A stretch of 64,000 nt of DNA from Hoplostethus atlanticus (taxonomy: Eukaryota > Chordata > Actinopteri > Trachichthyiformes > Trachichthyidae). The notes under the pieces are model-generated. The model saw only the letters and a program-made list of their open reading frames with translations. It was not told where the DNA came from and did not search any database. Of this stretch, positions 1 to 64,000 are shown piece by piece. The stretch is taken from the NCBI GenBank assembly GCA_034670405.1, contig JAXDDX010000003.1, positions 7,878,501-7,942,500 on the forward strand, in the 5' to 3' direction. The stretch's first letter is position 1, and each line of letters begins with the position of its first letter. The translations under genes and the position numbers were made by a program.

Positions 1-797
1 GGGGAAAAAAAGGAGAAAGGAGAAAATAGTTTCTACGGGTGAAATTGCACTGAGATATCTCATGTGGTGACATCACAGCGAATGTGAAGAGATTCCCGGG
101 TGTATTGCTCTTGTAATTTTCTCTTCAAACAGGAGGGGCTATCATCCTCCCAGCCAGCGGTGCTGAGGGGGTTTGTGCTCCATTCAGGACAGATTTGAAT
201 AAGACTTGGAAATTGACATAGAGCCCGCTGCGATGTATGAATATCAATGTCACCTCTGACTGAGTAGAATGACAGATCGGTGAAATATCAATTCATTATG
301 AGTTTTGGAATGGGACCGCGACGAAGTGCGCTTTTACTTTGAAGACCTTTCCCGTGGAAAACCCGGGCTGGCGTGACTCGTCTCTCTGCACTGAAGTGAA
401 GTTGTCCTCAGTAAAGACTACAATCAATATACAATTTTACCACTGGCGGACTCAAAGATGACCATGTTGAAGAAGATGTCACCTCTGAGGGCTACTGGTA
501 CGATCTCTGTTGTATACATTAGCATTGAAAGTGGACATCTAAATTACCTTGAATCCATACGTGTCACTTGTCACACGGAGGGAAGATGCATGCGTTCCCT
601 CCACGCAACTCCTCTGACATGTTTCTAGTGAGCTCGACTTCAGAAAGAGGGTTGTGTGAACCCAGGTAGACACTTGTGTAAACCTAGAGATGGTACATTA
701 AACTCTGAGTCATCTTTATACTAAAAAAAAAACAAGACTCACGATATGACGAACAGAGACATTGATGAATTATCTCACTATCACTTTTCCACCTCTC

Positions 798-829
798 ACT
801 CTTTCTCTCTCTCTCTCTCTCTCTCTCTG
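798..829. repeat. (CT)n microsatellite
   Basis: Uninterrupted CT dinucleotides following CTCACTCTTT. Confidence 0.9.
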
Positions 830-1228
830 TCTCCTTCACGCTCTCTTTTCTCCCCTTCAACTTTCCACGGGGTGTCACAGCTGATCGGCACGTGATTAGT
901 TAAACTTGTAAACAACAACAGCCATCTGTCTCCATCGACATTAATAACAGCGCAATGCTTATTCCCTTATTTATAAGAATGGGAGAGCAGGCAGCAGACA
1001 CTCCTGTGTTGGCATAGGGGAATCAGCAGCATGGCCTGTGTTAGTATGCACATGCATGCCTCTCCTACACACTGACTCACTGCGACAACACTGCAGTCAG
1101 GGATGGGGGGGGAAGAGGGCGAGAAGGCGTGGGGGGATGGAGGGAGAGAGGAAGGGAGATCGTTTTTGGAATACACTAAGCCTCTCCTTGAGGTCAGTGG
1201 TTTGGGCCCTTGCATCAAGAGACAGAAA

Positions 1229-1376
1229 GACACACACATGCACACACACATGCACACACACACAGACTGAACACATGCACACAAACACCCAACCACACAG
1301 GGGCTCTTTAATTGGAGCCCAGTACTGTGTGCGGAATGAATATTTCACCCGCACACACTCACACACAAGAAAACAC
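1229..1376. repeat. (CA)-rich tract
   Basis: Interrupted CACACA and CACATG runs. Frames through it on both strands are low-complexity artefacts. Confidence 0.85.
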
Positions 1377-1819
1377 AATTGATTCTGAGTGGATCGGCGG
1401 CGCAGCAGCAGACTAGTAAGTGAGCCCCTTATTGTGTTGTTTTATTATTAATACTCTTGAGCCAATGGGCTGTGGAATATGCATCGAGTGACCTGCCCTT
1501 CCCTCTTCTTATGCTAATCGTCATTGACATTTCCCGCACACAGCACACCCGTCCTGCACATCAAGGGGCCCCTCTGCAACGGACCAGAAAACCACCGAAC
1601 ATTAACAACAATAAAACCCTCAAATGGTGCAATAATCCACCCTGACACATTACCATTCTGGAGCGCTGCTCTTCCATATGCTTCTTAGAAAAGATTGCGT
1701 CTGACTTTGTTGTCATCTTAAAGGTTTGACGGTCAGGTGTTCTTTGTGAGCGAAAGGCTATAGCATTTGTCCTCCGTCCATTTATCATTCCTGTCTATTT
1801 TTCTGCAGGCCTCCATTCA

Positions 1820-1849
1820 TCTATCCATCCATCCATCCCTCCATCCATC
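1820..1849. repeat. (CATC)n tetranucleotide tract
   Basis: Imperfect CATC repeats with one CCTC interruption. Confidence 0.9.
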
Positions 1850-4800
1850 AGTTCATATAGCCATTGTTCCACATGTGAATCCATCTGTCATGGCCTTTGT
1901 GACGCCTGTGCTTTTATATATAGACAATTCAATCCAACCGTCCACCTATTTCAAATTGCCTAAAAAAACATGGGCAACAATTTTGGCACAGATGCTGGGA
2001 ACAGCATTTCAAAGTCATCTTATTTTACCAGTATTTTGTTCTTCAATATAACAAAAAAGGGAGTGGAACAGTACGTCATGGCTTTCAATTAACACTTTTC
2101 CTCTGGTCACATTGACAGTAGATAATTTGGCACTGTTGAGAAGTCTTTGTCAGTATTAGAGCCACATTATGTCCATCAGATTGTGTCTAGCATTATTCCT
2201 CCGGCGCCAACAGCAAGCCTGTATCATCTGTAGGGGAAGAAAAGCAGCATCATGCCTGAGAGGTGAGGAACTGTGATTTTCTGGTTCAGAGAGCCCACTC
2301 CCATTCTAGCCTCCTCCACTCATTTTTCTCACTTTGCTGCCAACTCTCCGTCCTTTTCTGTTTTCCTCATACAACTTTTAATAGACCAGAATTGTCCTGG
2401 GTGTATCTAGAGCGTGGGTAAGTCTGAGATTTAACACAATAAGAATGAATCTCAATCATGGTACTCTACAATCTCAATCAAGGTGTTTCTACAATGTCAA
2501 GGCTTGCCTGCAACAGAAAATACAGCTGCCATACCCACGGTGTCTTTCCTGATCTCATTTGTAAAAACAGTTATTTTGTGATCAAAACAAGGAGATCAAT
2601 GAGTGGGTGGAGATGGAATAACAACCAAGCTAATTGGATTTCCTGGCTCCAATACAAGCCAATTAACCTTACACTGAGGCAATTAACAGTGAATGGAGTG
2701 GTTCAATATCACAAAAGTGAGGCCCCAGAAGTTATTTGTAGACTAGTTTATCTCTATTGAGCTGTACGGTGCTGGTCTTAGAGGAAGAACTACACTCTGC
2801 ACAGCCTCTGACCACTACTGTAGTAACTGGTAAATGTGACCCTGTGCCATGTCATCTTTTAATGATGATTCATGCCCGTCTTTCTGCCCCCTGCAGCCGG
2901 ATAGTCCTAACCTCTCTGTGCCTGTTAACGACGACTTTCCTTTCAAGCGGGCTGTCTAGGTTCATCCAGGAATGAAGAGTACGGTGCAAGGTTTTCAACA
3001 TGACTCACTAGAGAGACCCTCCACAGATCTAGCTGTGATAAACACATGATTAGGAAGACAAATGATATTAGGGCCAATCATCTCCCGCCCACCGCGGTCA
3101 TTAACGCACCGCACAGCAACAATAGATCAGTACTAAGTGGATGCAGAATATGACCATTAACAACACATTACTCTCATCAATCACGGAGTCTTGAGAACTT
3201 GTGTTGACCTAATGATTTACTTCTGTGTTGTTGCAATTTTTTCATGAGTGCATGGCTATAAAAGTCATTCCATACGATCACCCGCATCAGCACTCTGTGG
3301 GGCTCCTGGGTTTCCACACCTCAAGTGCCCCTTAGTTGTACAAATGTACAACTAAAAAAAATGTTGGCTCAGAGTCGGGCTGCTGTTCACTAGCCTCCTG
3401 CACCTGGACAAGGCCCTGGGTCGCCCTGTGACTCAAGTTCACCCCCACCTCTTCGGGCAAATGTTAGCCGGCACGATCAAGCTAAAGTTAGCTTTGCTGC
3501 TGCTAGATTCCATTGCTAGCGGTGGGGCTCCAACAATCCCAATCCAAATTTAGGACAAAAAGGTTTTGGCCACATTTTGAATTGTGGCCGCATTTCAAAC
3601 TTCTTTTTGTTTTTTGTACCCCTGTAGGCACTGCGCAGTTAACTAATGTTCGATCTCGGCATGTATCAATTTGTCTTGGAGCTTGGGAACACTGATCAGA
3701 GACCAAGTTTGTGCCCATGTGAGCCCACCTACCTTGATCAATACACCAATTATAATTCTGTATTTTTCTGCGAGCTTTATTTCATGCTGATTGGTTCTAA
3801 TCTTTGTGCCTGTGCCAATTAAGTTACTTTTACATTTTTTTAATAATGTTGATAAGTCGGATGCTTTGGTGCCCCTCTTAGATCTAGGGCAGTTCCTCTC
3901 GATGGAATATGACAACATCAATAAAAAAAAACTTGGAAGTGTTAAATGTTTAAACCAATGTTTAAAAATGAGCAGGGATGGGTTTTCGTGTGGGGAGCCT
4001 TTGGCAAATCCAGCTCTGATCCATAATCTCTTTCACAATGTGCAGCCTCTCATTAATAGCGTATCATCTGGCACAACACGTCTGTTGATCAACACGGGAG
4101 ATACTCCTTCCGGACGGAGGGGAGGCTTGCACTACGCTTCCTCTGCAATCTATTTATTTTTTGCAGTCAATATTCTCCTGGCAAATCAATTTAGGCATGC
4201 TCGTCACAAACCAGCCCCATCCAAGGTGAAGAAGGAGATAAGGAAAATGTTTGCTGCCATATATTGAGTGTAGTATTTCTCTATGTTGACTTCAGAATGT
4301 AGCATGGCCGACGCATCTGCTTAACAATATCATGTAATCGCTGTTAAGGTTTGGGTTATATTTATAGTTTTGTACTCAGATCCGGTTATACAAGTTCCTG
4401 AGACCGCCAACATGGGCTGTCCTTCTAACCAATAGTGGTCATTCACTAACTTTTTCCCTCCAGTCATCTTAAAATCATACTTCATACACATATATCAATT
4501 AAAGTGGATCATCCAAGATCATGCTTTTTCTGTTATCAGTACAACCTGTCACATAAGGGGTCATTTTACCTGTTTGCAATTATCAAGATATAGGCTGTGA
4601 ACACAACACTCCAGTGGGCAGGTATTGCTGGAAGTTGATGCCTAACAATATCACAGAAAGCTCAATTTTCCTGTTTCCTTGTGTTTCCGTTTTACTAGTT
4701 ATTCCATTTTACTTATTCAATATTATCAATAGAGGGGGTGGACAGGCCCAAACTTCTAAATGATCTTCAGAGCAGGCCTCCCCATTAGGAAAGATAATAT

Positions 4801-5674
4801 ATTGCCCTCAGACCTGGACCTATAGCCCCAATAACCTCCACAGGCACTATCATCAAGTCACAGGTACATCCCATTCACCTGTCAAATAGCATTGACCAGT
4901 GGAGAAGTATGGGAATTCAATGGCAAAGCATTGTGATGATGCTGCGGTACGTCTGTCAAAAAACCTGACAGTCAATTGAGCAGAATCCAATAAAGGTTGA
5001 GTCAAGGATGAACTAGTACTGATGGAGTGACCGTACGGGTTCAGGGGTCAAAAAAAAGAAGCCAAACTTGCAGGACAGAGTGATTAGAAACAGAATGTGT
5101 GTGAAGTGGAAACAATGGTGATCGAATTATTGGCTGGGAAGACCACCAGGTTTATGAATGCTTTGGCGATGGGAGATGGACAATGATCTCTGCTCAGCCT
5201 CCACACTGCTGAGCGAAGACAAAAGACTGGAAACCATCAGGCTGAGGTTATTGGGAAAGGCTGCTGGAATCATAACAAACACTCATACGTGACAAATGTT
5301 GTTGTTTTTCAGATTAATTGAAAATTGATGTCATGGAACTTGAAAACTAGTAAGACTAAAGAGAGGCAGAGTGGTCATTCATTCTAATCAACAAATATAC
5401 ACTTTTAGCCTGCAGAACAGCCAATAGATGTTATTATAGATGTTAAAAGTGTCTCACTGTGAGTGGAAAAATGCCATGCAGGAGAAGCCCAGATTGAAAA
5501 GCCAATGTGTTGAAAGGCTCAAAGTGCAAACAGATTGAATGATAGGACATCTGAAGGTACGGGGTGGAATTAGATTGAGAGTGTCCATTCATTTGGATGT
5601 CAGAAAGCTCTTTTGGATTCTCAGCATGCTCTTACCCTATTAGAGACTAGATGACCCATGTGAAAAGTGTTGAC

Positions 5675-5880
5675 AGGGGTTGGTCCTCCCTTCCATCAAC
5701 AACTACGTCAAATTGCCCTTGAGCAAGTCAGTTAATCCCCAATTGGTCCAGTGGAGCTCCTCAGTGGTCCGTGGTTCCACAGGTAAGATTTCAGGTGTGT
5801 GTGACTGTAACTACACGAGTGTGAAGTGGGGTGTTGCTGAAAAAGAGAATATATGCTGAGCAAATATTATATGGTTAAAA
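5675..5880 (+). mobile_element. SINE 3' half
   Basis: Landmarks TTGCCCTTGAGCAAGTCAGT, CAGTGGAGCTCCTCAGTGG, CAGGTGTGTGTGACTGTAAC and GTTGCTGAAAAAGAGAATAT match the second half of a common fish tRNA-derived SINE, also seen at 28.2 kb. The tRNA head is missing. Confidence 0.55.
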
Positions 5881-8800
5881 AGCTGCCTCTGTATTCAGTA
5901 GTAGTAGTAGTAGTAATCTGTATTCAGTGATGGCAGCCAAATATCATCTACCACTATTCCCTTCAATAATTTATGATAGCAACCTCTATCAGCGAGCAAG
6001 GAATTGCAACATCGACATGTCTCGATGTATGTACTGTGGCCTGTAATGAACAAGAACGAGTGAGCTAGCTAAATAAAGAGATCCACCAGAAAGTGAAGAG
6101 GTGCCAATTAATACAGCTTTGTCATTTGCTCTTCTTGGCTTGAGAATGAAATGTGTTGTGACACCGGTCACTCTCTGGTAGCACCGTCGTCCTCCGTCTT
6201 TGAGCAATTGGAGGGGGGTTTATTTCCAAAGCAGAGAGAACAGGCCGGACTGTGATTTTTTGAAAGCCAGAAATCTCAGCACCTGCTGAAATAATTGTTG
6301 AGTCATTGGTATTGATCAACAACCATTTTAAACCCCTGCAGATATATCATGGTTATTTTGTGCTGTGGGACAATAAAATCTTACTTGATGCACCTTTGCG
6401 ATGCACCAACAATGTAAAATGCTTTAGAGTGATGTTATATCTTTTAGCAGTCTATGATTGGGATACAGCCAACCTCTGCTCTTTCCCTGTCTTGTGTATC
6501 GATGATCGTGATAATAGAATTTGAAGGGCACTCCGTGTATGATGGGTTTATTGGAAGGCATCATCAAATGGCACTCAGCTCCAACATCTAACAACCTGAA
6601 GGTGAGTAGCTCCCCTTAAAACACCAGTTTGTCCTTCAAAACCCAATGCCAACAAGCCAAAGGCAGAGATATAATGCATTACACTCCAATGGCATAAATG
6701 CTTTAGTACCCTTCATAAAACTGCACTTTCTTCTCCGTGTGCCTCTTTGAAACATCTATTTTTCTTTGGGATCTAATGGTCCTCGTTGGAACACCTAATT
6801 GGCAGTCACTGTACCCACTGTCCTTTGAGCTACAGTTGCTATAGGGGGATTTGAGTGTTCAAACCAGCTTTGATGTCCTCAGAAGTGAATTCGCTTGTCA
6901 CTGCTGTGGCAGCAAAAACAGCAATGTCCAGATGGGGTGGTAATTGAATAGGAGCGGTGTAAATTGAGCCAGTGTCATACGTCTACAAAATTGCACTGTG
7001 GGCCCATATAGGTGTGGGTTCTCACTATTATGTGGCTAAACTTAACCGCTGCCAAAGCATCTAAGGTCTACCATGTTCTTCCAGCCTCTATCCCACATGG
7101 ACCTTCATGCCAGTGCCATTGCCATTGTCAGTGGGTTGGAGCACTTGATGTTCAGAGGGAGCGGTCTTTCATGTGCTTCCTTGCCATTTCTTTCAAACAA
7201 GCTCAAATTGTCAATTGCTTCCTTGTCAAGCTCAACTAGGCCTCCTTCACAAAGTCCGACGATACATTTCCTCTTGACCTTCCACGCTCCCTTTCAGCGT
7301 GGATCTCTCAGTTCATCTGATAACCGTCATGGTGAAGTCAGCAGAAACTGAGCAAGTGCTAACTGTGAGCATTGATAACCGTTTCAGATTTTTGGAAGAT
7401 TTACGTTGTATTTGTCATGTATTTCAGATGGAATATAAAATGGAGCCTTCACTATCATCTATTTAAAGACCTGAGTGTATAGTAAAGTGTTTCCAACCGT
7501 AATCTGCACCTGTTCAGGGCTTTACCAGAGGATTGCCAGGAAATTTGTCATCAAGGAATATTATATAGTAGTTCAATAGTATTTCAATTAAATGTATTTG
7601 AAATACGCATTTAATTACTTTTGAGTATTTTTGTCGTTTATATTTGACAAGAGTAAAAAAACAGAATGGAATTTGTATCAAGAGCAGTATTTTGGATTTC
7701 AAAACATTTAGATCTTGTGATATCTATACATTTCTTGACACCTGATTAGTAATTTATTTGATACATTTTATTAACAAGTAATTTGTAATTTGTAACAAGA
7801 TACATTTTGATGTCTTTTTGCCCATCTCTCACATATGCATCAATGTTTAAATTCAACTCTTCACTATTCTTTTTTTCTATTCAGAATGAAATGGGAACGG
7901 TTTCAGTGTTCCTTTTTATTTTGGATAATTCTCTATTATATATAGACATTATGGAAATAAAAATGCAAACAGAACAGTCTCTCTGGGTCAAGAGCCCTAC
8001 ATTATCCACTAAACATTAACCACTACATTACAGCAAAGCGTGCTCTGGATTTGTGTTATTATCAAACAGTGGTTGTGCAAACAAAGCATGTTCAGCCATC
8101 TAAATATTCTGTGTAATGCTCACAACAAAAACCCTCTTATTCCTCGGCAGCCTGCAGTGTGAATCCATTGACCCCCAATCTATGTCTCCAGCAGGAGTCG
8201 GTCTTAGAGTCTGGGAAACAAAAGCGGAGACATAGATGGCGGTTCAGCCGATCGGATTAGGCTGTAAGTCTTCAAAGAAGTCCCTCTCCGCTAAAGCTGC
8301 TCACTTCAGTCTTGCTAATGCTGTTTATTTTTCTTATCCGTTTCTGTCTTTCTTTCTCTCTCTTTCTCTCACTAAAACATAATCTAATCTAACACTATAC
8401 TGGAAATACATGGACGGGTGCATATTTACAGAAGGGTAGAGTTATGGACAGAGGAAGTGAGAGTGTTTAATACTGGCCCTGAGAGTGGTGGATCTTTAAT
8501 GCAGCATCTTAGCCTGAGGCGAGGCCAAGGGACCCTCGTACTGACGGCGAACTGCTCCTCTCTGCCTGCCTTTTTTACATTTCATATAGGCCTTTACACT
8601 CTCTCTCTCTCTTGCTCGCTCTCTTATGTGTGCACACACACACTCACACACACCTCCTGGGGTAAATAAACATTTAATCAAAATCTTTTTAAAGCCACTA
8701 TATGCCTGTGCTGTAAGCGTTCAGGGAGTCTTTGTCATTCAATCAGTCAAACATGCCCTCTATTACAGTAAAGCTAACAGAAGTTACACATGCATTATCT

Positions 8801-11800
8801 CATCCCAGTGGATTTCAAAATATTTCTTAAGTTCTACCTAGTAAGGTGTACATTGATAGGAATATTACTGTTATCTGGGTACTAGATAATAATTAATTAA
8901 CAAATCCACTAACTTGCTTATTCACTAACCTACTAACTCACTCACTCACTCACTCACTCACTCACTAACAGTAAGTTACTCAGTGCAGTCAGGGCATTGA
9001 AAATCTCAGTTAGTTCAGAGTTGTCAAGCATGGAAAATTGAATGCAAGGCAGCTGACAAGCAATTAATATCAATTACGGGAGGAAAGTGTGTGAATGTGA
9101 CTTCGCCAGATGACCGTAACTCTGTTTCCCCTGTCTATAGGTTGGAAAGCCGCACAGCCTCCCTGGCAAATGGAACCCATATATAATCGAGTCCAATGCA
9201 ATGTATTTCACACTCCACTAAAGGTGCTTGAGAGCTGGATTTAAGAGTCTTGAAGCCACAAATCCTTGCACAAAAAGCCATCACATGATTGCCATTGCCT
9301 TTGCTCTACTCATAATCGCAGTAGTGGACTTTTCTCTTGCAGGGGTACAGTGGATGGTAAACGGGACTAGCTCGGTGCGTCGGATAATGACAACAAAGGG
9401 AGGGAGGCAGCAGAGTGAACTGAGCATTATGTAATCAATATCGCCGGTCAGTCGGAACAGAAAGGGGAGTTGATCTGTTTTCTGAAGTACTGTTCTTTTC
9501 TCACGTCGTAGGCTTCAAAGGAAAAACGGGAGGAAGTCAGGAGAGAAAATAAAAAGCACTTTCACGTCCCCAAAGTGTGAAGTTCAATCCAAAAGAAAAC
9601 CCCAAGTTGATTGAAGGCACCTTGGAGGGTGCCGGGGGCAGCGACCCATGTCAGAACGGAGCAAGGTCAAGGCCAAGTCGCTTATCTCTGTAAATTAAAA
9701 CTGTCGTCTTCAACAATGGACGGATGATTTCAATTAAATTGTGTGGTGGATGTGGACGAGACCTCAGGAGTCACGGAACAACAAATGCTTTAGGTTTATT
9801 GCTTCCAAATTATTCCCTGCTGTGACCACTGATGTCCTTATGGGGTGAGCTGACGCCTGATGGGCAACAACAACAGCTCAGTCACTCAAATGTGCCAATA
9901 ATATTAGATATAGTTTTAATCATTTTCTGGTCATTAAGAACCTATCATTTATAATTGTTTTTACAGATGTGTAATACAATGGCTAAAGCTAAGCATACTT
10001 AAATGAACAGAAAGAGGACAAGTTGGTGTTGTGGTCCATTTCATATCTCCATTAGAGAAACAGGATGCAGCAATAGTGTTTCATCTCTTTGTCCTCGCTA
10101 CAAAAATGTTAGTGGTAAGTGAGAGCATTCATGGTGATCGCATTTCAGTGAACAAGCGAAGGGAGTGAGTTGAAAAATACTGACTAGAGAGAGAAGTAAA
10201 AAAAAATGTGAACAGAACAGTTTGAATAACGAGTGAAAGTAAGAAGTGATTCGTGCAACTGTGATTTAAACGACAAATACGATTCAGGCAGCCGTACTTT
10301 CTGTGCTGAATACCTCTACACCCAAACAAACCCAAACACTGAATCATTCCTGTCCTTCCTGTGTGTGTGTGTTTGCAATTATTACTGGTGATATCTAAGA
10401 GCTGAGATCTGATGCTGTGATCTGACCTTTGTGCAAAAAGTGTCAGCTGTCACTCTGTCCAACCGTCAGTAACTATGTGACCTTCACAAGCTGTCTGTTG
10501 TTTCACTGCGAGCTCTCTGCAGCTGAGGTCATTTCGTCTGCTCTGAGGACGTCTTCTAACTTCTTTCAAACGAAGCGAACACATCAAAGGGTAAAGAGAT
10601 TGGAATTTGGTGTTAAACAAAAAGTCCAGTTTTTGTCTGAAAATGAATCGCTGTAGTTTCCAAGCATTTCTCAATTGTATTGCAGAAGAAAATCTAAATT
10701 ACTGGTGATTGGTTTGTCTTCATCACTATTAGGGTCCAGTGTGTTTAGAGACACCACTGGATTGTCAGCAGCTCTAATTAAAGTGATTTCATGGTTGCCA
10801 CACTTTGGAGGATTTTAATCTGAAATGCTCCACTGTGCTTACGCAAACGCACAAAATTAAAAGCATATTCCTTAAAATTAGCTCCATTCGATTTTTCTCC
10901 CCCAAGTTCGAAAGCCTTGCCTTAGGTAAACTGATGTGCCACCCTCTAGTAGAGCCGAACGCCAGCATTTATTCTTCATAATCACATTTGGTTAAAACCT
11001 AATTGGCAGAGGCAAGGAGGCATAAACTGAGCGGCAACAAAAGAAGCTAGAACAAATATAATCAGATCAAAGTGTGGAAAAGCAAACCGGTCCAGGCTAT
11101 CAAAAAAATGCTTGTAGAAATGAACTAAAAAAGCCAAATAAAATGTTAAATCTGAGAAAAAACAACCGAGAGTTACTGGACACGGAGAAGAGATCAACTC
11201 AAGTGTCATGCCCTTAGTTCATGTGGAACGAAATGCTATATGCTATGTCAAGAAGCAGCTCCCATGAAGCATTGCACTCCGGGCTCGTTTCCTCCCATCG
11301 CAATTAGAGGGGAGCACATCAGTTAACCCGCATACATATTCATATCCTGTCACAAGGCAAATCTATGGCTTGGCTGCAGCTCTGCAGTCTCATGTGCACA
11401 TCACATCCTGCAGTGACAACCTGGAAATTATGAAAGCGAGAGAGAGCGAGAGAGATAGCGAGAGAGAGGTACAATCCTGAGGTGGTTGGGGGCAGCCCCA
11501 TTAGAGATATCATAGCCTTCTGATTGGTGTCACCTCTCTCTCCCTCCAACACAGCCAAGGCCCCTTTTTAATGAAACCGGACCGCTTGCTCTGCTCAGCG
11601 AGGCCCTTTGATATCGTCCACGGGAGCCTTTTTACAATGGCTTGATGTTAATTGTGGCTAATAAATCCACCTTTTGCCCCCCCCCCAGCTCACACCCAGG
11701 CCTGATCGGTGCTTGACGCTCCTTGGATCCCTGCCAACAAGCCAGAGACGCAGCGGTGTAATGAAAGAGCACTGTGGCAGAGACACGCAAACACACTCAC

Positions 11801-11865
11801 GGTAATTATTTGTTTAATAAATATGCAATAACTTGAGCTCCCGGGGCAATAAGATCCCTCCACAG
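5881..11865. other. Gene-free stretch
   Basis: Mostly unique sequence with a (CTCA)n tract near 8.95 kb and a short AGT tract at 5898-5915. The segments 11270-11345 and 11560-11660 look compositionally constrained, but this is only an impression. No exon or RNA gene recognised. Confidence 0.5.
8936..8966. repeat. (CTCA)n microsatellite
   Basis: Seven or more CTCA units in a row. Confidence 0.95.
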
Positions 11866-12014
11866 CAGTCAGTAGATCCCTCTCAGGACTGCAGGTTTCC
11901 TCAATCAGTCAGTAGATCCCTCTCAGGGCTGCAGGTTTCCACAGTCAGTCAGTAGATCCCTCTCAGGACTGCAGGTTTCCTCAATCAGTCAGTAGATCCC
12001 TCTCAGGGCTGCAG
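11866..12014. repeat. Tandem repeat, 40-bp unit, 3.7 copies
   Basis: Units begin CAGTCAGTAGATCCCTCTCA at 11866, 11906, 11946 and 11986. Copies alternate between CAGGACTGCAG...CCTCAAT and CAGGGCTGCAG...CCACAGT, giving an 80-bp higher-order period. Confidence 0.95.
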
Positions 12015-12944
12015 CTCTTTCACTGTAACTTCCGTTGCAGGACTGATACTTTCCCAGAAACTTCGACGGTCGTTATATTCTCCACTGGCTGGATGTTCAC
12101 ATCTGTTCCAGGCTCTGAGGGCGACTCGGTCTGTGTGAATGCTTCATCCGTGTTGTTCTGAGCTAGCCTAATCCTGATTATCTATGTCCACACACACAGC
12201 CGTGGAGAAGCACTAGAGGCAAGTCCCAAGCCCTTCTCTCCCCGTCCGTCTGTTCTAGAAATAGCACTTACCAGTTTCCATCTCCAACTCTTTTAATCAC
12301 ACACCAGAGCCTAGATCAAGGGTTTTACAAGGGTGATTATGAAAGTTGGTGAGCAAAAGTGCTCAAGAGATGACAAGGGCCCACAGAGATAAATCCCAGA
12401 TCCTTGTACTGTAGCGGAACAAAGCAATTAAAATAATTTTTCAGCCACTGCAACATCCTGTTCTTCTCGGTCTTGGTGGATGACGTTGCAAAACATCAAA
12501 CCATGGGTGAGTGGATGAGTAGGACCATGTGTTGCAGTCCATCTCTCAATCCTATTTATGAACTCCCTGTGTGGCGGTGAGGTTCGATTCCACTTTCTGT
12601 GCTGTGGTCCCTCCATGTCTGCAGCCCTCTTTGCAGTCCAAATAAAGATGCACAGGTGGTATTGGGCTGTGAGTTACTGCCCCTCTGTTAAAGAGCATAA
12701 TACAGACTGTAATATCACTGTGTGAACTTTCACATCTTCATATTATAACGTGAGAGTGAATTAGTCCCACCCAGAGCTTGCAAGGCACATAATATAATAT
12801 AATGTGGATGAGACAAATAGCTGAGTGCAGATTTTTGGGTGACCAATAAATAAATATTTACCAGTAATTACAGCTGTAATTACGGTTGTAACTAAGTAGG
12901 TAAATTCTTATAAATCACAGCTGAATTAGTCCATAGACCTTCAA
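12015..12944. other. Gene-free stretch
   Basis: Unique sequence. It includes a perfect 20-bp palindrome at 12864-12883 (GTAATTACAGCTGTAATTAC), an E-box CAGCTG between two TAATTA cores. Confidence 0.5.
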
Positions 12945-13830
12945 GATAAGATAAGACATTTTATTGATTCCTGTGGGGAAAGTGGGTCCTTGCAGCCGCA
13001 CATAGCAAAAGGACACAGCAAAGAAAAATAGAATATAAATAAAAGTAAAGTAAAATAAAATTATAGCAAATGGTCACATAAACATGCAGCGGCAATTTCA
13101 ACCACAGAACATGTTCAGTGGAAATGTATAAATGAAGGTATCAAAAGGATAGCATTAACAGTGTGCACAAAACAGCAGTAGCAATATATCTGTATTATTA
13201 TTATATGTTAAAAAAATATCAATATATAATAAATAAGAAAAATGACAGCACATATACAGGATGTGCAAAATTCACATTGTTACCAGGTCTGCAGTGGGCC
13301 ATTCATGGTTACAGAAAGTGTCTAGACGTGCACTGGATAAAAACGGCACCTGATCAAACATATTCAAGTTACAGCTGGAGATAACACAACGTGCAGATTT
13401 GGATATGTGCATTACTAGTACTCCACCTTATCAATGAGTCCAGATGGAGGTACCATATGTACAGAAAAGTGGCAGCGTGCACGGCGTATGTGCATTGTTG
13501 TCTGTTTTCATTATCACCATCATAATCAGAACATATTTATGGATAGAGGTAGCATATGTACAGAAAAAAAAGTGTCCAGAGATATGGAGCAACTCATATG
13601 AATGTGCAGACATATGTACAGATCGGATACACTGCAAGCAAAAGGACAATGAAAAGCACTTCAGGGTAGTTCATATGAGCGTGCACGCGCCCTGCTTCAG
13701 CACCCTCCTCGTTGCCTGAGGCAGAAGCCATTTTGGACAGCAAGTATTGTACAGTCTGATGGCTGTCGGCACAAAGGAGCACCTAAGATGTTACATCTTG
13801 GGGGGGATGAGGTGCTGCATAGCGACGTCA
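12945..13830 (-). mobile_element. LINE (non-LTR retrotransposon) 3' end
   Basis: On the minus strand the stretch near 13746-13780 reads CSFVPTAIRLYN, the motif that closes ORF2 in many fish LINEs. About 800 bp of AT-rich 3' sequence follows, ending in ...CAATAAAATGTCTTATC and a (TTATC)n-like tail at about 12945. Upstream protein sequence is not recognisable, so this is a 5'-truncated, decayed copy. Clade not assigned. Confidence 0.65.
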
Positions 13831-14018
13831 GCTCACCATAGAGGGGATGGGAGGTAAGTACCTGAGTCGCCCACCCTCCTCCTCTGTTCAGAAGTTCAGA
13901 AGTGGATGCAAAAGGACAAAGCAGAATCTCAGTTTTGTGCAGCGATTCTACACAAGCCAGTTTTCTGCATGTTGGAGATGCACTCAGCGCAGACTAAACC
14001 TCCTCACTTCTTGTTGCA

Positions 14019-14361
14019 GAATTTCCTAACTACTGAATTGTATTCACCCTCACAATCCTCCAGCCTCAAATAGACACCCTGCGGTTTTGTTTTTTCTACT
14101 GTTAGACAACTGCCTAAGGTTACTCTGAGTGTGTGTTTGCCCTCTGCCTCAGAAGAAGCTACACCACAGACCTTCAAGCAGCTCTTTGTCACAGCGTGGT
14201 CGAAGAAAATATTTGGGGTTTCTATTCTTCTCTTTCTTTTCTTGCTCTTTCAGGTTTGTTTTTTTGTGCTTCTACCCTTCTCCAATAACCCCCTTATTTT
14301 GTCCATTGCTCAGACAACCTGAGATTCTCTGTGCCTGAAGCAGTAACTCATCTGGTGCCAG

Positions 14362-14419
<58 letters not shown>

Positions 14420-14427
14420 GAGAGAAA
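14019..14427 (+). repeat. Left arm of large inverted repeat, ending in (AG)n
   Basis: This stretch, from GAATTTCCTAACTACTG through the (AG)n tract at 14364-14426, is repeated in opposite orientation at 15690-16109. Shared landmarks include CACAGACCTTCA.GCAGC, GAAGAAAATATTTGGGG and CCAATAACCCCCTTATTTT. Short frames in the two copies are not equivalent, so it is not coding. Family unknown. Confidence 0.8.
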
Positions 14428-15689
14428 GTACTGTCTTAATTCCTAAAAAGTACACAATTAAACTGCTAATATGAACCTACAGTACCTACAAGATATTTCC
14501 TGGAATTGGTGCATAAATGCAAAAGGTGCTTCTAAGAAATTGTCTATATGTGTCTATATGTGTCTATATGTAGGCTATATGTGTCTATATGTAGGCTATA
14601 TGATTAGCAGGGGAAAGGGAAAATAATCCTGTCAAGATAGAATGAATGAATCCTAATCTACCTAATCTAGCCAAAAACCGAATCCTCTGCCTGCACAGGA
14701 AGTTTTACCGTTATGCAACAGAAGAAGAACTGGGTATAGCCACCATGGCAGAGCAGACAAAAATACACGTTACACTACCTACTGAAACTAAAACCTAATC
14801 AAAAGCAAACCCAAATGAAAAAAAAAACAGATTAACCACTCAGAGGAAAGCAACCGTCTTCGAGCAAAAACAGAGTGAACATCACCATTGCATCCACGTT
14901 GAGAAGGAATGATGAGGAGTGATGCAGCTGTGCCTTTTCTTCTGGACTGGTAGGGTTATCTACATTGACTGTCTTTATCCTGCACCAGTACCTACATTGA
15001 GTGACAATTTGTAAGTTAACCAACATTTGAATGACAACCGGCAATTTTTTGGCAGTCAAACAGTCAAACATTTCAATTTTGTAAATTTAGTGATAGCTTA
15101 GTTAGCAAGTAGGTCTATTGCTAATGTTACTGTAACCAGTCGCTGACTTTTGTTGATGTAACGTATTATTGGTTGATTATTTGCTTGCGGCTATCGACTT
15201 TAATAGATGCAGTAATAATGTAACTATTAAGTTATCACATATATTGACGTCACCATCTCTGTAGACATGATCGCTCTTATGCTGAAATTCTGTTATTGTT
15301 TGTAGTCACTTCACTAGTCTCGGTAGATCAGCCCATGCTTGTTTGTTTGAAGGTGTGAGAGCTGCTGTCAGGTCAGTGGCATCAAATACTGGCAACAGCG
15401 CTGTGAAGTGAACATCGGGAAATGCAGTGCAAAGCACCAAAGCAATGACCCCTCATCACCAAAGGTGTTGTCAAAATCAAGAAGAACTATCCAAGGCATA
15501 CATCAGGTGAGTGCTCTGAGAGAGAACTATATTGGAGATATGTTGTATTTGTCATTCTTTACAATCTATTTCATCAATCTCCTTTTCTGCACAAGGAGGC
15601 AAAACTAGGAGGGGGCAAAGAATGAAATGTGTTGGTTTGGTCCCAGTCATTCCACTAAGGGGGGAATGGACCAGAAGGAAGGAAGGAAG
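14428..15689. other. Spacer between the inverted arms
   Basis: No gene, RNA or known repeat is recognised here. A short tandem array (14541-14602) of TGTCTATATG and TAGGCTATATG units lies near the left. The rest looks unique and AT-rich. Confidence 0.5.
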
Positions 15690-15762
<73 letters not shown>

Positions 15763-16109
15763 CCTGGCATCAGATGAGTAACTGCTTCAGGCACACAAAA
15801 ACTCAAGTTGTCTGAGCAATAGAAAAAATAAGGGGGTTATTGGAGAAGGGTAGAAGGACAAACCAAAACAACCTGGAAGGAGGAAGAAGAAAAAGAGATT
15901 TTTTTGTGAAAGACCCCAAATATTTTCTTCGATCATCCTGTGGCAAAGAGCTGCATGAAGGTCTGTGGTGTAGGTTATTCTGAGGCAGAGGGCAAACACA
16001 CACTCAGTCACCTTAGGCAGTGTCTAGCAGTAGAAAGTACCAAACCGCAGGGTGTCTATTTGAGGCTGGAGGATTGTGAGGGTGAATACAATTCAGCAGT
16101 TGGGAATTC
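15690..16109 (-). repeat. Right arm of large inverted repeat, starting at (CT)n
   Basis: This is the reverse-complement counterpart of 14019-14427, with the microsatellite again at the inner end ((CT)n, about 15690-15760). The arms differ by scattered substitutions and small indels; by eye roughly 85-90% agree. The two arms enclose 1.26 kb with no recognised gene. Confidence 0.8.
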
Positions 16110-16184
16110 ATGACATCCTAACGCTTTTTTCCTTTCACAAACACTCAGAATGAACCAGAGTTTTATTATTTCATTAAAAAGACA

Positions 16185-16395
16185 TGATTCTGGGCAAGCT
16201 GGTGGCTCAGGCACATACCATGACATCCTGGATTCAAATCTTTCCTGATGACATGCGACAAAGGTCTCAGGACAAATCAGATCTGATCTGATGTGATCTG
16301 ATCTGAGACCTTTATCGCATGTCATCCACCTCTCGGTCTCCCATCTTCCTTGTCTCCCTTTTCACAGTAAACATATCCAATAAAGCAGAAATGCC
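16185..16395 (+). mobile_element. tRNA-derived SINE containing a hairpin
   Basis: A degraded tRNA-like head (GGTGGCTCAGG...GGATTCAAATC) is followed by the common fish motif ACCTTT.TCGCATGTCATCC, a pyrimidine-rich stretch and a ...CAATAAAGCAGAAATGCC end. It is unusual in containing a 23-nt inverted repeat (16248-16270 with 16303-16325). Confidence 0.55.
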
Positions 16396-16691
16396 ATTCA
16401 ATTTCGAAAGTGAATCATAATTTAAATGGAGTATCAACTAAATGATTAAAATGGTTTTCAACACAACTTACATGTGGTTAAATATATAGGACTCTTCTAC
16501 TCTTCAGCCTGCAAATTACTGGAGCTGCTTGAATCCACAAGAGCCCTCAGGCTGATCAGGTTTTTTTTATTTTATTTTATTTATTATGGTTTCAGATTGG
16601 ACTCTTGCAATGAACCGACTCAAAACAATACATCATTAGACATGAAACCCAGTTCTACGTAATAGGTTCCATGGCTGACTATGCATGATTT

Positions 16692-16915
16692 CAAGTAAAT
16701 ATAAATAATAATAATGATACTTTATTGATCCCCAAAGGGAGATTCTCTTTTTGCTTACCCTGCTCCACAGGGACGTCGGAGCGCAGTGTCAGCAACTCTG
16801 GAACTAGTAGGGATTCAGTGTCTTACTCAAGCAGCGTGGATGCTTTCCCACACGGGTTTGAACCTGCTTTCTCTGGGTCAAGGACAGTCTCTCCACTCAC
16901 TTTGGTTTGAAAAAT
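16692..16915 (-). mobile_element. LINE-like 3' tail fragment
   Basis: The minus strand ends in GGGGATCAATAAAGTATCAT followed by ATT repeats, a very common fish retroposon terminus. The body includes a tract ending in ...GGTTCAAACCCG-like sequence. No coding sequence remains. Confidence 0.5.
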
Positions 16916-17216
16916 ATGGCCTTTAAATGTTTTAACCTTGTCATAGCTAGTCGAGATAATACGTCCCAACGCCTTTGTTGCTCCATTATTTATCATAACA
17001 TCTACAGGCATCGTCCTGTATAGCTCAGTATGATCCCATTGATCCTTAAGAAGAGCTAAACAGGATTGTTTTATTTAGAGGATTGCTGTGTGTGGCCTCG
17101 TAATGTACTAGCCTGATGCTGCAGTGTGTGAACACATGTACTTATGGAAGCACTTGCTCAGAATCTCCTTGTACATTCAAAATACTTTTACAGGCACTTC
17201 AGCTTGTCCCTTACAG

Positions 17217-17238
17217 GTGTGTGTGTGTGTGTGTGTGC
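17217..17238. repeat. (GT)n microsatellite
   Basis: About eleven GT units. Confidence 0.9.
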
Positions 17239-17368
17239 CGATGTATTGCAACAATTTACAAATCGTTGAGTTGTGCCAATAAAGACACACTTTTGCTAGA
17301 AGGTTTTTTTTTTACTACTCGCCCATTTTACTAGAATACTTTCCTGATGTGACACAGACATCAGACAT

Positions 17369-17705
17369 GTTCATTCATTCATTTTACAGACCCGCTTATT
17401 CCTATTCAGGGTCATGGGGGGGGCTGGATGCTATCCCAGCATGCAAATCAGGCAGGGAAACACACTGGTCAGGCCACCAGTCCATCACAGGGCAAACACA
17501 TAGACAGACAGACAAACACACTTATGCTCACATTCACACATCAGGGTGATGAAGAGTCTCCAATTCACCTGACTTCCATTATCTTTAGACTGTGGGAAGA
17601 AACCAGAGCACCCGGGGGAAACCCACGCCAACACGAGGAGAACAAGCAAACTCCATACAGAGAGGACCAGGGGGACGGGATTCAAACCCACGACCTTCTT
17701 TCTTC
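17369..17705 (-). mobile_element. tRNA-derived SINE with (GAAT)n tail
   Basis: Read on the minus strand, a B-box-like GGTTTGAATCC (about 17677-17690) is followed by ...TTCTCCTCGTGTTGGCGTGG, CCCTGTGATGGACTGGTGGC and CCCTGAATAGGAATAAGCGG, ending in GAAT repeats at 17370-17382. This is a widespread fish retroposon. The 5' A-box part is degraded. Confidence 0.65.
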
Positions 17706-18187
17706 ATCAGAATATAAAACAGAAGAACATAGATCACATGACTTGACAATTACCTTTAATCTTTTAGAAAACATAATGATAAACACTTCTACTTTGAAAT
17801 TCTTAATCCTAAAAGACCTTTTCTGAGCCCTCTTCTTGGAGAATCATGCCCTCTAACTAAGAACCCTTTTGGAAACCTAGTCCATTAGTATTTGCAAAGT
17901 GTGAGGAGTGTGTTTAGTGTAGTACTGTCTCTCAATTATGACCCTTTCCACCCCACACTCCACCCTCTCCCCTCCTAAGTGTATGTACTGCCGAAAACAG
18001 CAGTTATTTTTATTCTAACATTAATCAACAATGAGGATGCACTCTAACTCCCAGTTTATAGTCACCAGTGATATGATACAGCCACCAGCCTGAGAGTGTG
18101 AAGGGTCAGAAGTCCTTGTATATCTCAGCCAAAGCATGGAGGATGTCCAGTTCAAGGTCTCTCTATTAGGGGTTTTGGGTGGGATAA

Positions 18188-18505
18188 ACAGGTTCAAGTA
18201 TACCTTTCTGTTAGCGCTTTTCCACCAACGTGGTTCCTGTGGTGGTGCCGGAGCCAATGCCCGGCCGGTGCTGAACACTGGAACCACCTAACTTTCTTAA
18301 GAACCGGCCCGTGTCACTCGGGCGTCACTCGAATCACTCATTTTTTCAATATTTTCTTGCAAAACTAAAAAGCGTATTGTATCTGTCTCTTCTTGTATTT
18401 AAAAATGGCGGTTAGCCCCGCCTCTGGTGAGTGACATCACAGTTCCTTGGTTAGAGACCAACAGCTTTTTGGTGTCGGAATGGAACCAACCAGTTGGAAC
18501 CGCTT
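18188..18505. repeat. Possible non-autonomous DNA element
   Basis: The left part (GCGCTTTTCCACCAACGTGG, then GGTGGTGCCGGAGCC) and the right part (GGAACCAACCAGTTGGAACC then GCTTTGAG) resemble a GGTTCC-rich fish MITE. Inverted ends are only weakly matched (AGCGCTTTTCC against AAAGCGGTTCC), and no target duplication was found. Confidence 0.3.
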
Positions 18506-18539
18506 TGAGTCTAAATAAATAGATGAAATCTGAGCATTA

Positions 18540-18660
18540 ATGCATTATTTTATTTATTTCTATATATATACACGGATTAGTTGATTTTATTTATTTATTC
18601 ATTTATTTATTTATTTATTTATACATTCATTCATGTATTTATAGTTGTGGCTCTCCATAG
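18540..18660. repeat. (TTTA)n tract
   Basis: Imperfect TTTA and ATTC tetranucleotides following a short TATATA run. Confidence 0.85.
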
Positions 18661-21600
18661 TCTCACCTTAGATAGGAGGTGCACATGGAGTCACACATGA
18701 AGCTACGGTAAGAGTTTCAGTGTGTTTGTGTGTGGGGGAGGGGGGGTGAATTATTCTGCACAAAGATTTTCAATAAATAATCTAAATTAAGATACAGCAA
18801 TTATTTCATTTACTTGACTGGCAGCCTCTCATTAAAGGCCACTTAGAACAAAACCATTTCATTTGTACTGGAAGATCTCCCCTTTCTGCACACAGCAGCT
18901 CTTTTCATTCCAGTAAGTGATCACAGCATGCAGTCATTCATTGACATAAGACACAGAGCGCTCTCACAGAGACAAACTGCACCACAACCTTTTTACCTCT
19001 GCATGGAGTTATGGCCCTGGACATCCAACACATTCACTTAACCTAATTAAAGGGCGACAAAGACAAATTGTACCATCGTAGTTCTGACATCTTGTGTCGC
19101 AGCTGGTGTCTAAGTAGATTCTTAGAAAGTTTCATCTGAAAATATTGTAAAATGGCATCAAGGGGGCCCAATTGTGTCTGGGCCACTATTGCCTTCTACA
19201 AGCTTGTAGAGTCAGCTAATCCTGCTCACTGCACCAGATGCTGTCAGCAGAAGAATGAACCAAGCAGCATTTCGGTCTGCTCCGAGGGCTGGATTACACT
19301 AACAAGAAGATTACCCTTCCAACAACTCTAAAAAGCATAAAAAACAAAAGTAATACAATGTTTCTCAATGTGTGGTGATTAATAGTATTCTCTATTACTC
19401 TCCTAATAAATATTGCCCTGTAGTTTACATGCCCCAATAACAAAGATCCCCTGCTGTGCCAATGTAGTGCATGCTTGGAACACCATTTATGTACATGGAG
19501 CTTCTGGACAACTGTTTGTTTTCCATCTAATTTGACGGTCTGTCAGGCCCTGATGATGGCGGCATATTAAAAGTAAAGAGATCTTTGACATATCATAACT
19601 GTCTCATGTTTCTTCAGGGTGCTGCTGTAACGATGTGATAGAGAAGAGTGCACAGAGAGGTAGTTAGCGTCTGTCTAACAAACCTCTGGCTGAAGCCCTC
19701 TGAGGTAGTGAGAATGATCGGCTGCTGCTTTCCTCCTCCAGCCACTCATAAATCAAATAATTACATTGTGGTTCTTCAGGGAAGAGAAAACTTTTCCCAT
19801 TAACCAGTCCTCATTAACCCACTTACAAAATGTGCAAATGACTAACTTCAGGGGGCTGCAGTTATTTCCTTATCGCACAGTCAATTCAAATACATTACAC
19901 ATTTACCGAAGCGTGGTTTACATGCATGACACAAGGTCCTGCTCACCGTGAGCCCGCTACAGCGGCGGTATAAGTGATCATTTTGTTATCAATATTTCAT
20001 GATGTACATCAATTAACCTTGAACTGTCTGGGAACACTAGACAAACGCTCTCTGGTGACTGTGTCAGACAAAGCTCTGTCAAGTCCAGCTTATACCCCGC
20101 CGCTGTGATTGACAGCGTTTAAAAACCTACTTTTGAGAGATGGGTGCTGCTCTTCTTCTGGGGACGAGCCAAAGCAAACGTCCCTCTTTTTTTATAGATG
20201 TCTGATGTATATTTAAAACCCGGTCTGCTCAGTGTGCAGCAGGCCTTCATCCAAAGCCCTGAAAGTGTATATGAGTCAGGGGGAAAAGTCTGCTATCGTA
20301 ACAATGCTGTGCAGTGGCGATGCTTGTTACCATCTTTTCTATGACTGACTTTGTTCACAAGATATGTCTTAAAGGCTATCATCCTAAATGAGAGCTCATA
20401 CTGGTGCATAATGAAATATTTTGATACTAAAATCAGATCAGGTTGTGGAATCCTGAGACCATGAGGCATTTAATCTTTCATCCAAGGAAAGCCAGAGGGT
20501 ATGAGGCACATGAAGTGGGCGCATGTAGGTCTAACTCTTCAATTTCAAAGATAAGCATCAAACTGGGACAAAGCCCTTGTCTCTGACCCGCCATCACAGA
20601 ACTGTCAGAAATGACAGAGGGAATACTTTGGTCCTGTACAACTTCAGATGAGAACAGGACTGGCGAGCGTCTCTGATCACATCAGACTCCTGATCACTGA
20701 GGAAGGCAGAGGGATAAGAGCGAAGTCAAGGCTCCCATTGATCACATAGATGCATTATGGGCCAGTTAGAGCAGACAGGGAGGGTAAAGTGCCTTTATCT
20801 GTCACTACATACACCACGGCCTTGTTTGTCACAAGCACTGCCTGAGGGCTATACCTCAGGTAGCCACACCAATACACACACAACCCTAAAAGTAAGCATT
20901 TGAATGTTGACATTTCTTTTAAATGAACTCAAGATGAAAACAAGAATGAAATCCAGGTGTTTCATCCTAAAGTAAGGTGTTGACAGTGAAACAGATATAA
21001 GACATCACTTCTCCAGAACATTTTGTGGTGATCTACAAAGCAGATAACCAAAGGAAAAACACTCTTACAGTTTGATTTATGTGAACACAATATTTTAAAT
21101 GGCTGTTCTGGTTTTAATCAGTCAGTGAGAGAAGAATACTTCAGAAGAAATTAATGAAAAGAAGAACAACTGAGGGAAGTCATATTTCATAAAGCTATGA
21201 ACCCTTTCCAATAACACTGAATGTGACCTTTCCGAGGAATAGTTTGCTGAAGGTTTCCTTGGATTAAGCTCAAAACCATTAAAATGACCCATGCTGGCAG
21301 ATAGACTGGCCACATCAAAATGTGAGCCAAATGTTATAGCACCTTATGGAGTGTGAAAGGTTAACTGGGAAGGGAATACAGAAAGGAGAGAGACTGACGT
21401 GGTAAACAACACATTCAGTGGTTATACAATTGCACTTGTATTTCTGATTTATTATATTGGGATGTCATTTTGCAGAAGTATTCACTATATGTTTAAAAAT
21501 ATATAAAAATATATCAAAAACTATTATTCTGCAGTCAAATGTCTTTGGTCTTTGACTTCATGTTGTCCCAAAGTTACTTCATGCATGTGTTCAGAAATAC

Positions 21601-22989
21601 TTGATAACTACTGAAACTAATAAAATGAATACAGTAATCTTGATTGTAAAATGAAACCAATACATCAGGATAATATTGTACAGGTTTGGAGTCCCAGTCA
21701 ACTCTTTGCCTCTCATCTCAACCAGCTTGTTCCAATGGGAAGTGACTGGGGTAGCATGTCTGGTCTTGCGGCCTGTTTTCCTCACGGTGAACCCGGGGAG
21801 CAGGTCCAGATGGTGCCTCCATTAGTCAGAGCAGTGGAGCCACCCTGGCAATGTAAATAGCCGTGTCAGATGCCCAATAATTGATATGGATGATTACAGA
21901 GTCTCTCTCTCCCTCTCCCAGGAATAAGGACCAGGAATATCTCACTAATTGTCAGTGAAGGATGCAAACTGGCTGCAGGTCATCTTTTTTTTTCCACTAG
22001 CAAGACCCAGTATTCCCTGTAGCCTGTTGAGCTCCAAAATATGCTCCTCAGCCGTGGTAACTGGGGTTAATACCAGCATAGCGATTCTGGGCAGCTCAAA
22101 ATAGCACTATCTACTTTTCAAAGTAGCACTGCTGACAAGTAGTTAGGTGCTAAGACTGAAGACCTCACCTCTGTCCCAATGCACAGTGGAGATCTTTGAT
22201 CAAACCAAAGATCATTGCCCATTTTTTCACTGTACACACAGTAATAATTCACTAAAATAAAAATGTGAGAAGAGAAGAGATTTGCCTTTGGAGGAACACA
22301 ATGTAAGTTAAGCATCTGTGTTGCTGAGTTGGAACAGAGCTGTATGTATTTGTGTTATTACTCCCCCCCCCCCGACAGTGGCACTGCTTGATCAGTTTCT
22401 AATCATCTCTATTAAAATGTAAGAGGCACACTGGGCATGCTCTAGCATATCCTGCACCTTAATATGCTGAACACATTTCTCAAACAACTATCTCAACAAC
22501 AAAGCGCCTAAACTTTAAGATGATGACTCATGCGACTGCAAATATCCATTTATTAAGTGCAGTTATTATTTTAAATAGTGGATCATGTACTGAAGGTCAC
22601 AGCTGCAAGTTTCTATTTCCCAGGATAACAGGAAACAGATGGAAGGTCTCCTCCAGCCCATATGCAAGCACCGTATGCAGCAAAGCCTAACCCTATGTGG
22701 ACATCTACACGTTTCTTGCTGTTTTGTGTCATTTTGGTCAGCTGTTATAGACTCCAGACTTTCAGAAGTGGACTCATATGTTCACTAGCCAATTTAGGGC
22801 ATGACCTCTTTTTTTCAGTTTTAATTTAATTTAATGTAACTATCAGACCATTACAATGTGTCAGCCAATAAATGGGTGAGTACCTTTTACAGGTCAGCTT
22901 TGGCTTTTATAGTTTTTGAATGCAACCTCGTTATTCTACAAATATACTAATATGATGAAAGTGCTACAACATTTCTGGACAATTGGATT
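18661..22989. other. Gene-free stretch
   Basis: Unique sequence with only a poly-C run near 22363-22374. No coding or repeat signal recognised. Confidence 0.5.
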
Positions 22990-23190
22990 CTCAGGCAGCC
23001 AGATTGGGCAGCAGCAGTAGTCTGAAGTTTGGAGAAGTTTGGCAGGAAGGTCACTGGCTTGAATCCCTAGACCGCCTGGGAAAACCTGGATGGGGAAAGT
23101 GAATGAGAAACACTCTTGTTTCCCTCAACAGCTACCGTTGAGGTGCCTAAGGCAGTCAACCAAAAAGTGATCCAGTGGAACCGCACTGAA
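22990..23190 (+). mobile_element. SINE 5' half
   Basis: It has a tRNA-like region with a B-box-like GGCTTGAATCCCTAG, then GGGGAAAGTGAATGAGAAAC, CAGCTACCGTTGAGGTGCC and a decayed start of the region seen at 5.7 and 28.2 kb. Together the copies reconstruct the order of the family. The 3' half here is lost. Confidence 0.5.
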
Positions 23191-24421
23191 TATATACACT
23201 GCATATTGACCATATATATACTGTATATGCACCTTGGTTCATTTCTAAGGTACAGCCTGAAACAGGAAGCATGCTCATCAGACTCAACTGCACAGAATTT
23301 GCTTTCTGATTGCATTCAACACATTTCAAATCACTTCGGCCAAGAATGTTGATGGAAAAGCTGAGATAACAATAGTTGTAATGGCTGTTTCCCAGCTTTA
23401 ACCCACCTCTTTTACTGTGCATGCACTGTCTGTGTTTGTTTCTGTCCTATTGCTTGTCATGCCCTGTATCAGTTACAAGTATTGCCCTATCAGGTGCTTA
23501 CTGTTAGTTTTATGTGTCTATGTTTGATGTTCTTTGCATTTCAATCCCCAACCCAAGCCCTGACATGTCTGCTTTATTCTAGGTAAGTAATAATTTAAGT
23601 AATAATTCTCAATTGTGACAGGTTGGATTAAGAATGACTCAATAAAACAGCTCATTTCCAAGAGAGAAACGTCTATAGTCTGGGCACATTACAGTCACAT
23701 ATTCTGTGAACTGCACCACAAACTGAGCATAAAATAAAACTTCCAGGAGAATCTTGAAAATGTGCTCAGGGAGGAGAAATCAATTTGAGAAGACATTTTT
23801 CATGGTTTAGCCGTAATGCTTTGCACAGGAAAATCAGTTCTTTCCAGAAGTTTTTAATCTTTAGTCAAATTGTTATTTTATGAAGCATAAAAACGGGGCA
23901 GTTTATTCAAGCTAAATAAGTTGCATATCCATTTAAGTTCTTATCATTTGGCATGCTTTGGGCTCTCTGAGCAGTTGAAATCCATGTGATCCTGCATACC
24001 AGCAATGTATTGAGGACAAGGAGCTATTAATCCTAGCAGAACCTGTCGAGATAAAGCACTGCTCTGTTGGATTGTGCAGAATGCTAATAAAACTACAGAT
24101 TTAATGTTGTGGCAATGATTACTCCCCATGAATTTATCTCCACGAGGTGTCCAAAGTTAGTCAATTTGTACAGTTGAACCAGCTACTGCAGTCAATACAC
24201 TCAAAGTACTGCCTCCCACTCCTAACTAGGTCAGTGAAATATAGTTTCTCTCCCAAAGTCTGTAAACAAATATTGGATGCCAAGATAACATTGTCTCCAA
24301 AGGTCAGATCCATAATGAAAGATAGGAGGAGAGAGATAGAAGAGAGGAAGATATACTCTAGGAGAGTGCTGGTGCAATTGTAGCACTTTGCTACTAAACC
24401 TTTGCTGCACTATTAGACTAT

Positions 24422-24753
24422 TTAAAGGGCGATAAGTAAACTTTTTACTGGCCCAATATCTATAGGGGGTGATAGGGTTGTTGATCAATAATGACTCAGC
24501 GATTACTTTGCCAGGTGATGCGATTTCTGGCTTTCAAAAACTCACAAAGACTCCCCGCCCACTGGACTCTCTGCCCACTGATCAGCTCAATGATCAGCGT
24601 TATAACACATTTCAGCTGTGAAGGCTAAAGATCCTCTTTCTCAAGTGAAAGAAACAAATGTCAAGGCAGTATTATTGTTACACAGTTTTGCGTCATGATA
24701 GTATACATTTCTGTTGGCTCTCTGCTCTGCTAAAAAGATTATTGTCCCTTTAA
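24422..24753. mobile_element. Short TTAA-flanked MITE, piggyBac-like ends
   Basis: TTAA occurs immediately outside both ends (24422-24425, 24750-24753). The termini are inverted: AGGGCGATAAG at the left and AGGGACAATAAT at the right (reverse complement). The 324-bp interior has no coding potential. TTAA target duplication is the piggyBac signature. A related sequence starts at TTAA 27934-27937 and shares an interior block around 28013-28080. Family assignment rests on the ends only. Confidence 0.55.
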
Positions 24754-27700
24754 GCAAGAGATCATAATTTTTCCATACATGATATGTCCTCCACAATTAC
24801 CACGTGAAATTACATCTTTAATGTTGCAATGCACAATGTTACATCCAACCCCACTGGTAAGGACTATAGTAACGCACAGTTTGGCCATCAGTCCTTGATC
24901 AGCAGTAATCAGCAGTACACCATACCAAGCACCTCCTAAATAAGACATATATAACCTTGGACCTTGTTAAAAGTCAGCCCCTAAACCTGAATCAAAGAGT
25001 CTCCCGTTGGAGAGAGGAGCAGTCAGACGTGCCCTTTTCAGAAATGTGAATGGCAATCCCTCCGCATGACCCTGGCCTAGAAAGATCCCTGGACAGGGAT
25101 TTGTTACCTTGGATACCTGAGCATACACCAATGTACTTCACCCATCACTATAGATGCTAAATAGTCATCTATGAATCCATGTATCGAGGCATACTGCGTC
25201 ACACATTTGCTATTAGACGACTCTCAACCCATCAACAGGCATCTGTGATGAATGTCAACGTGCTATCAGAGTAAAGTGGCCACTGCTGTGAGGCGGACCG
25301 GTCCGCTCTGTTTTGTTCTCTGCTCCTCTGTGTTCAGAGCCGCTATCTGAATCCACATTGACTGACGCTCCTCATCCCTGATACCTCTCACAGTCAATGA
25401 TTCCATCTCGGGCTGACAAAACACAGACAGGTCCCTCTCCATCACTCCGCCGCGGTGAAATGAGCTCTGTGTTTGTGTTTGTTTGGGCCGAAGGGGCTCG
25501 GCCAGTGATGGGACACGACAGAGCGCCTCAAACCCAACCTGTCCCCAGAAACAAATGGCCCTCAACACACCTCATTTTCTTGTCTTTTCAAGTATTATTG
25601 AGATTTCTTACACGTAAAACGGCCATCAATCACTGTCGACAATGAATATTCACATTTCCTTTGAGCCTGTCAGTATCTGGTATATCTAGTGACATCTACC
25701 ATATAGCTAGTTGCCACTTCAATCCAATGTTTTTGAAAATCTAAATGTTACTTGAGGCTAAAAAAATGTCATGGCCTGCTGTATTCCATTAGATATTTCT
25801 TCTACTAGAAATTTGTTCTCATCACTTTATCAAATTATCTAACGAGAGTTATCAATCAACTTTTACAGCGATCAACCTGCTTTCTAAGACGTAAGCTTAT
25901 GTAAGACATTGACGTTTTTCAAATATATGCCCTTGAAGGTTGCACTCTATGCCACCCTACTTCTAGGAACTCTCATAAACCCATAACTCAATTATGATTC
26001 TCCTCTGGACCGCTCATTCAGTTTGTTTACTATATTGTGTCCATGGCCTGTGCAGCCAATTGGACAGGAAGAATCAACATCTGCTGTGGTCTAGAGAATG
26101 GATTATCAAGATTTTTTTACACTAAGATGACACCATTCCAACAGGACTACCACTAGCCACTGATGCTACAGCAACTTCCTACTAGGTGCATGGAAAAATA
26201 CTGCAGCATTACGGTGTATGTGCACAGCGAATTGAAATGCATTTATACTGTTCTTAAACAAACACCCTTACATTTTTCTAGGGAAACTGCAAAATCCAAC
26301 AATGTTTACTTACCCAATACCAAGACAATAGATGAAACTGCAGGGGGGGGGCACACTTAAATTGAAAAGTGTGACGTTAATTGTCATTAAAACGGTCTCT
26401 TTTGCCTGCTAAACTCTTAAACTGCTTTTAGTCTCTTTAACAAGATTGGTAGTTTGAAAAAGGAGAGTGATTCTAAGGTGAGATGCTGCTGAGAAAGAAA
26501 GGGCACAATTAGTTTCCCGATCAATTTTCCAGGAAGAGGAGAGAAAAATCAATGCTCTGATTATGCATGAGGACGTCATCCATTTACATTGAGATCAAAC
26601 TATCAGCGAGCTAAGCTAAAGCAATGAGGGATCCATCCATAGTTGATCCATGCAACTTGTGTGAGGAGGATAGGGCTGAGGGCCCGGCAGACACATATAC
26701 ATATAGGGATGAATTGCAACATGATACGTAAATGGATACAACTCGTCTTTACCCTGGAGCATGTTGGATTTTATTATCTCATCTGTAATCAATAATGTTG
26801 AAATTCTCTGTGGACGCTCTTAGACGTGTCCGCTGGGAGCGCCAATGTTTGACAAGCAAACAGGGAGAAAGGGCGTGGTCAGGTTGGATATAAAACACTG
26901 CACAGTTTGATGGGAACATGAAAAGCAGCTATAGTACCGTTTTAGTTAGTGGTGTGTTAAAAAAAAAGCTGGGAGTTTCATTTTTACTGAATAAATATAG
27001 ACAGTATGTATGGAGAGTCAGTGGGGATTCTGTCCGTAACTGAAAGAGGAAAGCCACACAAGACTAACATTTGCACTTGATGTTGGAGAAAAGAGCACAC
27101 AATCAGGGGCGGTGACACAGACATTCAAATATTTGAGTTTCAAAGAACGACATTCCTTCCTTGTCTCCTCCGAGGTCAAAGGATTGGGATGCAGCCCTTC
27201 TTCTCCAGATAGCATAGCACTCATATCTGTGGATATTGCTTTAGCTATTGTTGCGGTGCATTCACAATAATAAAAAAATCAATTTAATACAGATAAAACT
27301 GTGAAAACCCTGTCTGTCTCTCTGTCTGTCTGTCTGCCTTTTTACCCACAATATACACCACAGATAACGATACAGTGCCTCCTGAACCGAGTATCACAGC
27401 TCCAGCAAATGGTGATATCTTATTGAGTTGAATTATGGAGTCAGCTTGAATGGGACACATTCTCTTTGCAGAGAATGGGAACCAGCAGACCGGGTGGGGC
27501 AGATTCTTAAGTGAGATGAAAGAGCAAGTGCACCTGGCAGGTCCACACTCCACCATCTTTGATCCACTGAGGAAAACATCAAAGACTCTGTTTGGGGGCT
27601 TTGTGTGGAAGCCAGCCTGCGAAACAGTCACCGCCGAGCGTCAATCTACAGTATAAAGCATAACTCAACAGAAGGTAAAGTAAGTCCAGTGGCTGAAATG

Positions 27701-27933
27701 ACAACAATGTCTGTGTGAACATAATAGTCATATGTGTTTACAGTTTGCTGGAGCCATATGATCTAAAACCAATCCTGTCAAATAGAAACCCACTGCTAGT
27801 GAACAGTTCCCGAATGAGATGTCCACCACTTGATAAATGCGTCATCTACAAAATAATTGCCTCCATGAAATTGAAACTTGTTATTAAATATTATTGAAGT
27901 CATTTGATATCTGAATACTTTTGCTTACAAACT
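24754..27933. other. Gene-free stretch
   Basis: Unique sequence. 25260-25560 is relatively GC- and CpG-rich, but no spliced gene model emerges. A CTGT tract lies near 27306-27337. Confidence 0.5.
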
Positions 27934-28085
27934 TTAAGGGTACAATAAGTGCGATTTTTCAGTCCCATAGCACAAAATGACCATAATATCTCTGTGCGGG
28001 TTCAATACGGATGTTGATCAATACCCATGACTCAGTGATTACTTAGCCAAATGCTGATATTTGTGGCTTTTAAAACTCACTCATC
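27934..28085 (+). mobile_element. Partial relative of the 24.4-kb MITE
   Basis: It begins TTAAGGGTACAATAAG. It then contains GTTGATCAATA...ATGACTCAG.GATTACTT.GCCA followed by ...CTTTTAAAACTCAC, matching the interior of the 24426-24749 element in order and orientation. A right end is not visible, so this copy is truncated or diverged. Confidence 0.45.
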
Positions 28086-28199
28086 AATGAATGAAAACCT
28101 TCATATTATAGTTGTTATTTCAATATGTTTCAATTCTCAGTTACTATTTAACTACTATTACAATTTTTATCCCATTCATTATTGGAAAGTTATGGGCAA

Positions 28200-28412
28200 C
28201 AACTTTCTACAGTCTAATTTTCTGCAGTCGGTGCCCTTGAGTACGGTATTTATCACCCAAACTGCCCCAGTGGAGCTGCTCAGAGAACGAGTGTTGCACT
28301 GGGCAGCTACCAGGTGTCAGTCTCGGTAAGTGTAGGAGTATGAAGCAGAACGTTGCTGATAAAGAGCATAGAGGCTTGGCGAACATTCAATGGATGTATA
28401 AAGGTAAAAAAA
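28200..28412 (+). mobile_element. SINE 3' half, second copy
   Basis: It contains CGGTGCCCTTGAGTACGG, CCAGTGGAGCTGCTCAGAG, CGTTGCTGATAAAGAGCATA and CAATGGATGTATAAAGGTAA. This is the same family and orientation as 5675-5880, more complete at the 3' end. Confidence 0.55.
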
Positions 28413-31400
28413 GAAAATGATTGTATCAAGCTGCTTTATAGAGAGTGCACTAACCATGACCATGAACCAACCCACTGGGACCACAGTAAGTCTGAGAGGA
28501 TGTAATATAAACACAATGGGTCACAGCAGAAAATACTTATTTGTTGGAATTTCAATGTTTGGCGAAGCTGTGTTTGTAAAACCAGCTCATAAATCAGGAA
28601 ATAGGTAATAGCAGTCAGTGGCTCTGCTAGCATCGATCGGTCATGTACATTTTATTTTAAATGAGGCTTTTATTGTGTAATTACCAGCTGTTGATCCAGA
28701 GCAGACAGATGTGGCTTATGGAAACAATACAATGTTCTCAAGAGATTGAACTAATTGGCTCATGTGTTGAGTAGGATTAGCAAGTTATTTGACAAAAGAT
28801 GTAAGAACCCCAGATTTTGAAGCCAAGACAGCAAATTTATCAAACTTGCCAAGTTGCCTCAGTGCACTTTTAACAGAAAGCTACTTGAATTAAGTATTGA
28901 AGTTATTAGATTTAAATGGCAATTACTGGTAACTTTTATAATGACGAAAAGGCTTGAAACAGCAAGTTATTCTGAAATAATATGCACATAAATCCTTTAC
29001 CTCAGAGTGATTTGTTCATAAATAATACTAAATTACCACTGCAACTATGGATGAGATTGAATTGACCATTGAGCAGATCATGAAGTGGCAGATTCTACCT
29101 GTAGTACTTCGCAGTGTTATATTCAACTTCTTCTATTTGTTCTGTTCAATGTCTTCATAGTTTTTCATTGGTCTGCCATTCATTTCATCAATCATTCATC
29201 ATTAATCCTGGAAGTAGAGAAACCCGTTTCACTCATTGACCAGCTTCCCTGTTTGCAGTATTGGGAAGTAGTTTTATGATGTATACTTCAACTAGAGTTT
29301 AACCACACTTTAAAGTCATTGGAAGTAACTACATTTAAATTATCTTTTCATTTAAAGTGTTTTATAGTGGTTTATTACTTTTTTGCCAGTTTGAGGCTTA
29401 GTAAACTACTGCTGTCAACTATGTTTGGCTGTAAAAGACAAGAAGGAAATATTTCCTCAATGTTTTTTATTTATTTATTTTATTGTTGCCTCTCATGTCA
29501 TGACTCTCCATCCTTTGACCCCCTGCCCTCTTGTCCTGTTTTTCCTTCACCCTGACTGCTGTGAAGAACCCAAATTGGGTTGTTTAGTTTGGGTTTAGGT
29601 CCAGAGTGCAGTCTCGGGCAGACAGCGATGGACATCACATACTAACTTGTGGACGAACCCAGACGGGGTTGTTTGGTTTGCATTTCCAAGCAGACTCTAG
29701 TTTCTAGCAGGCAGCTATCTGAACGTGGGCATTAAAAACACAGTTAGCAATCCTTGGTTTTCTTTATTTCAAAATACAATTTTTGTTAAAATCCTAATCA
29801 GCGGTATTTCTTGCAATCATGGGATTTTGTGTTATATGACATTGTAGATGTGTATATAATACTCTTTTACGAAGTAGTTTGAATTACTTTTTGAACTTTT
29901 CTGCCTAACAAAACTATATTTCTCTTGAGAGTCGTTCTGCTGAAGCTCAACTTCTTTCAGTGTGAGGTGACTGGTGCCTTGTCAGACTTTACATTCATAG
30001 TAGCATCCCAGTCTCTCTCCATCACCTATGTGGCACATGCAGAGGTGGAAGTAGGTTGACAAAACCATCTCAGAAAGAATGAAAAGGACAGCTCAGGCTT
30101 TTTCTAACCAGCCTCTAACCAAAATATATTCTGAAGGCTGAAGATGTGAGGAAGAATCTTTATAATACAATTCATCTTCAGGTGTTGTTAACAGTAGGTT
30201 TTATCTTACATCTTTACATTACATTGCATTTTGATTGATTGTGCCGATCAATTAAAAGGCTCTATCTTACAACCACTGGCTGGCAAATGGGTTGAGATTC
30301 AGTTGTTGTCTAAAACAGTTTAATTCAGTTTAACTCCTGTAGTAGTTTTGCCTGCTGTTCCCAAGACAGTGATTTGAATCTCGGAAGGCATCCAACTCTA
30401 TACTGCTTTATTTATTACTATATATTTTCTATTTCTTTCTTTTATGATATACGCAATGTCTCATTCACGCTACTGTAACATGGTTTGGACTGAGACATCC
30501 TTTGTGTACTTGTATATCCAGTAGGAACTATATGCAATCAATGTCAAGGTAGAGATGTTATGAATGCTATTCAAACAAAACAAGCACAACGCACCCAAAG
30601 CCTGAATGGATCTATGGCATAATTCTACTTGACTGCAGTGGTGAAATAGATTTGAGTCATTGGTTATTAAAGAAAAGATAGTTATGTGTTATAGTTAGTT
30701 ATGTGTCCAAAACACTAATAGAGTTTATTAATGTTTCTAAAGCGCATTCATTTATGTGTCAAAGAACTGTGTTAATTTTACATAAATATTGTTAAAAAAT
30801 TAAAGTAATATTTTACCTAAACTATCCCTTTTAGATCTGTGTGTGCATTCTATATCTATATAGATATATAGATATAGATATAGATATAGATATATATCTA
30901 TATATATATATGATATAGGATTTATCTCCAAACACAGATAAGATACAGACAGCCTGGATAGTCCTATTATGAAGCTGTGTGTTTCACTAAAAGACAACAT
31001 GGTCCCACTGACTTGATCAGCAGATGCTCAGCTCTCAGACCGATCTATTAGATCTATTAGATCTATTAGGCATCTATTTCTTATAGCTCTGGGTAATGAA
31101 TATTTTTCTTTCATATGGTACTAATTGTGACAGAGAAAAACAATCCCATCAGCGGAGGACCTGAATGAGAAAAGAAGCCAGCTTGGTTCTGGACCTAGGA
31201 TGGTCTAGTTCCTCATGAGGATGCTCCACTGACGGGTCACTCATCGAACTGCAGAACAAAAGGGCTGACGACTGTCTGCAGTATAATTGGACAAATGAAT
31301 CAATTACATCAATAGCAAATTACAACATTCATAATTGATCCCTGGGCAAATGCAGTATAGATCATCCCAGTATTCAATGGCTGTACCACAATATTCATGT

Positions 31401-31694
31401 TACACTGAACATATTCGGGAACTAATTAAATCTCCAAGGAGGGGATCAATGTTGAAGTAGCATGAGAGCACTATTGATCGCACACAAAAGATCACTTATA
31501 CCAATGATACAACCCAGATGACATGATACTAACATTTATTTTGATTACTTAGTTATATCCTCTGCAAAAGGAGTCATATTACAAATAGTGAGTCAAATAT
31601 TTGTCTGTCTGTCTGTCTGTCTGTCTGTCCCTCCCTCCTTATTGAAGATAAATTCATATTACTTATATTAACTATAAGAGATTATGATGAAACC
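28413..31694. other. Gene-free stretch
   Basis: AT-rich unique sequence with a CTGT tetranucleotide tract near 31600-31628 and a triple GATCTATTA repeat near 31042-31068. No gene recognised. Confidence 0.5.
30850..30917. repeat. (TAGATA/TATA) AT-rich array
   Basis: TATATC and GATATA repeats with internal dyad symmetry, able to form a cruciform. Confidence 0.85.
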
Positions 31695-31696
31695 TA

Positions 31697-32427
31697 CACC
31701 GATCAGCCATAACATTAAAACCACCTGCCTAATATTGTGTAGGTCCCCCTCGTGCCGCCAAAACAGCTCTGACCCGTCGAGGCATGGACTCCACAAGACC
31801 TCTGAAGGTGTCCTGTGGTATCTGGCACCAAGACGTTAGCAGCAGATCCTTTAAGTCCGAGTTGCGAGGTGGGGCCTCCATGGATCGGACTTGTTTTTCC
31901 AGCACATCACACAGATGCTCGATCGGATTAAGATCTGGGGAACACCTTGAACTCTTTGTCATGTTCCTCAAACCATTCCTGAACATTTTTTGCAGTGTGG
32001 CGGGGCGCATTATCCTGCTGAAAGAGGCCACTGCCATCAGGGAATACCGTTGCCATGAAGGGGTGTACTTGGTCTGCAACAATGTTTAGGTAGGTGGTAC
32101 ATGTCAAAGTAACATCCACATGAATGCCCAGCAGAACATTGCCCAGAGCATCACACTGCCTCCGCCAGCTTGCCTTCTTCCCATAGTGCATCCTGGTGCC
32201 ATCTCTTCCCCTGGTACACGACTCACACGCACCCGGCCGTCCACATGATGGAAAAGAAAACGTGATTCATCAGACCAGGCCACCTTCTTCCATTGCATCA
32301 TGGTCCAGTTCTGACACATCAACTTCAAGAACCCATATATCCCACCCCTTGACAGGTGCCATTGTAACGAGATAATCGATGTTATTCATTACACCTGTCA
32401 GTGGTTTAATGTTGTGGCTGATCGGTG
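31697..32427 (-). mobile_element. Tc1/mariner-type transposon, internally deleted
   Basis: TA dinucleotides (31695-31696, 32428-32429) flank inverted repeats that begin CACCGATCAGCCA and stay similar for about 28 bp. The minus strand carries the catalytic half of a Tc1-like transposase: AWSDESRFLFHHVDGRV (first Asp), GLFQQDNAPRHTAKN (second Asp) and SPDLNPIEHL (third acidic residue), ending MPRRVRAVLAARGGPTQY. These pieces lie in at least two frames. The N-terminal DNA-binding half is absent: the 5' leader joins directly to the catalytic part near 32314-32320. It is inactive as a transposase source but has both ends. Confidence 0.92.
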
Positions 32428-33834
32428 TATATATCCGGTATAGAAATAGCACTAAGCACACTAACACTGAGGCTTTACAACAACTTAGAATAGAATGTGT
32501 GTCTGTCAGCACTACAGTTTACTTGACGAATCAATACCGTGGAGAATCAGATAGATGCTAATGCCTAAAGGTGAGGACAGAACATTTCACCCCGAAATAG
32601 AGAGTAGAAAGAGAGACTGCTTTCTGTTTCCTGTAGCTTTGAATCATTGAGAAATGTTTGCTATGTTCTTGTATGTAAAGAAAGACAACAGCACATGAAT
32701 GACTGGCTTGCTTCTAAAATCATAGTCTTCTAGAAAATTCACATCCTTTGTGACAAAGTAGAATTTTTCAGCAGTTGAGTGAATAGTAGCTGGTATCTCT
32801 ATTGTTGACTTTCTATTGTTTGAGCTTTAAAAACCTTCACCTGTTTGGAGCTTTCATTGACGTTTTTGTTTCTCAATAAATCAGATCGATAATTATTATA
32901 AAGCGTTGTGATGTGTTATTGGTTCACCTTACACAATCAAACTATTATTGAACTGTATTTAGAGATGAAATATAGCTGGTGTCAGTTCAAGCGACTCTAC
33001 CCTCTCCACTCTCCTTGCCGCTGTCGACCTTTCTCTACTGTTCGTGTCTCACAGCCAGCGGAGAGTATTTTGGCCACACTCCATCTCTTCCCAAATGAGG
33101 CCAACTGAGGAAGTGAATCAATGTGTTTTTCCCCTAGTCATAGGAAACAGCTGTCATGCTGTCGTCTGGTACAGAGCTGGGCTGACTCAATGCCAGAGCC
33201 AGCTGGGGGAGTCAGCAGGGAGGAAAGCGCTCCCCTCTACATCCACTCAAACCAAACCCATCACCTGAGTGAATTCTATTTGCCATGCCTTCCAGCTACA
33301 TCCACAGCAGAGGGACGTAAACAAAGAGCCTGCTATGTTCCAGCAGGGTATCTTCCTGGCACTATATTTCAGATTATCTGCTGTAATTAAAGAAGCATCA
33401 CTTTTATACGTCCTTGGATAGTTTTAACTTTAATTATATAGGCTGTCACGTGGGTTAGGGTTCGCTTAGCTGGCGTCGAGATATTGAAGATGAATGATAG
33501 CTGACGGGATGAAATTGCGCGAGCCTTGCCGCGTGTCCGTCTAGCCATATAAATGCAAAGAGAGGAAAAGTGGTTGATAATGAAGATGGGGAGGGAATGA
33601 GATGGATCTAAATAAAAGATACATGAAATTAGAAGTTAAGGGGAAGGTCGACACGCAAACCTGAGCTTGTGTTTCATTAGCGGGACCTGACCTTATCTCC
33701 CAGGACCAAACCTTATCTCCCGCAGATACAGCCAGCATGCATAATAGGAATAGGCCCTTTGTGCCAAATGCTGGGGGGCAGAGACCCCCACTCTGAAACC
33801 ACCCCCTCTCTCTTTCAAGCACAGAACGAGCCAT

Positions 33835-33837
33835 ACA

Positions 33838-33870
<33 letters not shown>

Positions 33871-33871
33871 C
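33835..33871. repeat. (CA)n microsatellite
   Basis: CA run interrupted once by TA. Confidence 0.9.
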
Positions 33872-34129
33872 TCCCCTGTCTTCAACACCTCCTTCATGTT
33901 CCCCCCCTTGCTGTTGTTTCCCCAGAACCTCGTCTTTCTATGAGTCAGGAGGACGGAGATTGTAATCAGACTAACATTGTTAAACAGAGAGATGGGAAGG
34001 GCAACAATGAGGTTTGTTAACTAAACAACCGGAGAGCAAGGCGGCGAAATCTCCCCGTCAATCACGGAAATTTATGCATGTCACCAAACCAACATTAATT
34101 GTTTTAATTAAAGACAGAGCGTTGCGCAG

Positions 34130-34132
<3 letters not shown>

Positions 34133-34179
<47 letters not shown>
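34133..34179. repeat. Long (GT)n microsatellite
   Basis: About 23 uninterrupted GT units. Confidence 0.95.
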
Positions 34180-34182
<3 letters not shown>

Positions 34183-35043
34183 AATATGAGACGAGCATCT
34201 GCGCCAAGCGTAGAGAAGAGCTCGGGCTACCTCCTCCATATTCATGGGTTCCCCCGTATGTGACCTTCCACTGTAAACAAAGAATATTAAACACGGTTAC
34301 TCAGAGCCGACTAATGAACACATACACGTATTACTCTCACGGTGTAATGAATCGATAAACCTCCTCTTTCATCAAATATTTATCGAAGTAATATTTCTGA
34401 GCCCTTCAAATTGAAATGACTTGGAATGTAAGTGGAGACCCGCGTGGCCTCAAAACCCCGGGGCCGAAACGCAACGACTCGTCACAGGGAAAATCCTTGA
34501 CTTAATGAAAGGTATGAAGTCCATCAATCCTCCCGGCCAGGTGGACCAAGTCACTACAAAACCAATATTTAGAGGGAACACCGTTTGCTTCATCCTTTCA
34601 TTGTCAGGACTTTGCAGCATCAGTGAAATTCACACTGATTTCAAATCCTGTTTTGACGCCATCACCTCCGAACCCTCCGTCACAATGAACCTACAAGCTC
34701 ATTTATGTTTGGAGGACGCTCAAGAAACCCCCCTATCACTATTGTGTGCAGTGGTGTTACACGTCGTGAATGAATGGCGTAGTAGAGGAGCCCTAGGACA
34801 CCGGCGAAGCGTGACAGCATCGCGAGGTAACCGGCGCTGAGACGGTCATGAACACTGTAGTAATAGAAAAGAAAAGCTCCGCGGGCCCCCTGAGATCCTT
34901 CGTCTATTTCCCAGGGGCTGAGGCAAGCGCCGGACAGGTCTTGCCTGCCTGGACACCTCTGGAAGGCTCTGCAAGCTAGAACACCTTAAAGCAGTGAGGG
35001 ACCACAGCTGTGTCCTACTACCAGGCCCTGGGACCGCCCCCCC

Positions 35044-35118
35044 TGCTCCTCCTCCTCCTCCTCCTCCTCCTCCTCCTCCTCCTCTCCTCCTCCGCCTCCT
35101 TCTCCTCCTCCTTCAGTC
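35044..35118. repeat. (CTC)n pyrimidine tract
   Basis: About 15 CTC units, then imperfect continuation. Almost pure pyrimidine on the plus strand for about 70 bases. Confidence 0.95.
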
Positions 35119-37252
35119 CCAGTGGACATTTGCTGGGAAAGCCTCTACCCTTCAATCTCTAAACCTCTTTATCTCTGCACCTTTCCTTTCCTTGCAAGCA
35201 AATGCCAGCAAACAATTTCCACAGTTCCAGCCCTCATAGCAACAGACAACCAGATATTTGGACAGAGCAGAATTTACCAGAGACACCTCTCGGAAACTGC
35301 AACTCAATTGGCTGTAAATGTCTTCCTGCATACAGCTTAGTGGGCTTTACCCTTCATCAGTAAGCCCTTTTTTATTAACTTGTTAGGCCATTTTGCATAT
35401 AAACAAATAGCAGGCGGACCCCCTTGCCCTGTCTCAGGTGCAGGAGAGATAGCTATTGGGCTCCCTCTATTGGTCTTTATCCATCTATCAACATTGCTCC
35501 TGTCCAGCAGCAGGTTAGGAGGGCTTGCAAAACTATTTGTGTGCATGTTTTCTTTGCAATGTTATATTGAGATGATTTTCCTGGTAATCTCTATGATCTG
35601 GTGTGCATAGTACTAGTAAAGGCAGTGTATTTAAACTAGTGAATCAAATGCTTAAAGATGGCTGCCTTCTGAATTGATGCCATGCTGGTCGATCCAGCCC
35701 ATCTCATGATGCAAACCACAACCCTACGTTTATGAACTGGCAAAAGGTGCGTTGTGACATTGGGCGGCTTGTTCTGAGGCAGATATGACATGATAATCAC
35801 AGCAAACCAAACTGCTGCCACTTTGTTTTAGATGCTTTAGGTACATGGTCCTTTCAAATTTCAGTATAAACTATAGCATCGTTTGGCGCAGGCTGATCTT
35901 TGCCCTGGGCAGGTAATACAAGCAACGCACCGTTTAGTGTTGCTGGATCATCTGAAATGACTGCGGCATCCTGGTTTAATTGGATAATACCGTCCCCAGC
36001 AATTCCCCAGTCATGATTGTTGCCGAGGAGCCAACTTCTGAAACACGTTCCCTTGTGATGAATTATGCATGGGCCCAAGCTGCAAACCCCAACTCATCCA
36101 TCAACATCAGGGGTAAATACATAAACAAAATTATTCTGATCCAGCGAGCCTTAAATTATAGTTTAGCCATTTGGTGTGTAGCCTGTAAAAGAGAGTGCTC
36201 ATTGTTCTCTCTCTCTTATTTAAAAGAGGTTGCATCTGGCCAATTTACCCGAAACTCTATTTTCTGAACACACATAGAAATCAGATTTGGCAGTATGGAA
36301 TAAGGCTTTCATTGGACATCAACGTTTTGGCATTTGCAGGATCTTTAGTTTTTAAGTAGGAAAGCAGTGGCTCAACTAACAAAACACCACATGAAGCTAA
36401 TCTGTGCTGCGTGTCCATCTCAGGGATACTTCAAGAAAGAGAGAGATCTGAACATTTTCCCTAATCCCAGAGTGACTTTGACCATATAGACAAATAAAGC
36501 AAGCACTACTAAAGTGAGGCTAGTTTTTCCTCAAGCTGTCATTCCAAAGGATAGGATTACTTGCATTCCCTGAAATCCCAACAGCAAATTCAAGTGGCTA
36601 CTTTTAGACCTTTTAGACACAAATCTATAGAGACTGGTCTATGGGTAGATTGTATGACAGTGTTTGCAGTGCCACTCTGCATCCAGGACTGACACAATCT
36701 GTTTGTGACGTTTCTGATTTTCTCTCCTGAACGCGCAAGCAGGCGAGACACCTGGATGAACAAACTGATCCGGTGTGAGTACATATTCAGGGCGCCCATG
36801 TTCATGTAGGGCTCGGAGATTAAGCAGCCAGACCAGTAATAGAGTCTCATATCCCAAACAAACTGGATCGGGACTCTGTCAACAGCACGCTGGCTGCTGC
36901 AGGTGCGATTGACATTTCAGATGGGACTCACATTAACCCCTTGTTTCTACCACTAAGCCATCTGCTGAAATATGTATGACTTATGTGGGAGGGTGACTGA
37001 ATGTTTATATAAAATGGAAAAGGCATCAGGGAGAAGTGTTTGTGTACTTCATAAATAATTTGACTTTGAAAGGTCAAGCTGCATCCACCAGTCGGACAAA
37101 CCGTACATGTAGGAGTAAGGGTGTAAATTTGGTTAGAAAATTGGTTGGGGCACATTTTTACCTGTCCGTCTCCACAAACACCATGCACATTGAAACCTAC
37201 ATGCTCACACATACTCTATCTCACACACACATACAGTAGATTTACCTGTGAT

Positions 37253-37330
37253 TTGAACAGGGGCAGACTTAGTGATTTGGGGGCCCTGGGCAAAGGCAAA
37301 CATGGGGCCCCCTGAGTACCAAACTTCACT
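37253..37330 (+). repeat. Possible hAT-like end fragment
   Basis: CAGGGGCAGACTTAGTGATT followed by TGGGGGCCCTGGGCAAAGG is a familiar fish DNA-transposon terminus. I could not find the matching right end or a target duplication. Confidence 0.3.
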
Positions 37331-40300
37331 CTTTTCCATCCTTTCTATACGTTACCTTCAAGCTGGGGCTAGAGTTTGTTGAGCTTGGAGGCGGTGACAA
37401 TATTGCTAGCAACAAACACTAGCAGCATTCTTTGATGGAAAAAAAGTTGTCAACAATCGTTACTTTCAAAAACTTTTTTTTTTTTACTTCTCTCACAACA
37501 ACTGTGGTAAAGAAAGACAGTAGCTGACATATACACGGAAATAAATTCACTATTGTCCGAGCCACTGTGAGATGTCAAATGAAACCTGCTCATTTATCTG
37601 TTGAAATTGATGCATACCTCATTAATACAGAAAATATGACTGTGCATACTTTATTTATTTGCAATAGCACACCACTTAACTGTGTTTCTCACAATATCAT
37701 GTATCATCGTTATGTCAAGCACTTTCAAGCTTATAAATACTAGCGTAGCGTCTTACCTGAGACTCTGATGCTCTGTCTCCCTCGGTGCTGGTGCCTTTTT
37801 CCTGGCGGTGCTTCTTTATTTATCGCCTGATAAAATAAAAGCCAAGCTGATTCTGTTGGGGTCAAGTCTGTCACAGGGCTGTCACAAATACAAACTGTAC
37901 GTGCACAAATACACACACACACACACACACACATAGACACACGCATACACTGCGGCTAGCTGGTGTGTGAAAGCAAAAAGACCATGTATAATTCTAGTAA
38001 GTAGGTTGTGAGGAAGCCAGCCTGCACCAAACTACAGTGTGACTGTATCGGTTACATTACCAATTAATATTAATTGTGTTGACCAATTACCTATCACCAG
38101 CTAATTGGACACAGTCTATCTCATATCTATGACCCACTAGTATGACCCATATGGTGTCTTTCTGTTTGGACATGGTCTATCATACAGATTCTCTGAAAAA
38201 CGATAGGAAGGAGAGCCAGGAAACTGGAGCAGCCTTTCTCCTATCTATAGCCGCCACAAGATAACTCATTCTGACTCTGGCAAGTGGAATGCCAGTGGGA
38301 AAAGCAACCATTTCCAACTCCTCTCCATCTTGGTTTGACCTTTCTTGCCAGGATGAGGAGGGTCCTTTAGAAGGAATAAAAAGGCAGGAGCTGATGGAGC
38401 GATGTCTTTAATGAGGCATGCCGGGGCTGTTGCCTCTCTACTTAATTAGACAATTATGCTCTCTCCTGGGGAAGAGGGGGCATTTGGGGTCACAGGGGAG
38501 GGGCAGACAATGCCACCATGCCACCCTGTCACATACATAGGTAAGGAGGCTAAATCACAGGTGAGTCCCTTTGGGATTTGCACAGATCCTGCTGTCCGTT
38601 TGGGAGCTAGTAGAGGATTGTCTTATTGAAATTCAGTTCAACTGTCTTTCTTTGTTCTGCTTAAATTTGAGTTGGCTGGCCATTGCCGTTCCACATGGAA
38701 GTGGAAGTCATCAACACTAACGTTGCTACGGTCCTGGTGTTAAATAGTCTTTCCTTTAAATTGTTATTGTCACTCCCGACATTGGTGACAAGGAAACAGC
38801 ACCTTGTAGAAACTGGGTTGATTGCTCAACCTTTGGAAAATAAACAAAGACTTTTGAAAAGGGGTCATCTGAGGCTGAGGCAAGATTGCATTCCACCACT
38901 CGTTCATTTCGCACCAGAGAATTCTGATTACGGATTCATTGCCATCTGGTATCCATGCTTTGTCTCTGCCCATTTCTCACCGGTGCCAAAGCAGGTTCCA
39001 ATTTATTCCACATTGAATTGCTTTAACCTCGTGTCTGCTGTCCCAGAGGATATGTCACTACACTGCCAGCCCAGACAGGCAAAAACCGAAAGAACAATAC
39101 AGCAGGTTTGAGATGTACACTTGAGGTGAAGGTTGAGGTAGCGTGGTTACCACTATACCTTCTGTCGGTTTCACTTCTAAAGGGACCATAATTCACACAG
39201 ATAAACTGTTGGAAATCTCAGCAATTGATGAGACAAAATTCATTTTGGTGATGTATGGAATGCTTCTCTGACCAGTATTATTTGTACATGTCAGCACAAC
39301 TGAATGTCCTCCATTTCCTTTGTTTTGTCTTTTTTTTTCTCTAGGAGATAAGGTGAGAGTGGACAAGGTGGGTTCAGCACACATGCAATATAAACTACAT
39401 TATTACACAGACATGCTTAAGGACCACAGAGCAATACTTCTATCTACAGCACATGTAGGTCCTTTCTGACAGAGAGACAGTGTTATAAAGAAAGTGATAG
39501 AAATCGCACAATGCTCTTTTCAGTTATTATACTCTAGGTGTAGGAATCTGATGCGTCTTGATACAAGTCCACGTACAGCCCCTGAAAATCACAGCTGCAG
39601 TTTCCCAGTTGACCATAAATCATCATCAGTCTCCAATCTTTCCCTGCGCATATTCATATGCAATTCACAAAATGAGCGACATCTCCCAGGGAAGTAGTCA
39701 CCCAGCAGAGAGCTCAGCAGTACATCATTTCTCACTGCTGCCAGTGTAGTTACAGCAAGAGACACAGGAGAAGAAAAAAAAAAACAGAACACTGTCCCAC
39801 ACAATCTCCCAGCGTGAAAACACACTAATTCTGCAATGACTGGAAGACACTCTCTGTATAAGACACAATTAATCCATCATTACTCCTTGTTCCTTCTCAA
39901 GACGGATGATAGTGTACAATCTCAGCGTGCCCTCTCCACAAGTGAGCAAATAAGAGCCTTGGCTTGAGTTTCCTCATGGGTTAAAACAATGGGAATTCAC
40001 CACATGTGCCAGCGCTGGAGCCAGCTGCCAGGAAAGATACATATTTAAATAGGCACTGTGGTGGTGTCACTTAGCCAGTGCATTACGGCAGTAGTCACCG
40101 GGAGAGGATCTATCGGTGCAGTCAGCAGCTGTGTTCCTCCAGAGCACCACGTAGTGATCAATCCTGAGCTTCTGACTTTCAAACCAGCGTACTGCTTTAA
40201 CAAATAGTCACGGGGGGGAAAATGAGGAAGTTAAGCAATGTGTCTAAATGTGTGTTTCATTTTAAGGCTGAATTTTTTAAATGTCTCTCCAATCATTTGT

Positions 40301-41677
40301 TTGTGAGTCAGTACTATGTGATAGGCAATACTTTTATGCTTATAGTTTTTTCATATAGTCAGTGTAAGCTCCCATTCAAACTCCAACATTTGGACAAAGA
40401 CGAGACATTTGAAACAGAAATCTGCAGAGCATCCTTCACCCAAGCGATGGAGAGTCTTGGCCAGCTGGACAAATAAAACCCAGACCCAGGGTCCATCCAG
40501 GGAGGATCAGCTCAGCATCTGTTTGTGTGAAAATGTCATGTTCCATTTTTAATGTTCCATATAAGCTCTATATCTAATATCTAATACTGATATATCTTCA
40601 CAAGGCCCAATAGCGAGGCTTGCACTGTAACAGCCTTATGCAGTTAAAGGACAATTCCACCCTCAGATACTCTTGCTGTTAGATCTGTGATGTTCAATCC
40701 AGGAGGGTTTTTTTGTGTTTCCAGGAGTGTGTCAAAACGCAACATGTCTTGTTGCATTGCATAATGGTCTATTGAAGATACTGTCAGTGGAGACGTTGGT
40801 ATTTTCTCCTCTTCTACAATGATTTCTCCCTGTATGATTGTTGAGTGTTGGTCCACAATGGTGAGAAGTCATTGCTCTTTGATTCAGAAGGAATCAAGCA
40901 CCATTAATTAAAAATCATCAGCAATGTCTTGGAAAGGAAGATGTGCAAAGTGCAAAAGTATGAAAACAAGATGAGTGCGAGAATGAAATAATATTCATGT
41001 ATACACTTGGGACACACACTAATAGGCTTACTGAATCATATCGTCGAATTTAGTTAGTAAGTTGAATTTCGTAATTAGTACGCTGATAAGGATTCACCAT
41101 GTTGTTTGTGGAGCAATAATAAATACAAAGACCTGCTCTCACAGAATGAGTCACATTGACCCCAAAACACATTTTGGGGTTTTCATATTACTTGAAAGAG
41201 GAGAATGTAGGCTTTCTAATGAGACCAAAACTCCTACAAAAAATGAGAAAGTTGTGTGGCATTATACAACGAGAGACACAAAAGTGTGGTTTTGAGAAAA
41301 AGGCCTTTAAAAAACCTTTCCATTCCATTTCTGGGGGGCTGCCGCTTTGACATCTCACAAACAAATGCTGCTTGAGTGATTATTTTAAATAGCAGATATA
41401 ACATTTAGGCATCTATGTAATGAGGAGAAATTGCTCTTTAAGGTTATTACACACAGTACACTTACACTATTTATCCACTATTAATGAATCTTTCAAAAGC
41501 ACCTTGAAGACGAATATCTGTGACTCCTCTCCCCAACCCCCCACAACTACGGTTACAGATATTTCAATTGCGTAAAAAGAAAGACAAACATACTGATATA
41601 CATTAAAGTGTTTATGTAAACACATTCTTTATTTGTAAATATATGCTTAATGTATACAGTAGCCTATACAGTGTAGA
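37331..41677. other. Gene-free stretch
   Basis: Unique sequence with a (CA)n tract near 37910-37932. Nothing else recognised. Confidence 0.5.
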
Positions 41678-41756
41678 AGATTTATACCAATCTATAGCAA
41701 TGTATAGGTCAAAGTGTCCCTTTGACCTATACATTGCTATAGATTGGTATAAATCT
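41678..41756. repeat. Perfect 37-bp hairpin with 5-nt loop
   Basis: Bases 41678-41714 are the exact reverse complement of 41720-41756, separated by TGTCC. The right arm's last 18 bp (CTATAGATTGGTATAAAT, 41737-41754) is then repeated directly at 41755-41772. No mismatch in the stem implies a young or conserved structure. Confidence 0.95.
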
Positions 41757-41884
41757 ATAGATTGGTATAAATGCCAAGTGCCAAAATATTAAACACATCA
41801 GATCTGGATGTCCCACCATAATAAACTTCAGATCCGGACGTCCCACCATAATAAACTTTTATGCATTGTGTATACGCTGCTTGC

Positions 41885-42150
41885 CCAAACTCTATCAAAT
41901 CTCAAATCTATTGCACGCCCAACCGTCCTGGTAGGGGGATCCCTCTCTGAGTAGCCCCTCCAGAGGTTTCTTCCAATTTTCTCTAAAAGGTTGTTTTGGG
42001 GAGTTTGTCCTTGTCCTCTGTTGAGGGTCTAAGGCTGGGGGATGTCGTGTACTAACCATTTATTGTTTTCACATGTTGGCCGCTGTGAAGCCCTTAGAGA
42101 CTGTAACGGTGATTAAGGGCTGTACAAATAAATGTGATTTGATTTGATTT
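41885..42150 (+). mobile_element. LINE-like 3' end (L2/Maui-like) with TTTGA tail
   Basis: The segment contains GAGGTTTCTTCCAATTTTCT, GGGGAGTTTGTCCTTGTCCT, GTGAAGCCCTTAGAGACTG and finally TACAAATAAATGTGATTTGA with short ATTTG repeats. This order is familiar from L2-type fish LINE 3' ends. No reverse transcriptase part is left. Confidence 0.5.
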
Positions 42151-42206
42151 AAACCCCAAAAGTAATATTGCAAGAAAAGATATAACCATATTACACATAT
42201 CACTAA

Positions 42207-42958
42207 TTAAATCCTTAAACGATTCAATAATTCATCTAGACATTCATCATATCTGCATATGTGATCACCATCAATAAAGTAAGAGGTCCTCTGGTGCATC
42301 CTTTCTTTTTGCTGCTTCCTTTGGAACAAGCCGTTTCTTTGGATCAGTTCATAGTGCTGCTGACAGGAACATGTGTTTCTCACCTAGGAAACAAAAAAAC
42401 ATCTTAGGCCTACATTCAATGTGTGACAATTAAAATAAATTAACAGAACTAATTTTGTCATTTCAGTGTGAGACCACTCATCTGTAGTTAAATACAACTA
42501 CAGGGTCCTGTTGACCAGCTAGCTAGCTAGAACTACTCAAAACATTACCTACAGTGTTCATTATTACTGAGAACAAGGTTTAAATAAGATAAGATAAACA
42601 CACTTGTGTTTACTAATGTCACATCTCATCTCTCTCGTTTTTTCACCATAGAGAAGAGGATGTAGCAAGGCTTTCCCTGATGACATTTGCAGCCACACTT
42701 GAAGCTACGAGCCTTCTCGATATCCCCTCCAGATCCGTAGTTCACATATTCATCCCATTCATCCGACTCAAGGACGGCAGATATTGGGTCTGTTAAAACA
42801 AGTGGCTCCATGTCCATGTCTCCAACATCTTCATCGTTGTCGGTGTCTGAAATGGGCCTGTCAGAGTCCGAAGTGTCGCCGGAGGTTTCACTGTTGTCCG
42901 TTCCCGTGTCGTCCGAGCCGCTCTCCTCAGCCGTCTCTCGGTCAGATCTCGGTGCCAA
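42207..42958 (-). CDS. Candidate two-exon gene: acidic, cysteine-containing small protein, unrecognised
   Basis: Exon 1 (42647-42958, 104 codons) starts MAPRSDRETAEESGSDDTG. It is strongly acidic and Ser/Asp-rich, then carries FKCGCKCHQGKPCYILF. A donor ATG|GTGAAA is followed by an acceptor TTTCCTAG before 42383, and exon 2 (42207-42383) stays open in the matching phase for 58 codons to TAA. It includes TCSCQQHYELIQ and MHQRTSYFIDGDHICRYDEC. Together they give 162 residues with C-x-C-x-C and C-x-C clusters that could bind metal. The upstream 42960-43140 is relatively CpG-rich. From memory it faintly resembles the N-terminal part of long uncharacterised fish proteins with GC.C...GKPC..F, possibly transposon-related, so it may be a fragment. 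Function unknown; splicing is inferred. Confidence 0.4.
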
Positions 42959-42959
42959 A

Positions 42960-43703
42960 AGTAGTCGTCAATAAGCTCTCGCCACCGATCGCCAGGAATC
43001 CACAGACAACACTGGATTGCCGAGCGATTTCTTCTTCTTTCTGAGACGCCTATTGAAAGTCTTGATGATTACGATACTAGCTTGCTAACTTGACAACCAA
43101 CAGGTGCGGATGCAGCTGGCTAGATATCGCTAAATGCCGCTGCCGCGATCAACGTCGCCAAATACCATATCTTGCTTTTATGCTTCAAAGTTATATTTCC
43201 ACTCCAAAATAGGAAGTAATTCATACAGATTATGAAAGCCAAGATTTTGTTTTATTAAAATTAGTCAAAATACCAAAATGGTCAAAAATAGACTTTTGAC
43301 ATTAAAAGGCGTTTCTACGTAAATCAGCTGCGACCTCCGACTGATTCTGTGAGAGCACGTCACGCACGTCACAATTGTTTGCTACTGTGGAATTGTTGCA
43401 TTACTATAAAAGAGGGAAAGAAACGCCAGCGAGCCTCTGGTTAAAAAAAATATATAAATTCAGATTTTCTGTTCAGATTGAACATAGCGCCTGTCTCTAC
43501 ATACGCGCCGATCACGTGGCTGCTCCGGTGCACCCACCGAAAAGGTTGAGCACCCACGGGGAAGGCCGATTAAAAAATAAATTAATAAATAAATGTATTA
43601 AAAAACTGCATCTTTTAAAAAAAACGCATCTGTTTATTCTATTACTTATTATTATCGGTGAACGTACCTTTGTGTACAGATGATTTAAACAGTGGCAGTC
43701 TTC
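42960..43703. other. CpG-bearing sequence upstream of the candidate small gene
   Basis: The first ~180 bases carry several CpGs, unlike most of the window, and could be a promoter for the minus-strand candidate. The rest is AT-rich with no clear feature. Confidence 0.35.
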
Positions 43704-43711
43704 ATCCCAGG

Positions 43712-43992
43712 CAGTGGCGGAACTAGAGTTTTATACAGGGGGTGGCCAGGGGGTGGCCAAGGCTACTTCAGGGGGTCCATAGTCCATGACAGAAAATTAG
43801 TGTGTAACCCTAACCTGGCATCTAAGGAGCATGAATGAATCCTATGATTGCTGATTAGAGGTAGAAGTGACAATTCACTTAACCCGGAGTTCTTCAATGT
43901 GGCAGATAGTGTGGTCCACTAGGGTTACTTCACTACAATTCTTTAGCATACTATGAATAGCCAGTGTCTCCACCTCGGAACTGCAGCTCAAT

Positions 43993-44043
<51 letters not shown>

Positions 44044-44891
44044 CTGTACTCATATACTGGAGAGACTTGGGTCACTCTGTTTTCATGAATATATAATCTG
44101 GGTCTATAAGTGTTAAACATCCAAAATATTTTCAGAAAATAAAGCTCAAGCACCAAGGAGATAAGATGGCATTTGTGCGTGACATAATTTGCATAGTTTA
44201 TTTCTTTTTCCGGTCCTCATTTATGATATCTAACATTGATGAGTTGCTGTCAATGGCCCTTTTATGCTGATTCCAAGCATACATAGCATTGATATGATGC
44301 TCTGCCTTCGAATGGAGCTTAAACCCAGAATCTTTAAACAGCGCCTTTTTCCAGTTACAAAAGCCTGACTGTGATGTGAAGGCAGATTCAGGTGTATTGG
44401 GCAGAGAAAAATGCCTATAGGCGAAACAATAAGTAATAACTTACGACACTGCACTGTATGGCGTGTTAGGCTAAATTGGGAACCGATGTCTCTTATCTGA
44501 TTAACTGTCTGTTATGGAGCCAAATTGTCAATATGCATCTACACAGCAACTCAACTTTCGTAAAAGTTGTTCAGGAAACCTAAACCCGATGCTAAACCTT
44601 AAAACGTACTTCAGTACTGGTGCTTTCGCCGCAGGTCTGCCACAGCTCTGTCAGTCGCTCGTGTGACTCGTGAGCTGTGGAAAATATTCTCTCTTCCTCG
44701 TCCTCGATTTGAAAAAGGCGCCGCCGGATGTCAAAATAAACGCTTCTTTCAACAAGAGGTGAAATGAGATGTCAATCAGCATCAAACTGCCAGTGATAGC
44801 GAATGGAATTTTAGGGTGGCACCCGGGGTGGCCAATCAGATATCAGGGGTGTCCAGTGCCATCCCTGGACACCCTTCTGGCTCCGCCAATG
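43712..44891. mobile_element. Non-autonomous hAT-type DNA transposon
   Basis: The ends are imperfect inverted repeats, CAGTGGCGGAACTAGA at the left and CATTGGCGGAGCCAGA at the right (reverse complement), matching at 13 of 16 positions. They are flanked by an exact 8-bp direct repeat ATCCCAGG at 43704-43711 and 44892-44899. The 8-bp duplication and CA.TGGCGGA terminus are typical of the hAT superfamily. The 1180-bp interior has no transposase-like frame and contains a (CA)n tract near 44001-44040. Mobilisation would depend on a transposase supplied elsewhere. Confidence 0.85.
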
Positions 44892-44899
44892 ATCCCAGG

Positions 44900-47800
44900 T
44901 TCCTATTGGGATTACTGTCAACCCAGTAGGATTGATTAAACAATATGGTACATTAAACCAGCCCATCATGATCCTATTGGACAGTGCAATGTTACTTCAC
45001 TCAAGCGTGATTTAAAGATTCAACTCCTAGAGCAATTTCCCATATTGGCAAAACAATAGATCAGGATGAAGAGTTACTGATAGGATGATTATATAGTGAT
45101 TAATAATCAAATTCTCGGTGTTTGCAGCGGACCAAACACTTTGTGGCAGGTGAATTACTGCATTTATAAATATCAATTCAAGCCAGACACGGTGAAAACA
45201 CTCATTTGCTCTCAGCGGTGCAGTACAATATCCTGGGCGTTCATGATAATTCACGAGGGGCTCGGTCTAATCCATTTTGAGCAAAACACCATATGCCAAC
45301 GAGTGCACACATGCCCAGGGCGCAGGGGCCTGTGAGCCCATGTCCAGCGTAGATGGATTTGTGTTCATTTTTTTTCCTGTTCACGACTCAAGGTCACGGT
45401 TCCCTGTGACTCCGCATGGCCTCACTATTCCTGCTGCACGCTGTGTTCTCACTGAAGGCCGCGTGCTGTCTCAGCTTTCTGTCCCCCAATCTGCAAATGC
45501 TGCCCTTGCCCTCTCGACCTCCCGGAGCTCAGCCTGTCAACCCACACACAAAAGAACCCTTGCTGCAGTGCAGTATGGGGGATTGGAGGGAAGAGGGAAG
45601 ATGTAAAAACAAGCAGAAAAGGAAAAGAGAGATTAAGGAAAAAAATGAGAGAGACAGGAATGGGAGGGAGCAAAAGACTGAGAACAAATGAGGGGGTAAG
45701 AATGGAAAAAAAGCCGAAACACAAGAGATTGAAAGGCCTCTTCCTCTAATTTGCACCATATACATCACCTCAGAGGGCAGACACTCTCATATCCCTTTCC
45801 ATTCACTTCCTCACCCTTGGCTGCAGGTCAAAGGAAAAGGCAATTTCCCCTCAGCCGATGTACAAGCCGCTCCATTCCTCATGGATAAACTGTACTTTTA
45901 AAACGTGGGGAAGCGAGGGCATTCATCACCGCGGACTGAAGCTCTTCTGTGGTTCCCCTCTCTGCAGTAAAAGCTGGAAGAAGCAAACACCTCTGATTAA
46001 TAGCTTTCTCCTTGTGCAGTTAAAGACAGCACGGCAGGGCCACTGTCTGTCAAGAGGGCCGGTGTTGGGCGCACTGCCCACCTAATTCGCTTACTGAGCA
46101 CTGGGCAGCGTGCCCACCTACTGAAGACACGGGGCAGACTGTCTCAGGCTGTCAGACTTTTATCTTGGAGATCCACTACGCTGGGCTTGCCAATGAAGAC
46201 ACCGGGAGTCTGTTATGAATCCACGCTCAACATTCTCCCACACAACTTCAGCTAGGCAGGAAGTAAATCAGGGCATATGAAAGTCATGGGATCTAACAGA
46301 ACCAAGCAAAGCATGCCCAGGTTTTGAAATAGTTGTCGAAATGGAATGAAATGCTTGTATTTATGAAAGCAAATGGGTATCAGAGCCGAACAACTTTGTT
46401 TTGCTATCAATTATTCTTAGGTAGTGCTGTAAAAATAACTACCAGATCCCTGTTGAGGTGATAACATTCAGACAGCCAACAAGCCACAAAAATACAAAAT
46501 AAAGACACACACACACACACACACACACCTTTTCTTCTCTGCCTATCTCGAAGCAAATTTCCATCTCTCTCTCACACAGAGAATTCCTCTCTAAAGCATC
46601 ACTTCCACTTCAGAGAGATGGAGAGGAAGGGGGCTGGAAGTAGATGGATGATGATTATTCAGGCACACTCTCTCTTCTCTTTCTCCTCTCTCCATTGATC
46701 CCGTCCCATCAGAGAGGCTATAAATATTAATAAGGGGGCTTTGTTTTAGCAACCTGTGTGAAGATCAGAGCGTAGAACAATAGAAGTATCTGGACATGTA
46801 TTTTTTTTTTTGCAGGCAGACAGGCAGGCAACCTGCAGAGTGTCCTTGGGGGAGGGGAGCCTGCGGGGGGGGAGCCCAGCCCCGGCCCAGCGCCTCGGGC
46901 TCAGTACGTTCAAGTCAAGGGCAGCTCAAGGGGAGCTGCTAATGTGTGAAACCTGAGTCTGATTCAAATTAGCCATTAACAGACAGACTTGTGGTGAGCG
47001 TGCCGCTATACAAATAGACAATATATCGCTGGCACAAAGCATATATGCCTTTGTATCACACAGTTATCACATGACACTAAAACAAATGGCAGGTGCACCA
47101 TGAACACAAATGACCCAGTGAGCACTAGATGTCTTTTCAATGTCACTATCTATGCTTCAGCTCTCATATCAGCCAGGATCTGTTTGGCTGTGTATCGCCC
47201 AGTTGAGACCAAGCAGTAGATACATTATTACACGTTTAAACTATAAACAGCTGGAAATATCAGAGAAATGCTCCAGAGATGCAGATGTACAAGATGATGC
47301 TTTCATTTTTGTAGACGCTTTTAAACCCTATGCAGCCTAATTTTAGCCTAGACACTATAAACCATTTAGATGTCTTTAAAACAGCTAATGGACATACAGT
47401 TGCTCCTCTCATTCCCAAACACCTCACTAAACCAACAGCAATTTTAAACTCAATGAAAGGGAAAACATATGGAGCTGAAACAGGTCAAATATGAGTCTCA
47501 GTGGATTCGGGACTCCATCCCTCCCCGTGTCATTTAGTGTGTTGGAATAATGTGTGTTGTGTGTTGTGTGACCTCCATTTTCTCATCTTGACCCGACTGA
47601 TAATGCTAGTGCACAGGGGTCACAGTGCCCCTCTGCTTGGTTAAACGTTTGAATGCTGTACCTGACATCATTGTGTTCACACAGCAGCACCAATAGAGCG
47701 TCCGCCCATCCACCCATGGCGAGGACAGTGATAGAGGGTCTGGCCGGCTCAGGTTACAGAAAACCCAAAAGGAAACCAAGACAATGGTTTACTCCGGCCA

Positions 47801-50800
47801 AAGGACGGTGGCACGGCGGATCCCTCTGGTTAATGGGAGTTTATGATTTACAGCAGATGTTCCCCCAACTCCTTTTCAATCTAGAAACAATAAGTGCGAC
47901 ATGGGGGCCCCATTTCTAGAAGGGAACAAATCGATGATACAGAAGGGTATGTTTTTCATGAGAAGTTGGGCTTGCTTGGCTGTGGGGGTATGACTGATGC
48001 AAGCCATCTAAGCTGATCCACACAGTCTGCCTCTGTGATGTGTAGACGCAAAGAGAAGCAGGAGGCTGAGTTAGATATTGCTTTCTAGAGGGGGTGGGGT
48101 GGTTTACTATACAGGTTCTCAAATGTACTATATGGGGACACACTGTAGTTCTGTATTTTGTTGTCACATTGGAAATCTGAGCAATGATCAGTGATGAACT
48201 TGTGGTGTACGTCATGCATTCTGCCTTATACAATTAAGAGAAAGTTGTTTTTGAATGTTATCAGTGAATTATCAATGTCAAGAATGTGATGAAAGATGAT
48301 TAATACATGGAGTCAAGATGAAATGTATTCTCAGCGAATAAAAAAAATAACATATATGTTTATCAAAATATGTTTGATAGTGGCAGTGGGAGGAAATAAT
48401 CAGTGCTCATCAGAGCCCACACGCACTAAATGAATGGCTAGAATCAGGAGCCGGGGGTGTCCTGCTGCCTGAGGGAAACTGTGTAACGGCTTGAGAAACC
48501 TGCTAGTTTATCTTTGTTCCATACAAAGCAGTGCTGAAAGGCTGCCATCTCTCATGAAAAAAGGTAAAATAACAAGTTACAACAAGACAAAGAAAGAAAT
48601 CAGGACCACCAGATTTGCAGTAGCAGGAAACTGTCTGTGTATGCATAAACACTTGACCGATCTGATAGGAGCGGGGCTTTTCTGCTCCGGATCAGCCGTA
48701 CTGAGAGAACCTAGCAAGGTGTGCACTTGCATTTCATTTGGCGCGTGCCACTTGAGAGTCCCCAGGACGACCTGTAAACACGTTTCTCTGCATCCAACCG
48801 GGGGAGTGCGTCTCCGTCGCCTGTCTGCAACAGTGCCGAGCCAAGCGTCACCCATGTCACGCTCCGATAGCTCAATTTAAATGGAAATTGGATGAACTGC
48901 TTGGAAGTGATCCAGCCATCCAGAACAATTAACCCATATTACTGGCAGGCCTTGAAGGAGTAATTTGACTTTGAATGAGTATGGGGGGAAAGCCAGTGGT
49001 ATTTAATACTACTGGAAACACAATAGCCCCGAGTGCAAAGATGATCCTATTCTGTTCCTCCGCCACCGCAGGTTTAATGTCAAATTCTGTCTCTTTTTCT
49101 TTTTTTTTTTTAAATCATGCTAACACTAATCCATTGTTAGAGCAAAAGTAGTCAACAAATAGGATTAATACATGAGAATGTTTATTTTCACTCATTCTTG
49201 GGCACCAAAGGGTCAACACACAATACAGCTTACAGTGACATTATGAATTGAAAAGATTGGCTATATATTTGTTTTCTTTACGGCATCACAGAGAAGGATA
49301 AGCATTGCTTAGACTCAGAAGAAGATAGAACTATTTCAACTATTATATTCAAATAAATAAACAATAAATCTTAAATTCAATTGGTTTCCATCATCACTGC
49401 ATTAGCACAATTAATGTCTGGTAATGGGAGCGTACATGATCATCTGCACATGTCACTAATACTTAATAATCTTTAACTGGAATTGACAACCAGGTGGTGC
49501 AGAAAGTACATGAGGGAGACATTTGTCATCACTGGTTTTAAAAATAGATACGCCAGCATGCGCCATGAAGAAGTCACTCTTGACCCATCAAGCTAAATCC
49601 TTTCAGAATCAATATAAATAATAAAAAATACTCATCATGAGCTCCATGTGACTCAGAGAGAAGTTTAATATAGTGAGGCTACAGCTCAGGGCACCCTGAC
49701 AATCCGTGGTAGTATATTTTAATAATGGCAGAAGAGGAACTTGACAGGACCTTATTAACTCTTCCCATGAAAAGAAAATAAAGTCACTGATAGTGACGGA
49801 GATGTAATGATCCAGGGCTCAGATTAACTTCAGTTCTAACGTTGTTCAAACTCAAAAACAACAAGCACAAGCCTTGAGGATATTTTCTCCTTAGGCAATA
49901 GCAACACTTGTTTGTCATTTCAACTTGAATTGTGAGATCTGATCTAAAGATTGGATCTTATGAGATCACTCATGAGCCACTGTGTGTCCACACTGTAAGG
50001 CCTGTTAGACGTTACAGATCTCCTGTGGCTTTATTTAATTACAATGTCTGCATTTTCCTACTCTCCCTTTCTGACGTGTTACTACTTACACAAAAGTCTG
50101 ATTATTGAACTGTGATCATCAGATACCAATATGAGCAAAATCCAATTTTTGTACATCCAGACCTGCTCGATGTGACTTGGCATGATGAGATTATTAATGT
50201 CGTATTGAAACAAGCTGTATTGAAATGACTAGTATTGTATTGAAGTGTAGTCTTAAACAGTGAGTTCTGTGAGATTCCACACAAACACACACATGCACAC
50301 ATACACACACATATATACATATATATATATATATATTTACACACGCAAAAAAAAAAGGAAGATTTTCAATTTTAAACACAACACAAAAAAAACACAGTGT
50401 TCAGAGTAGAAGTTGATCTGTGGGGAGGCTGGAGCTTGTTCTCTTTCTCCCTTGTCCTCCTGCGGTGTTGACAAGGGAGCGGCAGGGAACGAGAGGAGGA
50501 GAACAGAATGGCAAAGGGAAGCTGAAATCACCACACTCTGTATGCAGGGGACTCAAGCGTGTTGGACTTGTGAGTCAGTCAGGTAATGGGTGAAATTGTG
50601 TCTGCCGCACAGCTTATAAATCGCGGCGCTGGCAGTATTTATCTACGTCTCAGACAATCCTGCTGGGAGATGGGAGCGGTGAAATGAGAATCAACAGCCT
50701 GCTTCTCCTCCCCTCACCTCTCGTCAGGTCATTTCATCTCCCCCCTCTCTCCGAGGCAACATGTGAAGAGAAACTGATAAATATAAAAAGCAACTCGAGA

Positions 50801-53424
50801 GCTGCCTGCCTCGTGCCCTCTGCGTTTCACCGTAATTCCCGAGGTCATTTCAATGTATTTTGTCCGCACCTGAAGGGGCCTCGGCTAAGCTGGCTCTCCC
50901 GCTGCATTTACATGTGAAGATATGATATGATGAAGTATTTATGCCTTTTTTAAACAGCCACTTTAAGCTCAGCTCAGCACTCAGCTCTAATCTCCAACCA
51001 CACTTCTACTCAGATCTTGCATATTTCATACCCAACCAAATCATGGTTTCACACTCTGATGGCGGCAGGCCTGCAATGCAATAAAAGACTGGACGGGAGC
51101 TATTTCTAGTCCCCCCCCCCCATCCTAGACAATTACCCTTTGGCTTTGTCTCTGACAGTCACACCCTATTACCACATCTCGTACGGATAGAAGAGAACGG
51201 ACAGACGTGGGCATGAGCAAAGGGTGGATAGAGAGAGGAGAGGAACAACAACACACAAGTTCAGGCTTCATTGTAATTCCGCTCTCATCTTGGTCCCGAG
51301 CGACAAGCGGTGAGCTGCCCAGGATTCTAATCATTCCTGTTGTCAGATCGGTACCCCAAGTGAGATTGAGTTGATTGCTTGAACAAATTTGCAAAGTAAC
51401 GATGCAATTTGCTGCAGCATGCCCTGGGAGGGTTTTGGTATACGTCGGACCGGTGGTGGTCTTCGGAGAGGCTCACTGAAGACATGGGGACTAGGAAGTT
51501 GTCGTCTTCTCGGGGGAACTTGTCTTCAACTAAATTAAGCTTGCTGTTAATGGCGACACCTGCAAACCAATCAACAGGTTTATTTGTACATGGACTTGAC
51601 TGCAGCAGCACAGAGCTACAACGGTGTGTAGGTGTAGAGGACTGATTTGAAGTTGTTTATTTGCCAATTGTGAACTGAAGCCACGAAATGAAGAGATAAA
51701 CCTAAAATATAATTTGTGCTCTGTAACATTTTGGGTGTATTTCATCCTTAAATGTCACTTCCACTCACTCTGATCAGTGACCACAGGAACCTGGCACCGC
51801 CCCGTGATCTGGCAACATGAATATGAACCGGTGGCTGGCTGTCATCTCAACGTGATGATTAAAGATTCTGGTGACGTGGTATTGCACCAAATAAAAAGGC
51901 CATTCATTTCCAAGCGTGACAGTCGCTATTCTTTCATAGCCATTACTCTATTAGGGATTTTGACAAATTTTAATAGAAATGACTGATTGGAGGTATGGGA
52001 GTGGGGGACCACGGCGCATGAGAGAAGTAAATTTGTCTTGGAACAAAAGGACTTGTCACCAGGTCGTGGGACAGCCTTCGACAGCCTGCGAGGCATTACC
52101 ATTCATGCATTCCACCAACATGACAGCGTGCAAACAGGTCTATGACAAATCCTATAGAAATACATATTACGGCGAGTGGTAGAAAGATCAAGGGCACATT
52201 TTTCAAATGGCGGCGTGCGTTTTCAAAATGCACTTTAACATTCTCCCTAACAAAGTCTGAAGAATTCAATAAAAAGAGTTTGGTAGGAGAGCTGCAGTCT
52301 TCCCCACTAACAGTCATTCTGGGGAAAAAAATATAATAATAAGCAAAACGCACTGAGCACCTGGCAGAGGAAAACTTAATACAGAGAGATTAATGGTATG
52401 TCACATCATCAAAGTGAATTTCTGGGAAGGAAACAGGAAGGAATATCCCATAATTGGAAATAAATTAATGAATAAATAAACATTAACATTATTAGTAAAT
52501 ACAGAAATAGATCAATGCAATAAATAAATTAAATAAAAATGACTAAATAAATGAAAGATAATTTATTTTCCTATTTATTTATTCCTGTATTTCTCCTTAC
52601 TATGATAATTGGCTGTCAATCAAATACTCGGTGGAGTTTAACACGTTATTATGGTGCATTGCTTGACTGGATTTGCCTTAATTGGCTACAAATGAACTTT
52701 GCAACAAACCTCAAGTCCTGTAAACTTCACAATTAGGTTATAAGTTGGTCATTACCAAGAAGACTGGCCAGGCCAATAGCTGTGATGATTAATGATATCC
52801 AGAAAAGTAAGATATTTGGCTTCCGCTGTAGAAGACAACGATGTTTCCCCTGGTTACCGGCTTTACTCTGTAGAAACAATAATCAATAAGTTGAGTTTGC
52901 TGCTAGCTGCTACCAACACAGAGGTCGACCCCTTATGTCTCATACAGAGAGACGCCCCTCTCATCCAATTCCCATAAGCACAATTGAACCTTAATTATTA
53001 TCTTGAAGTTGCAGACATTGTGCAGTTTGATTGCTAGGAGTGACACCACACACACTGAAACATTATTATGGAGCAGGAAATAAATAATGAAATAATGAAA
53101 TAGATGAGTAAGACAATAAATTAATAAGGAAATGTATTATTTATTCTTCTGATTATGCATTGTTTTGAATCATTATCATAATTATGGAGGAAAAAGGAAA
53201 AAATGAATCCATTCCTCTCTCTGGCCTCCTTTCCAGTCTGACTATTGGGCCTTACAGTTAACTATTGAGTACTTTGAAATTGTCTCAAACGCAGATAAAA
53301 CAGTCCAATCATATACATATCTGGACATTTGGACTGATGGCAAGCAGTCTTTCAAAATCCCCACAGAGGCGCTAACCAAGAAATTAAAGACATTTAAATT
53401 GTAGGTATTAAGATTTGACCAGTA
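44900..53424. other. Gene-free stretch, possible regulatory blocks
   Basis: Unique sequence with small microsatellites, including CA near 46505-46528 and 50278-50312 and a C-run near 51110-51121. A G-run cluster lies at 46848-46873. Blocks 45080-45260, 48730-48980 and 50580-50935 look constrained. No exon recognised. Confidence 0.5.
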
Positions 53425-53575
53425 GTTACTGAAACAGTCCCTTGATTAAAGGTCACAGGTTTGATTACTACAATAGCTAGTGTGTCCATTTACAAGACAC
53501 AGAGCCGTACCTGCTCTCCCACTGTGAATGCTCTGGATTAGCGTATCAGCTAAATGCCCACAAAAGAGATATAAA
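53425..53575 (+). mobile_element. SINE of a second fish family
   Basis: The tRNA-like segment AAAGGTCACAGGTTTGATTA is followed by GTGTGTCCATTTACAAGACA, GAGCCGTACCTGCTCTCCC and GCTCTGGATTAGCGTATCAG with ...CTAAATGCCC. The last motif is a hallmark of ubiquitous teleost SINEs. Nearly full length, but decayed. Confidence 0.6.
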
Positions 53576-55398
53576 ATGATTCTTCTATAGAGATAACTTG
53601 GCAGGTTTCTCTCAGGTTTCTCTCATACACACATAAAACTCAGAATCCAGTCAACAGTCATTTGTGGACGTAATATAAAGGCGTACGGTGGCCTCTTGGG
53701 TCAGCCTACCACAGTGCTAAATGCTTTTCATCACTTCCAGCTCAACTGTAGAAAGTGCATTAGTTTTGTATATATTCTTCCAGGTTGGCATGTACATAAA
53801 CCCAACCATGTGTCCGGGGATGCGGTAGCTATGGCCACCCCTGGAAACTGATGTGCCTCACCAGGAATACAGAATCGTGATTGGCCAAGACATTTACAAC
53901 AGGCCTTATAGGATTCTGTTTGATTCTGTTTGGGTTGGAAGATAATTGATTTAAATGGTAGTTATTTTAAAAATCATTCTTAATAAACAAAGTTAGTTTA
54001 GCATGGGTTATTATATACATTATTTATAGACATCCAAAACAAATGTAGCAACATAACCTAACCTGCATAGAGATGTCATTCATCAAATGGCCATTCAACA
54101 AAGTTCACCTACACATTGGTTCTGGTTGGCAATCGTCCTGACTAGGCTGTGTAGGTTCAAGGTAAGCAGGTTTTATAATGGTCAGTTTGAACAGGGGGAT
54201 GAATGGGGGATAAGTAGACATCAAAGAAATACTAATTGAAAATACTACCCAAAATGCTGTGCACCACAAGTGAAGTGAACACACGTCAGTATGTGGGCCT
54301 ATGTACTATGTTAACATGAACATGTATGGTGTTATTTTTCACATCCTGCATGTTACAGTGTAGGTAAAGGCAGCGCTTATTTTTGGACTTGTGTTTTCAC
54401 ACATGGCGAATGGCAGCCTGTCACCGAACAACCACTGAGCTGCTAGAATCGCTGGAGGACCACTGGAGAAATGATTATCAAGACACCAGTGGGCTGCTGG
54501 CTGCTACCACAGGCTGAGCAATAACCGTTATTTAGGATAGAATGGATTACAGAACATTTTGAGATTAGACAGCTTAATCCCCAAATGAACAGCTCAGGGC
54601 GTTAATAGAGACTATTAACACGTTTGTGTCTTTCCTTTTTTTTCTTCCCTTTATTCTGCAATCATCTGTCACGCCGTGTTTTTAATATATCTGTGTTATT
54701 ATGATTTTCACAGGACTAAGTAAACAGGAATTGTTTTCTCATGACACTCCCTGTAAAGCTGAAATAAAATAAAAAATCTCTTCCTCTGGGTTCCCTTTGT
54801 AGTCGATCCAACTCTGTGTCTTCACACATCTCCTGTGGCCAAGTGTGATTTGCTGTGACCTGACCGAGGCTCAGAGCTCGGCAGTGTCTTACCTGATTAC
54901 CGAGAAGCACAGATCTCTGTAGAACCCATGGTGAGAAAAACCAAAAAGCAGCAGAAATATAATGGGCACACACTGTTGAAATAACGGCTGCAGAGGAAAT
55001 GAGAATCCTTGTAGAAAAAGCTGTGTTCTTGCAATATGTATCAGTCAGGAAAAAAAGCTCTGCCCTACAGGGATTTCTACCCTCTCTCTCTCTCTCAGAC
55101 CTTGATATGAGGTTTACCACGAAGCTCGCACTGGCTTCCTTTACCCAGCCTGTTCTACTGTAGATTGGTGATTAGATTGAAGAGGAGAGGAGATACAAGC
55201 CCTGGAAAGCAATGTTCCACAAGACTACACATCCATTACCCAAAATAAATCTCCATTAAACAAATGCCATGTGCATAATCAGGCTATAGGAATAATTATA
55301 ATTGTGATTATTTCCTCCGTGGGCCCAACTGTCTAAATGGTGATTGACACCTAGCAAATGTGGGAGACTAGCATGCAACGCCGGCATGAATAAGTCTG

Positions 55399-55403
<5 letters not shown>

Positions 55404-55438
<35 letters not shown>
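55404..55438. repeat. (CA)n microsatellite
   Basis: About 17 CA units. Confidence 0.95.
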
Positions 55439-55440
<2 letters not shown>

Positions 55441-55634
55441 TATCAGTTGTAAATGTGCAACAGCCCAATGACAAGCATCAGAAGACAAACAGACACAAAG
55501 GGATTCAGGGTGTGGATGTCCTGCACAGTCATAATCCAAACCATGAGAGAGAGCAACATAACTACTGTACGTGTCATGCATGAGGGAGAGAGGTCAACAC
55601 AATTCACTTTCTTGCGCATGGGACTGTTTTTCCC

Positions 55635-55870
55635 ATTAAAATTGTTTTTCCTTTTGCACTATTCGCATCATTTTTTGTATTTTCACAATTTTGGTACTTG
55701 TACTTATACAGCTCCTTACATTTTTTTTATTTGTTATTGTTATTTTTATTAATTCCATTGTCGTTTTTATCTTTATTTAGTCTTTATTTCTTGGTGTTAC
55801 TCTATGTCTGGCTGCTGTAACACAGATATTTCCCCCCGGGGATTAATAAAGTACCTACCTACCTACCTAA
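55635..55870 (+). mobile_element. LINE-like 3' end with (CTAC)n tail
   Basis: A T-rich 3' region ends GGGGATTAATAAAGTACCTA followed by a CTAC tandem tail (about 55849-55869). This is the plus-strand counterpart of the terminus seen at 16.7 kb. No ORF2 sequence is visible. Confidence 0.55.
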
Positions 55871-56756
55871 CACCTAAAGAAAGCATTATTATATAGATAC
55901 AAACAGAATATACATGGATGAACAGATTATTTCAGTAAATATTATATTCCTCATCTGTCACACGATGGAGGTGGTTGATCTGGAAATTGTCCAGGTCCTA
56001 ATCCTACATGTAACTGCAGTGGTTTTGAGTATAGCAATTTCTGCCTTACAGACACTAATATGTCTGAATCCCATAATGCAACAAAACAGACGTGGCCACT
56101 GGGCTTTGATATGTTTCATCTAGACAAACATGAGACAATCAGTCACCTAGACAGAGAGTGGGGGTCCTAGACTACCTCTTCAAAAGGAACCGATTATAGC
56201 CAAAGCCTTGATCTGTCCAACTGCATTGGGATCCTGCTGGCGGGGCAGTCTTGATGCTCGTGTGGTGATGCAGAGCCCATTATTATCAGTCTGGGGCTGC
56301 CGAGGATTGCACTTGATGTGTACCTTTCATCTCCAAAGCCATCTCGCAGGGAAACAATAACCAGCCCTACCCCTTCCTTTTGAACTCACCAGGTGGGGGC
56401 AGCAATGCAGACACCAATTGAACAGCTGACTTGGGGTTGTGTTCTGCATTTTGCTCATGTGCTCTTTTGTCAATACGTTCGGTAAAACCAGTGTCAGCAG
56501 GGTTTAATATATATGCAAAAGAACCCGGACAGGTTGTGTGGCTTCTTTTACATTTGAATGGAAAAGCTGGGAATGGCAGATAAAGCCATTGCTTGAAAAT
56601 GGGAAAATTTCTATGCTTCCACAACCAGATACCAAAGGAGACATTTTGAGGCTATCTAATCCAGGACTGCCCTTTGGCTTGGCTTCACATAGCCAACAGG
56701 CACTGTGTCAATCATTTAGAAAATAAAAAGACTACACAAACTTATATATGTTCACA

Positions 56757-59117
56757 TTTATTGTTCAGTGACTTTTATATACATACATTTTATACACCTA
56801 ATTTACATCAAAAGAAATAAATTGATCTGCTAATGTTCCATAACTCATCTTGCTTCAGTTACATTGGGACACACTAGCAGAAAAACCGAGGGAAAAGAAA
56901 AGGATCATAATTCCAAGTGACACACGAGTGACAAGGCAGTAATATATGAGAATTCAATTCAGTCTACTTTCAGTTAGTGTTTCTATTTTACACACATTTA
57001 AAGAAGTGGTTGGTAAGATTTTAAGCATTCACGTACCTCTAAAATGTTACCAGAGGAATCAATGAATCCTTCTATTTTGCTTCGCTACAAAGCTTTTAAA
57101 ATCTGGTGACAAGGTCAGACAGTAAAAATAGCACCACGCAGATTTATACTTGGAAATCCCTCTGCTGAAATCAGGGTCACAGATGGATGTTATTTCCAAT
57201 TTATGTATTTCAAATATGAATTTATTTACTTGCATTTGTATTTTGCAGGTGCCAAAAGATTCTTGACTCTTGAAAATCAATGCTGTGATAGCAGGCAACT
57301 CAAAAGGATAAATGCCACAGGAAGTCCTGTTGTTTTGTCTATGGCTTTTGTAGATTTTAGTAAGACAGTGGGTAGAATGTTATTTGTTCATAGATGTTTA
57401 GAAATCACTGTTTGAAAGATGTATTTTTAGTGTTTAGAAATACAATCATGTATTTAGTATAGATTAGTATAGTATTTCATTTTTAGTTGGTATTAGGGAA
57501 AACTGTTATTTTTCTAATCTGTGTGTAAAGGTACGTAGCAATGTCTGAGACAATACGGCCACACGCCCTGCGGAGGTGAAGATCACCTAAAATCTTACAA
57601 ACGGCATCTTCAATATATTAGAGATGACTATCACTATTGTGCTAAATATTAATTACAAACATACACATAGAAAACATAAAATACAACTGTGAAAAGTAAA
57701 TCTAATGAGTTAATGCGGAAGTCGTGTACATTTTAGTGTATGCAAACAATACAAAATACATTACTTGGAGTGGCCAGGGTCCAAACGGATCAAAACGTGG
57801 CAAGGAGAAAAACTAAAAATGTAAACCGTTGGAGAAACCCTCTCTAGGATTCCCCGATCCATAAACTGTAAATAAACGGAGACACTGACCTGCTCTCATC
57901 TTTTGGGTCTAATGGGACTGACAGGGGAGTCTAACCTACTACTGCTAGCTTATGATAAAACACGGATACTAACTAGAGTGACATGCCTAAGAAACACGAA
58001 ACAACACATCAACTCCAGCCTCCCCTTACCATACAGAAGCACAGACAGAATCTACTAGGATACATTAATGGGTCTTAGCACTAAACTGCTGCAAGCAGCA
58101 ATAACTCTAAGCTATTAAAACATGCAGCTCGTGGTTCTACAGTACTATTCAGTAGTGGTGGTGCTAAATGGCTGCGTGTAACTCACTCTGATGGAAAATC
58201 CAGAGTTTGCATTTATTATTACTCTTATTTCCATCACCAGATGATGATTTTCACTATGGCTCTGTTGTTCCGGCAGTCTCGCACCACACCTAGCCAGGCC
58301 CTCTGATAATCACGTAGCAGCCCAACTGCCATCTTATCACCACACCATACGGGAACATCTGATTATTGCACACTAGCACTGAACTTGCAAATGTTCATGC
58401 AGAATGTATGAGAAACACCACTACACTCAAATCAGTGGTTGCTCACTACTTGACAGATGATCGTACGATTCTTTGGAAGACTAAAATACATTTTATTTGG
58501 GGTGGGACATACAACTACGTGGCACACTACTTAGGGCTAGTATTACAACCTAAGTTGGGCAGACTGAGAGGTGTAATGATGTTTTAGAAAATTAATATTA
58601 GGATACTTGACGCTCTGCTCGACAACAATTTTATTACCTTCTGTAGACAGGAGATAAGGAGAAGTGTTTGAGTACTATAATTGCACTGAGGAGGAAAAGG
58701 GGTAGAGCCCATTCCTGCGAGGGAATCTAGCAACCTCTTCGTCAAGCAAATTCTCACTTTTGCAATAGAATATACTACATCCGTATCCAACATTCCTAGC
58801 ACGGTTTCTGTTAAAACACAAAAATAGTTAAGACTCACAGAAAGAATCCCAGCAAAGTAACAAGATAGGCGCCAGGGCTCCTTCATTTGGAGTTGAGAGC
58901 TAAAGATAATTACAGATATAAAAAGCAAAAGATAAAAGAAAATAAAAAACGATCACTGCAATCACACATCTTCCCCAGCAACAACTCCACGCACTAGACT
59001 TGTGACTAGACAAGTGAAAGGACTGTAAGGCGAAACAGTGAGCGGGAGGGTGAAAGGGAGATGGAGAGACTTGGGATGGGGCTGTTGTGATGGGGCTGGG
59101 GCTTATTCCTCTCCTCC
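56757..59117 (-). other. apbb1: Probable 3'UTR of apbb1
   Basis: After the stop codon there is no recognisable gene or dispersed repeat for about 2.4 kb. Minus-strand AATAAA signals occur near 58630, 58494, 58213 and 56757. The last lies at the edge of this stretch, just after an AT-rich end, and is the most distal candidate cleavage site. The true end cannot be set without transcripts. Confidence 0.4.
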
Positions 59118-59273
59118 TCAAGGGGACTGAGAGCCTGACCTGTAGCTCTTGAAGCTGCCCAGTAGACTCTGGACCCCCTTCCTGACACGTCGCGCCACAG
59201 AGTCAGCAGGAGGAGTGGGCAGGCAGGAGCCTAAGCTAGGGGGACGTGCATCCAAACATTTCTGGTAGCGAAG
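59118..59273 (-). CDS. apbb1: apbb1 last coding exon
   Basis: This 156-nt exon reads [18 protein letters not shown], then [18 protein letters not shown] and [15 protein letters not shown], followed by TGA at 59118-59120. The acceptor is [17 protein letters not shown] and the SVARRV...GVQSL.GS.K tail fit APBB1; human APBB2 ends quite differently. Confidence 0.95.
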   Translation of the reverse strand, partial: LRYQKCLDARPPSLGSCLPTPPADSVARRVRKGVQSLLGSFKSYRSGSQSP

Positions 59274-62200
59274 CTGTGGACAGAAAACACATAAACACAA
59301 TATATACATGAACAGAACATAAATACAGGTCTATTAGAAACACTAGATAAGGGCCCCAATACTGGATTCTGCATGTGAAACTACAATTGTGCCAAATGTC
59401 CCTTTTTCAGACACACTAAAGCGATATATTCTCTATTTCTATGTCTTTCATCCCATGCATTTGTTCAGGTCTAGACTCACCATGCAGGCAGCCTGTACAG
59501 CTTCACTCAAACTGGCAGGCATTGGGTTCACACCAAAACATATGAATGATGAAATCCATGGGGCCCTCGGCCATGATGAAGGCAAACGCATGGACATCCT
59601 TCCCCACACCCATGAAAGACAGGAAACGCACCCTGCACTCTGACAGCACCTCCTCGGTCTGGGGTGAGAAATACAAGTGATACAATAAGTAGGCGACGCA
59701 ATGTTAAAGGATTTAAACATTTCTGTGTGATATGGCTTTCAGGACACTGTCCATGTGGTGGGTGATATGGATAAAAAAAACATTATTTTCAGACATTTTC
59801 ATGATTCAAAATATGCATCACAATAATTTGCTAAGTTACAAGTTACTGAAATGTACATCCCAACTGGCAACAGTACAATACTCCATTTGCAGCCTGTAAA
59901 TAAAGTATAGGCCAACAAGAAACAATGTTTATTAGCCTGGTCATGTCATGGTCAGTCCTTTACCTGTCTTGACAGTATGGTGAGGGTGGCTGGGGCGACA
60001 TTAACAGAGACAGGAGTCCAGTCATGTTTATCTTTGCCATTCATTGCCATCTCCAGCGCGTCACTGACAATGTCCATACCTGGGAAATGCAAAGGAGTGA
60101 AATACACACACACACTTAGGAGTTGCAAATAACAATCATCATCACCATCATCATTATTATGATCAGGACATGCAATGTATTAGTGATATTTCACAATACA
60201 AGAAGCAAAATTGTTCACTTAAATTGACATCCCTGAAGGCCTTTTCTTATCCATGCAACCCTTACCTACTGGCTTGGCCACATGCTTATTACCAAGGTAA
60301 TACACAAGGAAGCGTTGGAAGAGTTCATTTTTCGGAGCAGGAAACTCTGGTAAATGAGAAAGAAGGATTCAGTGCTGTATTTTCACACTTTGAATATTAC
60401 AAAACATGAAAAACACACGTGACCCTAAAAGCATCGCTGTACCTTCAACAGGGATGCCCATAGGATTACAGGGGTCGGAGTTCAGCCTGCTCACCCCTGG
60501 CTTGGTTGCCTTTCTCTCTGTCATTATCTGAAATTCGATTTAGTGGAAAAAAATAAGGAAAAGTAAGTAAGGTGTTCATGGCTGATAATGAATCACGATC
60601 ACACAAAACTAAAAATGAACATTGGGGGCAGGCTGACCTTTGAGCACATCTCATGCAGGCTGGTGGCAATGTTCTTGGCAGGTGAGTCACAGCGGAAAAC
60701 ATGACACTTCAGAACTTGGGTCAGGTTGTCTCGAGCCACATAGGCAAAATCTCTGTAGGTGAAATCAGTACTTCATATAGTACAATAACATGAATATCAG
60801 CAGAAATTTGGTACAAAAAAATATGCTTACAGGCACATCACAATACACATACTAGTACAGGTACCACAAGACTAAACATTTCACAAAACTTCATAATAAT
60901 CATTGAAGTATACCTTTCCCTGTACATGGCAGAAAATGCAGCATGGAAGAAAAAGCACCGTTGTTAGAATACAGTGGCACAAAAATCAGGAGAAGTCAAG
61001 ACTGTATTTTTGAGGAAGGCCTGTAATACTTCAAACAATCCAGCAGAGGGCGGCGGTCTACTAGGGATGGAGTATGGTGGGAGTGCCAAGAGGAATGCCA
61101 AGCCTCTGCTAGTCATAACACAAACTAGTCATAATGACTACCACAGCTGGCGGTACATTACTTTTAATGGGAAAATAACAGCTGGGTGCAAATTCAACAG
61201 GATAATGGTACACTATTCAGAGGTGTGGGACAAAGACCGTCTGTCCTGAGACAAATTAGGAACAAATTCACAAAAATTCACAATCAAGCAGCTTTTAATA
61301 GAACAGTCCTAAGCGAATGCTGTTTTCATTTAGTCATACCGAAGAAATTAGGAAGACTTTTTGTTTTCTGGCAAACACATTTTTATGCACCTTTTCACTT
61401 TGAGTTTTTGTTAAAACTCATTAAAATGTGCTGCAACAGAGCACCCTATAGAGAAAACTACTAAACATTGAAATGTAAATTAAAACCCCACAAAGGTCTT
61501 TTATTTTCATGTGTGGTTAATGATATGTGGTCATGCTTCTAGACCACAAAACTGAAAAGCACCCTTACATGCAGCATACATAAATGCAACTAGCCCAAAC
61601 TGCTTCCTTAAATACAAAGCAAAGCATTTATGAAGCATGGTTTGTTTAAAGCAAATTAAAACACAAGCCTTGTCCTGTGGACACTGACCTGCCGTTGTCT
61701 CTGCCAACACCCCACACACGGATGCTGGCGATCGGCTGAGCATGCAGCAGAGTCTGGCCCAGTGGGTCAATCAAGTTCATGGTGTCATTGTCCAGGACCA
61801 TCAGCATGTCCTTACCCTGTCAACAGACACATACTCTTATAAAGAGCAGTCTCGCTTAACATCTTGCATGACATTTTGGGACTAGAAAAAGGAAAAGAGC
61901 AGTAATACTCGCTACTATTTGGTTGTATACAAACAAACAAAATTGTTACTATTTTAGGCAATTCTCTATCATTCTAGTGTGATGGTAGCAGAGGAAACAT
62001 CTCAGAACAGCTTAAAACTAGTTGAACAGATAATTGCATCATCCTGATGCCACTTGAAATAATGGTTTGATATTTGTGTAATTGCTGACTTAACGGAGAA
62101 CCTGTCAGTCAACTTCCTGTGTGGTGCAGGGTAACCCTCACCTCTCCCCAGATACCAGCAGTGTCGTGAAGGTTGTGTTTGTGATAAGAGAGCTGTCTGA

Positions 62201-63922
62201 TGCAGTTGTTGACAGCAACACTGCTCTTCCCTGGTGCCATGTCCTCCTCAGACATCTCCACCCAGCCCAGGGAGCGCACTGCAAAACACTGGAATAGCAC
62301 AAATAGGCCACGCATTAACATAAGCCATCACTGAACCGCAGGCAGAAAACAATCCAGTTAGGAAAGGGTGGAGAATTTGAGGTGTGTTGACAGAAAGCAG
62401 AGCCAGTGGACTACCCACTTCCTGTTGGAGTTGCCTGTTTCAGTGAATGAATCAGTGTTGGTGAATGTACCCAGGTTTTCCTTTAGATTAATTTAGCTGC
62501 GTTGGCTAAGACGTAAATTGAAAATTGTTTGCCTAGCTAGAAAAATGTAAATACAATGAAGATTCATCATGTGGCCTCATTGCTCAGTCTGACCAAAATA
62601 TTTAACAGTTGAATTTGCAAGTATCCATTCCATAATATTCAAACACAAATAACATTTTTGAAGTGCAAACCAGACTGGAATGATGATCCTGAAATGGGTC
62701 CAAGGACCAAAATTAATCCCACATCTTCATAAACCTCAATAGGAAACAGTGATTTACCTTAGTTTCTAAGTCTGTGCAGAGTGGAGCAAGCTTTTCCTCC
62801 TCCTCAGACTGGGCGCAATTGTAGCTACAATGACAAAGAGAGCGGTAGGATTAACATCTCAAAATATAAAAATGGTCCTGCATGTAAGTAGCTTCACCAC
62901 CACCTACTTCAAGTTGATGGATGCATAGCGTAGAGTTGCCCCTTCAAACTCCTTCAGGCTTTGGTCAGAGGCCACCTCTCCCTCCTGCAAAGAACACACA
63001 CAAGCAGAAAACCAAATAGTGATGAGTTAGAAATTGGAATTTCAACTTGTGTTTCAACTAGAAGGTATTAACTAACTGACTTGTCCAAGAGTTCTCAAAG
63101 GTCTTTCAGCCTATGACCAGACACTTCACCACTTACCCAGTGGGCCTGGCTAATGGAAAAAATATTACTCTTGTCAAGTGGGGGACCCACCACACATGTG
63201 CCTGTGACCCATTTTGGGGTATTGACCCACAAATTCAGAAGCACTGGACCAGTCTAATAATGGTGTGATGCCAAAACAGACATAATGATGATAGCGGTGT
63301 GACATTAACTCACCATACACAGTGATGAGCAAGAAGATTAAGGGCTTGAAATAATTTAACCATAGAATGGCACAAATTAGTAGCCTGCAATTATTTGCAA
63401 AACTTATATTCCACAACTGTTGAGAAAGAGACGCTCACTAGGTAGTTCTCAGAGAACCCCAACACTACCCCAGAACCCAGTAGGTTCTGAAATCAAAATA
63501 TTTGGTAACCTTTTGAAGACAGAGAAACCTAAAATTAGGGAGAAACATTAATTGGCAGGTAAATGAGTTCAATTAGTTAAAGTCACTACTATCTTATTGT
63601 CTCTGCTTGACATAATAAATATCCTTTGTTGAGTCAGATTATTTCTCTTTTGATTCCAGTGTAGCCATTTTGCATTATTCTTCTTCTTCAGCAAAGGTCT
63701 TGGGCAGGAATTGAATGAATATGATCAATATATAATCCAAAACTAAAAAAGTGATTATTATGATTATTTATGATTGATTATTAATACAAAAATATGAACA
63801 AATCTATCTATTTTTTACTTTTTATATCAAGTAGGCCAATTTGTATTCTTGCTGAGACTTACCTTCCACAGCTCCCCATCACCAGCTCCTTCATCTGGGT
63901 TGGAAAGGTGAGTCCAAGAGTC
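59118..63922 (-). CDS. apbb1: Amyloid-beta precursor protein-binding family B member 1 (Fe65), 5'-partial, 11 exons plus microexon
   Basis: Fe65 is a neuronal adaptor. Its WW domain and two PTB domains link the cytoplasmic tail of APP (via PTB2) to other partners and to nuclear signalling. The window holds the C-terminal ~402 codons; the WW domain and N-terminus lie beyond base 64000. In order the exons give the acidic linker, PTB1 ([12 protein letters not shown] to CSKIMTERK) and PTB2 ([10 protein letters not shown] to VQAACMLRYQKC), then the tail [16 protein letters not shown]. Every junction has GT/AG ends and the phases agree, except that exon 59481-59658 carries one base too many. I judge apbb1 over apbb2 from [37 protein letters not shown] and the SCLP..PPA.SVARRV tail, all recalled from mammalian APBB1; FMGVGKDVH is more APBB2-like. 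Known family function; orthology is inferred from memory without alignment. Confidence 0.9.
59481..59658 (-). CDS. apbb1: apbb1 exon: PTB2 C-terminal half, with one surplus base
   Basis: The exon starts [19 protein letters not shown] and runs through FAFIMAEGP to HMFWCEPNA. Both flanking junctions are phase 0, so the length should be divisible by three, but it is 178 nt. After CEPNA the reading frame must shift by one base (GCC T GCC, near 59514-59520) to resume [11 protein letters not shown]. Read straight through, it hits a stop four codons later (CQFE). Conserved coding on both sides suggests a sequence error or a recent mutation rather than an old pseudogene. Confidence 0.9.
59964..60079 (-). 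CDS. apbb1: apbb1 exon: PTB2 middle
   Basis: This 116-nt exon encodes [18 protein letters not shown], then [18 protein letters not shown] and [12 protein letters not shown] is the APBB1-type version of this strand. The donor is CAG|gtaaag and the end is phase 0. Confidence 0.95.
60266..60346 (-). CDS. apbb1: apbb1 exon: start of PTB2
   Basis: This 81-nt exon reads [19 protein letters not shown] then NKHVAKPV, phase 1 to 1. It opens the second PTB domain, which binds the NPxY-type motif of the APP tail in characterised family members. Confidence 0.95.
   Translation of the reverse strand, partial: SFLLRKMNSSNASLCITLVISMWPSQ
60443..60527 (-). CDS. apbb1: apbb1 exon: PTB1-PTB2 linker
   Basis: This 85-nt exon encodes [18 protein letters not shown] then [10 protein letters not shown] and ends in phase 1. 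IM.ER is conserved; the rest of the linker has drifted from mammalian sequence but keeps its length. Confidence 0.9.
60638..60752 (-). CDS. apbb1: apbb1 exon: C-terminal part of PTB1
   Basis: This 115-nt exon supplies the last base of Arg, then [19 protein letters not shown] and [19 protein letters not shown]. The sequence is diagnostic for the Fe65 family PTB1. It ends in phase 0 at AAG|gtcagc. Confidence 0.95.
60914..60919 (-). CDS. apbb1: apbb1 6-nt microexon (Arg-Glu), alternatively spliced
   Basis: The minus strand reads TGTACAG|GGAAAG|GTATAC. Inserting GGAAAG between the flanking exons changes ...NGRDFAYV... to ...NGRERDFAYV... without altering phase, as in the known neuron-specific Fe65 isoform. 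The ~40 nt upstream of the acceptor contain several TGC motifs, the kind of signal used by the neuronal splicing factor SRRM4. Placement is seen in the sequence; use in this species is inferred. Confidence 0.8.
61689..61816 (-). CDS. apbb1: apbb1 exon: PTB1 core
   Basis: This exon is 128 nt and starts in phase 0 with [15 protein letters not shown]. It passes through [16 protein letters not shown] and ends RDNG plus two bases of an Arg codon. The phase-2 end is exactly where the Fe65 6-nt microexon is inserted in neurons. Confidence 0.95.
62142..62288 (-). CDS. apbb1: apbb1 exon: start of PTB1
   Basis: This exon is 147 nt, or 49 codons, phase 0 to 0. It begins [16 protein letters not shown] and continues with [16 protein letters not shown] to GIWGE. 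It is the N-terminal half of the first phosphotyrosine-binding domain and is very close to mammalian Fe65. Confidence 0.95.
62758..62824 (-). CDS. apbb1: apbb1 exon: acidic stretch leading into PTB1
   Basis: This 67-nt exon completes an Asn codon and reads [14 protein letters not shown] then LCTDLETK. I chose the acceptor TTGTAG at 62825-62826 because it has the better pyrimidine tract and restores phase with the previous exon. A second AG 16 nt downstream (before TCTGAGG) would break phase. The acidic run corresponds to the DDDD-containing segment of mammalian Fe65. Confidence 0.8.
62908..62984 (-). CDS. apbb1: apbb1 exon: linker before PTB1
   Basis: This 77-nt exon encodes [15 protein letters not shown] then [10 protein letters not shown], and ends in phase 2 (AA|gtaggt). 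The phrase [11 protein letters not shown] matches the segment just before PTB1 in mammalian Fe65. The acceptor is TTTGCAG. Confidence 0.85.
63863..63922 (-). CDS. apbb1: apbb1 exon: linker after WW domain
   Basis: This 60-nt exon is read in phase 0 as [12 protein letters not shown] followed by AGDGELWK. The acceptor is TTTCTAG and the donor is GTAAGT. The acidic sequence with ...DGE.WK resembles the WW-PTB1 linker of Fe65. It is the most 5' exon in the window; bases 63923-64000 are intron. Confidence 0.75.
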
Positions 63923-64000
63923 CTAGAAAATTGAACAGAAGATATTATTGGCTACAGACACAAATGCCAGCATTGCTATCCGAGCAAAATGTGTGTTAGG

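Follow-up and report, generated by a model that had tools for sequence, protein, structure and literature searches.

In the genes APBB1, APBB2 and APBB3, an exon of 6 nt occurs at a paralogous place, and its alternative splicing is documented in mammals, in chicken and in two fish species (Li et al., 2015, PMC4317164). The fishes are named in a figure legend of that study as Oreochromis niloticus and Metriaclima zebra, the encoded residues are placed in a β-turn loop on the structure of APBB2, and the exon is described as over 400 My old (Li et al., 2015, PMC4317164). In human Fe65 (APBB1), mini-exon 9 encodes the insert, residues E462 and R463, and non-neuronal cells mostly have forms that lack these residues (review, PMC8304848). 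According to a second review, the insert raises the binding of Fe65 to Kat5/Tip60 and, to a lesser degree, to APP (PMC8911335). A zebrafish study of 2025 includes apbb1 among 21 conserved microexons, for whose choice neural inclusion and regulation by srrm3/4 were among the criteria (PMC12626424). Three of the deletions reported there (spock3, pus7, dock7) were dropped, and in the other 18 neither body size nor gross morphology is described as affected; deletion of the apbb1 microexon altered the expression of the host gene and its paralogues (PMC12626424). The main text of the companion zebrafish paper makes no mention of apbb (PMC12626420). In mouse Neuro2A cells, retinoic-acid-induced neurite growth is reported to be unaffected by deletion of the Apbb1 microexon (PMC5247714). 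Literature retrieved under apbb1, zebrafish and Fe65 names the fish microexon in no title or abstract opening; the relevant work is found under APBB1 together with microexon.

The regulation of such exons has been described in two other settings. In Drosophila, exons that depend on eMIC are reported to be preceded by a long AG exclusion zone, to have UGC a short way before the acceptor and to use a branch point of the type CUAAY, and UCUC motifs in the polypyrimidine tract represent an enrichment among these exons, not a requirement (PMC8797185). In the SRRM4-dependent protrudin microexon of mouse, minigenes indicate that the TGC nearest to the acceptor is needed (PMC5247714).

The window analysed here, 64,000 nt of genomic DNA from Hoplostethus atlanticus, harbors the 3′ part of apbb1 on the minus strand (59114..64000), comprising ten exons (b to k), a microexon and the donor end of one more exon, and encoding the domains PTB1 and PTB2; the gene's 5′ part is beyond the window. 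Exon borders were set by hand from reading frame and GT/AG, and 59114 is a cut just beyond the stop codon (at about 59118), not an exon border. Pfam recognizes a PTB/PID domain (E 1e-39). The PTB1 domain scores 250 bits against the PTB1 of human Fe65 (3d8d, APBB1), the sole PTB1 chain among the matches listed; the APBB2 chains among these matches cover PTB2, not PTB1. The paralogues are thus told apart by PTB2, which up to a break in its frame scores 164.2 bits against APBB1 vs 137.8 against the best APBB2 chain and 62.2 against APBB3. Because the highest PTB2 score is that to APBB1, the name apbb1, under which the earlier note had read the gene, stands.

Outside this gene, two overlapping open reading frames lie on the minus strand at 31729-32266, in which Pfam finds 0 families at E 0.001. 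Their translations contain what we take to be pieces of a Tc1-type transposase, e.g., DLNPIEHLCDVLE. Simple repeats occupy 34990-35340 and 33541-34358 and are read in open reading frames as serine/proline and CVCVC runs, which imply no gene. Pfam searches with 6 of the 40 open reading frames of the window (at least 100 aa) gave 0 families at E 0.001.

The PTB1 domain of apbb1 is split by an intron of 936 nt, which contains the sequence GGAAAG on the minus strand (60914..60919), preceded by an acceptor AG at 60920..60921 (CAG/G) and followed by a donor GT at 60912..60913 (AAG/GTATAC). The upstream PTB1 exon (61689..61816, minus strand, 128 nt) starts in phase 0 and leaves 2 nt, which form part of an Arg codon; the downstream exon (60638..60752, minus strand, 115 nt) is delimited by frame and splice borders. 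Direct joining of 61689 to 60752 encodes GRDFAYVAR, and the six bases add two residues (Arg-Glu/Glu-Arg) that fall between GR and DFAYVA of PTB1. The frame is open across both flanking exons with or without GGAAAG, and the 11-residue segment that includes the insert is identical in the crystallised human Fe65 PTB1 (3d8d). The earlier note had proposed a six-base apbb1 exon at this site, flanked by AG and GT, in phase, bridging the junction of 61689 with 60752 and inserting Arg-Glu where the Fe65 mini-exon does. Site, flanks and phase are confirmed, the insert is the human one, and both junction coordinates agree with the hand-set borders. Sequence, phase and insert can thus be read directly from this DNA; together with the exons known from other species, they suggest that Hoplostethus atlanticus splices the microexon.

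A chance match, in which GGAAAG would be plain intron sequence and would always be spliced out, has to be weighed against this identity. The motif itself is not rare: of the sites in the window at which AG and GT are spaced by six bases (AG-N6-GT), 4 of 232 on the minus strand and 3 of 223 on the plus strand would code for Arg-Glu. Given these seven sites, the motif by itself is weak evidence, and position matters; the weight comes from the in-phase place within one particular intron. There, 4 AG-N6-GT sites are found vs a mean of 3.7 in simulated introns, and just one of the four encodes the known insert. In 20,000 first-order Markov simulations of an intron of the same length as that in PTB1, an Arg-Glu-coding AG-N6-GT appeared in 30, and one with at least five TGC in the preceding 60 nt in none (0/20,000). 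The nine other listed apbb1 introns together have 10 AG-N6-GT sites, 0 of which code for the insert, and in the whole window AG-GGAAAG-GT is found a single time on the minus strand and never on the plus strand. Against coincidence also speaks the acceptor, exceptional among the gene's 11 in the window in both TGC count and AG-free length, as does a 6-nt exon known independently at the same place in other fish. That the match is accidental is therefore extremely unlikely.

The TGC motifs that the earlier note saw before the acceptor are indeed there, at positions -60, -38, -24, -21 and -12 (60929..60979, minus strand), and form a candidate SRRM3/4 enhancer by the role given to this motif in other exons (PMC5247714, PMC8797185). 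In the last 40 nt, the microexon acceptor has 4 TGC vs 0-2 at the gene's 10 other acceptors in the window; in the last 60 nt it has 5 vs 0-4. Such density is not unique within the PTB1 intron, where five TGC per 60 nt are reached at 15 of 877 start positions (e.g., 61630-61626). Upstream of the acceptor, 80 nt are free of AG, the longest such stretch among the 11 acceptors (15-62 nt at the other 10). The branch-point pattern CUAAY is here widened to CTRAY, and a CTAAC at -48 (60963..60967, minus strand) is a candidate branch-point sequence by pattern match only. It is not special to the microexon, because CTAAC also precedes two constitutive exons, b (at -46) and d (at -73). Pyrimidines at -20 to -5 are ordinary (11/16 vs 8 to 14 at the other acceptors). 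No TCTC lies in the tract after CTAAC; the sole TCTC, at -74, is upstream of it. On the donor side, 6 of 9 positions agree with the consensus, a weak score that exons b and g share, and the RBFOX site TGCATG is absent from the 161 nt between the microexon and the next exon. In most, but not all, of the features tested, the microexon acceptor resembles those that depend on SRRM3/4.

Taken together, these observations argue that GGAAAG is the orthologue, in a fish, of the neuron-specific Fe65 (APBB1) microexon of 6 nt that is already known, with neural inclusion driven by Srrm3/4, a reading to which we assign a probability of roughly 0.9. In most cells, 61689 would be joined to 60752, giving a PTB1 without the insert. 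In neurons, Srrm3 and Srrm4 would bind the upstream TGC motifs and aid the spliceosome on this very short exon, and the two charged residues added to PTB1 may then strengthen the binding of partners such as Kat5/Tip60. The layout of the acceptor is observed in this DNA; neural inclusion, the regulator and the effect on binding are carried over from other species and are probable by that analogy. The exon might instead be real but constitutive, or non-neural, in Hoplostethus atlanticus, the isoform switch having been lost or changed. The weak donor and the tract devoid of TCTC after CTAAC would fit such a change, but the richness in TGC and the long AG-free stretch do not, and the zebrafish set that contains apbb1 was selected partly by neural inclusion and regulation by srrm3/4 (PMC12626424). 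We consider loss or change of the switch very unlikely.

Further downstream in the gene, the PTB2 exon at 59658-59481 (minus strand) measures 178 nt, one above a multiple of three, and its frame is broken. The break lies near 59522-59509, between CEPNA and SLSEAV; frame 0 ends after CEPNACQFE, and past the break PTB2 and the C-terminus are read in a different frame, at a place where human PTB2 is uninterrupted. The preferred reading is that the one-base excess represents a candidate assembly error. The loss of frame within a domain that is intact in human could also mark apbb1 as a pseudogene, a decaying copy in which the microexon would be a relic. However, exons b to i are open in one frame, the rest of j and all of k are open in another up to the stop, and a single extra base in an otherwise open gene suits a candidate assembly error better; decay thus appears most improbable. 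There is an equally slim chance that the frameshift is real and that the regulated PTB1 switch (the Tip60 arm) persists in an Fe65 without a whole PTB2 (the APP arm). If true, this would part the Tip60-arm and APP-arm functions in nature.

The favored interpretation, an orthologue of the Fe65 microexon, looks like a correct but ordinary finding, a copy of the brain-specific exon already described. The identity given in the earlier note is upheld by the PTB2 score, the match of the insert and the acceptor; its suggestion that survival in fish would show the isoform switch to be ancient is not news, as this was published in 2015 (PMC4317164) and the exon has been deleted in zebrafish (PMC12626424). 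The question raised has therefore been answered in print. The locus nevertheless shows cleanly how phase, insert and acceptor allow a six-base exon to be recognized in genomic DNA. Its practical use is in annotation: the microexon belongs in the gene model of the Hoplostethus genome.

Among the known systems, exon L of protrudin (Zfyve27) is a neural microexon that likewise has TGC motifs ahead of its acceptor, but it belongs to another gene and is 21 nt long, so that it serves as a model for regulation only (PMC5247714). The zebrafish apbb1 microexon (VastDB EX0013846) is likewise from a fish apbb1 and is described as part of a conserved srrm3/4 programme, a likeness drawn from its description, not base by base (PMC12626424). 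The microexons of APBB1, APBB2 and APBB3 agree with the present one in their length of 6 nt, in their paralogous position and in adding two residues to PTB1, in fish as well; those fish cases rest on cDNA, whereas the Hoplostethus exon was read from genomic sequence alone (Li et al., 2015, PMC4317164). Mini-exon 9 of human APBB1/Fe65 (E462-R463) is the same as the exon described here in gene, in place within PTB1 and in both residues, and, compared at the protein level, the two have no substantial difference.
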